From the IMG/VR virus record IMGVR_UViG_3300036652_000308, positions 1-49,176 of that record: DNA of 49,176 nucleotides. One strand, 5' to 3'. Numbering within the stretch: the stretch's first letter is position 1; each line of letters starts with the position of its first letter. Below are positions 1 to 49,176 of the stretch, one piece after another. This DNA comes from a virus. The position numbers and the translations under genes are program-made. The notes beneath the pieces were generated by a model that saw nothing but the letters and a program-made list of their open reading frames with translations, made no database searches and had not been told where the DNA came from.

Positions 1-126
1 AAATTCGCGGTTCGAGCCACCGTTACTACCGCTGAATTGGCGGTGCCTACTGCGTTGACAGTACCAGTGGTAGTTGCCAAATCATGGCAAAAACCAACGC
101 CAGGAACAACAGCATTGCTCAACATT
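1..126. repeat. Left copy of terminal direct repeat (assembly overlap)
   Basis: These 126 bases recur exactly at 49048-49173. Both copies lie inside the same tail gene, and joining 49047 to position 1 keeps that gene open and in frame, so the repeat most likely marks the overlap of a circular assembly and not a physical terminal repeat. Position 127 onward reads GGG, while the right copy is followed by TTT and stops. Confidence 0.9.
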
Positions 127-1001
127 GGGGAATTCCACATGTCGGGTCGCACGAATGGCTGGCGCGCTGTGCGGCGGTATGGGGTGCCTGCTATGTTCTG
201 GAAACGCTTTGGTGGAGACAGTTGCAGAGTAGCGGTCATACCGTTAATCGCGCAAGTTGAGCTGCTGACGGTCTGCGTGAATTGGAAGAAGATTGGAATC
301 TCCACATTGCCCAGCGTATTCATTTCGTTACGCATGGAGGCATATGGGTAAGAAGTCGGCGCAGTCGCTGCCGAGACTTGTGAATACTGAACCACAGATG
401 CATGTACAGGTACGATGCGCACTTGCTTTGTTACAGTGGTGCCTTGCGTGGTCGTGGACTCCCATACAACACGGTACTTAGCATCGGTGCGTAGTTTGGC
501 CGGGGAAATTGAAACCTTATGCGGGGTTATCGCTGCGGTGGCAGTAAATGTGATCGTAATAAGAGCGCCATCACTTGACCAGCGCATTGCATCGCCAGGA
601 GCCAAGATACTTCCTATTTTGAACTCATTTCCGTTGGAATTATTGAGTGTCCCGGAAGGAATATTCACGTTCTTGCATGGGATTGCCCGCACTCGGTCGA
701 TGTAATAGCCAAATGCACTTTCATCATTATTGCCGATGAAAGTGCGCCGCATCAGAACCTCTTGCAGGGACACCTGGTCACCAAGCTCCAATGCCGGCGT
801 CACAAGCGTAGTTGGCGCTGCCACCGTCTCGAAAATTTCCGCGCCGCCAACAACTGGGGCTGCGGTTGCCAAGACACTTGCCACACCACCCGCATCAACA
901 CCGACTGTCGGACTTGCTTTTACGCCGCCGAGGGTGGTATCAGTCGCAGGGGTAAGTGGCGTTCCGGTTCCGCCAGTAACACTAACATTGGGCCATGCCA
1001 T
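1..1001 (-). CDS. Tail fibre/tail protein, N-terminal part (continues at 49047)
   Basis: The minus frame is open from ATG at 1001 to position 1 and continues from 49047 to the stop at 47283, giving a protein of 921 aa when the genome is closed. The start is preceded by GGAAAT on the minus strand and lies 10 bp after the stop of the upstream gene. The N-terminus (MAWPNVSVTGGTGTPLTP) and a serine/threonine/glycine-rich body resemble large structural tail proteins. It lies downstream of two other tail-type genes on the same strand. No enzymatic motif was recognised. A role as distal tail fibre or receptor-binding protein is inferred from size, composition and location. Confidence 0.8.
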   Translation of the reverse strand, partial: MAWPNVSVTGGTGTPLTPATDTTLGGVKASPTVGVDAGGVASVLATAAPVVGGAEIFETVAAPTTLVTPALELGDQVSLQEVLMRRTFIGNNDESAFGYYIDRVRAIPCKNVNIPSGTLNNSNGNEFKIGSILAPGDAMRWSSDGALITITFTATAAITPHKVSISPAKLRTDAKYRVVWESTTTQGTTVTKQVRIVPVHASVVQYSQVSAATAPTSYPYASMRNEMNTLGNVEIPIFFQFTQTVSSSTCAINGMTATLQLSPPKRFQNIAGTPYRRTARQPFVRPDMWNSPMLSNAVVPGVGFCHDLATTTGTVNAVGTANSAVVTVARTAN

Positions 1002-1011
1002 GGTATTTCCT

Positions 1012-2040
1012 TTAAGGGCAGATTGCGATCAGGTGCACGGTTTGCGCGCCTGCGGAGGTCTGGATGATCGGTATCGTCAGGCCCAAGAGGCCATTGAGCG
1101 TCAGTATCGCACGTGACATTGCAATGCTGACAGAGGTATTGCTGATTGCCGTGATTTTATGGTTGATCACCTCGTTAGCAACGCCATTCTCTGGCGTGAC
1201 ACTCACCACTGGCAACTGACCAACAGCACAGGCAATCGGAAGTGTCCACACGTATGCGCCATCAGTTCCAGATGTTGCGCGAACGCGGTTGATCGTGGTG
1301 GCCGCAGGGATGATAGGGAACGTGGCAAGGGAGCCATCGCCGCGTAGGTATTGAGCGGTCGTTCCGCTGGGGGTTCCGAATTTCCCCACTAGCCCAGTAG
1401 TCAATGCGCTCTGTGTAGCATAGGTACTGGATGCGGTCGAAGTTGTCAGGTACGGCGTCAGGGCCGAGGCAGAAATGTAACCGGCAGGATTTGCGGCGCT
1501 ATATGGCGTGAACCCGATTGCCGCGTTGATCTGCGTGGGCGTCACAGAAGTCAGGTAGCCGGCTGGGTTGGTCGCAAGCGGGTAATATGCAGCGGAAGTT
1601 TCCATTGAGCTAGCAACGCCGAGTAGCGAGCGCATGGCAGAAGCATCGGTGGCAGTGAGGATTGATCGCCCAGCGCCGGTTGCATCGCTGATTTGCGCCG
1701 CTGTGTGCGTGTGCGTGATATTTGCCTTTGCTGCTAGTGCAGTGGTGAGCGCTGAGGCTGTCGCGTATGTTCCTGGGGTTACGCCAAGGTTCCCGCTTGC
1801 GTCAACGCCCAGTGTTGGGTTTAGCTTACGGCAACTCGCCAGAATGTAATCTGTGGTGCTTTCAAAAACCCCCTTTTCGCGTGCACTCAGGCAGAAAGGG
1901 CCGTCTGGCTCAAAAAAAACTGTGCGCCGACCTGAATGAATTTCGTCAGGGTCGTCCATATCGACGTATTCGCGAGTTGTTATTTGCGCCGAGCAAATCG
2001 CACTGAATGCCAGCAGCCCCAGCAAGATAATTTTTTTCAT
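1012..2040 (-). CDS. Tail-fibre-like protein with an N-terminal signal peptide
   Basis: 342 aa. ATG at 2040 follows AGGA with a 6 bp gap; the frame is open further upstream to 2169 but no better ribosome site is seen there. The protein begins MKKIILLGLLAFSAICSAQ, a textbook Sec signal peptide (Lys-Lys, hydrophobic core, Ala-x-Ala-like end). From about residue 75 come fibre-type segments of alternating ALTTALAAKA, THTHTAAQI, NPAGYL and ASTYATQSAL, as in many phage tail fibres. The C-terminal 100 residues form a compact domain that may be a receptor-binding tip. A secretion signal on a cytoplasmically assembled fibre is odd; it could instead be an exported or surface-displayed fibre homologue. 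Confidence 0.75.
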   Translation of the reverse strand: MKKIILLGLLAFSAICSAQITTREYVDMDDPDEIHSGRRTVFFEPDGPFCLSAREKGVFESTTDYILASCRKLNPTLGVDASGNLGVTPGTYATASALTTALAAKANITHTHTAAQISDATGAGRSILTATDASAMRSLLGVASSMETSAAYYPLATNPAGYLTSVTPTQINAAIGFTPYSAANPAGYISASALTPYLTTSTASSTYATQSALTTGLVGKFGTPSGTTAQYLRGDGSLATFPIIPAATTINRVRATSGTDGAYVWTLPIACAVGQLPVVSVTPENGVANEVINHKITAISNTSVSIAMSRAILTLNGLLGLTIPIIQTSAGAQTVHLIAICP

Positions 2041-2047
2041 AACGGTC

Positions 2048-2197
2048 CTATGGTTCATCATCGACATGTGGAGGCGGCGGCATGTCATCACCGGTGCTAA
2101 CAACGATTCTGCTGATATCGCGCCACACATGCTTAGGGTCCGGGATAGCGTCAATTTGCTCTTCCGCATTTGCCATATCGGTAAGTATCTTAATCAT
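2048..2197 (-). CDS. Small acidic protein, 49 aa
   Basis: Starts MIKILTDMANAEEQ and ends in a proline and aspartate-rich tail (DDMPPPPHVDDEP). The ATG overlaps the stop of the preceding gene as ATGA at 2194-2197, so translational coupling is likely, and it ends 7 bp before the next start. It is acidic, has no membrane segment and no recognised domain. It sits between two tail genes and may be a fibre assembly factor, but that is only position-based. Confidence 0.6.
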   Translation of the reverse strand: MIKILTDMANAEEQIDAIPDPKHVWRDISRIVVSTGDDMPPPPHVDDEP

Positions 2198-2985
2198 GCC
2201 GGCCATACCTCAATTTTCATGTACTCAATAACAAGATAGTCTGTGTCGCTGCTCAACTGCCCAGTGTAGGACATGACTTGACTCAAAGCAGTGTTGACAT
2301 TGGTATTTGTCATGGATTGGGAGACGCCGACGCTCGGCCCAATTGCAGCCGCGCCCCCAGCGTTCTTTTGGAAGCTTACGCCTGAATTGACAACGTTCGT
2401 TTCAAATCGTGAGCAGGCAATTGTGCTGCCAGCGCTAGTAAGCAAGAGCTGCCCCGCGAGGCGCTGTCGGTATGTTTTTGTTGCTCCACCGCTAAATGAA
2501 GAAGTTACCCAAAGGGTCCGTAAATGACCCCACGGACCCATCGCATTTGCGGGAATACTGATCGCACAAAGTGTTATTTCAGAAAGGTCTTGCACATATG
2601 TGGAGCCAGCAGTGCCGGAGAATTGAATAGGGGTTGCCGGTGGAACTGGGGTGCCCGACGTATAAATATTGTTGTAGATTCGCCCCGCCGTAGTGGTGGT
2701 CATAATGCACCAATATAAGCCTGCTGGAACTCCTGCGCCGATGGAATTGGCGGGGAAGTAAAGGTACAAGCCTTGGCTGTAAATCATTCCCATCTGGCGA
2801 CCAAGGGTAAGTACACCATCTGCGCCAATCGTGCCGCCAGACCCAATGCCGATAGTCGTACCCATCTGCATAAGCGCATATGGCATCTTGAGCGAAGCGC
2901 CAGCCGGGTCTTTTAACCCGCCGAATTCACCGCCTGGGAGCGTGACAATGCCAACGCCGCCACCGTTTTTGTTAGGCCAGCTCAT
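2194..2985 (-). CDS. Putative virion/tail protein, 263 aa
   Basis: Starts MSWPNKNGGGVGIVTLPGGE with GGTGAG 5 bp upstream of the start. Rich in Gly, Ser, Thr and Ala, with beta-strand-like composition and no enzymatic motif. It is first in a minus-strand run of three tail-type genes, just past a strong terminator at 3021-3059, so it probably has its own promoter. The MSWPN and MAWPN openings of this protein and the 921-aa tail protein are alike, which hints at a shared particle-attachment peptide. Exact function unknown. Confidence 0.7.
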   Translation of the reverse strand: MSWPNKNGGGVGIVTLPGGEFGGLKDPAGASLKMPYALMQMGTTIGIGSGGTIGADGVLTLGRQMGMIYSQGLYLYFPANSIGAGVPAGLYWCIMTTTTAGRIYNNIYTSGTPVPPATPIQFSGTAGSTYVQDLSEITLCAISIPANAMGPWGHLRTLWVTSSFSGGATKTYRQRLAGQLLLTSAGSTIACSRFETNVVNSGVSFQKNAGGAAAIGPSVGVSQSMTNTNVNTALSQVMSYTGQLSSDTDYLVIEYMKIEVWPA

Positions 2986-3020
2986 CGCATGCTCACCATA
3001 TAACCGCCCTTCGTTTCGGA

Positions 3021-3059
3021 ATAAAAAGAGCCGCCAGAAGTCCGAGACTGCTAGCGGCT
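3021..3059 (-). terminator. Intrinsic terminator after the replication operon
   Basis: On the minus strand AGCCGC (3059-3054) pairs with GCGGCT (3034-3029) and is followed by a T-rich run (3028-3021). It lies just past the stop of the gene ending at 3104 and separates the replication operon from the tail genes. Confidence 0.8.
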
Positions 3060-3103
3060 AAGAAGCGGCGTGACGCGCCTGCCTCGGAGAAGATTCTATG
3101 ATA

Positions 3104-3595
3104 CTACAATTTTTCTTCCTCTCGATAAACATTCCCTTCGTCAATGCGCTTGCGCACAAGGACCATGGCTGCGACCAGTTCGCGCTTGCTCACAAGCTTT
3201 ATTTGGGCGTCGTGGCATTCCAAGGCGTACTTCACATCGCGCAGCGCTTCGCCGTCGAGCCGAAAATTTCCGCTCGTCTTGCTGCGGATTTTGGCGCGAA
3301 ACAGGCCGTCAAGCGCCCGAACGAAATCCTCTTCGTATTCCTCGCCAATGACCGTCTCGGATAGTGCCATGCCAATATTTAGCGCGCATACCACGCAGGA
3401 CCAATGCTCTTCATCGGCACTGCCGCGTGCGAGGTTTTCCAGCGACAGCCAGTAGGCAACGCCCAAATCGGTTTGCTGGTCGCCTCGCAGGCAGGCCGAC
3501 GCCTCACCACGCGCCCCGATCTGCGCCAGGGCGACAAGCCCGCCGCCAGGATGCACCTGCTTGGGCCTGTACTTTTTCGAGCGCTTGGCTTTCAT
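3104..3595 (-). CDS. Conserved-type phage protein, 163 aa
   Basis: Starts MKAKRSKKYRPKQVHPGGG with a very basic N-terminus, followed by a mostly helical region of mixed charge. The start overlaps the previous stop as ATGA (3592-3595). It is the last gene of the replication operon before a terminator. No domain could be named; the basic head and position suggest a nucleic-acid-associated or regulatory protein. Confidence 0.7.
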   Translation of the reverse strand: MKAKRSKKYRPKQVHPGGGLVALAQIGARGEASACLRGDQQTDLGVAYWLSLENLARGSADEEHWSCVVCALNIGMALSETVIGEEYEEDFVRALDGLFRAKIRSKTSGNFRLDGEALRDVKYALECHDAQIKLVSKRELVAAMVLVRKRIDEGNVYREEEKL

Positions 3596-3939
3596 ACGCC
3601 ATGCCTCGATGGGATCGCATCGCGCTCGGCCTTGAGCCGCGCATACAACTCTCGGCGGTGGTTGTCCACCTTGAGAGGCAGCGTTGCCTTCACTTCCTCA
3701 TTCATGCGGCGCTCGGCGTTGATCTGCGCTGCCGATGGGACGTAGAAGGCCACGGCCCGGTTGTTACGCTGCGGAGCGTGGCGAATCTTGCCCGAGTTCG
3801 CCATTTCATTCAAAAGCGCCGACATGGCCGCATCGCCTACCTTGAACTTCTTTGCCAGCGAACTGACAACGACGACCTCGCCGCCCTTGCTGCGCATCCA
3901 CGCCAAAATCTTTTCTTCGTATGAGGTCTGTTCTTGCAT
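3592..3939 (-). CDS. Winged-helix-like DNA-binding protein, 115 aa
   Basis: Residues about 8-65 (EKILAWMRSKGG, VVSSLAKKFKVGDAAMSALL, SGKIRHAPQRNN) read as a small winged helix: three helices and a basic wing. The rest is a charged helix. It sits downstream of the helicase loader and is coupled by ATGA to the next gene. It may be a late or replication regulator; this is inference from fold and position. Confidence 0.65.
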   Translation of the reverse strand: MQEQTSYEEKILAWMRSKGGEVVVVSSLAKKFKVGDAAMSALLNEMANSGKIRHAPQRNNRAVAFYVPSAAQINAERRMNEEVKATLPLKVDNHRRELYARLKAERDAIPSRHGV

Positions 3940-3951
3940 TTTTATTACTCC

Positions 3952-4146
3952 TTAAATCGCGTCTGCACGCTTTGGTACTTCTCGGCCCATTGCCTCGTAG
4001 GCCAAGGGTATTTGAAATGGATGCAGGGTCTTATCGCCCTGCTCGTGCCGGTAAATTATCCGCTTGGCCCATGCCCGGAAATCATAGCCAGCGGTGGTGT
4101 TGAAAGGGTAGCGGGAATTTGCCTCATGGAATGCTGCGGCGCTCAT
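3952..4146 (-). CDS. Small hypothetical protein, 64 aa
   Basis: MSAAAFHEANSRYPFNT at the start, aromatic and basic in the middle. The start overlaps the stop of the helicase-loader gene as ATGA (4143-4146), which argues for a real coupled gene. No domain recognised. Confidence 0.6.
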   Translation of the reverse strand: MSAAAFHEANSRYPFNTTAGYDFRAWAKRIIYRHEQGDKTLHPFQIPLAYEAMGREVPKRADAI

Positions 4147-4946
4147 TTTCGCGCCTTCTTGACGCGCCAGTCATCCCAAGAGAAAGTAACAAACGTTGCG
4201 CGCTCACTCAACCGGCTCATTACTCGCGGCCCCAACAGCTCCACCAATTCAAGGCCAGGAAGGTTGGTGAGCAAGATCGTAGGGCGCATGTCACGATAGC
4301 GTCGGTTGATGATGTCGGTCAGCGTCATTTGCTCATCCGCGGTGCCGCGCTGCACGCCGACTTCATCGATCACCAGCAGGTCAATGCTCGACAGCAGGTG
4401 CATCATCGATTCTTCGGACCGCTCCGCGCTTTTGTGCCACGTACCGCGAACAGCGCGCAGCAGATCAGAGGTATCCATGTACATCGCCGTGCCACGCCTT
4501 AAAACGGCCTGTGCGACGGCCAAAGCAAGATGGCTCTTACCGGTGCCAGTCATGCCGCCGAAGACGAGGCAGCGGCCTTCTGGCGCTGTCTTGGACCAGA
4601 ATTCATCAGCAAAGCTCTTCGCTACATCATGGGCCCTCTGCATTTCTGCATTTTCGATAACGAACGTGTCGAATGAGCGGCCAGTGAAAGCAGCAGGGAT
4701 GCCGGCAGCACTCAGCTTCTCTTCGATACGTTTCTGGCGCTTTACCTCTTCCGCTGCCCGGGCATTAGCATCTTCCTGCTCACGCACGGTCTTGTTGCAC
4801 TTGGAGCAACCGAACCAGCGGATAGCATCCTCACGGCCAGTGAGCGAGCCGCCCATTTCCTGGTGCGCACCGTGCACATCGCACTGTGCAGCACGGTACT
4901 TCGTTACCGGCGTTGGCGTGTAATCTGAAAAGTTTTTGAAGGTCAT
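4143..4946 (-). CDS. DnaC-like replicative helicase loader
   Basis: 267 aa AAA+ ATPase. The N-terminus has a possible zinc site (CxxH at 22-25 and CxxC at 47-50), then a charged helix. The Walker A motif GGMTGTGKS is at 130-138 and Walker B LLVIDE at 190-195. Proteins of the DnaC/IstB family load the replicative DNA helicase onto the origin, and phages often pair them with an initiator, as here with the DUF1376-type gene directly upstream (4 bp gap). Expected to recruit host DnaB. The assignment as a loader is firm; which helicase it serves is inferred. Confidence 0.92.
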   Translation of the reverse strand: MTFKNFSDYTPTPVTKYRAAQCDVHGAHQEMGGSLTGREDAIRWFGCSKCNKTVREQEDANARAAEEVKRQKRIEEKLSAAGIPAAFTGRSFDTFVIENAEMQRAHDVAKSFADEFWSKTAPEGRCLVFGGMTGTGKSHLALAVAQAVLRRGTAMYMDTSDLLRAVRGTWHKSAERSEESMMHLLSSIDLLVIDEVGVQRGTADEQMTLTDIINRRYRDMRPTILLTNLPGLELVELLGPRVMSRLSERATFVTFSWDDWRVKKARK

Positions 4947-4949
4947 GGC

Positions 4950-5720
4950 CTAGCTCGCAAATGGGTCATCAAATTTTGGCGCGTTACCGCCAAGGTTGTT
5001 CATCGAAGGTCTTGCAGGTGCCTTGGGGGCTGCGCGGTTCACGCTCAACTGGTCCCACTTCTCCCGCAGCTTGGAGGGCGAAAGAATGTTCCTGCACCAG
5101 AACGTGTCTTTCGTGGCCCACTGCAGCAACTCGCAGATTTCGTGGTGCGTCCGCTTGTCCACCTCCCGCATCAGCCTTACATCGTCACCCCATGTGTTCC
5201 AGTTCGGAGGCTTGGCAGTCGGCAGGACGTTGAGGATTTGCCCGTACAGCCATCTTGCACACTTCTCATCCTCGTCCGAATGACGCCGGGTTTTTCGGCG
5301 CTCTTCGGACTCGTCTTTGGTTCTTGGTTCTTGGTTCTTGGTTAGTGGTTTATGGTTAGGTGGCGGTTCGTCCACGTCTGGTGCACGGTTCGTGCTCTTT
5401 TTCTTACGATTCGCCTCCCTTTCGATAGCGATTCGTTGATTGACCTCTGCTTTTTTGTGGTAGTCCTGTAGGTCTTCTTCGATCCGACTTTGAACATAAA
5501 TGCCATCACGGAGCGTGAAAAACTTCTTCAAAACGAACTCTACGGCCTCTATCTCTGCCGACGAAGACGCCCACGTCCATTCAATAGCCTCTTCCATCGT
5601 GGGAAATCGCTCACGGTCGTAGCACGCATCAATCAAGAGCGTGTACGAACCGTGCTGCAACATGGATAAGCGACCGGCCTTTTTCGCATAGTCACCAATG
5701 TTTCGTTTGTAGTAATGCAT
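4950..5720 (-). CDS. DUF1376-type replication initiation protein
   Basis: 256 aa. Start chosen at ATG 5720 because GGAG sits 7 bp upstream and the protein then opens MHYYKRNIGDYAKKAGRLS, the usual beginning of DUF1376 (YdaU-like) phage proteins; a TTG at 5741 lacks support. The N-terminal 100 residues form the DUF1376 domain, residues about 105-150 are a polar linker whose DNA is a heptameric repeat array (see 5314-5363), and the C-terminal part is helical. It precedes the helicase loader, as lambda O precedes P. Likely binds the origin within its own gene and hands over to the loader. Confidence 0.85.
   Translation of the reverse strand: MHYYKRNIGDYAKKAGRLSMLQHGSYTLLIDACYDRERFPTMEEAIEWTWASSSAEIEAVEFVLKKFFTLRDGIYVQSRIEEDLQDYHKKAEVNQRIAIEREANRKKKSTNRAPDVDEPPPNHKPLTKNQEPRTKDESEERRKTRRHSDEDEKCARWLYGQILNVLPTAKPPNWNTWGDDVRLMREVDKRTHHEICELLQWATKDTFWCRNILSPSKLREKWDQLSVNRAAPKAPARPSMNNLGGNAPKFDDPFAS
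5314..5363. repeat. Heptameric tandem repeats inside the initiator gene, candidate origin
   Basis: Seven consecutive units of 7-8 bases: TCTTTGG, three perfect TTCTTGG (5321-5341), TTAGTGG, TTTATGG and TTAGGTGG. They fall in the linker of the DUF1376-type initiator. Lambdoid phages keep iterons inside the initiator gene, so these are candidate initiator binding sites; low-complexity linker coding is the alternative. Confidence 0.5.
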
Positions 5721-5737
5721 TTCCGCTCCGAGACGAA

Positions 5738-6535
5738 TCAAATCCCGCTTGATGCGATGAGTTCGCTTAAATCAATTTTCCCGATGTTCTCGATGAACTT
5801 GGAAATGTCGCCAGAATGGCAACCGATGGCTGCGCCCTTAATCAACTCGGAAATCGCAAGATCGCGCTTGCTCGGGCCGGCCTTCTTCTTGATGATCTTG
5901 GCGGTAACCTTCTTGCCGCCAGATTCCTTCTTGAGTTCGGTGATTACCTTGCCGGTCTTGGTGCCGTGCTGCCTGAGAAGCTTTGCTGCCACCGTGCCGG
6001 AAATGTTCCCGGCGTTGATGTGGTCCTTTACATCGGTGTTTGCCTCTTGCAGCGCGAGGCACATTTTGATGTGGCCTACCGATAGGCCGCAGCGGTCCGC
6101 GATCTTCTTTTCGTCCCAGCCCAAGCGCAGCAAGGATTGATAGTCGCGGCCCTGCTCGTGTGGAGGGATGCCGTTCTCATGAGCCGTGGTGATCTTGTGG
6201 CAGATGGCATCACCGTCATCGCCCCGGAACTGGATAGCGGACAGGTGCGGGATTTCGACGCCCTCGGCAATCAGTTCACGGGTGGCGATAAGGCGGTGTT
6301 CGCCATCGACCATCACGATACGGCCCACATCAACGCGCACGAAGATGGGAGGGATGATCGCGCCGTTACGCATCGAAATCTTGAACGACTCCACGCGATC
6401 ACGGTTAATCGGGCGATTGAACCCTGGCTCGACTTCGATCAAATGCGGCGCGACCTTGAATGCAGTCTCTTTGCCGATTTCTTCGCCGTGGATTTTCTTC
6501 TCAGCGGCTACTTTAAGGGATACAAACTTTTCCAT
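5738..6535 (-). CDS. ParB/Spo0J-like protein
   Basis: 265 aa. Start chosen at ATG 6535 with AAAGGA 7 bp upstream. The N-terminal part has the ParB/sulfiredoxin-type fold: NRDRVESFKISM, then the signature DGEHRLIA near residue 80. Residues about 125-160 (WDEKKIADRCGLSVGHIKMC) are a helix-turn-helix as in ParB/RepB families. The C-terminus is lysine-rich. No ParA partner is encoded nearby or elsewhere in the genome, so partitioning is not assured; many phages use such proteins as DNA-binding or replication-linked factors. First gene of the replication operon, driven by the promoter at 6682-6710 through a long structured leader. Confidence 0.85.
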   Translation of the reverse strand: MEKFVSLKVAAEKKIHGEEIGKETAFKVAPHLIEVEPGFNRPINRDRVESFKISMRNGAIIPPIFVRVDVGRIVMVDGEHRLIATRELIAEGVEIPHLSAIQFRGDDGDAICHKITTAHENGIPPHEQGRDYQSLLRLGWDEKKIADRCGLSVGHIKMCLALQEANTDVKDHINAGNISGTVAAKLLRQHGTKTGKVITELKKESGGKKVTAKIIKKKAGPSKRDLAISELIKGAAIGCHSGDISKFIENIGKIDLSELIASSGI

Positions 6536-6551
6536 GCGACAATCCTTTAGG

Positions 6552-6655
6552 CTGCACGCTAAACCGGGTCGCATTCCCTAGACAAGACGGCGAGCGCCAT
6601 TGATGGGTCCGGTAAAACGTGCAGTCTGAAAGATTCATGTTGAAATTCTTGTCTA
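6552..6655 (-). promoter_or_regulatory. Leader of the ParB-like gene with interleaved helices (possible pseudoknot)
   Basis: The 140-nt leader before the ParB-like gene contains two perfect complementary pairs in interleaved order on the minus strand: TAGACAAGA (6655-6647) with TCTTGTCTA (6587-6579), and CTGCACG (6624-6618) with CGTGCAG (6558-6552). The last arm ends 5 nt before the ribosome site AAAGGA. Interleaving is the arrangement of a pseudoknot. The same repeats could instead be DNA operator sites. Confidence 0.45.
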
Positions 6656-6681
6656 AATAGGCCGCGACAGCCTGAGCTTTT

Positions 6682-6710
6682 ATTGTAGGTCAATTCCTAC
6701 CTTGCCGCAA
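6682..6710 (-). promoter_or_regulatory. Promoter for the replication operon with overlapping inverted repeat
   Basis: Minus strand TTGCGG (6710-6705), 17 bp, TACAAT (6687-6682). A perfect inverted repeat GTAGG-6-CCTAC at 6685-6700 covers the -10 and spacer and is a natural operator candidate. The -35 shares TTGCG with the promoter family seen elsewhere in this phage. Confidence 0.6.
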
Positions 6711-7166
6711 TTAAAGATTTATTCTCTCAACTTCCTCGGGGAAAGTTTTCGATAGCTGTGGCGGTGAGACAACAACGGTCAGAGGCAATGCCCATGCTGC
6801 GAGGCGCTGGCGGCGCTTTGCCATGACTTCTCGCTGGCGCTGCTCGTAGGCTGCGCGAATCTCTGCGCGGCGTCCGGGGTGGCGCTCATTGAAACGGCGC
6901 TGGTAGTCGGCCTCGTCAAGTGCTGGCGGGCGGGGCCGGTCTTTCTCCAATCCCGTGACCTTGAGCTTGTAGAGCGGCCGGCGAGCGCCGTTGCCCTTCT
7001 GTCTTCGCCACTGGCTGATGTAGAGCAAGCCCTCGTCGTGCAGGATCAGAAGCCATTTGCCCGCGCTAGAAACGGCCACGCCAGCGCGCTTTGCCACTTG
7101 GCTACGGATGCCAGGGAGCGCCGCTAAAACCTTGTCACGGTGCGATGGGCGGCCAATCTTAGCCAT
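6711..7166 (-). CDS. Winged-helix regulator-like protein, 151 aa
   Basis: Start at ATG 7166 with GGGAG about 6 bp upstream (MAKIGRPSHRDKV). Residues 8-60 (KVLAALPGIRSQVAKRAGV, SAGKWLLILHDEGL) form a winged helix like MarR-type folds, followed by a basic wing (WRRQKGNGARRP) and a long arginine-rich helix. It probably binds DNA. It ends right at the promoter of the ParB-like gene and overlaps the small membrane protein gene upstream by 8 bp, so it is transcribed with it. It could be an early-to-late or replication regulator; target unknown. Confidence 0.7.
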   Translation of the reverse strand: MAKIGRPSHRDKVLAALPGIRSQVAKRAGVAVSSAGKWLLILHDEGLLYISQWRRQKGNGARRPLYKLKVTGLEKDRPRPPALDEADYQRRFNERHPGRRAEIRAAYEQRQREVMAKRRQRLAAWALPLTVVVSPPQLSKTFPEEVERINL

Positions 7167-7269
7167 TGGAGGCTCCCGCAACGCGCCAGATCACAGCCGC
7201 CCACAGCGCGCAGCACAGACCCAGCGCAATGACGACTTCCCACTTGATACGTTTAGCAAGGTTCAGCAT
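7159..7269 (-). CDS. Single-span membrane peptide, 36 aa
   Basis: MLNLAKRIKWEVVIALGLCC starts at 7269, with AGGA 7 bp upstream, and overlaps the previous stop (7263-7265). One hydrophobic segment (about 12-30) after a basic N-terminus predicts an inner-membrane peptide with its N-terminus inside. No function can be assigned. Confidence 0.6.
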   Translation of the reverse strand: MLNLAKRIKWEVVIALGLCCALWAAVIWRVAGASNG

Positions 7270-7451
7270 TTGTAAATCCTGTTGAAAATGGTGAGGATGA
7301 GTTCGCATTGGCGCTGGGTCAGGTGGTAAGGCTTGAGGCCGTGGCAGGACTGCGTGTGCGCTACATGCACCGCCTCTCGCTCCCACGAGGCCATACCTGT
7401 CCGCTCGTTGCTCAAGGCCCGTACCATTTGGCTAACCGAAACTGCGCTCAT
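7263..7451 (-). CDS. Small regulator-like protein, 62 aa
   Basis: Opens MSAVSVSQMVRALSNERTGM, has histidine and cysteine scattered (HVAHTQSCHGLKPYHL) and ends in a helix. GGGAG precedes the start, and it is the first gene after its own promoter (7469-7498). The SVSQMVRAL region may be a helix-turn-helix. It heads a three-gene unit with the membrane peptide and the winged-helix protein. Confidence 0.6.
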   Translation of the reverse strand: MSAVSVSQMVRALSNERTGMASWEREAVHVAHTQSCHGLKPYHLTQRQCELILTIFNRIYKC

Positions 7452-7468
7452 GTCGAACTCCCTAGAAA

Positions 7469-7498
7469 GTTATGTTGCCTGATGGAATACTAGCGCAA
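7469..7498 (-). promoter_or_regulatory. Promoter of the three-gene regulator unit
   Basis: Minus strand TTGCGC (7498-7493), 18 bp, CATAAC (7474-7469), 18 bp upstream of the ATG at 7451. A looser member of the TTGCG promoter family. Confidence 0.55.
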
Positions 7499-7500
7499 AT

Positions 7501-7683
7501 TCAGCCTTTTTCAATAATATGCGCCAACGGCATGTACTCGATGCAGGCGCGCAACTCGCTGAACGGCAGCGGGTGAGGCATGTTCAACAGCGTCATCACT
7601 GCGTCATGCACCAGCTTGGCAACCTGCAAATCTCGCTCGGTGGCGGTGCCAAGATTGGCACTTTTGGGAATGGTGAGGTTCAT
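7501..7683 (-). CDS. Small hypothetical protein, 60 aa
   Basis: MNLTIPKSANLGTATERDLQ starts at 7683 after AAAGGAG with good spacing. Helical, no membrane segment. It is a single-gene unit behind the family promoter at 7721-7749. No domain recognised. Confidence 0.65.
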   Translation of the reverse strand: MNLTIPKSANLGTATERDLQVAKLVHDAVMTLLNMPHPLPFSELRACIEYMPLAHIIEKG

Positions 7684-7720
7684 GCTTTTCTCCTTTGTGG
7701 TTTGCGCTGCTGACGTAAGA

Positions 7721-7749
7721 ACTATAGCACCGCGATTTACGAAACGCAA
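7721..7749 (-). promoter_or_regulatory. Early promoter, TTGCGT family
   Basis: Minus strand TTGCGT (7749-7744), 17 bp, TATAGT (7726-7721), followed by TCTTACGTC as in the plus-strand copy at 44193. The spacer carries TAAATCGCG, and CGCGATTTA lies further upstream, giving an inverted repeat around the -35. Confidence 0.75.
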
Positions 7750-7778
7750 TCATATTATGCAAATAAATCGCGCAGTTG

Positions 7779-7804
7779 TAAAAAAGCCCGCTCAGTGGCG
7801 GGCT
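7779..7804 (-). terminator. Intrinsic terminator of the ninG-side operon
   Basis: Minus strand GCCCGC (7803-7798) pairs with GCGGGC (7791-7786) over a six-base loop, followed by six T (7785-7780). It lies 5 bp past the stop at 7809 and just upstream of the next promoter. Confidence 0.85.
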
Positions 7805-7808
7805 TCGG

Positions 7809-8102
7809 TCATTCTATGGTGAGCTGGCGCTCGTCTATCGGTATGGGTATGTAGATAAACGTCTTGTCAGATTCGGTGTCGCGCTCTTCGCAATCAGGAA
7901 AACCAGCGAGGCACGCAAGCTGGCCGGCCTGAACGCAGACCTTGGATTTCTGGCCCTTGAATAAACAACCAGAACAAGCTCGCTCGGGCTTCTTATCGTT
8001 GCGTGCAATCCACACCTTTGCAGGCGTGGCACGGTACTGCATCGTGGATGGGTCTAGCGGCGGGGCTTGGCCTATCAGGTCGCCCAAATAAGTCATTTCC
8101 AT
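7809..8102 (-). CDS. Cysteine-rich hypothetical protein, 97 aa
   Basis: Start at ATG 8102 because AGGAGG lies 6 bp upstream; the longer frame to 8270 has no such site. Residues 43-73 contain CSGCLFKGQKSKVC followed by two more cysteines, which could hold zinc or a metal cluster. Last gene of its operon. Function unknown. Confidence 0.65.
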   Translation of the reverse strand: MEMTYLGDLIGQAPPLDPSTMQYRATPAKVWIARNDKKPERACSGCLFKGQKSKVCVQAGQLACLAGFPDCEERDTESDKTFIYIPIPIDERQLTIE

Positions 8103-8112
8103 GACTGGCCTC

Positions 8113-8364
8113 CTAGCTCTGCCCGATCCAGTGCCAGCAACGTTGTGCGCCAGTTCTGATAGCAACGTTGCCGGCCTTGCGCTGCTGCTGAATAATCCTG
8201 TCGGCGCAGCGCATGGCGCTTCCGTCTCGTGATGGAACGCCCGCATTAGCCGCGATGGCCTCAATTTCAAAAGCGCGAAAATGCATACCGCTTTTCATCC
8301 GTGCGAGACATAAATCAATCACAGATTGGTCAACTTCTTTGCCGTTTACGATCATTGGTTTCAT
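8113..8364 (-). CDS. Hypothetical protein, 83 aa
   Basis: MKPMIVNGKEVDQSVIDLCL; residues 25-65 look like a compact helical domain (HFRAFEIEAIAANAGVPS, then ADRIIQQQRKAGNVAI) reminiscent of small winged helices in phage early regions. The start overlaps the ninG stop (8361-8364, ATGA). Confidence 0.65.
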   Translation of the reverse strand: MKPMIVNGKEVDQSVIDLCLARMKSGMHFRAFEIEAIAANAGVPSRDGSAMRCADRIIQQQRKAGNVAIRTGAQRCWHWIGQS

Positions 8365-8972
8365 GCCATTTCCCTTTTTAAGTCACGCACGCGGCGCTGA
8401 TATTCTTCCTTGATTGCCTGTATGCCGGGGATATCCAGCTTGAGGGGAGGGTGTTCCATTTCCAGCCACTCAACGCCCATGCGCCCGATTTTCTCCACCA
8501 GCCTGATACGGTACTCGATGATGTTGCCCCCCTTGTGCTGGTTGCATGGCACGCACTGCTTGTGCACGTTGGACTCATCGAAGCGCAAGGCCGGTTGCGC
8601 CCCCACGCTCCTGTAGTGGCCGGCATCATAGGAGCCAGTGTGAAACCTTCCGCAACTGATGCACGGCTGATCGTGGTCACGCGCCCGGATGAATGCGTTA
8701 AACGCAGCCTGCGCCTCGCGTAGCCAATCCTGGCGAGTCTTGAGTGCTACGCGGCGATCTCGGTCTGACTTGCGGTCCTGCGCCTTCCTGATGGCCTCTG
8801 CATGGGTGGCGGCGCATTCAGGGCCACAAACTTTTGCCCAGGTTGACCGTGGTGAAAAATCCTCTCTGCAAACAGTGCACTTTTTTTTACGTGGCTCACC
8901 TTTAACTATCTGCTTTCCTCGCTTTAGAGGGGTTTTTCGCATGAGGGACTTTTGCTTGTCTAATTTTTCCAT
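8361..8972 (-). CDS. ninG: NinG/Rap-type recombination protein
   Basis: 203 aa. Cysteine pairs at the N-terminus (CTVCREDF, then VCGPEC), a charged middle (AIRKAQDRKSDRD), and the C-terminal HNH-like metal region CISCGRF, DAGHYRSVGAQPALRF, CVPCNQHKGGN. This is the pattern of lambda NinG (Rap), a structure-specific nuclease that resolves recombination intermediates. It fits with the Erf, exonuclease and NinB genes on the plus strand. The first 15 codons overlap the 3' remnant of the HNH endonuclease, so the N-terminus may have been altered by that insertion; GAGGA lies rather far (11 bp) from the ATG. Confidence 0.9.
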   Translation of the reverse strand: MEKLDKQKSLMRKTPLKRGKQIVKGEPRKKKCTVCREDFSPRSTWAKVCGPECAATHAEAIRKAQDRKSDRDRRVALKTRQDWLREAQAAFNAFIRARDHDQPCISCGRFHTGSYDAGHYRSVGAQPALRFDESNVHKQCVPCNQHKGGNIIEYRIRLVEKIGRMGVEWLEMEHPPLKLDIPGIQAIKEEYQRRVRDLKREMA

Positions 8973-9090
8973 CTATTTTTGTTCCTCTAGAAATTCTACT
9001 TCTAAGGGTTTGATAATTAATGCCAAGCTTTTCGGACAATTGAGCTAGCGTAAATTTTTCGCCTTTATATTCGACAATTCTGTTTGACCT
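8902..9090 (-). pseudogene. Severed C-terminal HTH domain of the HNH endonuclease
   Basis: Directly after the TAA at 9091-9093 the same frame stays open to a stop at 8902-8904. It encodes EYKGEKFTLAQLSEKLGI and NYQTLRSRISRG, the helix-turn-helix tail typical of phage HNH homing-type endonucleases. The in-frame continuation with no shift argues that a lysine codon AAA became TAA. No start codon or ribosome site serves this piece, so it is probably not translated unless readthrough occurs. Confidence 0.75.
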
Positions 9091-9525
9091 TTAATTGTTA
9101 GACTGCTCTTTTGCCGTTGCCCAAACACAGTTGCTTGGATTGTAATCCCCATTAGTGTTTTTTCTTTCAAGACTCAACCCATTCGGCCTTTCGCCCATAT
9201 CAGCAAGGAAGTTTTCAAAGCTATCCCATCTTTCGCAAATAGCTATGCCCCTTCCTCCATAGTGCCTGTACGCCTCATGGCGATTATTTAGGCATCGTTC
9301 CCGCATGGATGACCAGCTAACCCATGCTCTTAGATGGCTAAACCCATGAGTTTTATTTGCGCAAGATGCGCAAGCTGAACTTTTCCCAGACTTTAAGTGG
9401 CATTGGTAGACCAGCTTTTTAATTCCGCATTTGCATATACAAAGCCAACGACGATGATTTTGATCTTTGTTTTCCTCTATGGTTGTCCATTCGCCAAATT
9501 TATAACCAATTTTTACTAGGGTCAT
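9091..9525 (-). CDS. HNH homing-type endonuclease, truncated by a nonsense codon
   Basis: 144 aa. N-terminal zinc site (CICKCG and CASCAN, about 29-57), then the HNH core with CLNNRHEAYRHYGGRGI, ICERW, LSLERKNTNGDYNPSNC and VWATAKEQSN. Intact relatives continue into a DNA-recognition helix-turn-helix; here a TAA stops the protein just before it (see 8902-9090). The DNA is clearly more AT-rich than its neighbours, a sign of recent entry. It sits between ninG and a zinc-ribbon gene and is coupled to the latter by ATGA. The catalytic part may still nick DNA, but targeting is probably lost. Confidence 0.85.
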   Translation of the reverse strand: MTLVKIGYKFGEWTTIEENKDQNHRRWLCICKCGIKKLVYQCHLKSGKSSACASCANKTHGFSHLRAWVSWSSMRERCLNNRHEAYRHYGGRGIAICERWDSFENFLADMGERPNGLSLERKNTNGDYNPSNCVWATAKEQSNN

Positions 9526-9707
9526 TTACCCTCCTGACACGCCTTACACGCGTAACTTACGCGCCTTCCGTCCTGCGCTACCTTTTTGCGGCCAGCGATT
9601 CCACGGCCTTTCTTGCAAACGCTACAGAGGAACGTATCAGCGACTGGCGCAGACATCGTGGCCGTCCTGGCACGGTAGGTGTCGGTCTTTTCCCATTCAA
9701 CTCGCAT
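9522..9707 (-). CDS. Zinc-ribbon protein, 61 aa
   Basis: Start at ATG 9707 (MRVEWEKTDTYRARTATM), GGAAGGA 7 bp upstream. Residues 31-58 hold CSVCKKGRG and CKACQEGK, a CxxC-CxxC zinc ribbon. Its start overlaps the end of the next gene upstream by 11 bp. Possibly DNA or RNA binding. Confidence 0.65.
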   Translation of the reverse strand: MRVEWEKTDTYRARTATMSAPVADTFLCSVCKKGRGIAGRKKVAQDGRRVSYACKACQEGK

Positions 9708-10101
9708 TGGGCCGTCCTTCCAGCGTATCGCATGCGTCGAGGTAAGAAATGACACGGTTAGAAAACTCGGCCTGCAGCACTACCAAGTCGTCTTCGTCTT
9801 GCTTGATCACCTCGCGCAGCAGCGCACGGGCGGCGGCAAGTTCGGCTTGTGCTGCTGGAAGTCTTGCCATCGCGTCGCATGCGGCTTGCATGGTGCTGGT
9901 GCCGACAGTTGCCTCAACCATTTCAGTGCTGACGTTTTCAAACGCGTTCCAGCACGCGGCCAGGCGGCGGGAGTTCGCGGTGCATTCACTTTCTGAGCGC
10001 CGCACCGTATCAGTCGCAGCAACCCATGCCCCTGATTCATCGCGCAGCCGCTTATCGGAATGGCTGCATTGATGTAAGCGCCCCTTGGTATGCTCGCTCA
10101 T
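9697..10101 (-). CDS. Conserved-type phage early protein, 134 aa
   Basis: Starts MSEHTKGRLHQCSHSDKRL and contains the run ANSRRLAACWNAFENVSTE, an architecture common in modular phage early proteins (Ea-type). A helical C-terminal half follows (AQAELAAARALLREVIKQ). Overlaps both neighbours by a few bases. Molecular function unknown. Confidence 0.7.
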   Translation of the reverse strand: MSEHTKGRLHQCSHSDKRLRDESGAWVAATDTVRRSESECTANSRRLAACWNAFENVSTEMVEATVGTSTMQAACDAMARLPAAQAELAAARALLREVIKQDEDDLVVLQAEFSNRVISYLDACDTLEGRPNAS

Positions 10102-10376
10102 TTCCCCTCCGCTTTGTCGAGTGCTGCAATGCGCTTGTTCATGGTTTCGGTGCGCTTGGCGATGTCGGCGCGCAAGCGCTCGATTTCATAGCGCCCGGTG
10201 GCAATGGCTTGCTCCCGGGTTTCATGCATCGCTGCCACGGCGTAGCGTTTGCCTTTTGCAGTTACATCACCGTAGTCATAATATGACACGCCGTATGCGG
10301 AAACCACTTCAACAGCCATCGGCTTAAACGATGGCATCAGCACCCAAACGGTGCGCGGATATACTCGGTTGCTCAT
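10098..10376 (-). CDS. Hypothetical protein, 92 aa
   Basis: MSNRVYPRTVWVLMPSFKPM at the start, a short beta-rich head, then a long charged helix (ATGRYEIERLRADIAKRT). Coupled to both neighbours by ATGA-type overlaps (10098-10101 and 10373-10376). No domain recognised. Confidence 0.65.
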   Translation of the reverse strand: MSNRVYPRTVWVLMPSFKPMAVEVVSAYGVSYYDYGDVTAKGKRYAVAAMHETREQAIATGRYEIERLRADIAKRTETMNKRIAALDKAEGK

Positions 10377-10765
10377 TTCCCCTCCTGCTGCGCCTGGATT
10401 TCAGCCGCGATTTTCATGTCGATATTAGCGAGCGATTCGGCGGTTTCGTTTTCTACTGCGTGGCGCAAGGCTTTCAGTGCCAGCAAGCGCGTGCTGTAGA
10501 GTGCAATTCCGCGCTGACTACCAGAAAGATAACCCTTCTTGCCGGCCGGGTTAGAGGTGTAGTGAAATATGCAACCGCTCCAATATTCGCGGGTAGATTT
10601 ATCATAAGTATTAAAGTCAAACCCATGGGTGTATTCCGTACGCCCGACAGGATCAGGCGGCGGCAAATCTTTCGCCACAGCAGGAGTCCGCACGAATGCG
10701 CTTGCTACCGCAAGCTTCCGCTTGAGCGCCGCCATTTCGGCTTGCTCTTTCTTGTTCATCGCCAT
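10373..10765 (-). CDS. Hypothetical protein, 130 aa
   Basis: MAMNKKEQAEMAALKRKLAV opens a helix; the middle is aromatic and polar (EYTHGFDFNTYDKSTREYWS), the end helical and acidic. It overlaps the tiny upstream gene by one base. No domain recognised. Confidence 0.65.
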   Translation of the reverse strand: MAMNKKEQAEMAALKRKLAVASAFVRTPAVAKDLPPPDPVGRTEYTHGFDFNTYDKSTREYWSGCIFHYTSNPAGKKGYLSGSQRGIALYSTRLLALKALRHAVENETAESLANIDMKIAAEIQAQQEGK

Positions 10766-10842
10766 TATTTTTGCTCCTGCTGCGCCTTGATGCGCTTGTA
10801 TGCTTCGATGGTCATTACTTGGCCTGGGTCGAGGTCAGTCAT
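10765..10842 (-). CDS. Very small protein, 25 aa
   Basis: MTDLDPGQVMTIEAYKRIKA starts at 10842 after a strong AAGGAGG (5 bp gap) and overlaps the stop of the membrane protein gene (ATGA 10839-10842). Too short for any domain call, but the ribosome site and overlaps at both ends support translation. Confidence 0.55.
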   Translation of the reverse strand: MTDLDPGQVMTIEAYKRIKAQQEQK

Positions 10843-11159
10843 TTTTCCTCCTTGGTTTTTGCCCACAGGATGCACATTGCCAGCGCCAGCAGCGAGGCCA
10901 AAACGAACATTCCGAGATAGGCGATGATGAAGATGATTGCAGTCATTTTGACGCGGTTCCACAAGGCGATAACCTTGGGCTTTGGCTTGTCTTTCAGCGA
11001 AGCTCTTGGGGTAAACATCAGCAGAAGGCCGAGAATTGCCAGCGCCCACGCCATGAACAGAAAGATGTTTCCTGCGCCTTGACTTCCGTTGACTTGCCAT
11101 GTGTACAGGGAGCCAAGGAAAACACCGTCAAGTGCGATTTGAATAAGGTAGCGGTTCAT
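10839..11159 (-). CDS. Multi-span membrane protein, 106 aa
   Basis: Hydrophobic segments at about 5-20, 30-48 and 70-98 give three predicted spans, with the basic stretch SLKDKPKPKVIALWNRVK between the second and third on the cytoplasmic side. GGGGAG precedes the start, which overlaps the repressor stop as ATGA. In the immunity region such proteins often alter host surface or exclude other phages; here that is only suggestion by position. Confidence 0.65.
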   Translation of the reverse strand: MNRYLIQIALDGVFLGSLYTWQVNGSQGAGNIFLFMAWALAILGLLLMFTPRASLKDKPKPKVIALWNRVKMTAIIFIIAYLGMFVLASLLALAMCILWAKTKEEK

Positions 11160-11653
11160 GGCTTCTCCCCGGCGATCAACTCGCGCATTTTCTTGATGCT
11201 GATGCCGGTAGCGTTGTGGATGTGCATCAGGAACAGGTCGCCGGGTTCGCGCTTGCCACGGCGGATAAGGCTCACGTAGGGCAGCGAAACGCCAGCTTTG
11301 CGCGCCATGTCGGCATCGTTCTTTGCGCGCAGTTTATCGCGCAGGTAGTCGAACAGCTTGCCTGACTTGTCGTTCGTGCGGTCCTTTGCGCGGGTATGGG
11401 TGCGTGGCAGTGGCTGCGCATCACCGATGAGCTGGCTTTGCGTTTCAAACGGGGTGCCGGTAGTCTCAAAGATTTTGAGGCGCACCGCAGCCGACACGCC
11501 GAACCAGCCATTACGAATGCGGCTGATCGTGGTGAAAGCAACGCCGATCTTTGCCGACAGGTCGCGGCCATCTTGCGCGCCAGTCAGCTCGGCAAGATAG
11601 TCCAGCAGCTTGCCAGATGCATCGTAGGGGAATTTATTCTCAGGGTTTTGCAT
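11156..11653 (-). CDS. CI-like repressor with two HTH modules
   Basis: 165 aa. Start at ATG 11653 with AAGGAAG upstream; the open frame beyond this reaches into the promoter region. Two related modules follow each other: residues about 12-70 (SGKLLDYLAELTGAQDGRDL, then GVAFTTISRIRNG) and 97-160 (SGKLFDYLRDKLRAKNDADM, then GVSLPYVSLIRRGKREPGD). Each reads as an XRE-type helix-turn-helix. There is no C-terminal S24/LexA autoprotease domain, so SOS-type self-cleavage is not expected. It heads the minus operon and faces the plus early promoter, the standard immunity switch layout. Confidence 0.8.
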   Translation of the reverse strand: MQNPENKFPYDASGKLLDYLAELTGAQDGRDLSAKIGVAFTTISRIRNGWFGVSAAVRLKIFETTGTPFETQSQLIGDAQPLPRTHTRAKDRTNDKSGKLFDYLRDKLRAKNDADMARKAGVSLPYVSLIRRGKREPGDLFLMHIHNATGISIKKMRELIAGEKP

Positions 11654-11686
11654 GTGTCTTCCTTGTGTTGTTTGGGTACTGCAACA

Positions 11687-11715
11687 ATTATGCTTCAATA
11701 GGTGTTGCGCGTCAA
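11687..11715 (-). promoter_or_regulatory. Promoter of the repressor operon
   Basis: Minus strand TTGACG (11715-11710), 17 bp, CATAAT (11692-11687), close to sigma70 consensus and 34 bp from the ATG. GCAACA (11681-11686) and TGTTGC (11703-11708) form an inverted repeat around it, so autoregulation is likely. Confidence 0.75.
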
Positions 11716-11738
11716 ATGTATTTATTTTGCGAACACTG

Positions 11739-11767
11739 TTGCGTTGTTGTTTTTTGTATGGCATAGT
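11739..11767 (+). promoter_or_regulatory. Early rightward promoter, TTGCGT family
   Basis: TTGCGT (11739-11744), 17 bp, CATAGT (11762-11767), with TATGG just before the -10. Opposite the repressor promoter; several GTTGC/GCAAC half-sites lie between them and are natural operators. Confidence 0.8.
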
Positions 11768-11793
11768 TCGTTCATAAACAGGGAGGAAACAAC

Positions 11794-12096
11794 ATGATCG
11801 GAACAGCACTTGAGGTTGACGACCTCGCAGTATCAGTAAGCATCAATGGGATGACGGAAGTCACACTGTCTCAGGTTAGGCCAGCAGTGATTACGGTCAC
11901 GGTGGAAGGAAGCGATGTGCAGAAGGCGTATGCGGACGAGGGGCTTGAACTGGTGAGTGAGGGCGGCGCGCTTCACCTCTGGTACTCGCCAGCGATGGAA
12001 ATCACAAGCATCTGCGACCGCAAGGAGTTGAGCAAGAAACTGCGCGCTCGTCAGGAAGAAAACGATGCGATGGCAATCCACACTCGGGGGCTTTGA
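11794..12096 (+). CDS. First early rightward gene, 100 aa
   Basis: MIGTALEVDDLAVSVSINGM after GGGAGG with good spacing. The first half is beta-rich (TEVTLSQVRPAVITVTVEGS), the second a charged helix (CDRKELSKKLRARQEENDAM). As the gene nearest the early promoter opposite the repressor it stands where Cro-like or host-takeover proteins are found, but no HTH is visible. Function unknown. Confidence 0.7.
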   Translation: MIGTALEVDDLAVSVSINGMTEVTLSQVRPAVITVTVEGSDVQKAYADEGLELVSEGGALHLWYSPAMEITSICDRKELSKKLRARQEENDAMAIHTRGL

Positions 12097-12293
12097 TGCG
12101 TAAAAACAACAGCACTATCCAAGCAGCACCGAATCAGGCTACACTAGAAACATGGCGCAACGATGAAACAAGAGCCGAATACATGGCGCGGACTGGTAGC
12201 GAAGGTCTCGGCGGTCAGGTTCCTTTCGTACTTGCCTGCATGATCCTTGGTGTTTGGGTCGTGTGGCTCGCGGTTCAGGTTGCAACGTCATAA
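12096..12293 (+). CDS. Single-span membrane protein, 65 aa
   Basis: ATG at 12096 overlaps the previous stop (TGATG). A polar N-terminal half (MRKNNSTIQAAPNQATLETW) is followed by one C-terminal membrane helix (PFVLACMILGVWVVWLAVQV). Likely a tail-anchored membrane protein. Function unknown. Confidence 0.65.
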   Translation: MRKNNSTIQAAPNQATLETWRNDETRAEYMARTGSEGLGGQVPFVLACMILGVWVVWLAVQVATS

Positions 12294-12307
12294 GCTGTAC
12301 GGTCAAG

Positions 12308-12360
12308 GGTGTAACACCGTGCATCGCCTAGCCCTCGTAAGGGGCCATCGAATCCGATGG
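12308..12360 (+). ncRNA. Three consecutive hairpins in the early leader
   Basis: GGTG-TAA-CACC (12308-12318), CCCT-CGTA-AGGG (12332-12343) and CCATCG-AATC-CGATGG (12345-12360) follow each other between the membrane gene and tRNA-Arg. Such a run of clean stems points to a structured leader or small RNA in the early transcript. It partly overlaps a 45-codon reading frame, and the two readings compete. Confidence 0.4.
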
Positions 12361-12494
12361 GGGACATCGACAAAGCCCCGATGCTGCCAGGTCTTGGCGC
12401 ATTCAGCGACCACGCTTCAAAAGGGGCCAGTGAGATTCTGGCATTTGCGACTTTGGCAGATTGGATTATGCAGCGGTGTTCTAGGCCGCTTTAG
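12357..12494 (+). CDS. Possible 45-aa protein overlapping tRNA-Arg
   Basis: ATG 12357 to TAG 12492 encodes MGDIDKAPMLPGLGAFSDHA and ends as a helix (EILAFATLADWIMQ). AAGGGG lies 12 bp upstream, rather far. The last 48 nt run into the tRNA gene, and the start sits in a hairpin, so this may be chance. Kept because amino-acid composition and codon use look coding-like. Confidence 0.3.
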   Translation: MGDIDKAPMLPGLGAFSDHASKGASEILAFATLADWIMQRCSRPL

Positions 12495-12522
12495 GCGGGT
12501 TCGATTCCTGCAAGTCGCTCCA
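12447..12522 (+). tRNA. tRNA-Arg (anticodon TCT)
   Basis: 76 nt cloverleaf: acceptor GCGACTT/AAGTCGC, short D arm GCA/TGC, anticodon stem GCGGT/GCCGC with loop GTTCTAG, T arm GCGGG-TTCGATT-CCTGC, discriminator T and encoded CCA. Anticodon UCU reads AGA/AGG, rare in many GC-rich bacteria; phages often carry this tRNA. Lies just upstream of the recombination genes in the early transcript. Confidence 0.88.
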
Positions 12523-12544
12523 AACATATACCCTCGGAGAAATC

Positions 12545-13285
12545 ATGACACAAGAATTAGAGTTGGTCACAGACCAAGTGCGCGCCGTTGCGCCTGTAGC
12601 AGATCAGTCGCAAGCCATCAATCCCTACGACAACATGCTGATGATCGCGGTTCAGGCCGGGAACATCGACACCATCGAACGCATGATGGCCCTCAAAGAG
12701 CGCCACGAGGCGAACGAGGCGCGCAAGGCATTCACGGCAGCTAAGGCCGCTTTTAAAGGCGAGTCGCTGCCCATCATCAAGGACAAGTACAACACGCAGT
12801 TCAAGTCGTGGTATTCGTCGTTGGGCAACATCGTCGGTACGGTTGGCCCGATCCTGAGCAAGCACGGCCTGTCGGCTGACTGGCAAATCTCCCAGGCTGG
12901 CAATAGCATCACGGTTACTTGCATTCTTTCGCACGCGCTTGGTCATTCCGAATCCGTACCTTTCACGGTGCCGCCCGATGGCACTGGCGCGAAGAACGAG
13001 ATTCAAAAGATCAAGAGCGCCATTACCTACGCCAAGGCCGTGACGTATGAATCGGCTTGCGGCATCGCCTCCACTGATGCCAACTACGACGATGACGGCA
13101 ACAGCAGCAAGGAGCAGGAGCAAGAGAAAACCAAGGCGCTGCCCATCCTGAGCGCCAAGAAGTTTGACAAGGCGCTTGCCAGCGTCAAGGCCGGCGAGTA
13201 CACCGCGTCGGAAATCGAGAAGTACTACGAACTCAACGCAGAACAAAAACTGGCACTCGCAGCAGTGCAGAAAGAAACGAAATGA
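12545..13285 (+). CDS. erf: Erf-family single-strand annealing protein
   Basis: 246 aa, ATG after CGGAG. The core (residues about 60-165) has KAFTAAKAAFKGESLPIIKD, YNTQFKSWYSSLGNIVGTVG, PILSKHGLSADWQI and TVPPDGTGAKNEIQKIKSAI with the conserved SAITYAKAVTYESACGI, which is the ERF superfamily pattern. Such proteins bind resected single strands and pair them in phage recombination, often for genome circularisation. The C-terminal acidic/lysine tail is variable. It is coupled to the exonuclease gene by ATGA, forming a two-component recombinase. Confidence 0.92.
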   Translation: MTQELELVTDQVRAVAPVADQSQAINPYDNMLMIAVQAGNIDTIERMMALKERHEANEARKAFTAAKAAFKGESLPIIKDKYNTQFKSWYSSLGNIVGTVGPILSKHGLSADWQISQAGNSITVTCILSHALGHSESVPFTVPPDGTGAKNEIQKIKSAITYAKAVTYESACGIASTDANYDDDGNSSKEQEQEKTKALPILSAKKFDKALASVKAGEYTASEIEKYYELNAEQKLALAAVQKETK

Positions 13286-13935
13286 TCGATATCAAATTCC
13301 GGGCCTCGTCCATCGCTGAAATCATGGCCGATGGCAAGGGCGCTGATGGCCTGAGCGTCGGCGCGAAAACCTTCCTGAATGGCATCGCCAAGGAATATGT
13401 CTATGGCTTCCGCGAGACCATAGACACCAAGTATTTCAAGAAGGGCATTGAGTGCGAGCAGGCCGCTATCGACCTCTACAACAACGTGTTCTTCACCAAC
13501 CACAAGAAGAACGAAACGCGCATCACGAATGAGTGGGTAACGGGTGAGTGCGATATCTTGGTGCCGAAGGTCAAGGTCATCGACATCAAAAACGCATGGT
13601 CGCTGCCGACCTTCCCTGACACGTCCGATGACGTTCTGGCGATTGCCAAGAAATCCGGCTACGACTACCAGGGCCACTCTTACATGGCGCTGTACGATGT
13701 GGACGAATTTGAGGTGGCTTACTGCATGACCACCACGCCGGAAGACCTGCGCAAGTGGGAGCAGGCCGAGATTCACGAGGTTGACCACATCGACCCAGCG
13801 CTGCGCGTTACCCGCGCCATCATCAAGCGCGATGCAGCAATCGAAGCGAAGATGATCGCCAAGGTTAAAGTCGCCCAAGAGTACCTGAAAAACCGTGTAG
13901 CGCAAATCCACCTTGAACACCGTGAGGGCGCATAA
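13282..13935 (+). CDS. YqaJ/lambda-Exo-like PD-(D/E)XK exonuclease
   Basis: 217 aa. Catalytic elements can be placed: E59 in KGIECEQ, D91 in GECDILV and D101/K103 in VIDIKNAW, the spacing of the PD-(D/E)XK fold. Family members chew one strand of double-stranded ends to give single strands for the annealing protein. Overlaps the Erf gene by 4 bp and the next gene by one base. Confidence 0.88.
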   Translation: MIDIKFRASSIAEIMADGKGADGLSVGAKTFLNGIAKEYVYGFRETIDTKYFKKGIECEQAAIDLYNNVFFTNHKKNETRITNEWVTGECDILVPKVKVIDIKNAWSLPTFPDTSDDVLAIAKKSGYDYQGHSYMALYDVDEFEVAYCMTTTPEDLRKWEQAEIHEVDHIDPALRVTRAIIKRDAAIEAKMIAKVKVAQEYLKNRVAQIHLEHREGA

Positions 13936-15206
13936 TGACCGCCCCAGCAGAAACCAAAAATGAATTGACCAACGTGCCAGCGCTGGTAACGCTCAACCCT
14001 GCGCAGTACACGGCAGAGGTGTACAAGCCATTCAAAGACCGCCTGAGCGCGGCCATTGAATCGGTTCGCACGATTGATTACGACATCACCACCGTCAAGG
14101 GGCTGGAAGTCGTGACCAAGGCACGCCGCCTGATGATGGATATCCGCATCGAAGCCGAGAAGGAGCGCAAGGCTCGTAAGGACCCAATCATTCAGATTGG
14201 CAAGATGCTGGAATACAGCTACAAGGCGGTAGAGGAAAACGTGCTGCCTCTGGAAACCTTCTTCGATGGCGAAATCAAGGCCGAAGAGCAGCGCAAGGAG
14301 GCAGAGAAGCAAGCCAAGTTGGCAGCGGAACGCTTGCGCATTGAGGGCATCCAAGCGCGCATCAAGCAGTTCAGCGACCTCGTTTTGCAGTCGGCGGGCA
14401 AAAGCGCAGCGGCTATCGAAGGCCTGATCGAGCAGTTGCAGGAAATCGCCATCACTGATGTGGACTTTGAGGAATTCATCCCGCAGGCCACCGAAGCAAA
14501 GGAAACATCGCTGTCGGCGCTGGAAGTGGCATACGAGGCCGCTGCCGCCGCCGAGCAGGCTATCGAGGCCGCACGTATCAAGCGCGAGGAAGAAGACCGC
14601 CAGCGCGCCGCAGAAGCCGCCAAACTGGAAGAGCAGCGCGCCGAGCAAGCGAAGATCGCAGCAGCACAAGCGGCAGAGTCGAAGCGCCTTGCTGACATCG
14701 CCTCAGCCCAAGCTGCCGAGCTGGCACGCGCACAGAAAGAAGCCGACGACAAAATCAAGGCCCAGGTAGCGGCAGAGAACGCACGTATTCAGGCCGAAGC
14801 CGATGCACGCGCCGCCGAACACGCAAAGGCAATGGCAGAACTGAACCGCCAGCGCGCAGAGTTTGAAGCGCAGCAAGCGGCCAAGGCTGCGGAAGATCAG
14901 GCCAAGGCAGACCGCGCACGAGCCGATGTGGACCACGAAGAAGCGCTGCTGATGAATGCCGAGCATGACCAGCGCCAGCGCGACCTCGCCGCCGCCGTCA
15001 ACGCGCCCGCTGTGGCTGATGCCATCATTGAGAAATCGCGCTGCGAACTGGAATTGATCGCGTCTGCCGTGGCCGATTGCGACATCACCGAAACGCCAAC
15101 CGACGAAGAAATCCTCACCGTCTGCCAGGAGGCTTTCGGCCTGAGCCGCGATGACATGATTGAACGCCTCGCCACGTTCTCCCTGCGCGTTTTCGTCAAC
15201 GCCTGA
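13935..15206 (+). CDS. Long coiled-coil protein of the recombination module, 423 aa
   Basis: Residues 1-115 form a helical head with VYKPFKDRLSAAIESV and RRLMMDIRIEAEKERKARKD, similar to DUF1351-type phage proteins. Residues about 115-350 are almost pure Ala/Glu/Arg/Lys/Gln coiled coil, and the C-terminal 70 residues form a small domain. In phages such proteins sit beside recombinases and may scaffold them or bind host nucleases. The high alanine content gives long antisense open frames that are not genes. Confidence 0.75.
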   Translation: MTAPAETKNELTNVPALVTLNPAQYTAEVYKPFKDRLSAAIESVRTIDYDITTVKGLEVVTKARRLMMDIRIEAEKERKARKDPIIQIGKMLEYSYKAVEENVLPLETFFDGEIKAEEQRKEAEKQAKLAAERLRIEGIQARIKQFSDLVLQSAGKSAAAIEGLIEQLQEIAITDVDFEEFIPQATEAKETSLSALEVAYEAAAAAEQAIEAARIKREEEDRQRAAEAAKLEEQRAEQAKIAAAQAAESKRLADIASAQAAELARAQKEADDKIKAQVAAENARIQAEADARAAEHAKAMAELNRQRAEFEAQQAAKAAEDQAKADRARADVDHEEALLMNAEHDQRQRDLAAAVNAPAVADAIIEKSRCELELIASAVADCDITETPTDEEILTVCQEAFGLSRDDMIERLATFSLRVFVNA

Positions 15207-15481
15207 TGCTGCGCAGCCCAGCTCAGAACCGCGCCATGCACGCGCTGCTGGGCGACTTTGCACGCTCTTGGTCACACAAGGGCGTGCACCTCACTGCCGC
15301 AGAGTGGAAAATCATTCTGTGCAGCTACTTCAATGCCGCCCTTGCCGAAGCAGAAGGGCGCGTACCGCAAGATATCCCCCTTCCAGAATCCACCTCTCAA
15401 ATGGATTCGTCGCGTATGAACAACATGCTTGAGTACCTGCAATGGATAGGCGCGGAGATTGGCGTTATTTTCTCGGAGTAG
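15206..15481 (+). CDS. ninB: NinB-like recombination protein
   Basis: 91 aa. Contains SPAQNRAMHALLGDFARSW, LTAAEWKIILCSYF and SRMNNMLEYLQWIGAEIGV, the order of motifs in lambda NinB (Orf), a recombination mediator that binds single strands. It is shorter than lambda NinB (about 146 aa), lacking the N-terminal part. ATG overlaps the previous stop (TGATG). Confidence 0.8.
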   Translation: MLRSPAQNRAMHALLGDFARSWSHKGVHLTAAEWKIILCSYFNAALAEAEGRVPQDIPLPESTSQMDSSRMNNMLEYLQWIGAEIGVIFSE

Positions 15482-15482
15482 A

Positions 15483-15511
15483 TTGCGTTTACTAAATCGC
15501 TGTGGCATAGT
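15483..15511 (+). promoter_or_regulatory. Second early rightward promoter, TTGCGT family
   Basis: TTGCGT (15483-15488), 17 bp, CATAGT (15506-15511), with GTGG before the -10 and TCTT after it, nearly the same as at 44193-44221. It starts a unit of small genes. Confidence 0.8.
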
Positions 15512-15558
15512 TCTTCCATGGGCAGCGCAACGGGCGCGGCGGAAATGGAGAAAAAATC

Positions 15559-15723
15559 ATGAGTAATGAAGCAAATCTGTTTGTTGTTAAGTGGACCTAC
15601 CAACTTGACGGAATTATTTTGCGCGAGTCTGCCGCAATGAGCAAACTGGCGGCAGATGAGAAGGCTAGCGAAGTCCGAGGCTGCGGCGGTTATGCGGTAA
15701 TCCATGCGGCCTCTAAAGAATGA
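15559..15723 (+). CDS. Small hypothetical protein, 54 aa
   Basis: MSNEANLFVVKWTYQLDGII follows GGAG with normal spacing; first gene behind the promoter at 15483. Mixed alpha/beta look, ends YAVIHAASKE. Overlaps the next start by ATGA. Confidence 0.6.
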   Translation: MSNEANLFVVKWTYQLDGIILRESAAMSKLAADEKASEVRGCGGYAVIHAASKE

Positions 15724-15854
15724 AAAGCACTCAAGTAAAACGTCAGGCGACGATGTTTCGCTTGCACAAGTCAAGTGACAAGCGCCAGTTGCGCCGTCAT
15801 TCTCGCGTAGTTGCAAAATTCATTCGCGGAATATTTGGCAAGTTGGCTAGTTAA
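15720..15854 (+). CDS. Very basic small protein, 44 aa
   Basis: MKSTQVKRQATMFRLHKSSD and KRQLRRHSRVVAKFIRGIF: roughly 30 percent Lys/Arg/His. It may bind nucleic acid. Coupled to the previous gene by ATGA. No domain recognised. Confidence 0.55.
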   Translation: MKSTQVKRQATMFRLHKSSDKRQLRRHSRVVAKFIRGIFGKLAS

Positions 15855-15875
15855 GAATCTTGAAGGAAGATCAAA

Positions 15876-15971
15876 ATGTACAAGCAAATCGTTTGCCCAC
15901 AACACGGCACCAGCCAGTACGTAAAACCTGGCGTCTGGAAATGCTGGTGCGGCCGTTATCTCCGCGCCTAA
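15876..15971 (+). CDS. Tiny zinc-ribbon-like protein, 31 aa
   Basis: MYKQIVCPQHGTSQYVKPGV then WKCWCGRYLRA. CPxH and CxC could bind one zinc. GAAGGAAG precedes the start with good spacing. Confidence 0.6.
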   Translation: MYKQIVCPQHGTSQYVKPGVWKCWCGRYLRA

Positions 15972-16014
15972 CAAACCCCGCCCGCCACAAGCGGGCATCA
16001 CCTGGAGAATAAAA

Positions 16015-16209
16015 ATGAAATTGAAACAAAAAGGCTTTACGGTTTTTGAGTTGCTGGTCGGCATGGTTTTGCTCGTTGCCTCAGGAGGTTGGATTGCCAA
16101 TGTGGTGAAGCTTATTTCCCACGTTGACGATGGCATTACGATGATGGCCGTGCTTAGCGTAGTCGGCATCTTTGCGGCTCCACTGGGAGTAATCTTAGGC
16201 TTTTTCTAA
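16015..16209 (+). CDS. Prepilin-like small membrane protein, 64 aa
   Basis: Begins MKLKQKGFTVFELLVGMVLL: a basic leader ending in Gly7, then Phe+1 and Glu+5, followed by a hydrophobic helix. This is the recognition pattern of type IV prepilin peptidase (PilD). A second membrane segment fills the C-terminus (VLSVVGIFAAPLGVILGFF). It lacks a pilin globular domain. GGAG precedes the start. It might be processed by the host pilus or secretion system and affect pilus assembly; resemblance by chance of a membrane peptide is possible. Confidence 0.65.
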   Translation: MKLKQKGFTVFELLVGMVLLVASGGWIANVVKLISHVDDGITMMAVLSVVGIFAAPLGVILGFF

Positions 16210-16446
16210 ATGGCTCACGCCCCACCACCCAACCCAGCAGAGATAGAGTACAAGCACGCCCGAGCCTTGATGAACGTTCAGGAATTGGGCTTGCCGGTAC
16301 TCTATCAGGGCCAAAACGAGTTCATACAGGAATTCCACCGCGTGGACAAGGAAGTAGGCAGCGGCCTTCAAACCTACGTGTACTTGCGCGGAAATCCTGA
16401 CCTCATACCAGCAGCAGAAATAACCATCAAGGAGCAGCCGAAATGA
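16210..16446 (+). CDS. Hypothetical protein, 78 aa
   Basis: MAHAPPPNPAEIEYKHARAL starts on the base after the previous stop, so it depends on coupling. Mostly helical, then beta (TYVYLRGNPDLIPA). Overlaps the next gene by ATGA. No domain recognised. Confidence 0.6.
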   Translation: MAHAPPPNPAEIEYKHARALMNVQELGLPVLYQGQNEFIQEFHRVDKEVGSGLQTYVYLRGNPDLIPAAEITIKEQPK

Positions 16447-17546
16447 CAAATGACGAATTGAAAGATGTGGGACTTCACAAGATGAGCATGAGCGAGTTGA
16501 TTGATCTGGTAAAGCTTCAAGAGGCTGCGCTTAGAGCGGAACATGCGCGCTACGAATCGCTGTTCGCGGCACATGCGGTTCCTGCGCAAACAGGAATTCC
16601 CCAGCCTGTTACCATCCCGCACGGCTGGGACATCAAGCGTCACGGCGATGGTGATATCGTCGTTCAGAAAAACGGCTTGGGCGGTTACTCGGCACAGGCA
16701 GATGCCGATAACATTGCATCGAGCATCCTGCACGCGCTGGCTTCGGATATGCTGGCCGCGCAGCCAGTGCAGCAGCCCGCGCCAGTATTTGCGTTTGAGG
16801 ACGATAAAAACTTCCTGCACCGCATCGATTTGCTGCTGGATACAAAATACCCTGTGATGCGCAAGGACGCGTTGGCTCGCAGGATCAGTGAACTTGCGAA
16901 CGAATTCATCCTCGCCGCCCCGGTAGCTGCACCAGTGTCCGCCCCCCAGCCCGTAGGCCGTATATGGCTGTGCCGCGAGGACCATTTCCTGTACGCCAAG
17001 CTCGATGAGGGCGTAGCAGGATCAGGCGCGGTCAAGCTTGGCGACCTCCTCTACGCAGCCGCACCGGTAGCTGCGCCAGTGGCGATGCCTGACGTCAGCG
17101 TGCAGCCTGAAATCGACGCCGCGCACGCGCTGCTTTCAAAGCACTGCGTAGCCGACTTGAAGGACGGCAAGCCGGCTACGCTGGTCGAGCGCATCGAAGA
17201 ACTTTGGTCGTGGTATGAGCCTCACCACCAGGGGGAAGTGCCCGACAGCGGGCGCGATGCGGCGCTGGAGGAAGTCGCTACCTGGTACAAGGACAAGGGC
17301 TGGATGCTGGACGAAGACGATGTGCCAGCGGCCATTCGCGCCCTCGCCGCCCATCCCGCCAACGTCGCGCAGGTGGGGGAATTGAGCGATGCGGTAAGGT
17401 TTGCATGGCTTATTGAAAATAAGCTCACTGGTTCCCTAGGATTCGGCAACTGGTGGATTGATGCCGACGAATCTAAAGAAGAATGGCGTGCAGCAATAGA
17501 TCGAGCCATGTCCGCGCCAGCCAAGACCGATAAAGGACAGCCATGA
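16443..17546 (+). CDS. Modular Ea-type early protein, 367 aa
   Basis: A mosaic of short modules separated by Ala/Pro-rich linkers (AAPVAAPVSAPQPVGR and AAAPVAAPVAMPDV). The modules include a coiled-coil start (MTNDELKDVGLHKMSMSELI), a helical unit (LLLDTKYPVMRKDALARRI), the RDAALEEVATWYKDKGWML unit and a C-terminal unit AVRFAWLIENK ... WRAAIDRAMS. Related units recur in the genes at 45547 and 46188. Such proteins (Ead/Ea22-like) are spread in phage early regions and evolve by shuffling. No enzymatic motif. Confidence 0.65.
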   Translation: MTNDELKDVGLHKMSMSELIDLVKLQEAALRAEHARYESLFAAHAVPAQTGIPQPVTIPHGWDIKRHGDGDIVVQKNGLGGYSAQADADNIASSILHALASDMLAAQPVQQPAPVFAFEDDKNFLHRIDLLLDTKYPVMRKDALARRISELANEFILAAPVAAPVSAPQPVGRIWLCREDHFLYAKLDEGVAGSGAVKLGDLLYAAAPVAAPVAMPDVSVQPEIDAAHALLSKHCVADLKDGKPATLVERIEELWSWYEPHHQGEVPDSGRDAALEEVATWYKDKGWMLDEDDVPAAIRALAAHPANVAQVGELSDAVRFAWLIENKLTGSLGFGNWWIDADESKEEWRAAIDRAMSAPAKTDKGQP

Positions 17547-17839
17547 AAACAAAGCAGCACCTGATAGACGACGCAGTAGGAATTGCCGCAGAACAGGGCC
17601 TCGCAATGGCGCTATCGTGGCTGGCGGATCAGATGGAGTTGATGTGCGCGGGTTACGTGAGGCCGGGGCATCGGACTTTCTTCGCTACGCCGGCCCAGCA
17701 GGCGAGCGTGGATGCGTCAATCCGGGCAGTTGAGGAAGCCATAGCCAAGCGCGCCGAAAGCCGCGACAGGCGGCGCGAGGATCGTCCGTATCAGGGTAAT
17801 GACCAGCGCAATGGTGATCGTCGTAGAAATGAGAGATAG
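17543..17839 (+). CDS. Hypothetical protein with basic tail, 98 aa
   Basis: MKTKQHLIDDAVGIAAEQGL opens a helical half; the end is very rich in Arg/Asp/Asn (RDRRREDRPYQGNDQRNGDR), probably disordered. ATGA overlap with the previous gene. Function unknown. Confidence 0.6.
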   Translation: MKTKQHLIDDAVGIAAEQGLAMALSWLADQMELMCAGYVRPGHRTFFATPAQQASVDASIRAVEEAIAKRAESRDRRREDRPYQGNDQRNGDRRRNER

Positions 17840-17849
17840 GGGAATATAG

Positions 17850-18143
17850 ATGAGCGAGCGATATCAGGACAGCCCAGCACGATCAGTAGTGTGCGCGGCA
17901 AACAAATACGGCGACCTGGTTTTCACCGGCGTGCGCCACTTCTGCTCGGTGATGCAGTTCAACATGGCGCAGTACGATATCCCAGCGCTTCGCCGTGAGC
18001 GGGGCGAGATTCAGGGATTCATCGACCAGTTCGGCGTGTTCATGGACCGCAAGGAGGCTGCTATCGTTGCCAAAGAATCCGGCCAGCTAGCATGTTACGG
18101 CGGCGTCTTCCCCGAGGTGCTTTTCAGCGAAGACCTTTATTAA
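17850..18143 (+). CDS. Conserved-type phage protein, 97 aa
   Basis: MSERYQDSPARSVVCAANKY, then TGVRHFCSVMQFNM and GFIDQFGVFMDRKEAAIVAK. This layout is known from small early proteins of many phages, without assigned function. Last gene of the plus block, ending at the convergent terminator. Confidence 0.65.
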   Translation: MSERYQDSPARSVVCAANKYGDLVFTGVRHFCSVMQFNMAQYDIPALRRERGEIQGFIDQFGVFMDRKEAAIVAKESGQLACYGGVFPEVLFSEDLY

Positions 18144-18172
18144 AAAAGCCCCGCGAGGGGCTTTACTTTTTG
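18144..18172. terminator. Bidirectional terminator between early and lysis genes
   Basis: AAAGCCCC-GCGA-GGGGCTTT, with T-rich flanks on both strands. Ends the plus early block and the minus lysis block, which converge here; it overlaps the last codons of the i-spanin gene. Confidence 0.85.
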
Positions 18173-18639
18173 GGCCATGCATCACTTAACGTTCGGGCGG
18201 CATTAGCGTTTCGCTCAGCCGCTTCTGCCATGCTTCGATATCGCTCGCTGCATTCTGCAAATACGGTACTGGCGACAGCGGAATATTTACGGTTGGTTTC
18301 GACGGAGGCGGTGGCGAGCTGGGCTTGTTGACTGGCGATGGTGCTGCGCAGGCTGACAACAGCAGCAGCAGAAGCAGTGACAGCGGTATTGATGGCTTTC
18401 TCACGTTGTTCCCCTTGTGCAACGGCTAGATCACGGTTTGCGGTTTGAAGTGCTGCGATTTTGGTTTCAGCCTGCTCTCGCGCAAGATCGGCTCTTCTCC
18501 ATTGTAGCCTGACTTCCTCGCGCCCCTCATCGCGCTTTGCCTCGCAGAAGCGATTGAAGCCCCATAGGAGCGCCGCAAGTAGGGCGAGTGCCGCCAGTAT
18601 CTCGGCGGCCAACTTGTAGCGCGACAGGACCGCCAGCAT
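18163..18639 (-). CDS. i-spanin (Rz-like)
   Basis: 158 aa. One N-terminal membrane helix (LAAEILAALALLAALLWGF) followed by a long periplasmic helix (EEVRLQWRRADLAREQAETK onward). It has the size, topology and location of lambda Rz, the inner-membrane half of the spanin that fuses inner and outer membranes at lysis. The o-spanin gene is nested inside in another frame, as in lambda. Confidence 0.9.
   Translation of the reverse strand: MLAVLSRYKLAAEILAALALLAALLWGFNRFCEAKRDEGREEVRLQWRRADLAREQAETKIAALQTANRDLAVAQGEQREKAINTAVTASAAAVVSLRSTIASQQAQLATASVETNRKYSAVASTVFAECSERYRSMAEAAERNANAARTLSDAWPKK
18186..18404 (-). CDS. o-spanin (Rz1-like lipoprotein), nested
   Basis: 72 aa, entirely inside the Rz-like gene in a different frame. 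Start chosen at GTG 18404 because AAGGGG lies 6 bp upstream. It opens MRKPSIPLSLLLLLLLSAC with lipobox LSAC, so the mature protein is an outer-membrane lipoprotein; a proline-rich stretch (APSPVNKPSSPPPPSKP) follows, as in Rz1. It should bind the i-spanin C-terminus across the periplasm. Confidence 0.88.
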   Translation of the reverse strand: MRKPSIPLSLLLLLLLSACAAPSPVNKPSSPPPPSKPTVNIPLSPVPYLQNAASDIEAWQKRLSETLMPPER

Positions 18640-18642
18640 GGC

Positions 18643-19125
18643 TTAACCGACCAATCCAGTAAGGCACAAGTCACGCTCAGCAGCGCGGCGCTTGGTGAGG
18701 CCGGGGAGGGTGACCATAGAACCCAACACACGAGCCTTGTCCCATCGTGGCAACTGGTTGCAAGCGCCGGCCAGATCGCCAGCATAGAGCATACGCGCAG
18801 CCGTGGAGCCGGTGCGGCTGCATGCAAGCGTAGGGCCAAGGTTGAACACGGCGTCGGAGAATGCCGCAAGCACCGGGACCGGCAAACCGGGCTGGCACTT
18901 TTCAACGATGGCGACAGCCTTCTTCATGTCCTCGGTCAGCAGTGCATTGCACTCGTCCATGCTGTACTTGCGCTTGGCTACTACGTCAGCGCCGGTATGC
19001 CCATAGCACACGGTCAGGATGCCGGGAGGATCGTAGTAGGCGAACTGCCGAATACCCTCAGCAGGGATTGCGATAACTGTCGCCAGGGCCGCAGCGGCGG
19101 CGGCGCGTTGTTTAGGAGTTGCCAT
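18643..19125 (-). CDS. Endolysin, GH24 lysozyme with SAR-type N-terminus
   Basis: 160 aa. Catalytic triad E23, D32, T38 in EGIRQFAYYDPPGILTVCYG has exactly the spacing of T4 lysozyme (9 and 6). It cleaves the glycan strand of peptidoglycan. Residues 8-22 (AAAAAALATVIAIPA) form a weakly hydrophobic, alanine-rich segment, the mark of a signal-anchor-release endolysin that is exported by Sec and activated when membrane potential falls. Several cysteines could add disulfide control. Upstream lies a holin-like gene, downstream the spanins. Confidence 0.92.
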   Translation of the reverse strand: MATPKQRAAAAAALATVIAIPAEGIRQFAYYDPPGILTVCYGHTGADVVAKRKYSMDECNALLTEDMKKAVAIVEKCQPGLPVPVLAAFSDAVFNLGPTLACSRTGSTAARMLYAGDLAGACNQLPRWDKARVLGSMVTLPGLTKRRAAERDLCLTGLVG

Positions 19126-19330
19126 CTTGCGTCAGCGCCGGTTGCGCCACGATACGAGCGATTGCTGCACCGATGGAGGTAAGACCAGCAGCGACCACGA
19201 GCAGCGGCGCGGTGCCGGTCGCGTACAGGTTCATGCCGGTTTCAACCGCCGATGCCAGCGCCGCCACGAGGGCAAAGCGCACGCTCCACAGCTTGGGGAA
19301 TTGGGCTTTCCAGTCGTCAATAAAATTCAT
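19112..19330 (-). CDS. Holin-like protein, 72 aa, two membrane spans
   Basis: MNFIDDWKAQFPKLWSVRFA, then two hydrophobic helices (about 18-35 and 40-62) with a short turn between them. Size, topology and position directly before the endolysin support a class II holin or pinholin. Overlaps the endolysin start by 14 bp. Confidence 0.78.
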   Translation of the reverse strand: MNFIDDWKAQFPKLWSVRFALVAALASAVETGMNLYATGTAPLLVVAAGLTSIGAAIARIVAQPALTQDGNS

Positions 19331-19638
19331 GGCTTCCTCAGGATTTTCAAGATGTCGTCAAGACGGGTGGTCATGTGGCGCTCCATATCCGTGATTCTCT
19401 GATTGAAGGCCGTTTGAAGTGCTGCGTAACGCTCATTTGCGATTCGCTCCATGCGCTCTTTGTCGCGCTCGTGGGCATCGCGGGAATCGCGCAACTCTTT
19501 GCGCAAGTCCGATAATTCTGTTTTGTCTGCCTTGTCTTTTATCTCAAGGTTAAGCTTTTCAAAGTGATACTTTCCAAAATAGCCGAGTATGCCTATCATG
19601 ATCGCTCCTATCCAGTATGGGATTTGTTCTGGCGGCAT
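19327..19638 (-). CDS. Membrane-anchored coiled-coil protein, 103 aa
   Basis: One N-terminal helix (IPYWIGAIMIGILGYFG) followed by about 75 residues of charged coiled coil (NLEIKDKADKTELSDLRKEL onward). Reminiscent of small lysis-cassette proteins that join the holin, such as antiholins. Overlaps the holin-like gene by ATGA. Role in lysis timing is inferred. Confidence 0.7.
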   Translation of the reverse strand: MPPEQIPYWIGAIMIGILGYFGKYHFEKLNLEIKDKADKTELSDLRKELRDSRDAHERDKERMERIANERYAALQTAFNQRITDMERHMTTRLDDILKILRKP

Positions 19639-20006
19639 GGGCTAAGGCGTCCTAAGAATGGTTTTGAAAAAACGATACATGCAACGAGTTCGGCATGTTC
19701 CGCTATTGTAACAAGAAAGTGGTATGGGCTTTCCGCTGGGTAACCATCAAATTTGTAACCGAGGAAATGGAGGATTCCAAGGCACAACGACAGTGAAAAC
19801 ACTGGGAGGCTTGCAGAGGTGCGAATACTTAGTGCAAAAATACCGACAAATGTCTCTGCTAATGCGCACCACTGATAAAAAAATAGATCGGGTATCGGCA
19901 CGCTAATGCCAAACCCGACCGCAACACACATCGCCATCATGCGCCAGTCATCAGACCTTACATTAAGGTATCCAGCGACCAGCAACAAAATGAGATATGT
20001 CTCCAT
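19608..20006 (-). CDS. Multi-span membrane protein of the lysis cassette, 132 aa
   Basis: About four hydrophobic segments starting with METYLILLLVAGYLNV; ends in a basic tail (RLSPCRQNKSHTG). First larger gene of the lysis group. May be a second holin or an inner-membrane accessory. The segment has lower GC than its surroundings. Confidence 0.6.
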   Translation of the reverse strand: METYLILLLVAGYLNVRSDDWRMMAMCVAVGFGISVPIPDLFFYQWCALAETFVGIFALSIRTSASLPVFSLSLCLGILHFLGYKFDGYPAESPYHFLVTIAEHAELVACIVFSKPFLGRLSPCRQNKSHTG

Positions 20007-20008
20007 TT

Positions 20009-20095
20009 TTATCCAGGTGGCTTAGGTGGCTTTCCGTTGCCTGCGTCCGGGTCTTGATTGCCATTGTCGTCGTCTGGCGGGTCTGCGTAATACAT
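20009..20095 (-). CDS. Tiny Asp/Pro-rich protein, 28 aa
   Basis: MYYADPPDDDNGNQDPDAGN GKPPKPPG; ATG follows AAGGAAA with an 8 bp gap. It ends 2 bp before the next gene and could serve mainly to couple translation of the lysis cassette. Confidence 0.5.
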   Translation of the reverse strand: MYYADPPDDDNGNQDPDAGNGKPPKPPG

Positions 20096-20151
20096 GATGT
20101 TTCCTTGGTGATGTAGAAGTTGCCCAATTTTATCACCATCAAACAGCGGGC

Positions 20152-20181
20152 GAAAAAAACCTGCCGCTAAGGCAGGTTTTT
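20152..20181 (-). terminator. Intrinsic terminator after the tailspike gene
   Basis: Minus strand ACCTGCC (20177-20171) pairs with GGCAGGT (20165-20159) over five bases and is followed by seven T. It separates the late operon from the lysis cassette, which must then have its own promoter or rely on antitermination. Confidence 0.85.
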
Positions 20182-20194
20182 AGGCTATGAAAAA

Positions 20195-21991
20195 TTAGGG
20201 TATGAATGCGGTCGATGGGGATTGGCCGATCTGCTGGATATCGATCAGGCTGACAATACCGGTCGATGGGTAGTTGGCATTGGTGATCACGATGCGTGAT
20301 TGGGCGTCCAGCGTTACCACTGGGGGGCCATAGCCAGCAACGTTAAACTGGCTATACGTTGCCACAAGCTGCATCACGCCGTTGGTTGTTGGCCCCCACG
20401 AAGAATACAGAAGGCGATAATCATAGTTCTCACCGACAACATGCAAGGCTATGAAAACGCAGCCTTCCATGATGGCGTACGGGATGGCTGGCAGCGTGTT
20501 GGTGCCGCCCGACAGATTGTTACGACGACTGATGCGTGCACCGATGGTTTGCCGTGTGCCATCCGATACGCTGAACAAGCCTTGGCAGATGAACAGTGAA
20601 CCAAACTGCACGTTTGCGCTTTGCGAAACGATATCGCCCGCGTAGGCAATGGCCCGTTCTGGTGGTGCATCGCACAGCAGCGCTCGACCCTGCTGAACCT
20701 CAAGTTTCAGCGTACCGTAGAAATTCGGGCGGTACAACCCCAGCGGGGCACCGTAGGAGATAATCGTCACGTTGGCGTGAACGAAAATGGTTGGGCTGAA
20801 CGGGGCATTGTATGGGTTAGCCGCAGGCGTCAACACCAGCACCGACTGGATGCCGCTGTTGTTCCACGTCCCACCCTTGATCCCGCTACCGTGGAACGAT
20901 GCGTCACCGGAACCCTCTTGGCAATACCAAACGGCGGATTGGCAACCCAGTAGTCCGTCGCAATCCTCAAGAACGTTGAACTCGGTGAAAACGCCAGGGG
21001 CATTATTGAGCAACTTCATGGCAAAGGCATTGTCGCCAAACTGGCATTCTTTGATCAGTTGCGAGGTGTTGCCACACAGCGAAAACGCGTTGGTCGTAGA
21101 ATTGCCATCGAATGCAACACCAGTGACCAAACCGCCACCCGTGCCAGGATAGCCCGTGCACAGGAACAGGCTTTGACCAGTCTCAAGCGTTGGATATTTG
21201 AACCGAGTACGCTGATAACCTTGGCCGGACATGTTCAAGCCGTAACGCCCCAAGTCGATGCTTAGTTGTGCTGTGATTTTGCATAAGCCGACTGGGAGAA
21301 AGATTATTTTTTGCAGAGGCACGGCATAGTTCAGGCATGCTTGCACGGCAGCGGTGTCATCAGTGCCGCCAGTCCCCGCGCCATCCGAATCAAATTTCGC
21401 GCCCCACCAACGAATATCGACCCCACCCGTGTACACCCGAACCCATACGACTCCGTTGGCGGCAACGATGACGGTGCCACCATTCTCGGTTCCCGTGCCG
21501 CGTACGAACATGCCCGCGATACCAACACCGGTTACGTTGATTGAACCTGCGCCGCCAGCGTACGCACGCAGTGCGGCGTATGTAGCGACTTCACTTACGT
21601 TGCCCGTCCAGCCAGCACCGCCCGTGTCGGGGTTGGAGGTGTTATTTTCCACAGAGCTTTGCCACGTACCAAGCCCGTCCGCACGCATGAGCAATGCCCC
21701 CTTGGGGTAGCCTCCAATAGCAGTTGCTAGAGCAGCGTCAAATTTGAACAAGCCGCCTGCCGACTGCCATCGTTGTATGGATGTAATATCGTAAAAAACC
21801 CCGTTGAAATCCTCACCGTCAGGAGGGATTCCACCATCTGTTTTTTTGATGAAGGTCAGAGGGGGGAATCCCGTAGGATACGATGCCGCGCCATTGACTA
21901 CGCCAATTTGCGAGGTGTTTGGAATGGGTCGCTTATCACCGTCCCGTGCGAAGGCGATGCTGATTTTATTTGGTGCGTCGGAAGATTGCAT
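20195..21991 (-). CDS. Tailspike, beta-helix type
   Basis: 598 aa. Residues 1-125 form a baseplate attachment region (SQIGVVNGAASYPTGFPPLT, GGIPPDGEDFNGVFYDI, SAGGLFKFDAALATAIGG, NNTSNPDTGGAGW) found in many tail proteins of myophages. After it the text reads as a right-handed beta-helix: DIRWWGAKFDSDGAGTGGTD DTAAVQACLNYA is the usual pectate-lyase-fold entry, followed by Gly/Asn-rich turns. Such spikes bind or cleave surface polysaccharide. Catalytic residues cannot be named from sequence alone. Confidence 0.88.
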   Translation of the reverse strand: MQSSDAPNKISIAFARDGDKRPIPNTSQIGVVNGAASYPTGFPPLTFIKKTDGGIPPDGEDFNGVFYDITSIQRWQSAGGLFKFDAALATAIGGYPKGALLMRADGLGTWQSSVENNTSNPDTGGAGWTGNVSEVATYAALRAYAGGAGSINVTGVGIAGMFVRGTGTENGGTVIVAANGVVWVRVYTGGVDIRWWGAKFDSDGAGTGGTDDTAAVQACLNYAVPLQKIIFLPVGLCKITAQLSIDLGRYGLNMSGQGYQRTRFKYPTLETGQSLFLCTGYPGTGGGLVTGVAFDGNSTTNAFSLCGNTSQLIKECQFGDNAFAMKLLNNAPGVFTEFNVLEDCDGLLGCQSAVWYCQEGSGDASFHGSGIKGGTWNNSGIQSVLVLTPAANPYNAPFSPTIFVHANVTIISYGAPLGLYRPNFYGTLKLEVQQGRALLCDAPPERAIAYAGDIVSQSANVQFGSLFICQGLFSVSDGTRQTIGARISRRNNLSGGTNTLPAIPYAIMEGCVFIALHVVGENYDYRLLYSSWGPTTNGVMQLVATYSQFNVAGYGPPVVTLDAQSRIVITNANYPSTGIVSLIDIQQIGQSPSTAFIP

Positions 21992-21993
21992 AT

Positions 21994-22632
21994 TTACCTC
22001 GTTGTAGTGTAGAACGTACCCTGGTTAAACGGTTCTCCGTCTCCCTGCAAGAAACCGAATCTTTCGCTTAGGTCAGACAGAACAATTACCTCGACAGCGG
22101 CAGGCCGGGTAATTGCATTGGACTGCGTTAGAATTGCTATTTCAAATGATTCCAATTCAAATTCAAACGTCAACCGCATTGTCATATCATAAAAGTCATT
22201 TACATAACATTTTCCACGGCTCGGAAATAAGTTCCGCAGTTGCTGGTTGATGCTTGGCGCGCTGCAAATTGAAATATTGCTAAGCGCCTTCACCAGTATC
22301 AACTTTCGATAACTGGTGTCATCGAGAGTGTACGTCATGGTTGTCGGCTGTCCTTTATAAAAAGGAGCCTGCCCAAATGGCTCGCCGTCGCCTTGCTCAA
22401 ATCCGAAAACTTCAAGGTCGGTATTCGGGACTGTCAGGTTTCGACTCACATTAACGATTGCTCCCCATATGTCGAGGCCAAAACCTTGCGCAGTGTCAAC
22501 GTTCCAAACGTAGTCAAAAAATGCTTGGAAATCAACTGCGGGATCAAAGAATTGATTCATGCTGTCGATCATCTGAGCCAGGGTTGGCGAATTCGCGTAC
22601 TGACTGGCAATGGTCTGTTCAAAGTTTTCCAT
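21994..22632 (-). CDS. DUF2612-type baseplate/tail protein
   Basis: 212 aa. Two copies of an FGF-x-x-GDGEPF motif (FGFEQGDGEPFGQAPFY and FGFLQGDGEPFNQGTFY) frame a body with WNVDTAQGFGLDIWGAIVNV, as in DUF2612 proteins. It lies between the J-like gene and the spike, the place of P2 gpI, and probably links the wedge to the fibre/spike. ATG overlaps the previous stop by one base. Confidence 0.82.
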   Translation of the reverse strand: MENFEQTIASQYANSPTLAQMIDSMNQFFDPAVDFQAFFDYVWNVDTAQGFGLDIWGAIVNVSRNLTVPNTDLEVFGFEQGDGEPFGQAPFYKGQPTTMTYTLDDTSYRKLILVKALSNISICSAPSINQQLRNLFPSRGKCYVNDFYDMTMRLTFEFELESFEIAILTQSNAITRPAAVEVIVLSDLSERFGFLQGDGEPFNQGTFYTTTR

Positions 22633-23849
22633 CAGACCACCGTAACGGAAATATTTTCAGGGTCAATAGTAGGGTACTGGTCAATACCTGTAGTGAACGA
22701 TGTTGCGGTAGGTGCGGCAGCGCCAAGTAGTAGCGAAATAATTGCCACGTTTGGCGCGGATGCTGAAACTGGCGCATAAAAACGACCTGCGAAGATCGTC
22801 GCGGCAATCCTTGCGCGCTGCCCGCCATCGCCGCCGTAGAACGCGGATACGATAGCAGCTCGCACACGAGTAACGATATCGCTCGGAAGGCCGGGGATAT
22901 TGGCAATGCTGACCGCGAATTTAATTGGTGTTGCAGTAGGACGATTAAATTGAACCGGGTATGATGGTCGTGGAATATCGTAATTCTCATCTTCCACCAC
23001 TACCGTAACATTGCCGTTGTAGTCGGCTCCTACATCCTTCCGCGTCCAGATGGTGCGCGCAATTTCGTCGTCATCACCACCGACAACAGCCACGTAGATT
23101 GATTTCTTAATCAGCGTGTACGCAGTCGATCCAACCGCCAGCGGCGTGTCCTTCACGTTATCGATAGCGTACACGTCCGTCACGCCATCAAGATTGAACA
23201 CGTTGGCATATATGGACGGCATTGTCCCGTGCGCGTTGAGGGCAACAGATTGGCGGCGACGGTATTCAAAATCAACGCGAGACTCGACCAGACGGCCCAC
23301 TACGCCATCGGTCAAATTCGCGGCGCTGTCCCAGCCTGGAATGATCTTGACGGGGATTGCCTCAATAGCGCCAGCAGGGCAGTTGATCGGGCCGTAGACC
23401 TGCGCGGCGAACTCAATCACTACCGAGCCGCCAGCGGGGATCGTTCCTTCCTCAGTGGCCGCATACACGTTACCCGCGCCATCCTTTACCAGCGCGCCAA
23501 CCGGAATCACCGTGCCGGTCTTGCCGTAGCACGTGACCTGCACCACAGTTGGCAGCGCGGGAAGTCGGTCAAGAAAGTAGATGCGCGCAATAGCATCCTG
23601 CATGAATCCGCTTGCGGTGTCTGGATTGATGTTGTTGACGAACTCAAGGAACAGGTCATTTGCTGCTCCGATGATAGCCGCCTGACTCACGACAAGTTGG
23701 CCTTGTGGCGACGAGTCACGCGTACTCAGGTTGCCGCCAAAGGCCGCATTCATGTCCGCAAACGCGCCTGCTTTGATCGCGGTTTCATCAGGCGTAACGA
23801 GGCCGGTAGGTGTAAATTGAACGCGTGGAACGCTTGTGGTGCCTGCCAT
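22632..23849 (-). CDS. Baseplate J-like protein
   Basis: 405 aa. Typical J-like layout: N-terminal DMNAAFGGNLSTRDSSPQGQ, the domain AAQVYGPINCPAGAI, a YRRRQSVALNAHGTMPSIY segment and a beta-rich end with AIVSAFYGGDGGQRARIAAT. It builds the baseplate wedge with the W-like protein encoded just upstream. Confidence 0.92.
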   Translation of the reverse strand: MAGTTSVPRVQFTPTGLVTPDETAIKAGAFADMNAAFGGNLSTRDSSPQGQLVVSQAAIIGAANDLFLEFVNNINPDTASGFMQDAIARIYFLDRLPALPTVVQVTCYGKTGTVIPVGALVKDGAGNVYAATEEGTIPAGGSVVIEFAAQVYGPINCPAGAIEAIPVKIIPGWDSAANLTDGVVGRLVESRVDFEYRRRQSVALNAHGTMPSIYANVFNLDGVTDVYAIDNVKDTPLAVGSTAYTLIKKSIYVAVVGGDDDEIARTIWTRKDVGADYNGNVTVVVEDENYDIPRPSYPVQFNRPTATPIKFAVSIANIPGLPSDIVTRVRAAIVSAFYGGDGGQRARIAATIFAGRFYAPVSASAPNVAIISLLLGAAAPTATSFTTGIDQYPTIDPENISVTVV

Positions 23850-23856
23850 ATTCGCC

Positions 23857-24213
23857 TCAGAATGTAACGTTTCGGCTCACGCCGTCTGTATCGATAATTT
23901 GCACCTGACCGCGCAATACGCGCTCGTTGGTCAATTCGACCAGCAGGCAGCGCGCCGTGACAACGCCCTCAACCAGCAAGGCCGCTTGCTCAACCTGCGA
24001 GCGCAAGAACGGCATGTCGGGAACCTGCCCAAGCACGCGGGTCAGGTACGGGATGCCGGCTGCTTGGTCATACCAAAGATCAGCCAGGAACACGCGCACT
24101 GAACTAGCCACGTCTTGGGCGATAGAGTAGGGCGCAGAACCCATGGCGATATCGCCCTTGATGTCCGTCACCAAGTCCCAAACGTCTTGATCAAGTAAGA
24201 GTGAATCCTTCAT
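23857..24213 (-). CDS. Baseplate wedge protein W/gp25-like
   Basis: 118 aa. DLVTDIKGDIAMGSAPYSIA, QDVASSVRVFLADLWYDQAA, GIPYLTRVLGQVPDMPFLRS match the gp25/GPW lysozyme-fold wedge proteins in length and order. Sits between spike and J-like genes as expected. Confidence 0.85.
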   Translation of the reverse strand: MKDSLLLDQDVWDLVTDIKGDIAMGSAPYSIAQDVASSVRVFLADLWYDQAAGIPYLTRVLGQVPDMPFLRSQVEQAALLVEGVVTARCLLVELTNERVLRGQVQIIDTDGVSRNVTF

Positions 24214-24899
24214 GCTGGCAATGGCTTCGATGTTATGGCGGTAGCGCCCTGTGCGCGGTGCGGGTGATCTTTGCCGGAAATACCTCCCGAAATCACATCA
24301 GGTGCAGTGATTATACCGTCCGCATCGATGGTGTCGGAAAACTTAGCTTTCGCATTGACAATGAAATTCGTTGCGTTGCAGACGATATCGTTTTCTGCCG
24401 TCAACTCAATGTCGGGTGCCTCCAAGGTGATTTTGGTGGGCGACACGATACGGATGCCATCGGCGCTAAAGTCGATGAACTGGGTAGGCGTCTTGTTAAG
24501 GAATCCACCGATATACAGTCCATCAGCCATGTCCGATTGCCGCATCGAGCCAGGATTGGAAATATCCTTGTTCGCCTTCACTGCGGAAATGTCACGGTCA
24601 GCAAACAGGCATAGGCCAATGTCGCCCACTTCGGGAATCATTGTCACCGCGTTGAGGCCGGCTTGCAGCGTCATGAAGGGGATGCCGCTGATAGTGCCGT
24701 GCGGGATCGCGTTGCCGTCTGCGTCAAGCTGGTTGACGGTCGGCTGCACGTCGAGCAAGTCGCCCTCCACCGCCATGACCTTGACCAACGCGACATGGCT
24801 GCGCCCTGCCATGATCTGCCGAATGATGTAGGTCGTTGCGTTGTAATTGGACGATCCGCTCTCAGCGGTCCTTGTCCCGAAATAGCCTTCACTCGACAC
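24210..24899 (-). CDS. Baseplate central spike protein (Gp138/gpV-like)
   Basis: 229 aa. The N-terminal OB-like domain (LVKVMAVEGDLLDVQPTVNQ, IPEVGDIGLCLFADRDISAV) is followed by a repetitive beta region (SADGIRIVSPTKITLEAPDI, ELTAENDIVCNATNFIVNAK) and the C-terminal ISGKDHPHRAQG. Such trimers form the membrane-piercing needle; HxH near the end may hold a metal ion at the tip. Confidence 0.87.
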   Translation of the reverse strand: MSSEGYFGTRTAESGSSNYNATTYIIRQIMAGRSHVALVKVMAVEGDLLDVQPTVNQLDADGNAIPHGTISGIPFMTLQAGLNAVTMIPEVGDIGLCLFADRDISAVKANKDISNPGSMRQSDMADGLYIGGFLNKTPTQFIDFSADGIRIVSPTKITLEAPDIELTAENDIVCNATNFIVNAKAKFSDTIDADGIITAPDVISGGISGKDHPHRAQGATAITSKPLPA

Positions 24900-25755
24900 G
24901 GTATGCCTCTACGGTTGATTGCCATGGGCCGCCCGGTTCTTCGGCGGATATGTTGTGCGACACTGTGTACACGTGCCAAACTCCCTCGGCCATGGGGATG
25001 CTGCTCTTGACCTCGATATCGGCCCCGATGATGATGTTGGGGTTGAATAGGCAGCGCAGCGTCATACCCTTGCTCGATAGGGTAGGGTAGCCAATCATGC
25101 CCGCAGACGGCCCAATAAGCGGTATCGTGTCGGAGCGACGGCTCTTGCCAGTACGCCAAACTGCCAACACGCCACGGTCGATTACGTATTCGATGCCCGC
25201 AGCGCGAGCACACGCCCTGATTTTGTTGAGCGTCGAGCCAGCAAAGTACGGGTTGAACAGTTGGATATCCACGTCTTCGCCGTCAAGCTGCAATCCAGCC
25301 TCGCCAGCAAGGTCAACCATGATGTCCTGCACCGACACAGCACCCTTGTAGCTAGTCGCGCCTACGGGCTTCACAGCCACATCGAGGCCCATTTGCGCCA
25401 TGATGACAAGAGGCACTTGCGGCGCGGCGTTGTAGTCGGCCCACGCATCTACGATCACGCCAGAAAACACCAGATTCAAACCGCCATCGTCATCGCCAGC
25501 GGCAACCGAAACCGTGTTCTTGATGCGGATAGCGCGGTTGATTTGCCCGATGGTCGTAAGCTTGTTCATCATGTCTTCAGGCAAGCCGTAGCACCGAATC
25601 TGCGCCGCGCCCATCGATTCACCGCCAGGGTTCGCCAAGTCCACGAATACGCGCAGGCCGCGAATCGTCACGGTGTCGCCCAGGTCTTCGCCAAACTCAC
25701 CGGTCCCGAGTGTGATGGTTAGCTCGATGCGCTTCTTGGTAAAGGTGCCGGTCAT
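24889..25755 (-). CDS. Baseplate hub protein
   Basis: 288 aa. Opens with ELTITLGTGEFGEDLGDTVT, RGLRVFVDLANPGGESMGAA and QIRCYGLPEDMMNKLTTIGQ, the pattern of hub proteins of DUF-type myophages (gp44/gpD-like). The C-terminus has the conserved GVWHVYTVSHNISAEEPGGP. It overlaps the spike gene by 11 bp and connects tube and spike. Confidence 0.85.
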   Translation of the reverse strand: MTGTFTKKRIELTITLGTGEFGEDLGDTVTIRGLRVFVDLANPGGESMGAAQIRCYGLPEDMMNKLTTIGQINRAIRIKNTVSVAAGDDDGGLNLVFSGVIVDAWADYNAAPQVPLVIMAQMGLDVAVKPVGATSYKGAVSVQDIMVDLAGEAGLQLDGEDVDIQLFNPYFAGSTLNKIRACARAAGIEYVIDRGVLAVWRTGKSRRSDTIPLIGPSAGMIGYPTLSSKGMTLRCLFNPNIIIGADIEVKSSIPMAEGVWHVYTVSHNISAEEPGGPWQSTVEAYRVE

Positions 25756-26042
25756 GGGATATAGACCAACTGGTAGCGCGTGCCGAAGCCGTCATAGGTC
25801 GGATCGCTCACGCCTTGGGTATCAATGAATGCGATCTGGCCCATGAAGCCGCGATAGTCGTATCGAACGAGGCCCACGCGGTCACGGCAAACCATGCCGT
25901 TGACTACTGGCGTACCAGCCACCGCCAGATCAAAGTACACGCCCGTGCTTAACTGACGGATGGCGATAACACAGCGCTGCCCGCCGAGCGTCACACTCAA
26001 GCGCTGCGATGGCTCCGCAATCAGGGGAATAATCGAACTCAT
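25752..26042 (-). CDS. Baseplate plug-like protein, 96 aa
   Basis: MSSIIPLIAEPSQRLSVTLG, then CVIAIRQLSTGVYFDLAVAG and GFMGQIAFIDTQGVSDPTYD; a small beta-barrel-like protein conserved next to the hub gene in this type of phage (DUF6983-like, by memory). Coupled to both neighbours by ATGA. Confidence 0.78.
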   Translation of the reverse strand: MSSIIPLIAEPSQRLSVTLGGQRCVIAIRQLSTGVYFDLAVAGTPVVNGMVCRDRVGLVRYDYRGFMGQIAFIDTQGVSDPTYDGFGTRYQLVYIP

Positions 26043-26680
26043 ACGACCCCCGAAGTATCAATGGTGGTGTCAGGGATCGGCTGCAACTGGCCGCGCTCTT
26101 TCAGCGTTGCGCCCGATGGGATTTTTGGGTCAGAGAACTGCGAAGCCTCTTTCTCGCGCACCTCGCGGAATTCGCAGTGCGCTTCAAGGCGATGCGCCCC
26201 GTTCGTGGCCGTGCGCGTCCATGCTACCGACAGGAGTTTGTAGCCACGGTATGCGGCTTCTGGCGTGGTGATGGAGTAGAGCGTCAGATCACGCCGTGCG
26301 TTGCGCAAGTCGTACTCAAACGTGTTGCGGCGCTCGATGGACCCGGAGCAGCTCAGCACCATGCGCACGCTGGCCGGCTGGTCCACCTGATTGTACGAGG
26401 CGAACGATCCGCGCTCGACTGGGTAATCGGAAATGGCGCAATTGTCCTGATAGTCGAATGCCAGGACGCTATCGTAGTCCGCAAGCTTCTTTCCGTCCTT
26501 GTCCGCGATGGCCCATCCCGTGGTGGGAGTGCCAAGTAGAGAATTGAGCTTGTCACCGATGCCGAAGATGCCGAGCGTGAGCGTGTCGAAAATCTGAGCT
26601 CCGCCGCGCAGAAGGTTTGGAACCCCCGCGACGGCTGGCACTTTAGGGTAGAGCGATTTGATGATGGGTACGATTGCCAT
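26039..26680 (-). CDS. Baseplate/tail-tip protein, 213 aa
   Basis: Residues about 45-180 read as a beta-rich domain with conserved-looking stretches DYPVERGSFASYNQVDQPAS and DLTLYSITTPEAAYRGYKLL. It lies between tape measure and plug, where the Dit-like or DNA-circularisation-type proteins are encoded. The start overlaps the tape measure stop by one base. Confidence 0.75.
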   Translation of the reverse strand: MAIVPIIKSLYPKVPAVAGVPNLLRGGAQIFDTLTLGIFGIGDKLNSLLGTPTTGWAIADKDGKKLADYDSVLAFDYQDNCAISDYPVERGSFASYNQVDQPASVRMVLSCSGSIERRNTFEYDLRNARRDLTLYSITTPEAAYRGYKLLSVAWTRTATNGAHRLEAHCEFREVREKEASQFSDPKIPSGATLKERGQLQPIPDTTIDTSGVV

Positions 26681-28440
26681 TATTGAGTTTGTCCGCTGTT
26701 GGCGTTGTTGGCATACGTGTATTCAAGGGATGGCTTGATCGCACGCGCAATGCCGTCCGCATCGGTGGCCTTAGTGTTGACCGTGATTTTGTCCACGTTG
26801 ACGGTGGTATTGCTCCCTCCACCGCCGCCATTGCGCACGCCTGCAAGCACCTTGGAGACATAGTTCCGCGTCTCTGCTGGTGCATTCGCCATGCCCTTGT
26901 TGTTCAGGTTGCCTTGCCCCCAATTGTAAGCGGCAGCGGCTTGCCCTACATCACCTTTATACATTTTCAGCAGGTCGCGCAACTTGCGTGCGGCGGCGTC
27001 CGACGACTCGTTAAAGTCATCGGGGTTTTGAAGGCCGTATTCTTTGGCGGTCGCTGGCATGAACTGGAAGTGGCCCATTGCGCCAGCGCCCGAGCGCATG
27101 TTCTTTCCGCGTCCGGACTCGGTATTCCAGATCGTATCAAGCAGACCAGCAGGCAAGCCATACTTAGATTCCAGCGAGGTCAAGCGCCCCTGTGCATCAG
27201 TCGGCGGCGCGGACGATGGTGAATTGGCAGCGGCCATCTCGGCAGCAGTGCGCCCCTTGAGTCTGGCCGGCGTGTGCGATGCGCCTTTGTCGCCAAAGAA
27301 CTCAAAGACCTTGCCAACCCATTCATCGATCTTTCCGCCCGACTTCTCGTTCAGTGCGCGCACGCCCGCATAGGCAGCAGCAAAGCCAACGAGAGCCGCT
27401 GTAGCAGGCCCAAAGGCAAGCGCGATGCTTCCGGCCATGCTCACCAGCGACAGGCCGAAGCTTGCCACCTTGAGGCCAATCAGCGTCACCAATACGTTCT
27501 TCCAGCCACCCAGCGATTCAGCAATGCGGTCGGCCCAGGTCACGAATTCAGCAATGGCCGTGATAGCGCCATCGACCCACTTTGCAATGTCGTCCTTGTG
27601 CGCCGCGATCCAGTTCGCGCCTTCTTCCAGTCGCGCAAACACCTTCTCGAGAGCCGGGGCCAATTGCAGGACAACGCGGGTAGCCGTGGTCGTCAAGCTG
27701 TCGCGCAGGTCAAGCATTTGATTCTTGAGCTTGAGCGCCGCTTCCGCATCCTTCATGGTCACGGCTGCATGGCGCTCTTGCGCCGCGATCAGGTCTTGAA
27801 TCGCAGCAGGGCCAAGCTTGATGAAGTTGTATTGGCCCTCGCTGATACCCATCTGTTTAGCGATGAGCGTGGCCTTGGTCGGGTCGGTAGCCGCGAGTTC
27901 CTGAATGATCTTGGCGCGGGCAAGCAGGTAGGTATTTCCGTCCTCAAGGTCTTTGGACGAGCCGCCCCAGCGGAAGAACGCCTGCATGCCAGCATTCGGG
28001 CCACCACCTGTTTTCAGTTCTGAGATTGCATCAACCGACTCTTTAAGCTGCGCGGTCAAGCCCTCTTGCGAGCCGCCTGCACGCTCCGAGGCGAGTTGAA
28101 ACGCCTTGATCTGCTGCGTTGACATGCCGAGGTTCTGAGACAAATAGCCCAGGTTGACGGCGCTGTTGATGGTGTTGGTGATGAAGTCTTTGATGCCCAC
28201 GCCAGCCGTGAACACAGCAGCCAGTGCAAGCACCTCGTTGCGCACCTTGCGGTAGCCGTCAACGCTGCTCTTGATCGCCTTCTCACGGGCGGCAGAGTTC
28301 TTCTTTTCCGCTTCTGCGGTGCGGGTGCCTGCGTTTTGAATATCGCGCTGACCCCGCTCCACGCCGCGCACGCCAGCCTGGAAGTTCCTGCTATCCAGCC
28401 CCAGCGTGATAAGGAGCGATTCAATAACGGTGGTTGCCAC
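26680..28440 (-). CDS. Tail tape measure protein with lytic transglycosylase domain
   Basis: 586 aa. The N-terminal part is helical with coiled coils (QKDIQNAGTRTAEAE-type region), hydrophobic segments lie at about 320-360, and residues about 425-535 form an SLT domain: LLDTIWNTESGRGKNM (catalytic Glu), GAMGHFQFMPATAKEYGL, GDVGQAAAAYNWGQGN. The protein sets tail length and opens the cell wall during DNA entry. By the usual 0.15 nm per residue it fits a tail near 90 nm. Confidence 0.92.
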   Translation of the reverse strand: MATTVIESLLITLGLDSRNFQAGVRGVERGQRDIQNAGTRTAEAEKKNSAAREKAIKSSVDGYRKVRNEVLALAAVFTAGVGIKDFITNTINSAVNLGYLSQNLGMSTQQIKAFQLASERAGGSQEGLTAQLKESVDAISELKTGGGPNAGMQAFFRWGGSSKDLEDGNTYLLARAKIIQELAATDPTKATLIAKQMGISEGQYNFIKLGPAAIQDLIAAQERHAAVTMKDAEAALKLKNQMLDLRDSLTTTATRVVLQLAPALEKVFARLEEGANWIAAHKDDIAKWVDGAITAIAEFVTWADRIAESLGGWKNVLVTLIGLKVASFGLSLVSMAGSIALAFGPATAALVGFAAAYAGVRALNEKSGGKIDEWVGKVFEFFGDKGASHTPARLKGRTAAEMAAANSPSSAPPTDAQGRLTSLESKYGLPAGLLDTIWNTESGRGKNMRSGAGAMGHFQFMPATAKEYGLQNPDDFNESSDAAARKLRDLLKMYKGDVGQAAAAYNWGQGNLNNKGMANAPAETRNYVSKVLAGVRNGGGGGSNTTVNVDKITVNTKATDADGIARAIKPSLEYTYANNANSGQTQ

Positions 28441-28781
28441 TATCTCGGCTCCTTGGTCTGACGTTTGTTGTAGTCGTCCACAGCGATTATCTCAAGCATG
28501 TCATGCACGTCCTGAGTGCTGTAGACCGTATCCAATTCATGAAGGCTTGCCATCCCGCGAGAGACAACAAGCCCCATGATTTGGGGAACGTTGGCGTATT
28601 CGATTAGCCGGCCACTGCCTGATTCGGCGGGGCCGATGCCGAACTCTGGCCGCCGCCTGAAATAAAAGGCTGAATGTGCATGGTCAGGACAACGCGCTGC
28701 AAATCGAAGTACGTCACGGCTTCTTCGATATCGCCTTCGAACAGGTCGCGGGTCGTCAGTTCCTGCTTGATCAGCACGCAA
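28440..28781 (-). CDS. Second tail assembly chaperone frame (gpT-like extension)
   Basis: The frame is -1 relative to the first chaperone and is open across its last 60 codons. Its unique part after 28604 encodes RLIEYANVPQIMGLVVSRGM, ASLHELDTVYSTQDVHDMLE and a charged end. Tail phages usually make such a G-T fusion by programmed frameshifting between sheath/tube and tape measure. No canonical heptamer was found in the overlap; the U-rich stretch near 28660-28668 is the best candidate. The exact 5' end of the coding part is therefore unknown. Confidence 0.65.
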   Translation of the reverse strand: MRADQAGTDDPRPVRRRYRRSRDVLRFAARCPDHAHSAFYFRRRPEFGIGPAESGSGRLIEYANVPQIMGLVVSRGMASLHELDTVYSTQDVHDMLEIIAVDDYNKRQTKEPR

Positions 28782-29038
28782 CCAAGCAGTTCTTCCAGCA
28801 GTGGCTCTGCAATCGCATGGGGAATCTTGGTGATCGAGCCCATGCCAGCCATCATCAGGCCCGCCATGCCCATCGACAGCGATTCATCTGCCAGCTCTAC
28901 GCCAGCATTCATCACTGCAAACAGCGCCTTGGTAGCCCAGCGGTGAGCGTCACGCGCCGACATTTCGGTAATGACAAAGGTCTTGCCCTTGTCACGACCG
29001 GCCTTTTCTACGGTGTAGTTTTGGACGGTGCGTGCCAT
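28604..29038 (-). CDS. Tail assembly chaperone 1 (gpG-like)
   Basis: 144 aa: MARTVQNYTVEKAGRDKGKT, then a helical core (AVMNAGVELADESLSMGMAG, LMMAGMGSITKIPHAIAEPL) and DLFEGDIEEAVTYFDL. Position between tube and tape measure and the overlapping downstream frame identify it as the chaperone that coats the tape measure during tail assembly. Confidence 0.82.
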   Translation of the reverse strand: MARTVQNYTVEKAGRDKGKTFVITEMSARDAHRWATKALFAVMNAGVELADESLSMGMAGLMMAGMGSITKIPHAIAEPLLEELLGCVLIKQELTTRDLFEGDIEEAVTYFDLQRVVLTMHIQPFISGGGQSSASAPPNQAVAG

Positions 29039-29040
29039 GG

Positions 29041-29475
29041 TTAGATCGGAGCCTTATCGAAGTTCTGGAACATGAACGTGAACTTGCGGGGTTGCAGAAC
29101 CTTCTTGCCGGTGTTGGCCGGGGTGAACGAGGTCAAGTAGCCCTTGGTCATCGCGTACTTCTCTTGCGTGCCTTGGATCAGGCCGGTGCCGTCGAAGATG
29201 ACCGCCTCACGCTGCGCCTTCTGCTGCGCAATGATCGCGTCAAGGAAGTCGATGCTTGGCGACGTGGCCTGCAACATGAACGTGATGGTCGTCGCGTATG
29301 GCACATAGCCGCCATCAAGCTGACCGTCCACGCCCATTTGCGTTTCGACTGGGTTCACGTCATCGGTCGCAAACGAATCGTCCGTGGCGTAGCCTTCCAG
29401 CTTGAACGGCACGGGGAAAATGCCGCGAGCAGCCAGGGTAAAGGCGCTGTTGGCGGTGGTGAGAGTTTTTGCCAT
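29041..29475 (-). CDS. Tail tube protein
   Basis: 144 aa, beta-rich (TANSAFTLAARGIFPVPFKL, GYVPYATTITFMLQATSPSI, PRKFTFMFQNFDKAPI). Length and location directly after the sheath gene match tube proteins of DUF3383-sheath myophages. Confidence 0.85.
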   Translation of the reverse strand: MAKTLTTANSAFTLAARGIFPVPFKLEGYATDDSFATDDVNPVETQMGVDGQLDGGYVPYATTITFMLQATSPSIDFLDAIIAQQKAQREAVIFDGTGLIQGTQEKYAMTKGYLTSFTPANTGKKVLQPRKFTFMFQNFDKAPI

Positions 29476-29486
29476 GATTCAGCCCC

Positions 29487-31016
29487 TTATTGAACGTTGA
29501 TCGATGCGAGTTCGATCTTTTGGACCGAGCCACCATCGGCATAGAAGAAAGTCATATCCGGCGAACCGCGAGCCACGCGCACTGCCGCGCCCGGATCAGC
29601 GATGTTCAGATACCAGCCGCGAGTGCTCACCACGTCTGCAATCTTCTTGCCCACCGATGCGTTGATGGATGCGATCTGATCGCTGCCCAGCGTGACGCCT
29701 GCGCGGATCGCACCGAAGTTCAGCGCTGCGGCGATTGGATCGGCCAGAGATGATTCGATTTGCGAGTAGCCGAAGTTGTTGTACGGGATCGTGCCAGCGC
29801 CGGTCATCAGTACCATCAACGACTGCTGGAAGGCCGAGTTCATCCAGATTTGGTTGTAGTAGCTGTCGGCCCATTTGAATGCGCCGCTGATCTGCCCAGG
29901 CTGCATGAAGCGGAACTGCTGCGCCGAGGTGGCATATGCGCCGTAGAAGTTGTAGCCGTTTGCAATCAGGGTATCGCCTGCGGTGGCGTCCATGACGGAA
30001 GGCGTCAGGCCACCTTGCGAGCGGAAGGCGAACGTTTGGCGACCGTTGGTAGTGGTGAAGTCCAGCGATGCAGCAATGCCCATGGCGAAGGCAGCGAGAG
30101 GCCGCACGATGCTTGCCAGCGATACGCCGAGCGCGGCAGCGACGGAAGCGTCACCAGTTACAGGCAGCGAACCGGAAAGTCCGACCGCCGCAACGCGTGC
30201 GCCGAAACTGGTCGTATTGCCCTGCACGAGCGCGTTGGGGTCGGTATCCCAGGCGACGTATGCAAACCGGTTGTTCTGCTGGCTGGTCCACGTAGCGAAG
30301 GCGATTTTCTCGTCGGTGGTCGGCTCAAAAGTGGTCATGAACGAAGCCCAGTTCAGGGCGCGAGCGGTCACGGCCAGTAGGGCAGGGGCCGGGGTCATCG
30401 CGGCGGAACCGGACGACAGTTGCGCGGCGGTGGCGGCGGTCAGGCGCAGGGCAGTAGCGAGCGCACCCGTGCCATACGAAACCAGACTCGTAGCGCCCGT
30501 GGTAGGCGATGCGAACACGAACGCTTGACGTTGCGCGTCGTAGGTAACGACAGGTGCGCCGCCGCCCGTGAAGGCCGCCTGAATGATCGACGCTGCGTTG
30601 CTGAAACTGGTCGCGGTGGACAGGTTGATTGCCGTCGAGGTCTTGGGGGTGCTGTCAACCGAAACGGTCAGCGTGCCGGATGCAATGCCGGTGATGGTGG
30701 TCAGCGGCTCGCCCGCGAACGAACCCGAGCGCAGGTAACCAGCAACCGGCGCGGAGGCGTATTGCGAGAACAGCAGCGCGCCCGGTTTGGCGGTCGAGTT
30801 GTCGTAGCCCGCGAAGTACACGGCGGACAGGTTGTATTCGTCGGAGGTATCACCGAAAAACTTGGCAACGTCAGCCGGGGAGGCGAACGACTGCACCGAG
30901 CCAATCGGGACGGCGGTATTGTTGGTCAGGGTCAGGCCCGACAAAGCCACGGCTGCGCCACCAGCGGTAAGAACGCCGGGGAATACAGCAACGAGCTTGG
31001 ATGCTGGAATGGTCAT
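29487..31016 (-). CDS. Tail sheath protein (DUF3383 type)
   Basis: 509 aa. Opening MTIPASKLVAVFPGVLTAGG, then SFASPADVAKFFGDTSDEYN and AAVYFAGYDN-like text, a variable Ala/Thr/Ser insertion around residues 90-210, and the conserved end with NFYGAYATSAQQFRFMQPGQ and ADSYYNQIWMNSAFQQSLMV. This makes the contractile sheath and defines the particle as a myophage. Confidence 0.92.
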   Translation of the reverse strand: MTIPASKLVAVFPGVLTAGGAAVALSGLTLTNNTAVPIGSVQSFASPADVAKFFGDTSDEYNLSAVYFAGYDNSTAKPGALLFSQYASAPVAGYLRSGSFAGEPLTTITGIASGTLTVSVDSTPKTSTAINLSTATSFSNAASIIQAAFTGGGAPVVTYDAQRQAFVFASPTTGATSLVSYGTGALATALRLTAATAAQLSSGSAAMTPAPALLAVTARALNWASFMTTFEPTTDEKIAFATWTSQQNNRFAYVAWDTDPNALVQGNTTSFGARVAAVGLSGSLPVTGDASVAAALGVSLASIVRPLAAFAMGIAASLDFTTTNGRQTFAFRSQGGLTPSVMDATAGDTLIANGYNFYGAYATSAQQFRFMQPGQISGAFKWADSYYNQIWMNSAFQQSLMVLMTGAGTIPYNNFGYSQIESSLADPIAAALNFGAIRAGVTLGSDQIASINASVGKKIADVVSTRGWYLNIADPGAAVRVARGSPDMTFFYADGGSVQKIELASINVQ

Positions 31017-31025
31017 TGAAACACC

Positions 31026-31550
31026 TTATGGTGACGTTGGAAAAAGGTCTGCCGCAACACGTCCGACATTCAACACGTCTGCAAATTGCTGTGGCACTTC
31101 TACTACGGGGTTGTACTGCATGACAGCGGTGAAACGCCACCGTTGCTCATATTGCTGTTCGCCGTTGACGAGGGGCATATTGATCGCGTCGTCTGCGTAC
31201 AGCGGCGTGACCTCTGTGCCCATCTTGTCAATGGCATAGCCATCGTTAAACATCGTGATCAGGATCGCTGCCCAGTCGCTAGCAAGCGGCCCGTAGCAGT
31301 CAATCCCGATTTCATACTGCTTGGGCTGCAACACAAGCTTTGTGCCGGGGTTGTCGCCGGGATCATTATACGTGGCAATATTCGTTGATAGGCGGGATTG
31401 CTTGCCTTCCGTCATCAAAATGAAATCGCCTTTCGGCATTGGCACGTTGTTGACGTTACCCCGAATAACGGTGGTCGTGATCGTGCTTTCGATAAAGCCA
31501 CCGAGAGCCGCGAAGATCGCGCCAAGTTGCGGCGTGATTGGTAAAGTCAT
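31026..31550 (-). CDS. Neck/tail terminator-like protein
   Basis: 174 aa. Start at ATG 31550 overlaps the previous stop (ATGA); an upstream extension to 31631 is a chance open frame. MTLPITPQLGAIFAALGGFI, KGDFILMTEGKQSRLSTNIA and the end LNVGRVAADLFPTSP match neck/terminator proteins found before the sheath gene. Confidence 0.78.
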   Translation of the reverse strand: MTLPITPQLGAIFAALGGFIESTITTTVIRGNVNNVPMPKGDFILMTEGKQSRLSTNIATYNDPGDNPGTKLVLQPKQYEIGIDCYGPLASDWAAILITMFNDGYAIDKMGTEVTPLYADDAINMPLVNGEQQYEQRWRFTAVMQYNPVVEVPQQFADVLNVGRVAADLFPTSP

Positions 31551-31939
31551 GGGGTCACCAGTTGTGTTTGAAGCTGAACGACGAGTGAACACCAATCGGG
31601 GAATGTCTCTTGAACGACGACCACTTTCCACGATTGCACTTCGCCCCCTGGCGATTGAGGGAAGTTCAGGATATCGCCGCCCGTGCCGTCGGCGCGCACC
31701 ACGCCGGCAGTGTTGCCGTACATGTGAACTTGGCGCAGTACGCCTTGAATGTTCAGCGCATCCATGTGCAGCAGCGTCGATGGCTTCACGCCCTGAACTT
31801 GAATGCGGACTGGTATTGACGCGTACGTCGGCACTTGGACATAGTTGACACGGGTGTATCCCGTGCTTTTGATCAGGGTTGCGTCAATATCCGGGTTGAC
31901 GGTCGTAATGGCTGCGCGTACCAAAGCATGCAAATTCAT
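31547..31939 (-). CDS. Neck/connector protein, 130 aa
   Basis: MNLHALVRAAITTVNPDIDA, then a beta-rich body with VRIQVQGVKPSTLLHMDALN and WKVVVVQETFPDWCSLVVQL. Gene order points to a head-tail joining or head-closure protein. Coupled on both sides by ATGA. Confidence 0.72.
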   Translation of the reverse strand: MNLHALVRAAITTVNPDIDATLIKSTGYTRVNYVQVPTYASIPVRIQVQGVKPSTLLHMDALNIQGVLRQVHMYGNTAGVVRADGTGGDILNFPQSPGGEVQSWKVVVVQETFPDWCSLVVQLQTQLVTP

Positions 31940-32463
31940 TCGTCATCCCCCACTACGCTCGTCAGCGTGGCAATCATCAGCCCGGTATCGTGCAAGGGCT
32001 GCGTGCGCGAACTGCCTTCCTCGCCTTCCTTGACGGCCTGAGCCGCCGCGCCAACCATCGTGCCGTTGACCTTAAAGCTTGAATCTTCGTCTTTCCACTT
32101 GCGCAGCATGAGAGTGATAGGGGAGAGCTTGAGGAAATCGCCGCTTGCAAGAACCGTGCGGATATCACCCGCTGCCTTTTGCCCCATGATTTCTAATACT
32201 TGCTCCGCAGTTACTGCACCGCGCACAACTGCTTTTGCGCCCTTGATAAATTGCTCCGTCCACTCTTCGCGCTTTGCCTCAACAGTGGGGCGAATAAACG
32301 GGCGAGCGGGAATGCTTGCGCCGGGTGCGCCCATTTCCTGAATGATGGCAACCTCTGCAACCTGCTTGCCATCGGGATAGCGCGCCGTCTCAAACCAGCC
32401 CACCTTGGCCTGACGCCCCTCAAATGCAGCCAGTCGCTTTGCCAGTTCATCCATGGCGCTCAT
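31936..32463 (-). CDS. Virion morphogenesis-like protein, 175 aa
   Basis: MSAMDELAKRLAAFEGRQAK, then VAIIQEMGAPGASIPARPFI, a pattern (hydrophobic strand, EMG, IPARPFIRP) common to minor tail/virion morphogenesis proteins such as gpG of Mu-like phages. Overlaps neighbours by 1-4 bp. Confidence 0.78.
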   Translation of the reverse strand: MSAMDELAKRLAAFEGRQAKVGWFETARYPDGKQVAEVAIIQEMGAPGASIPARPFIRPTVEAKREEWTEQFIKGAKAVVRGAVTAEQVLEIMGQKAAGDIRTVLASGDFLKLSPITLMLRKWKDEDSSFKVNGTMVGAAAQAVKEGEEGSSRTQPLHDTGLMIATLTSVVGDDE

Positions 32464-32906
32464 CAGAACACCCCATAGCTGCGGCGGAAGCTGCTGATTT
32501 CAGGGCGACCGCCGACAGTGAAGCCGCCAAGCACAAGAGATTTCAGCAGCGCCCACAGTTGCAGCCCGTAAGGCGTCGAGGAAAGCCAGAACTGCCATGC
32601 GGTCTTGGCTGGCGGTGGGGTCATGGAGATGCTCACGCTGCCCTCAGACGCGGAAGTAACGAGGCCCGGTGTACCAGTGCCAGCGCCGCTATTGATAGCC
32701 GTGAAGGTCTGCGCGAGGTGCGCGGTCATCAGGTTGAGCGCGAATTGCAGCGTCTTGCCGCTGATCAGGCAGTTGTCGTACTCGTTGATGTAGTTGGTCG
32801 CCATTTCCCACCACGTCTCAAGCAGCACGTCCGGGAACTTGGTCTCATCGGCAAAGGCCGGAAACAGCAGCCGGAATTGCGCAGGGTCGAGAACGTGGGG
32901 GTTCAT
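32463..32906 (-). CDS. DUF4054-type head-completion protein
   Basis: 147 aa. FRLLFPAFADETKFPDVLLE, then WWEMATNYINEYDNCLI and the Gly-rich GSVSISMTPPPAKTAWQFWL and STPYGLQLWALLKSLVLGG; this is the DUF4054 layout, an adaptor at the portal vertex. Confidence 0.85.
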   Translation of the reverse strand: MNPHVLDPAQFRLLFPAFADETKFPDVLLETWWEMATNYINEYDNCLISGKTLQFALNLMTAHLAQTFTAINSGAGTGTPGLVTSASEGSVSISMTPPPAKTAWQFWLSSTPYGLQLWALLKSLVLGGFTVGGRPEISSFRRSYGVF

Positions 32907-32915
32907 GGCGATGCC

Positions 32916-33290
32916 TTAAATGCCGCCGACTTTTGGCGCGTCCACGTCCATCATGCCGCCTTTTTCGTAGTCGGCAGGGGTGAGCTGCGAGGACTTGTCG
33001 CGGCGCTTCATGTTGGCGATTGCCTTCTCAGGTTCGACCTTTTTCTGATCGTAGCTGATGAAACCGTTGGCCTCGTGCTGCTTGAAAGCGTCAACCGTGC
33101 GCAGGAAGTCGAGTTCGTCGTCGGTGACTTCGGTGGCCACGCCCAGGGCGGTGATAAAGTTCTTGTCGATCAGGCCGTGACCGCCTTTGATCAGGACTTC
33201 GCGGACAACGTTCTGCTGCTCGCGGTCGCCTGCCTTGGCGTAGGCGGCATAGATGTTATCAGCGGTCAGCGTGGAATATACGTAGGGCAT
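32916..33290 (-). CDS. Head-associated protein, 124 aa
   Basis: Start at ATG 33290 with GGAGAA 5 bp upstream (MPYVYSTLTADNIYAAYAKA). Charged, ends GGMMDVDAPKVGGI. It lies between capsid and DUF4054 genes and after a hairpin terminator. Function unclear. Confidence 0.7.
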   Translation of the reverse strand: MPYVYSTLTADNIYAAYAKAGDREQQNVVREVLIKGGHGLIDKNFITALGVATEVTDDELDFLRTVDAFKQHEANGFISYDQKKVEPEKAIANMKRRDKSSQLTPADYEKGGMMDVDAPKVGGI

Positions 33291-33308
33291 TCTTTTCTCC
33301 GGTTGTAA

Positions 33309-33340
33309 AAATAGGGGCATTGCCTGCCCCTATTTTATAT
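33309..33340 (-). terminator. Hairpin terminator/attenuator after the capsid gene
   Basis: Minus strand ATAGGGGCA (33333-33325) pairs with TGCCCCTAT (33319-33311), followed by a T run. It is inside the late operon, so it probably lowers expression of downstream genes relative to the capsid protein. Confidence 0.75.
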
Positions 33341-33367
33341 TGCTTATGCTCTATTTCCTAGCAGCAG

Positions 33368-34504
33368 TTACACGCCGGAGCGGCGCACCACGGCCCAGGC
33401 GCGCTTGCACATCACGCCCGCAGTCGCGTTGCCGAAGTCTTCCTCGTAGCCCTTGGTCAACTGCATCGCGCCGATGGTGATGAACTTGGCCGGAACCATC
33501 TGCGAGAAGGTGCGGCCATCGTCGGTGCTTTCCTCGTTGAATTCCTCGGCGTACAGGTAGAACACGTTCGCTCCGCCGTTTGCAGCGTTCAGCTCGGGAG
33601 CCGATTCGATGCGCACGTTCGGGTAGTTCTCGTTCATCCACTGCTTGACCGAGTAGCCCAGCGCGGTAGGGGTTGCGAGGTAGTCCACAGCCGACATGGC
33701 GACGGCCAGCGTGATAGCACGGGTCTTCGGGTCGATGCGGTTACCGGACTGCACGCGCAGGGTCTGCAACGCGTTCAGAATGTCCGCGATGATTTCCAGC
33801 GTGGTCTTGGTCGCCCAAGTCGAGGAGCCGCCCACGCCGTTTGGCAGGTTGGTGTAGGCAGGCAGGCCAGGGGCGTTCAGGAAGCCGTAGGTGCGACCGT
33901 TGCCGGCGTTGTAGCCGTAGAAGCCGATGTAGTTCCGCTGAACTTCCAGCGAAATCGTGGCTTGCATACGCTTGTTCTCGGCGCTGTTGTAGTTCATCGC
34001 AGCGGCGCGAGCTTCTTCCAGACGGCCAACCATGAAGCCTTGTTCGAAGCGCACGATGCTGTAGCGCTCAAAGTTGGTGTTCCAGTTGGTCAGTGGGACG
34101 GTGGTGTTGTCCTGGTAGGGCAGGGCGTTACCGGCGCGCTCGCTGTAGCCTTGAACGATTTCCTCGTCTTCCCAGCGACCGATGGTCGAAACGCCGATCA
34201 GGTTGTCAATCTGGCGCGCTTGGGTGATGGCCTGCACGAAGCCGGGTGCCCAGGCTTGCAGGAACTGAATCGGCGTGCCGATGGATGCCGTCGAGAGCGG
34301 AGCGACCAGATTGCTGTCCATTGCGCCATTCAGCATTGCCGAACCGGCTTGCTGTGCGGCGTACATCTGGCCGATATCGCGCTGGTTCAGCGTGATACCG
34401 TAGTTGCTCAGCGCAGCCACGTCGGCCATGCTGTTGACGGTGTAACCCGATACCGGCTTGACCTTGCGTGCCGAGATATGGGAACGGAGTGGGGATTGTG
34501 CCAT
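33368..34504 (-). CDS. Major capsid protein (DUF2184 type)
   Basis: 378 aa. MAQSPLRSHISARKVKPVSG, then NYGITLNQRDIGQMYAAQQA, FLQAWAPGFVQAITQARQID, VSTIGRWEDEEIVQGYSERA and the C-terminal DDGRTFSQMVPAKFITIGAM and GVMCKRAWAVVRRSGV match DUF2184 HK97-fold capsids. It forms the icosahedral shell. Flanked by the cement-like gene and an attenuator. Confidence 0.92.
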   Translation of the reverse strand: MAQSPLRSHISARKVKPVSGYTVNSMADVAALSNYGITLNQRDIGQMYAAQQAGSAMLNGAMDSNLVAPLSTASIGTPIQFLQAWAPGFVQAITQARQIDNLIGVSTIGRWEDEEIVQGYSERAGNALPYQDNTTVPLTNWNTNFERYSIVRFEQGFMVGRLEEARAAAMNYNSAENKRMQATISLEVQRNYIGFYGYNAGNGRTYGFLNAPGLPAYTNLPNGVGGSSTWATKTTLEIIADILNALQTLRVQSGNRIDPKTRAITLAVAMSAVDYLATPTALGYSVKQWMNENYPNVRIESAPELNAANGGANVFYLYAEEFNEESTDDGRTFSQMVPAKFITIGAMQLTKGYEEDFGNATAGVMCKRAWAVVRRSGV

Positions 34505-34517
34505 TGCTATTGCTCCC

Positions 34518-35021
34518 TTAGCTGTTCAGCAGTTGGATGATGCCGATGGTGCCGGCAGTGGTGATGTTGCGACGGATGAACGACGCGCCAGGAATCAACG
34601 TGTGCGATGCAGGCGGGGTGCCGCCCGGTGCCGCAGCGATGATGCCGGTAGCGTTCGCGTAAGCCACGCCGTCACCGATGTTTGCGGTGGTCGAGGTGAT
34701 GACCGCGATGCCCGATGCAACGGTGGTGCCTTGCACTGGCAGCTCGTTCGGCAGCGTCAGGGTAGGCGACAGCGGGCCAGTAGCGCCGCCCAGCGAAGCG
34801 TATTGCTTGCTGTTGGTCAGGATGCCCGCAAAGGCTCCGGTGCCACCTGCGACGGCAACGCCATCGGTTGCAGCGAGTTGCGTCACGGCGCGGCCAATGA
34901 CGTTGTTGGTCGGGTCGGTCGTGCGCAGCAGCAGTGGTTGCGAACGGATCGGGCCGTCCAGAACGAAATCGCCCGGGAAAGCGTCGGTCGGGAATTGACG
35001 GATGGTGTTGAAGATGCTCAT
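34518..35021 (-). CDS. Capsid decoration/cement-like protein, 167 aa
   Basis: SIFNTIRQFPTDAFPGDFVL, RSQPLLLRTTDPTNNVIGRA, then Gly/Ala/Thr-rich beta text with AVITSTTANIGDGVAYANAT. Position between scaffold and capsid and composition fit trimeric cement proteins on HK97-fold heads. AGGAG precedes the ATG. Confidence 0.78.
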   Translation of the reverse strand: MSIFNTIRQFPTDAFPGDFVLDGPIRSQPLLLRTTDPTNNVIGRAVTQLAATDGVAVAGGTGAFAGILTNSKQYASLGGATGPLSPTLTLPNELPVQGTTVASGIAVITSTTANIGDGVAYANATGIIAAAPGGTPPASHTLIPGASFIRRNITTAGTIGIIQLLNS

Positions 35022-35033
35022 TGTATGCGCTCC

Positions 35034-35609
35034 TTACGCGAAGTGTTTGGCGAGTTGGGCCGCGCCGTCCGACGCCTTGACGGTTTTGGCGTCCATGCCG
35101 TAAGCGGTGGTCGATGCAGGCTTTGCGGCCAGATACGACTCAACGCGGATGGCGGCGTTGTCTTTTGGCAGGCCCAGCTTTTCGGCGGCGTATTCGGCAA
35201 CCTGCTCATAGGTCTTGGAATCGCAGGCGAAGGTGCCGATGTGCGCGCTGACCTTGGCGACCAGTTCGTTTTTCTTGGCGATTTCAGCCATCAGAGCGCC
35301 CGAGTCGAGGGCGGCAGGTGCGGCGGCAAGCTGGCGAGTCACCTCGGCGGCAACGGCGCGCTTAAATGCTGCGGCGTCCATCGCGTCCTTCTTCTCGTCC
35401 TTCTTCTCGTCGTCTTCGTCCATGGCCTTTTTATCGTCCTTGTCCTCGTCGTCGGAGTCCTGAGCGCCTTTCGGCTCTTTGTCGTCCTTGTCCTTGTCAT
35501 CCTCGTCCATCGCAGCCAGCTTGGCATTCACCGAGTCCATCGCGCCTTGGAAGGTGCTGATTTGAGCGGAGATTGCGGCGACGGACTTTACCAGTTCTGC
35601 CAGTTCCAT
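35034..35609 (-). CDS. Nested scaffold protein from an internal start
   Basis: 191 aa, in frame with the protease/scaffold fusion. ATG 35609 has AAGGAG 6 bp upstream, much better than chance, and the product starts MELAELVKSVAAISAQISTF, just after the protease part. It contains a highly charged Asp/Lys/Glu stretch (residues about 30-75) and a helical end, typical for internal scaffolds. The arrangement equals lambda C/Nu3. Confidence 0.6.
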   Translation of the reverse strand: MELAELVKSVAAISAQISTFQGAMDSVNAKLAAMDEDDKDKDDKEPKGAQDSDDEDKDDKKAMDEDDEKKDEKKDAMDAAAFKRAVAAEVTRQLAAAPAALDSGALMAEIAKKNELVAKVSAHIGTFACDSKTYEQVAEYAAEKLGLPKDNAAIRVESYLAAKPASTTAYGMDAKTVKASDGAAQLAKHFA

Positions 35610-36173
35610 TTGTTGCTCCTTGCTATTGAGATTAAACGTCATGCTGTCCATGACTGACACGTCCGGGCCGCTGCGACCCTCTTCCACTAATGCCCCGTGA
35701 TTGCCGCGAATCTTGCGCTGCACGTATTCGTAGGCCACGCCTTCAAACGATCCGCTTTCACGCGACCATTCGCAGGTGTAGCCCGCCGACAATTCTTCTT
35801 TACCCAAATCAATCGAATCGAGCGTTTGTGCGGAATATACACGCAAATTGGCTTTCAGATATGGGTGTTCAAAATAAACTTTCTCTCCGAACACACCTTC
35901 AACGCGCTTGGCATCGGTGGCAACGAGGCCATCAACGTTGCCGAGCAGGGTCTTGGGATGCTCGTTGATGAATGGGGTAAGCTTGAATGACTCGATGGTT
36001 TCCGGGTTGTTCAACTCTTCCGCTGGGCGGTGGACCATGTACACGCGGTCAGGCTCAGGCGCGCCGATCTGCGAGCCGAGATAGGGGAACACGCCGACTT
36101 TCGTAATCGGGTTGTCCTCTACCGTGAGCCAACCAAACTCGTTGACTACGCGCTTGTCCATCGCATAGGTCAT
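35034..36173 (-). CDS. Prohead protease/scaffold fusion (DUF2213 type)
   Basis: 379 aa. Start set at ATG 36173 (MTYAMDKRVVNEFGWLTVED), which overlaps the stop of the small upstream gene as ATGA. Residues 1-185 carry the DUF2213 protease: FPYLGSQIGAPEPDRVYMVH, FKLTPFINEHPKTLLGNVDG, GKEELSAGYTCEWSRESGSF. The rest is a scaffold with an Asp/Lys/Glu-rich stretch and coiled coil. It guides shell assembly and is then cleaved. The same C-terminal part probably is also made alone (35034-35609). Confidence 0.85.
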   Translation of the reverse strand: MTYAMDKRVVNEFGWLTVEDNPITKVGVFPYLGSQIGAPEPDRVYMVHRPAEELNNPETIESFKLTPFINEHPKTLLGNVDGLVATDAKRVEGVFGEKVYFEHPYLKANLRVYSAQTLDSIDLGKEELSAGYTCEWSRESGSFEGVAYEYVQRKIRGNHGALVEEGRSGPDVSVMDSMTFNLNSKEQQMELAELVKSVAAISAQISTFQGAMDSVNAKLAAMDEDDKDKDDKEPKGAQDSDDEDKDDKKAMDEDDEKKDEKKDAMDAAAFKRAVAAEVTRQLAAAPAALDSGALMAEIAKKNELVAKVSAHIGTFACDSKTYEQVAEYAAEKLGLPKDNAAIRVESYLAAKPASTTAYGMDAKTVKASDGAAQLAKHFA

Positions 36174-36322
36174 GGGCGAATATCCCACGAGAGCAGAGGA
36201 TGGCCCCATACGAGCAGCAGGCGACCGCATGGCTTGGAATTAACGAGCGTGGTAGCCAGAACGAGTACAGGCCCAAGCAAATACTTGAGCCGCATCGAAA
36301 TCTCAACAGTGCACGTAGTCAT
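36170..36322 (-). CDS. Small overlapping protein, 50 aa
   Basis: MTTCTVEISMRLKYLLGPVL, then VLATTLVNSKPCGRLLLVWG. ATG overlaps the stop of the Mu F-like gene (TGATG), and its own stop overlaps the protease start (ATGA). Hydrophobic with one probable membrane span. The tight joints suggest it is translated, if only to couple head genes. Confidence 0.5.
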   Translation of the reverse strand: MTTCTVEISMRLKYLLGPVLVLATTLVNSKPCGRLLLVWGHPLLSWDIRP

Positions 36323-37149
36323 CACATATCCTCAAAGTCAACCACCGGAACCCATGTGCAGCGGCAATTAATTTCTTGCCCTGGCAACACATATTCGCCA
36401 TTATCGCCCACTGGCGCACCTTTTGTCAGAAAGAATTCTTGCCCGTTGAAATCTTTATGGGCCTTGCGCGGCTCCCTGGTGCCGCCTGTGTGGACCCATA
36501 CGGCTTTCTTGATGCCAGCGGCTTTGCTTTTCTCGATGTTGACGTTCTGGTATGCGCGCCGCGTCTCGTTCATGGCGATCATCTTGGCCTTGCGGTCAGT
36601 GATCCCCTCGTACTTCTGCAAGTCCTCAATCAGTTTGCCAATGCCCCCGCCGTTCGGGTCGGCAATCGAGCGCAGCACCGATCCGCTAACGTCTGTGAGG
36701 TAGCGCTCAGGGATGGACTTGATGAGCGTCACGTTGTTGGCGATGGTGGCCTCAAACAGGTCGCGTGGCATGTCCTTGACACTGAGTGTGACCTCGGCGC
36801 TCAATTTCTTGAACGACTGCATTAGCACGGCCTTGCTCTGGTCATCCACTTGGCGAAGCATCCGGCGCGAAAGAATCTCGGCATGGCGCGAGTACAGGCG
36901 GTCAAACTTGGCGGTCAGCAGGTTGAGCATTTGCCGCGCCTGAATGGCAATGCTTGCGTCCTGCGCAAAGAACTCCTTGGCATCGGGCGAGCGGAACAGT
37001 TCCAAGACAGCCGCTCGCGTCTCCTTGGTCATTTCCTTGGCGAGAGCGCGCAAGTCCCGCGAGTACCGGTTTTCGATGCTCACGGGGTTGTACAGCGGGT
37101 TGCCCCGCAGTTGCTTATTCGGCTTCTTTGGCTGGTTGGTCTTCGCCAT
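36322..37149 (-). CDS. Mu F-like minor head protein
   Basis: 275 aa. N-terminal helices, then the SPP1 gp7/Mu F core: YEGITDRKAKMIAMNETRRA, YQNVNIEKSKAAGIKKAVWV, GTREPRKAHKDFNGQEF and the Cys pair CRC near the end (PGQEINCRCTWVPVVDF). Such proteins are injected or sit at the portal and assist head assembly. The start overlaps the portal gene by 35 bp. Confidence 0.88.
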   Translation of the reverse strand: MAKTNQPKKPNKQLRGNPLYNPVSIENRYSRDLRALAKEMTKETRAAVLELFRSPDAKEFFAQDASIAIQARQMLNLLTAKFDRLYSRHAEILSRRMLRQVDDQSKAVLMQSFKKLSAEVTLSVKDMPRDLFEATIANNVTLIKSIPERYLTDVSGSVLRSIADPNGGGIGKLIEDLQKYEGITDRKAKMIAMNETRRAYQNVNIEKSKAAGIKKAVWVHTGGTREPRKAHKDFNGQEFFLTKGAPVGDNGEYVLPGQEINCRCTWVPVVDFEDM

Positions 37150-38638
37150 CGCCCTCTTCCAGTTCGTCGCCTGTGTTCTCGCTGCCGAGGCTTGTCGCGC
37201 CAGAGAATCCCGATTGCGGGTCTTTCACCAGCACTTCCGCGATGTCAGTACCATCAATCGCGCCCGTGTTCTGCAACGCCACGTAGGTATCGGCCTTGGT
37301 CTTGTTGATTGCGGCCAGTTCGGTTTCGGTCGGCTCATCAAACGGATTCCACACAGGCTCGATGTGGTACTTGCCGCCCAGGTCCGAGCGGTTCATCAGC
37401 GCATAGTGGCGCTCAAGGAATGGCGTGCCGTCCGTGGTTTGCAGGCCGGCCAGGAACTCGTTATAGCTGGCGACCTCGTAATCACCGGATGCGCCGAAGC
37501 CCTTGGGGGAGGTGCCGAGAAGCTTAGTGCTTGGGACTTCCGCGATGGCTGACACAAGCTGGTACTGCGTCATGATCGTGGCATCCAGGTCGGCAAGGCT
37601 GGTTTCGTGCTGGGTGTATTCCTCGTCGGTGCCAATCAGGCGGGTGCCGTAGTTGTCACGCAATGCGGACTGCTCGGCCATGCGCTCCATGAAGCGTTCA
37701 GGGTTGGCAAAGACCTGATCCAATTCGGCCTTGATGACGTTCATGCGCTTCGTCATGGCAAGCAGCGGCGCTTCGTTGGCGGTGCGCTCTGCTGCATAGA
37801 TGCGCTCGTAAATCTGTTGGGTGAGCGGCACGCCGCCGTACAGGTACGCGGGCTTGATGAGGTCGGCCAATTCGCCATGGCGCACGATGATCAGGTGCGA
37901 GCGGTGGTAGCGCTTGCCGCCGATCTGCCACCACGTAGGCTCGTAGAAGTTCATGCCGGCTGGGTTCTGGATCGAGTCCTCACCCATCAGCGGCGTCATC
38001 CAGTAGGGATCAACTTGGCTGATGCCCTTGTAGCTGCCTTCCGTGATGCCGTCGATGTTGAACGGCTTGAGGTAGTAGTCCTCATCATCCGAGTCCACTA
38101 CAAAGATGGCTATGCGGATGCCGAACACGCGCTTTTTCGTAATCAACTCAACGAGGTTGAAATGCACCTTGTAGTGCTTGTCGAGCTGCTTGATCTTCTC
38201 CATCAACTCAACCGACTCTTCCTCGCCGTTGTTGATGGTCGCCTTCCAGCCGTTGCGCACGGCGTCCTTGGCGGGCATTGAGCAAGCCTTGCTCACCAAC
38301 CACTGCTGCGCGAAGATGGCGCACGCCTGATAGCCAATGAAGCCTTGGTTGGCGTACCAGCTCATGAGCGAGTCCGGGAGTTGCTGCGTTGCCAGGGTGA
38401 ATGCACCCTTGGCCGTGTACGGGTTGCCTGAGTCGCCCCACGTGTCCATCGCGCCTACCACTGCGGCACTTTCCTTGTCCTTGAACACGGGCGCGGCGAA
38501 CAGGTTAGCGAACAAGCCTTCTCGGTCAATCTTGCGCAGCGGCAAATCGGTGCTGAACTGCCGTGGCCGCTCGCGCTTCGGCTCGTCCTTTGCCACCTCC
38601 GCGCCGGTCTTGCCCCGCGCCCAATCGAAGAAACCCAT
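37115..38638 (-). CDS. Portal protein (DUF1073 type)
   Basis: 507 aa. Typical portal text: QQLPDSLMSWYANQGFIGYQ, ACAIFAQQWLVSKACSMPAK, DAVRNGWKATI, GGVPLTQQIYERIYAAERTA, PSTKLLGTSPKGFGASGDYE and EVASYNEFLAGLQ. It forms the dodecameric DNA gate at one vertex. The acidic C-terminal tail is variable. Confidence 0.92.
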   Translation of the reverse strand: MGFFDWARGKTGAEVAKDEPKRERPRQFSTDLPLRKIDREGLFANLFAAPVFKDKESAAVVGAMDTWGDSGNPYTAKGAFTLATQQLPDSLMSWYANQGFIGYQACAIFAQQWLVSKACSMPAKDAVRNGWKATINNGEEESVELMEKIKQLDKHYKVHFNLVELITKKRVFGIRIAIFVVDSDDEDYYLKPFNIDGITEGSYKGISQVDPYWMTPLMGEDSIQNPAGMNFYEPTWWQIGGKRYHRSHLIIVRHGELADLIKPAYLYGGVPLTQQIYERIYAAERTANEAPLLAMTKRMNVIKAELDQVFANPERFMERMAEQSALRDNYGTRLIGTDEEYTQHETSLADLDATIMTQYQLVSAIAEVPSTKLLGTSPKGFGASGDYEVASYNEFLAGLQTTDGTPFLERHYALMNRSDLGGKYHIEPVWNPFDEPTETELAAINKTKADTYVALQNTGAIDGTDIAEVLVKDPQSGFSGATSLGSENTGDELEEGDGEDQPAKEAE

Positions 38639-38647
38639 GTCAATCCT

Positions 38648-40102
38648 TTAATAGTCGTAGAAGCTTCTACCTTTGCGCTTGATAAGCTTGTCGAGCGCGT
38701 AACGTATTGCATCCCAGTGGTGATTGTGCTTATCGACAATATCGGGGAGTATATCACCCGTCAAACGGTCGGTTTTGTATTCGTAGGCGTTTGCCTCAAA
38801 GATAGTATTCTTGCAGCGTGGATGCAAAACGATCTGGTCGAACGAGCGCAGGAAGGTTATGCCGTCCTCCACGCTGCCTTGCCACTTCTCCGCGCCTTCA
38901 ATGCGGAAGCCCTGGCGCTTGATGTGGCTGATCGTCTCAGGGCGTGCGCAGTCGGCCTTAATCATGTAGCGGCGTGCGTCGGGGATGCCTTCATACTTGC
39001 GCTCCGATGGCTTGCGCTTCTTGATGTACTCAAGCTGATCAGGCGTGGCCCCGTCATGCGCGGCATAGAACAAGAACATATCGTCAAGCTCAACGCCAAT
39101 GCCGTTGGCCTCGTACTCAACGTACAGCTTGCGGTTGTTGATCCACAGCTTGTTGAGCGTGCTTGGGTCTTGCGAAAATCCGAAGTCAGCGCCGAAGTAG
39201 GGGCCATCCCAATTCTTCTGCGGCTCAAAGGCTTCAATGATCCACTTGCCGTTAAGCACCTTGACATCGCTGCGGCGGCGGAACTTGCCTTCCCAAATCC
39301 ACATATAGCGGTCGGGGTCGTTGCGCGCCATGCGGTCCTTCTCGCCTCGCAGCTCATCGGTGAACCAAGGGTTGTGCTGCCAATTGCACTCGATGATGAG
39401 CGTTTCATCATCCTCGTAGATGCCATCCACCATCTGCGCGTAGTAAGGCTCCACGAGGTCTTTCCAAGTGGGGTCTGTTTCTTCGCGTGGATTAAAAGAT
39501 ATGACCACTTGCGAGCCTTTTTTACGCATCGTAGGGAACAGGGCATCCCATGCGTCACGGCTCACCGTCTCGGCCTCGTCCACCCATGCCTTGGTGCTGC
39601 CAGCCTTCGCCTTCAAGTTCTGGCTTGCGTTGGTGCGCATACCCTCAAACTTGAACGTTGATTTTTTGTTAGGTACGCTGATTTTGTTGTTGATGCACCG
39701 GAACTCATCGGCCCAAGGCTTGCGGTTGATCTCGTCCACCAGTTCTTGATAGCTGGAATCATCAATGCTTTTCAGCACCTCACGCAAGCACAGCACGCGC
39801 TCTGTCTGGTGCCGCGCCATCTCGGTAAGCCATGCGGTAATCGTGCGTGTCTTGCCCGATCCTCGCCCACCATAGATGATGATGCGGCGCTTGGGGAATA
39901 GCAGCTTCTCCAATCGCTCGGGAATCATGATCGTGGCGGGCAGGTCGGTTGGCTGTGGTGCGCCTTTGATGTACTGCCAGCCGCGAATGACTTCGCCCTG
40001 CATATCGCATACGCCGAACACAGCCGATACCGTTTCACTCCTGGCGGCGCGGTATCGGTCCTCTAGCTCCTGAATGACTTTGAGGCTTAGTCGCTTCCCC
40101 AT
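38648..40102 (-). CDS. terL: Terminase large subunit
   Basis: 484 aa. Walker A GGRGSGKT at residues 78-85, Walker B with the DEAE sequence in KAWVDEAETVSRDAWDALFP near 170, and nuclease acidic residues in YFGADFGFSQDPSTLNKLWI and later DCARPE and DKHNHHWDAIRYALD. It cuts concatemers and drives DNA into the prohead. Headful packaging would agree with the circular map, but the class was not determined. Confidence 0.95.
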   Translation of the reverse strand: MGKRLSLKVIQELEDRYRAARSETVSAVFGVCDMQGEVIRGWQYIKGAPQPTDLPATIMIPERLEKLLFPKRRIIIYGGRGSGKTRTITAWLTEMARHQTERVLCLREVLKSIDDSSYQELVDEINRKPWADEFRCINNKISVPNKKSTFKFEGMRTNASQNLKAKAGSTKAWVDEAETVSRDAWDALFPTMRKKGSQVVISFNPREETDPTWKDLVEPYYAQMVDGIYEDDETLIIECNWQHNPWFTDELRGEKDRMARNDPDRYMWIWEGKFRRRSDVKVLNGKWIIEAFEPQKNWDGPYFGADFGFSQDPSTLNKLWINNRKLYVEYEANGIGVELDDMFLFYAAHDGATPDQLEYIKKRKPSERKYEGIPDARRYMIKADCARPETISHIKRQGFRIEGAEKWQGSVEDGITFLRSFDQIVLHPRCKNTIFEANAYEYKTDRLTGDILPDIVDKHNHHWDAIRYALDKLIKRKGRSFYDY

Positions 40103-40109
40103 GCGCTAC

Positions 40110-40559
40110 TCAGTCGCCGTTATTCATGGCGGCAATCAGTGCCTCAAGCGCGGCAAGGCGCTCGGCAAGCTCTGTGACCTCGCGCACGTCAATGCCCGTC
40201 TTGATCATCGACACAAGCATGTTCGCAACGTCTGCGGGCATTTCCTCATCGGCCACGGCCTTGATAATCGCGTCGATGCGGTCAGCCGGTGTGGCGTCGT
40301 ATGGAATGTCCACCTTGTACAGCGGGAACACTGCGCGGCTCAGGGGCGATAGGCGGTTGATGAGCATTTCCAACATGCGCGGCGATAGCTCGTCAGCCGG
40401 GTCGAATGCGCGCTTGCAGATGTAATCAATGAAGTCGTCTTCCGTCTTCCCTGCGCGCTCAAACGCCTCAAGGATTTTTCGACGCCAGCCAATGCCCCTT
40501 GGTGCGCGCCCTGGTGGCGGTGGATTCTCCGCGCTGAAACTGGTTATGCTCTTAGCCAT
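40110..40559 (-). CDS. terS: Terminase small subunit
   Basis: 149 aa. Opens MAKSITSFSAENPPPPGRAP, then RGIGWRRKILEAFERAGKTE (helix-turn-helix candidate), ends in helices (ELAERLAALEALIAAMNN) that can form the oligomer. First gene of the late operon, 7 bp before terL. There is no good Shine-Dalgarno sequence: a hairpin with five T ends about 8 bp before the ATG, so initiation may be controlled. Confidence 0.8.
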   Translation of the reverse strand: MAKSITSFSAENPPPPGRAPRGIGWRRKILEAFERAGKTEDDFIDYICKRAFDPADELSPRMLEMLINRLSPLSRAVFPLYKVDIPYDATPADRIDAIIKAVADEEMPADVANMLVSMIKTGIDVREVTELAERLAALEALIAAMNNGD

Positions 40560-40567
40560 GGCCCATT

Positions 40568-40591
40568 AAAAACCCATCTAATCTTGATGGG
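40568..40591 (-). terminator. Hairpin with T run in the late leader
   Basis: Minus strand CCCATC (40591-40586) pairs with GATGGG (40578-40573), followed by TTTTT. It begins almost at the expected start of the late transcript and ends 8 bp before terS. It may terminate leftover ncRNA transcripts, or act as a leader hairpin or attenuator. Confidence 0.55.
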
Positions 40592-40595
40592 ATGG

Positions 40596-40623
40596 ATCAT
40601 ATCATCTTTTCGGCGGGCAACAA
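40596..40623 (-). promoter_or_regulatory. Candidate late promoter for the head and tail genes
   Basis: Minus strand TTGTTG (40623-40618), 16 bp, TATGAT (40601-40596). It overlaps the T run of the ncRNA terminator, so ncRNA and late transcripts may interfere. Confidence 0.5.
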
Positions 40624-40647
40624 AAAGCCCACCGGTTAGGGTGGGCT
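40620..40647 (-). terminator. Intrinsic terminator of the large ncRNA
   Basis: Minus strand AGCCCACC (40647-40640) pairs with GGTGGGCT (40633-40626) over six bases, then five T. A strong terminator with no protein gene in the 1 kb upstream. Confidence 0.88.
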
Positions 40648-41162
40648 GGTTGGCGGTCTATCCCTGCCGTCATCAAGTCCCATGCGGGTACTCGGTTTGC
40701 CTCCCATGCTATCTGCGTGGTGAGACTGTCTTTCCCTGATACCGCAGTTTCCGAACTGTCAGGGGCAATTCCTCATAACGCATCAGCGGCTTTGCTCCAA
40801 GCGGCGGGGTTCCTCGTTTAAGCTACGCAAAACCGCATAGCCCGCTTGATTGTGGTGCGCCGGGAATGAAGCCGGCTTTCTGAGACCCCGCAGCATCCAG
40901 GACTGCTAATGACACAGAATCGGTTGCGCATCATCACTGCGCATTGCACCACACGGTTAAGCTTTGTGCCGCTGTTCGCTTTGCTTGTGTCGCGGTCAAC
41001 CGGCTTCCAAATCCGGCCCGCAAAGCTTACCCGTGTAGTGGCTCGTTTCGTGAACCATCCGGCATATGAGCAGGTCGTCACCTGAACTATGCACCCTCTG
41101 TCTTCCTACGGTGATGAATGTAGGCACTCAATCATTTCGCATAAGCGAATACATTGCAAACT

Positions 41163-41254
41163 TGGGGCGCATCCCAAGAATTGAACTTGGGTACCTGCCG
41201 CAAGCAAACGCAATCTGCGTTGCCCCGTGCCGCTCTATCCGTGAGCTAATGCGC
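41163..41254 (-). tRNA. tRNA-like element with an aberrant anticodon arm
   Basis: 92 nt. Acceptor GCGCATT/GATGCGC pairs fully, the T arm CCAAG-TTCAATT-CTTGG is perfect, a D arm CTC/GAG is visible, and CCA is encoded. In place of a normal anticodon arm lies a longer hairpin around ACGCA-GAT-TGCGT with no seven-base loop and no proper U33. An anticodon cannot be assigned. It is a tRNA-like domain of the large RNA or a decayed tRNA. Confidence 0.5.
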
Positions 41255-41262
41255 TTTGAAAC

Positions 41263-41334
41263 TGGTTGCGGTCGCCGGAATCGAACCGGTCTGGTGGGTT
41301 ATGAGCCGACCGTGCGCCATTACACTTCCCCGCA
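41263..41334 (-). tRNA. tRNA-Met-like (anticodon CAT), partly degenerate
   Basis: 72 nt with loop CTCATAA (anticodon CAT), T loop TTCGATT and encoded CCA. D arm GTG/CAC. The outer five acceptor pairs are good (TGCGG/CCGCA), but the inner two and the first T-stem pair mismatch, because three adjacent bases differ from what pairing needs; one C-C mismatch also sits in the anticodon stem. It may be functional, modified or an RNA domain only. Confidence 0.65.
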
Positions 41335-41342
41335 ATTGAAAC

Positions 41343-41420
41343 TGAGTCCACAGGCAGGAGTCGAACCTGCGCGCACGAGTTATTAATTCGCCGCTCTAAC
41401 CACCTGAGCTGTACTGTAGA
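41343..41420 (-). tRNA. tRNA-like element, anticodon uncertain
   Basis: 78 nt. Acceptor TCTACAG/CTGTGGA (one G-U pair), D arm GCTC/GAGC, T arm GCAGG-TTCGACT-CCTGC. Four bases instead of two separate acceptor and D stems. The seven-base loop would be TTAATAA (34-36 AAT), with a weak stem. The 3' end reads CTCA, so CCA is not encoded. It may be a decayed tRNA or a tRNA-like domain. Confidence 0.55.
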
Positions 41421-41644
41421 CATTGATCTTAGACCGCGTTCGCCGGTCACTGCGGAGCCTTTTGGCTCGGTACTACATGGTCGGCGGCTACGTGCTCTTT
41501 CAATCAGCGCCCTCCTGAAAGGTTCTTTGGCTGATGACCCGTTACAGATTCAGTTCTAACCATTTACTGCCCTACGTGCCGCTTGCCGGTTTCAGCCTCT
41601 GCCGTAGCTTCGGGCTTATCGTCAATTCAGCGAATCAGGCGTTC

Positions 41645-41673
41645 ATTCTGCCATTGAATTTTGAGTTTGGCAA
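41645..41673 (-). promoter_or_regulatory. Promoter of the large ncRNA
   Basis: Minus strand TTGCCA (41673-41668), 17 bp, CAGAAT (41650-41645), with ATGG before the -10 as in the phage promoter family. It lies directly after the stop codon of the gene at 41676. Confidence 0.6.
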
Positions 41674-41675
41674 GT

Positions 41676-41945
41676 TTAAACGGCCCAGGCGTCACCGGGA
41701 TTTCCCGTAAATACAACATCGGTCAGCGCACCAAAGATGGCGTAGTTGATCATGCCAGTAGTGGTGAGGTCAGGGGTGACAGGGATAGCAGCGGTAGCGA
41801 GGTTGTTAGTGCTGATGGCGATGGCGCGGCCAGCAGCGGCGCTGTTGAGCGTGGCAGTGATCGGAAGCGGGCGAGCGGCAACCTTGACCGAAATCGTGCC
41901 GCCAGCCGGGATTACGCCTTGTTGAAACGTGAAATTGGTCGGCAT
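41676..41945 (-). CDS. Small beta-rich protein, 89 aa
   Basis: MPTNFTFQQGVIPAGGTISV, KVAARPLPITATLNSAAAGR and TTTGMINYAIFGALTDVVFT. Composition is like small virion decoration proteins; GGAGAGG precedes the start. It ends just before the ncRNA promoter. Function unknown. Confidence 0.68.
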   Translation of the reverse strand: MPTNFTFQQGVIPAGGTISVKVAARPLPITATLNSAAAGRAIAISTNNLATAAIPVTPDLTTTGMINYAIFGALTDVVFTGNPGDAWAV

Positions 41946-42006
41946 GTCGCCTCTCCTTGGTTGATTGATGGCATCATTTTACTATGCCAAGCGCGAAAGC
42001 AAAGAC

Positions 42007-42081
42007 TTAGCGCCCTGGTGTTTTTTTCTTGGGAGGGAAGCCCATCTCTCGGCGTGCGCGGTCGTGGTCTTCTTGGGTCAT
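42007..42081 (-). CDS. Tiny basic protein, 24 aa
   Basis: MTQEDHDRARREMGFPPKKK TPGR. The ATG overlaps the previous stop (ATGA 42078-42081) and GGAAAGG lies 5 bp upstream. No domain possible at this size. Confidence 0.45.
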   Translation of the reverse strand: MTQEDHDRARREMGFPPKKKTPGR

Positions 42082-42461
42082 GGCATGGCCTTTCCAACAC
42101 GCTCAGCAGCACTCAGGATTGCAAATCGAGCGTTTTTAGCCCTATCTGGAAACGTCCCGCAATAATGCTCAGGATAGCGCCTCTCGCCGCCCTTGAGATA
42201 CACCGCAACACAGTTAGGTAAGCCCGCATCGGCATAATCAAAATCGACGGTCATTCCAAGTGCAACAGCAATACCCATAGCATCGCTATCATTTCTTTGC
42301 GGATCCCAATAGGTATGCATCGCCGCCATGATCACCCCCTCCCGCATAGGAAGACGAGGCCCAAAATAGAAATCGTGGCCTTCCCGCTCACAATAGTCAA
42401 AATCGAGCGGACCAATGCCAGCCGCCTTAGCCGCCAGTTCCAACAATTCACGGTCGTTCAT
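42078..42461 (-). CDS. Hypothetical protein, 127 aa
   Basis: Start at ATG 42461 (MNDRELLELAAKAAGIGPLD), overlapping the previous stop inside GTGATGA. The body is aromatic and acidic (YFGPRLPMREGVIMAAMHTY, WDPQRNDSDAMGIAVALGMT). Similar short proteins with a DRELLELAAKAAG opening occur in many phage early regions. Function unknown. Confidence 0.7.
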   Translation of the reverse strand: MNDRELLELAAKAAGIGPLDFDYCEREGHDFYFGPRLPMREGVIMAAMHTYWDPQRNDSDAMGIAVALGMTVDFDYADAGLPNCVAVYLKGGERRYPEHYCGTFPDRAKNARFAILSAAERVGKAMP

Positions 42462-42748
42462 CACGCTACCTCCATCACTGGCTTAGGCTCAAACATCGAG
42501 CGGATTTTCTGCTCTCCGGTTGGTGGGTTCTTGGGGCGAAGATCGCCCTTGGAGGCCAGCACATATCCCAGAGTAACTGTTGGATTTCTTGACTTTGTTG
42601 CTGTCGGCTGACCCCATCGGGCATAGCCCAGACTCACTGAATGGGCCAGCTCTAATTGGTTGCTAAGAACCATAGTTTCCAAGCCATTAAGCCATGCCCG
42701 ACCGCCCTGCTGATTCTGCCAGATGTACACCCTTCCTATTTCGTACAT
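42461..42748 (-). CDS. Hypothetical protein, 95 aa
   Basis: Start at ATG 42748 with AAGGAGGG upstream (MYEIGRVYIWQNQQGGRAWL). Middle part LELAHSVSLGYARWGQPTAT; ends FEPKPVMEVA. No recognised domain. Upstream gene ends only 1 bp before the start. Confidence 0.65.
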   Translation of the reverse strand: MYEIGRVYIWQNQQGGRAWLNGLETMVLSNQLELAHSVSLGYARWGQPTATKSRNPTVTLGYVLASKGDLRPKNPPTGEQKIRSMFEPKPVMEVA

Positions 42749-42749
42749 G

Positions 42750-43022
42750 CTATTGCCCTCCTTGAGCAGTGTAAAGAATGATCCAAGCTGTTCTGATGGC
42801 TTGCCAAACAGGGCGTGCAACCACGAAAACGAACGGGAAAGCGATGCACAACGCAGTGAGTAGGAAGGTCACACGCGCCCATGAAAAGGGCGGCTCGACC
42901 TCCTTGACCGCTTGTCCGGTTTCCATGTTCTTGTATTCCTTGGCTGGCTTGAGGCGCTTGGCAAGCCAGAACATCAAGGCAACGAGCGCCACGTAGCCAA
43001 GGATTTCCATGATGTCACGCAC
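42750..43022 (-). CDS. Two-span membrane protein, 90 aa
   Basis: Start most likely GTG 43022, with AAGGAG 7 bp upstream; an ATG at 43010 lacks a ribosome site. Spans at about 6-21 (ILGYVALVALMFWLAKR) and 46-68 (VTFLLTALCIAFPFVFVVA), with a charged loop between them. Overlaps the previous gene by 8 bp. Function unknown. Confidence 0.62.
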   Translation of the reverse strand: MRDIMEILGYVALVALMFWLAKRLKPAKEYKNMETGQAVKEVEPPFSWARVTFLLTALCIAFPFVFVVARPVWQAIRTAWIILYTAQGGQ

Positions 43023-43200
43023 GATGCTTCTCCTTCTTAATCTTTTTCCCGATGCAAATTTCTTGCATAAGGCGCTGTTTGAATGCTTGATAAAGGCGCT
43101 CGACTGGGATTGAGTATTCGCCAGAGTAGCCCACGAGTTGCACATGGTCTTCGCCTATGTCTCCAAAGACCTTTTCCCAATCTACTTTAGGATCGCTCAT
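43015..43200 (-). CDS. Hypothetical protein, 61 aa
   Basis: MSDPKVDWEKVFGDIGEDHV then QLVGYSGEYSIPVERLYQAF, ending in a basic tail (IGKKIKKEKHRA). Coupled to the previous gene by ATGA. No domain recognised. Confidence 0.62.
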   Translation of the reverse strand: MSDPKVDWEKVFGDIGEDHVQLVGYSGEYSIPVERLYQAFKQRLMQEICIGKKIKKEKHRA

Positions 43201-43664
43201 TCCGTCACCTTAATGGGTTCAGCGGACAGGCCGCGCCATTCGATGCCTTTTTTACTATCCCCACGGCTGGCCCGCATATGTGCCATCCTTGCACGATGCT
43301 CAATGCAGTCGCGATTTATATAATTCATCGACCATTTATCGCCGTCCCACCAGCGCCTTGTATCATCGCGCTTAAATGCGCTTGCATTCCACTCACCCAC
43401 CATAGGAGGCGGTCCGCTTTGCCAGTCGGTCAGGCCAATGGTGGCGTTGATTTCGTCGGCTACGCTTTGGAACGAGCGCGAAGCCGCAGTGAAATTTCCT
43501 TTTGGTTGCTGAGCAATTCTCGTCAAATAGAGATATCCATACATGTGGATAACATCATTTGCAAACTCATTTTCGGCGATCCGAAGCCCGAAGTGATCCG
43601 CGATCCGCTGCGCAAAGCGCGTCTTGCCTCGTGGGACGCCGTACACGATGATTGACTTAGCCAT
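43197..43664 (-). CDS. Putative P-loop-like protein, 155 aa
   Basis: Start at ATG 43664: MAKSIIVYGVPRGKTRFAQR. The strand, glycine loop and helix at the N-terminus look like a nucleotide-binding P-loop, but GVPRGKT has one residue fewer than GxxxxGK[ST]. The C-terminal part holds WQSGPPPMVGEWNASAFKRD and RRWWDGDKWSMNYINRD. It may be a degenerate nucleoside or nucleotide kinase-type fold; activity is uncertain. Confidence 0.6.
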   Translation of the reverse strand: MAKSIIVYGVPRGKTRFAQRIADHFGLRIAENEFANDVIHMYGYLYLTRIAQQPKGNFTAASRSFQSVADEINATIGLTDWQSGPPPMVGEWNASAFKRDDTRRWWDGDKWSMNYINRDCIEHRARMAHMRASRGDSKKGIEWRGLSAEPIKVTE

Positions 43665-43878
43665 TGCGCACCTCCGCAGCATCAAGGGCGCGCTCGGCCT
43701 GCTTGAGGCAAATGAAACTGATGCCCACAATCCCATTGTTGTGCTGGTCAATCATCTTGCGCAACGCCTCCACCAGCGCCTCATGTGCCTCATAGCGCCG
43801 CTTGAGTTCTGCGACTGGGATGCCGTCTACGTACCATTCCATCGTTGTTTGGTCCTCTGTGAATACGTGGGAGGTCAT
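43657..43878 (-). CDS. Hypothetical protein, 73 aa
   Basis: MTSHVFTEDQTTMEWYVDGI, then a helical body (PVAELKRRYEAHEALVEALR). An 8 bp overlap with the next gene. No domain recognised. Confidence 0.6.
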   Translation of the reverse strand: MTSHVFTEDQTTMEWYVDGIPVAELKRRYEAHEALVEALRKMIDQHNNGIVGISFICLKQAERALDAAEVRNG

Positions 43879-43887
43879 GGGTTTTCC

Positions 43888-44091
43888 TTAATCAGCACGG
43901 CGCAGATCGGCCAATGCGCGGGTTAGGTCCATCGAAGCGCGACGAACTGAGCCAGTCAACTTCGGTGCGCTAAAGTAGAACGCAGTACCGCTGCTAAGGC
44001 GCTCTGGCGAACGCTCATTCTCCAATGCATTGAGGGCCTTGAGCATACGATCAAGCTCATTCCGCACCGCCTGAATTTTTTCCTGTTTCAT
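43888..44091 (-). CDS. Helical hypothetical protein, 67 aa
   Basis: MKQEKIQAVRNELDRMLKAL opens a coiled-coil-like helix; the end is SVRRASMDLTRALADLRRAD. GGAG lies upstream. First gene of the minus accessory operon, divergent from the promoter at 44193. Confidence 0.6.
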   Translation of the reverse strand: MKQEKIQAVRNELDRMLKALNALENERSPERLSSGTAFYFSAPKLTGSVRRASMDLTRALADLRRAD

Positions 44092-44192
44092 TATTCTCTC
44101 CGAGGTTAGATTAGCGGCTCTTGACCGCTTGCAACAATGCTACACGGTTGCGGCGCATAAATCAATGGCTGTTGTTTATTTATCGAATAGTG

Positions 44193-44221
44193 TTGCGTTT
44201 TCTAAATTACCGTGGCATAGT
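44193..44221 (+). promoter_or_regulatory. Promoter of the plus accessory operon, TTGCGT family
   Basis: TTGCGT (44193-44198), 17 bp, CATAGT (44216-44221), with TCTAAAT in the spacer and CGTGG before the -10, close to the copy at 15483-15511. Upstream DNA is AT-rich. Confidence 0.8.
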
Positions 44222-44251
44222 TCTTACATCAAACACACCCCGGAGAACACC

Positions 44252-44392
44252 ATGCAAAAAATCTTCTGCTTCATCGACTTCCACCGCTGGAACACCAACG
44301 GCCAGAATCGCACCTGCAAGTGCTGCCAGCGCAAGGAAGTCCTGTTCGTGGACCTAGATTTTAACGAGAAGTTCTGGATCCGCGCAGATTAA
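44252..44392 (+). CDS. Small Cys-rich protein, 46 aa
   Basis: MQKIFCFIDFHRWNTNGQNR then TCKCCQRKEVLFVDLDF. CxCC plus Cys/His near the start could bind zinc. CGGAG precedes the ATG. First gene behind the operon promoter. Confidence 0.6.
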   Translation: MQKIFCFIDFHRWNTNGQNRTCKCCQRKEVLFVDLDFNEKFWIRAD

Positions 44393-44435
44393 GCACAACC
44401 GGTCGGCGGTGCCGGCCATAACCAAGGAGAAGAAA

Positions 44436-44705
44436 ATGACATGCGAATGCAAGCAAGATATTGAAAAACGGCTCTTGGAACGCTTCAAGGGGCAAGAACC
44501 GGATGCAAAAGATCACGGCGTTGAGTTGTCGGGCTACACTTTTGTAATCATCGGCAACAAGATGGAATCACGCGGGTATATGCCGATCCATGTAACCGCA
44601 GAGCATCCCCTCAAAAAAGGCGGATTCAAATACAAAAAACAGACGCAGAACATGGTGTTCACGTACTGCCCGTTTTGCGGCGTGAAGTACGAGGCTGAAG
44701 CATGA
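44436..44705 (+). CDS. Zinc-binding phage protein, 89 aa
   Basis: Start at ATG 44436 with AAGGAG upstream: MTCECKQDIEKRLLERFKGQ. CxC at the N-terminus and CPFCG at the C-terminus (FTYCPFCGVKYEAEA) form a split zinc site. Proteins of this layout are frequent in phage accessory regions, without known function. Confidence 0.68.
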   Translation: MTCECKQDIEKRLLERFKGQEPDAKDHGVELSGYTFVIIGNKMESRGYMPIHVTAEHPLKKGGFKYKKQTQNMVFTYCPFCGVKYEAEA

Positions 44706-44992
44706 CCAGCCCGATCCCAACCCACGTACCGTTCTGGCGCACCGGCCCCGCCCGCTGCGTGTTGGTCATCGTTGTAGCGGTGGTGCTGGCGCAGATGGTG
44801 GGCTGCGAGAAACGCGAACTTTCCGTTTCTCAACGCCTGCGAGAACTTGAATCACCCGGTGGTATTTTGGAAGTCACTGTCGATGAAAAAACAGGGTGTC
44901 AATATCTTGTATTTACTGGGCCATCAGGTGGTATCACGCCGCGCATGGACCGCGACGGCAAGCAGGTTTGTGCGATGGTGGGGGCAAAATGA
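44702..44992 (+). CDS. Lipoprotein-like DUF6440-type protein, 96 aa
   Basis: An N-terminal hydrophobic segment (CVLVIVVAVVLAQMVGC) ends in a lipobox-like MVGC. The remaining part ends with TGCQYLVFTGPSGGITPRMD and DGKQVC, as in DUF6440 proteins (named from memory). It may be an envelope-anchored protein and could act in surface exclusion. ATGA overlap with the previous gene. Confidence 0.6.
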   Translation: MTSPIPTHVPFWRTGPARCVLVIVVAVVLAQMVGCEKRELSVSQRLRELESPGGILEVTVDEKTGCQYLVFTGPSGGITPRMDRDGKQVCAMVGAK

Positions 44993-45255
44993 GTGCCGTC
45001 CTGAATCTGCACGCTGACATCGCACGCGAGCTGTACCTCGAATACATGGTGCAGCAACCCGGCTCAGCACGCGAGGCGGCACGCGCTGCAATCGAAGGCG
45101 CGGATATCTTCGTTGAGGAATACGCCGCCCGTACGCCCGATGATCCGGCCAGCAAGAGCAAGAAGCTAAAAGGTTGCCGCGCTTGCTACGGCAGCGGCGG
45201 CAAGATCGGCGTGCCGTGCAAAGTATGCAAAGGCGTCGGCAAGGTCGCAGAATAA
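44989..45255 (+). CDS. Protein with DnaJ-type zinc finger, 88 aa
   Basis: Start at ATG 44989 by ATGA overlap (MSAVLNLHADIARELYLEYM). The C-terminal 30 residues have CRACYGSGGKIGVPCKVCKG, two CxxCxGxG-like motifs as in the DnaJ zinc finger. The N-terminal half is helical. Possibly a chaperone adaptor or nucleic-acid-binding protein. Confidence 0.65.
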   Translation: MSAVLNLHADIARELYLEYMVQQPGSAREAARAAIEGADIFVEEYAARTPDDPASKSKKLKGCRACYGSGGKIGVPCKVCKGVGKVAE

Positions 45256-45262
45256 CCCACTC

Positions 45263-45291
45263 CCTCCGCTCCTATTCCTAGTAGCGGAGGA
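45263..45291 (+). promoter_or_regulatory. Hairpin between accessory genes
   Basis: CCTCCGCT pairs with AGCGGAGG over 12 bases. No T run follows, so it is not a normal terminator. It may stabilise or separate the mRNA halves of the operon. Confidence 0.45.
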
Positions 45292-45310
45292 ACTATTAAA
45301 GGAGAAAGAT

Positions 45311-45550
45311 ATGAGCAAGTTTTACGAAGAGCGCGAGCGTGCGGCACAGGAAATTATGGACGCAGGCGAAAAGAAATATGCCGAGTTTGAAACGTGGGCA
45401 AAAAAACAGAAATCGCCACCGTACTATCTGGAACTGAACCCGTACCGCTGCAACGAGGGCAACCGTTGGTATAGGACTGAGCGCACCCAGCACACTGCCG
45501 AGGGGTTTATTGCAGCAATGGCGCTTGTTCGCTCTGAGGTGCCAGCATGA
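45311..45550 (+). CDS. Hypothetical protein, 79 aa
   Basis: MSKFYEERERAAQEIMDAGE begins a charged helix; then PPYYLELNPYRCNEGNRWYR and a short helix. AAAGGAG precedes the start. No domain recognised. Confidence 0.62.
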   Translation: MSKFYEERERAAQEIMDAGEKKYAEFETWAKKQKSPPYYLELNPYRCNEGNRWYRTERTQHTAEGFIAAMALVRSEVPA

Positions 45551-46191
45551 CCGCCGCTGTAACGCCACTGGAAGCGCGCTGTGAGGTGTGCTTGGGAACC
45601 GGTAGCAAAGAGCGCGACCTGTACTCGGCGCTGGATTGCACGGCGTGTGAAGCCGCTACCGAGCGCGTGGCTTTGATGCGTGCCCTTAAAGGCACGGAAG
45701 ACCTGCGAAACGTAGGCGCTTTGACGTGGCGCGCCTACCAGCTTGGCAAGGCTGCTGCCGCCCCTGTGGTGCCTGTAGCAGCACAGCCAGTAGCTTACAT
45801 GCAGCGCCACATTAAAGTGTGGATGCGCATTGGTGGCTTCCAGCGCGAAAGTGCATGGCATCCTGTCACCCGGGAAGAGGCAGAAGGCAACATGGAAAAC
45901 ATGCGGCGCGGCCACCTTCTTCCGGGCCAGTTCGAGTTTCAGCCGCTCTACGCCGCCCCTTCACTCGAAGCACAGCCAGCGGGGGAGGTGGACGATACCA
46001 AACGCCTCGATTTCATGCTGCAAAAGGATGCTTTCACGGTTCTGACAGTGCGCGATGGCACGATCAGGCAGTATCAGTTGATGAATCAAGACGAGGACGA
46101 GGATTTCCACGTATTGAGCGGCGAACATCGGTATTTCAACTCGCCACGCGAAGCAATCGACGCCGCTATGGCACAGGGAGATAAAGCATGA
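45547..46191 (+). CDS. Modular accessory protein, 214 aa
   Basis: The N-terminus has CEVCLGTGSKERDLYSALDC, a DnaJ-like zinc motif, followed by a helix (TWRAYQLGKA), an Ala/Pro/Val linker (AAAPVVPVAAQPVAYM), a WHPVTREEAEGNM segment, a second linker and a C-terminal module TKRLDFMLQKDAFT ... SPREAIDAAMAQ. The last module resembles the end of the protein at 16443. Typical Ead/Ea22-like mosaic without enzymatic motif. Confidence 0.62.
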   Translation: MTAAVTPLEARCEVCLGTGSKERDLYSALDCTACEAATERVALMRALKGTEDLRNVGALTWRAYQLGKAAAAPVVPVAAQPVAYMQRHIKVWMRIGGFQRESAWHPVTREEAEGNMENMRRGHLLPGQFEFQPLYAAPSLEAQPAGEVDDTKRLDFMLQKDAFTVLTVRDGTIRQYQLMNQDEDEDFHVLSGEHRYFNSPREAIDAAMAQGDKA

Positions 46192-46928
46192 AAGACTACA
46201 AAGAGACAATGCAACAAGGTCGAGAATTTATCGCTGCCAATCTCGCGCAATGCTGCAAAGAAGAACTGGAGTGGCAGAATACTGCGCTGCTCTGCAATGG
46301 CAAGCTACGCGAAGCTGCGGCAATCTTCAACACCGTCGATGCTACGCATTGCATGCCTATCGCTCAGTCGGAGGTGGCACGGCAGGCTATGGCCCTCGCT
46401 GCATCCGGTGGCAATGCTGCGCCAGGGCTGACGATCGAGAAGATCAACGAACTGGCCGCGAAGCATATCCAGGACATTTGCGGCGTCGGCCGGCCACCTG
46501 CGCCGATGGGCGAGGATCACGAATTCGTCATCCTGTGCCGCGCCATCGAAGCTGCATCCGCTCCTAACGCGGCTCTGGTGGCGGCACTGGAAGAGTTGGC
46601 CTTGCTGATGAGCGATGTGATTCGCGGAGAGTACGAGCCTGATTCGTTCACTCTGCAACCAGCCGTGCATGCGTTGGCCGCTGTTGGCATCGAGTTCCAC
46701 GATGATGACTACTTGCTGACGAAGCGCGAAAGCTGCAAGGTGGTACCGCTTCACCCTACCTCTTCCATGCTCAAGGCAATGGCCGAAAGCCGCGCAAGCG
46801 ATGATGAAGGCGAGTACCCGGCAATGCTCGACCTTATGGATTTCAGCGGCGAAAACAAAACGCACACCGCATTGCGGGCTGCTTATGTTGCTGCTCTTTC
46901 CGCTGCTGGGCAAGAGGTGGGGAAATGA
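46188..46928 (+). CDS. Modular accessory protein, 246 aa
   Basis: Helical MKDYKETMQQGREFIAANLA, then EKINELAAKHIQDICGVGRP, EDHEFVILCRAIEAASAPNA and LVAALEELALLMSDVIRGEY, with Ala-rich joints. Organisation resembles Ead/Ea22-like proteins. ATGA overlaps at both ends. Function unknown. Confidence 0.6.
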   Translation: MKDYKETMQQGREFIAANLAQCCKEELEWQNTALLCNGKLREAAAIFNTVDATHCMPIAQSEVARQAMALAASGGNAAPGLTIEKINELAAKHIQDICGVGRPPAPMGEDHEFVILCRAIEAASAPNAALVAALEELALLMSDVIRGEYEPDSFTLQPAVHALAAVGIEFHDDDYLLTKRESCKVVPLHPTSSMLKAMAESRASDDEGEYPAMLDLMDFSGENKTHTALRAAYVAALSAAGQEVGK

Positions 46929-47215
46929 GTCATCAAGAATACTGCGCCGGCCTGGATGAGGACCAGCTTCAAAACCTCATCGAGCACGCGCAATGTCGCA
47001 TCAAATCCATCCAGTCCGAAGGCTGGGTTTTTGTGTGGGTAGTGGCCGACTACTGCAACCGCGCCTGGTATCCGATTGACCAGCACGAAAAGGCGCTGGA
47101 CAAGATGATTGAGCTGGCTCGCGCCGAGGCAAAGCCTGATCGCGGCTGCGAGTGGAGCATTGATCGCATCCGCATGCGCCCCAGCGAAGCCGATGAACTA
47201 TTCAAGGGGAACTGA
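46925..47215 (+). CDS. Hypothetical protein, 96 aa
   Basis: MSHQEYCAGLDEDQLQNLIE, then AQCRIKSIQSEGWVFVWVVA and YCNRAWYPIDQHEKALDKMI. This order is common in small proteins of phage accessory operons. Last substantial gene before the convergent terminator. Confidence 0.62.
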   Translation: MSHQEYCAGLDEDQLQNLIEHAQCRIKSIQSEGWVFVWVVADYCNRAWYPIDQHEKALDKMIELARAEAKPDRGCEWSIDRIRMRPSEADELFKGN

Positions 47216-47216
47216 G

Positions 47217-47252
47217 ATGACCACCCACAAATCGCCGCAAGAGGTGGCATAA
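47217..47252 (+). CDS. Possible 11-aa leader-like peptide
   Basis: ATG 47217, one base after the previous stop codon, encodes MTTHKSPQEVA then TAA. It directly precedes the terminator. Too short to judge. Confidence 0.2.
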   Translation: MTTHKSPQEVA

Positions 47253-47281
47253 AAAAAGCCCGGTTGATTCCGGGCTTTTTC
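47253..47281. terminator. Bidirectional terminator between accessory and tail genes
   Basis: GCCCGG (47258-47263) pairs with CCGGGC (47270-47275) over six bases, with A5 before and T5 after, giving T runs on both strands. It ends the plus accessory operon and the tail gene coming from the right. Confidence 0.88.
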
Positions 47282-47282
47282 T

Positions 47283-49176
47283 TTAGTTGTTGATTGGGTA
47301 AAGGTCGGCAACAAAGGCTGAACCAGCTTTCGGCGTCGTTCCTGCCCCCTTCCCTAGAACGGTTACGTTCTCAACGAATGCGCTGCGTGTTTTCAAGTCT
47401 TGTAAATTCGGGTACGTGAAAGCGTTTGGCGCATCGCCGTGCAGGTTGCTGTAGTTTGCGGATAGCGAAACGCGATCATCCACTACCACAAGGTTGTGCG
47501 TGTTGGCCGAGAGGTCAACCACCATAGCACCATATTTGCAAAGCGCTGCAAGGACCGCCAGATACTCATAGCTGCTGATCTTTGCCGTAGGCGCTTGCGT
47601 ACGCCGCCACGTAAATTCGGCCTTGAGTGACGCCACCGTAAAGCGTGGATCAGTGGAGTACGTCCCTGACATTGGGGTGCAGCCAGAATAATTGGTGGTG
47701 TAGCTGTTGTCTACGCTGGTTCCTGGGTACGTCCAAATCGAGTTGCGCCCGCTGTCAGGAAATGCCTGCGCCACGGTTGTTATCGTTGGATCGCCGGCCA
47801 AGGATATTACGTTCAGGATGCAGCCGGTGCCTGCACCGTTCGTCGTGGTAGTGATATTTGCGCCATCGTCTGGTGGTACTCGATACTGACCTACACTAGC
47901 AACCAAAACCGAAGTTACAGCTCCATTTGCTCCGATGGTCGCAACCTCAAAGCGCGCCGGCACTTCAAAGGTTCCCGGCGTGGCGTATAGAATATTCCCC
48001 ACCGCATAGCCACTACCGCCATTCTGAATTGATGGGGTGTGCTTTTCAAACTGGGAAATGTAGCTCTTGTAGTTTATGCGCACCCCCGGCACCGCCGGGT
48101 CAGGGCAGTAGTCATACGACTTCAATTGCGCGCCGCCATAGACCATAGCCAAGCCATGCGGAATCGCATTCATGGCCTGATCAATCTTCGCAGATATCGT
48201 CGCGGGAGATTCTCCGGTCGTGCTGCTATCCGGGATATCGAGCCACTCTTCATAGCGCACGATGCCGCCAATCAAGCCGCCGCCCCACGCACGAGTGCCG
48301 TAAGATATTCCATCAAAACTGTTGTTGAAATTCAGGAACTCAGGCCGGTCAAGAATATATGGGATCGATGGGCCATTAGCATCCGTGACGACAGCCCGCG
48401 TGCAGCTTATCGCAAGGGTCGTCGGGTTGAACACCGCCTTGAACATTTCCACATCATAGCGCCCGTCCGCAGTTCGGATGCAAATGTTCTGGTCAGCATT
48501 GTTTCGATTGTTGATATATGCCGCGTCAACATAGCTTGGGATGTTCATTTTCCAAGTCGCATTGGTGAATTGCTCACCACCAGCTGCCTGTGCATCTGTA
48601 ACGCTGAACAGCCACCCATTAGGTGCCACCACACGCGCTGCCGTGCATGAGCGCACAGGGTCAGTGACGGACGACGGAACTACGGGGAATGAATTAGGAA
48701 AGGCAACCGCCTTGTTCTCACCTCCCCTGGTCACGCCGGTCAATGGGTTGACCGTGATAGAGTTTGCCTGCTGGCCCATGTGTGCGCAAAACGTCTCGGC
48801 ATTCGGGTAAAAGATCACTGCGTTCGTTGCGCCGAATTGGTTTTTACCGATCTGCGAAAGGTTCGCCACAAGCGGCTTTTCCATTGTGATCTGAGTTGCA
48901 CTGTCAATCGTCTTGATTTTGTTACCCACGCCAAAGATATCACGCGTTGTTCCTGCGTTAATCCCATTTGCAGCGAAGATTGTTGCAGCATCGCTCGTCT
49001 CGTAGGTGTACGAGATATTTCCTATCATGGGAATCATGCCAACTTTTAAATTCGCGGTTCGAGCCACCGTTACTACCGCTGAATTGGCGGTGCCTACTGC
49101 GTTGACAGTACCAGTGGTAGTTGCCAAATCATGGCAAAAACCAACGCCAGGAACAACAGCATTGCTCAACATTTTT
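47283..49176 (-). CDS. Tail fibre/tail protein, C-terminal part (starts at 1001)
   Basis: Open from the right window edge to the stop at 47283. Joined over the circle it forms the last two thirds of the 921-aa protein that starts at 1001. The ATG at 49172 is internal and not the real start. Regions such as SGYAVGNILYATPGTFEVPA, NGAVTSVLVASVGQYRVPPD and GGAQLKSYDYCPDPAVPGVR resemble repeat domains of large phage tail proteins. Rich in Gly, Ser, Thr and Asn, no catalytic motif seen. Probably a receptor-binding or distal tail protein. Confidence 0.8.
   Translation of the reverse strand, partial: KMLSNAVVPGVGFCHDLATTTGTVNAVGTANSAVVTVARTANLKVGMIPMIGNISYTYETSDAATIFAANGINAGTTRDIFGVGNKIKTIDSATQITMEKPLVANLSQIGKNQFGATNAVIFYPNAETFCAHMGQQANSITVNPLTGVTRGGENKAVAFPNSFPVVPSSVTDPVRSCTAARVVAPNGWLFSVTDAQAAGGEQFTNATWKMNIPSYVDAAYINNRNNADQNICIRTADGRYDVEMFKAVFNPTTLAISCTRAVVTDANGPSIPYILDRPEFLNFNNSFDGISYGTRAWGGGLIGGIVRYEEWLDIPDSSTTGESPATISAKIDQAMNAIPHGLAMVYGGAQLKSYDYCPDPAVPGVRINYKSYISQFEKHTPSIQNGGSGYAVGNILYATPGTFEVPARFEVATIGANGAVTSVLVASVGQYRVPPDDGANITTTTNGAGTGCILNVISLAGDPTITTVAQAFPDSGRNSIWTYPGTSVDNSYTTNYSGCTPMSGTYSTDPRFTVASLKAEFTWRRTQAPTAKISSYEYLAVLAALCKYGAMVVDLSANTHNLVVVDDRVSLSANYSNLHGDAPNAFTYPNLQDLKTRSAFVENVTVLGKGAGTTPKAGSAFVADLYPINN
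49048..49173. repeat. Right copy of terminal direct repeat (assembly overlap)
   Basis: Exact copy of 1-126. The last three bases of the window (TTT) do not match positions 127-129 (GGG) and are probably an end artefact. Unique genome length is then 49047 bp. Confidence 0.9.

Follow-up and report, generated by a model that had tools for sequence, protein, structure and literature searches.

A putative prepilin-type signal recurs in a minority of PHROG 6006, a family of small phage membrane proteins

Why a phage should encode a 64-residue protein that begins like a type IV prepilin and has no pilin head is the question raised by an open reading frame (ORF) at positions 16015-16209, plus strand, of the window, by which we mean the whole 49,176-nucleotide stretch of the phage record IMGVR_UViG_3300036652_000308. 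An identical 126-bp repeat is found at the two ends of this 49-kb record (1-126 and 49048-49173), and an independent identical contig, which does not cover the ORF, joins its end to its start; the record therefore maps as a circle of ~49,047 bases. The minus strand encodes the virion genes of a contractile-tailed phage (sheath, baseplate, portal, terminase, head protease), and on the plus strand a recombination region (Erf, exonuclease, NinB) lies shortly 5' of the ORF. The terminase is ~50% identical to the terminases of Aeromonas, Salmonella and E. coli phages, an identity that does not fix the host.

Homology to PHROG 6006 and to more than 80 relatives identifies the ORF as real and protein-coding. 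It starts with ATG, preceded 8 nt upstream by GGAG, and translates as MKLKQKGFTVFELLVGMVLLVASGGWIANVVKLISHVDDGITMMAVLSVVGIFAAPLGVILGFF; because the ATG of the following ORF directly abuts its TAA stop, the two are probably co-translated. The features discussed below are as follows.

15998-16014, plus strand: ribosome-binding region ctGGAGaataaaa, 5' of the ATG (sequence)
16015-16209, plus strand: 64-aa PHROG 6006 ORF, with a putative class III (prepilin-type) leader and a predicted two-helix membrane protein (sequence, profiles, AlphaFold2)
16015-16032, plus strand: basic leader MKLKQK preceding G(-1) (sequence)
16033-16053, plus strand: GFTVFEL, with G(-1), F(+1), T(+2) and E(+5); predicted to be cut by a prepilin peptidase between G7 and F8 (Pfam N_methyl, residues 4-20)
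16042-16125, plus strand: predicted membrane helix 1, residues 10-37, with the family signature GGWIANVVKL (AlphaFold2, family alignments)
16141-16203, plus strand: second predicted membrane helix (residues 43-63), broken at residue 54; contains G51, P56, G58 and G62 (AlphaFold2, alignments)
16210-16446, plus strand: next ORF, 78 aa, unmatched in PHROG; starts with ATG immediately after the TAA

Just 5' of the gene, a 31-aa ORF at 15876-15971 (MYKQIVCPQHGTSQYVKPGVWKCWCGRYLRA) displays a possible zinc-binding Cys/His pattern, and the interval between the two holds an 8-pair GC-rich hairpin (15977-15997) that a scan flagged as terminator-like on the minus strand.

The N-terminus, MKLKQK/GFTVFELL, consists of a K-rich leader followed by G(-1), F(+1), T(+2) and E(+5) and then by a charge-free hydrophobic helix. 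The Pfam model N_methyl (PF07963) scores it at 22.6 bits, above the curated gathering cut-off of 21.2 (E 7.3e-5), and NCBIfam TIGR02532 narrowly misses it, with 15.2 bits against a cut-off of 16.3, so that by curated models the putative leader is borderline to good. The prepilin leader with Glu+5 and a hydrophobic helix, on which the original prediction was built, is thus present, and the pattern recurs within PHROG 6006. A pattern scan of the window returned no other convincing ORF; matches at 30616 (plus strand) and 16001 (minus strand) were rejected, a continuous hydrophobic helix being absent or the match lying antisense to adjoining genes.

Profile comparison places the window protein in PHROG 6006, a family of small predicted membrane proteins carried by many tailed phages, whose members are 53-74 aa long and have no assigned function. 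The match is full-length (E 2.8e-13, profile positions 2-58 of 58). The family signature, GWxxN...R..G[IV]F.APLG..LG, is represented in the window protein by G25, W26, N29, G51, P56, G58 and G62; at the nearly invariant Arg48 position, before helix 2, it carries Ser48 instead. We recovered 87 distinct members and aligned 83, all of which match PHROG 6006; in this alignment N29, G51, G58 and G62 are invariant, and G25, W26, R48 and P56 nearly so. In a further alignment and in two search queries one relative was entered with two surplus C-terminal residues (YL), and another relative was given Met for its GTG start; the motif counts are unaffected by either. Relatives occur at 82 IMG/VR places and in phages of Vibrio, Acinetobacter, Klebsiella, Salmonella, Escherichia, Citrobacter, Aeromonas, Mesorhizobium, Octadecabacter and Synechococcus, the spread taking in Autographiviridae, Drexlerviridae, SSU5-type phage-plasmids, Saclayvirus and many environmental phages. 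A plasmid search with one relative returned mainly 108-112-kb enterobacterial plasmids, which we take to be SSU5-like phage-plasmids, the core being matched and the leader not; a plasmid search with another relative gave no match. The two nearest whole-phage relatives of the window phage contain no match to the protein, PADLOC left it unmatched, and a literature search returned nothing on PHROG 6006 or on phage prepilin mimics. A genome scan yielded two PHROG 6006 loci, both in metagenome-assembled genomes that also hold a prepilin peptidase gene, a number too small for a host correlation.

The AlphaFold2 model of the window protein is a two-helix hairpin (mean pLDDT 80.7; helices 10-37, 43-53 and 55-63). 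Its best Foldseek neighbors among viral proteins (TM 0.75-0.78) are small phage proteins to which no function has been assigned, and PDB searches by sequence and by fold returned nothing significant. The absence of a pilin head, as originally described, holds; the description is incomplete, since a second predicted helix at ~43-63 had been overlooked. Type IV pilins and pseudopilins share with the window protein the basic leader, the residues at -1, +1, +2 and +5 (G, F, T and E) and the hydrophobic helix; the window protein differs from them in lacking a periplasmic head and a pilin-type helix continuation, in carrying a second predicted membrane helix, and in falling below the TIGR02532 cut-off.

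How far the signal is a property of the family was assessed by scoring members for a basic leader, G(-1), a hydrophobic +1 residue (aromatic or Val in the carriers), E(+5) and a hydrophobic continuation. Eleven of the 87 members, from scattered lineages, carry it; three of these were recovered by a scan that itself started from motif carriers, and without its loci and the window the count is 7 of 78. Shuffling residues 2-22 (2000 trials) gave a mean of 0.4 carriers and a maximum of 3, which rules out a chance origin of the motif. As a control, 90 other ORFs with a hydrophobic N-terminus were taken from the same loci; one fits, and it is itself a short prepilin-like ORF; the set of 90 included two PHROG 6006 members that had slipped through the filter. 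Thr at +2, although not among the criteria, is present in all 11 carriers, compared with a mean of 1.4 and a maximum of 7 for sampled positions (20,000 trials), and the codons for G, T and E vary among them. Among the 83 aligned relatives, N_methyl and TIGR02532 are each matched by six (best E 8.7e-5). Members reading GFTSVQ, GFTSIW or GFTVDI resemble forms that lack E(+5) alone. These comparisons strongly support a genuine, recurrent signal rather than a chance resemblance, and because the 11 carriers retain G(-1), T(+2) and E(+5) with differing codons, selection on the signal in the carrier lineages is likely.

Our preferred reading, held tentatively and at a little less than an even chance, is that the window protein sits in the inner membrane and is a substrate of the host prepilin peptidase, whose cut directs it to the assembly of type IV pili or of the type II secretion system. 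The peptidase (PilD/GspO) would cleave after Gly7 and methylate Phe8, and the mature 57-residue protein would be kept in the inner membrane by the helix 2 anchor; its pilin-like N-terminus, with F1 and E5, would engage the assembly platform of the pilus or of type II secretion, where a non-extractable substrate mimic would dampen the machine in the infected cell. Relatives without the signal would skip this step, the same hairpin presumably serving a core membrane function. We know of no prepilin peptidase substrate with a second membrane helix, which speaks against this reading; if processed, the window protein would be an unusual substrate in that respect, and it would give phages a new way of disturbing pilus or type II secretion function. 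Recurrence of a class III signal offers a first handle on where a PHROG 6006 protein may act, and makes a link to the host pilus or secretion machinery testable.

The same leader would also suit a decoy that saturates the prepilin peptidase and so lowers the processing of host pilins and pseudopilins. Such a decoy could be small, as this protein is, and peptidase recognition of PilD substrates does not need a head; high expression would however be required, and we consider a decoy very improbable. The stronger version of our preferred reading, in which the signal was repeatedly acquired by a hairpin protein and the tethered pilin mimic jams the pilus or secretion platform and blocks pilus-dependent superinfection, is unlikely; a pilus-assembly poison, as originally suggested, is possible in a tethered form. 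Two small phage proteins that lower or shut down type IV pilus function offer a possible functional parallel only: pVII of Pf4, a virion protein that acts on PilC and PilJ (PMC11436027), and PIT4 of phage LSL4, a 131-aa protein that acts on the histidine kinases PilS/FleS (PMC10714779). Neither is described as resembling PHROG 6006, and PIT4, which has no known homologues, was ruled out as a relative.

Against the reading that we prefer stands the distribution of the signal. G(-1) with E(+5) is absent from most PHROG 6006 members, including all the named-phage members examined (phages of Vibrio, Acinetobacter, Aeromonas, Salmonella, Klebsiella, Escherichia and Mesorhizobium). Vibrio, Acinetobacter and Aeromonas are hosts generally known for type IV pili, and absence of the signal even from their phages argues that the core function is not pilus-specific. 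Homologues without a conserved Gly-1 and Glu+5 had been named beforehand as evidence against the prepilin idea; most relatives indeed lack both, while the 11 carriers keep these residues together with T(+2). In a phylogeny of the core (leader left out, 43 columns, most forks weakly supported), ~8 changes are needed to explain the signal label (7-8 in bootstraps, against a shuffled mean of 10.6), and one clade unites four of the carriers. Repeated gain or loss therefore describes the signal better than universal presence, and it is an add-on that the core role of PHROG 6006 does not need.

This distribution is what would be expected of an ordinary two-helix inner-membrane protein, for example one acting in superinfection exclusion or envelope modulation, whose basic N-terminus is a signal anchor that undergoes no processing, and we regard such an unprocessed protein as nearly as likely as the processed one. 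The T4 Imm-type superinfection-exclusion family is absent from the Pfam result for the window protein and from the 25 best-represented Pfam families of the 83 relatives. An ordinary membrane protein does not readily account for the return of the G, F/Y, T, E combination in several lineages with changing codons, nor for an invariant T(+2) that no criterion required, and placing Glu inside a membrane helix carries a cost that would call for a role.

Genomic context fits the ordinary membrane protein in so far as gene neighbors vary, as they do for free-standing accessory genes. PHROG 6006 genes usually lie amid early or DNA-metabolism genes or genes annotated without function, and no conserved neighbor was found, the best family accounting for 5 of 150 neighbors; because neighbors vary among relatives, the neighborhood gives no guide to function. 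A holin or antiholin, for which a two-helix membrane protein of ~60 residues is of typical small-holin size, would be expected in a lysis cassette, whereas the neighbors in the window and in the relatives are recombination, replication and unknown genes. No holin family matches above background, with one of the 83 relatives hitting Phage_holin_Dp1 at no better than E 0.048, and we rate this the least probable of the readings considered.

The second helix bears most directly on the proposal that the protein is a headless pilin built into the pilus, which it would cap or poison from within. The class III signal with E(+5) and the lack of a globular head are in keeping with this idea, and truly headless single-helix prepilin-like ORFs do occur in other phages. 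Hydrophobic helix 2 (residues 43-63) should however retain the protein in the membrane, so that assembly as an ordinary or minor pilin is unlikely; the usual continuation of the pilin helix is missing as well, and most homologues have no signal. The minor-pilin mimic of the original prediction, incorporated into the pilus, accordingly loses ground to the predicted hairpin, and we consider incorporation quite improbable.

The comparison also brought up phage ORFs of 44-107 aa whose N-termini are textbook prepilin sequences and whose heads are small or absent (for example MKYLKGFTLIELMIVLAIVGILASIVVPVFQDRNNDSANVEVVK). Four are listed here by locus.

L158, 1501-1635: Delftia phage PhiW-14 gp119, prepilin-like ORF
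L155, 1501-1680: Nankokuvirus Epa18 ORF, prepilin-like
L156, 1501-1800: PhiXhv-15 ORF, prepilin-like
L154, 1498-1821: Acibel004 gp97, 'PilE-like', prepilin-like ORF

PhiW-14 gp119, the Epa18 ORF and Acibel004 gp97 share with the window protein a putative phage-encoded class III signal, and differ from it in having no PHROG 6006 core and in consisting of a single helix with a short polar tail or a small head. All four listed ORFs fit the idea of a headless pilin mimic better than the window gene does. Prepilin-like ORFs were also seen close to PHROG 6006 genes. On one viral contig (L127), a 54-aa ORF beginning MKCNRGFTIIELMIVVAII (4304-4468) lies ~1.7 kb from a PHROG 6006 gene (2425-2613), and in Synechococcus phage BUCT-ZZ01 (L159) an 83-aa prepilin-like ORF (1501-1752) is located two genes 5' of a PHROG 6006-like gene (2319-2525) in the same gene run.
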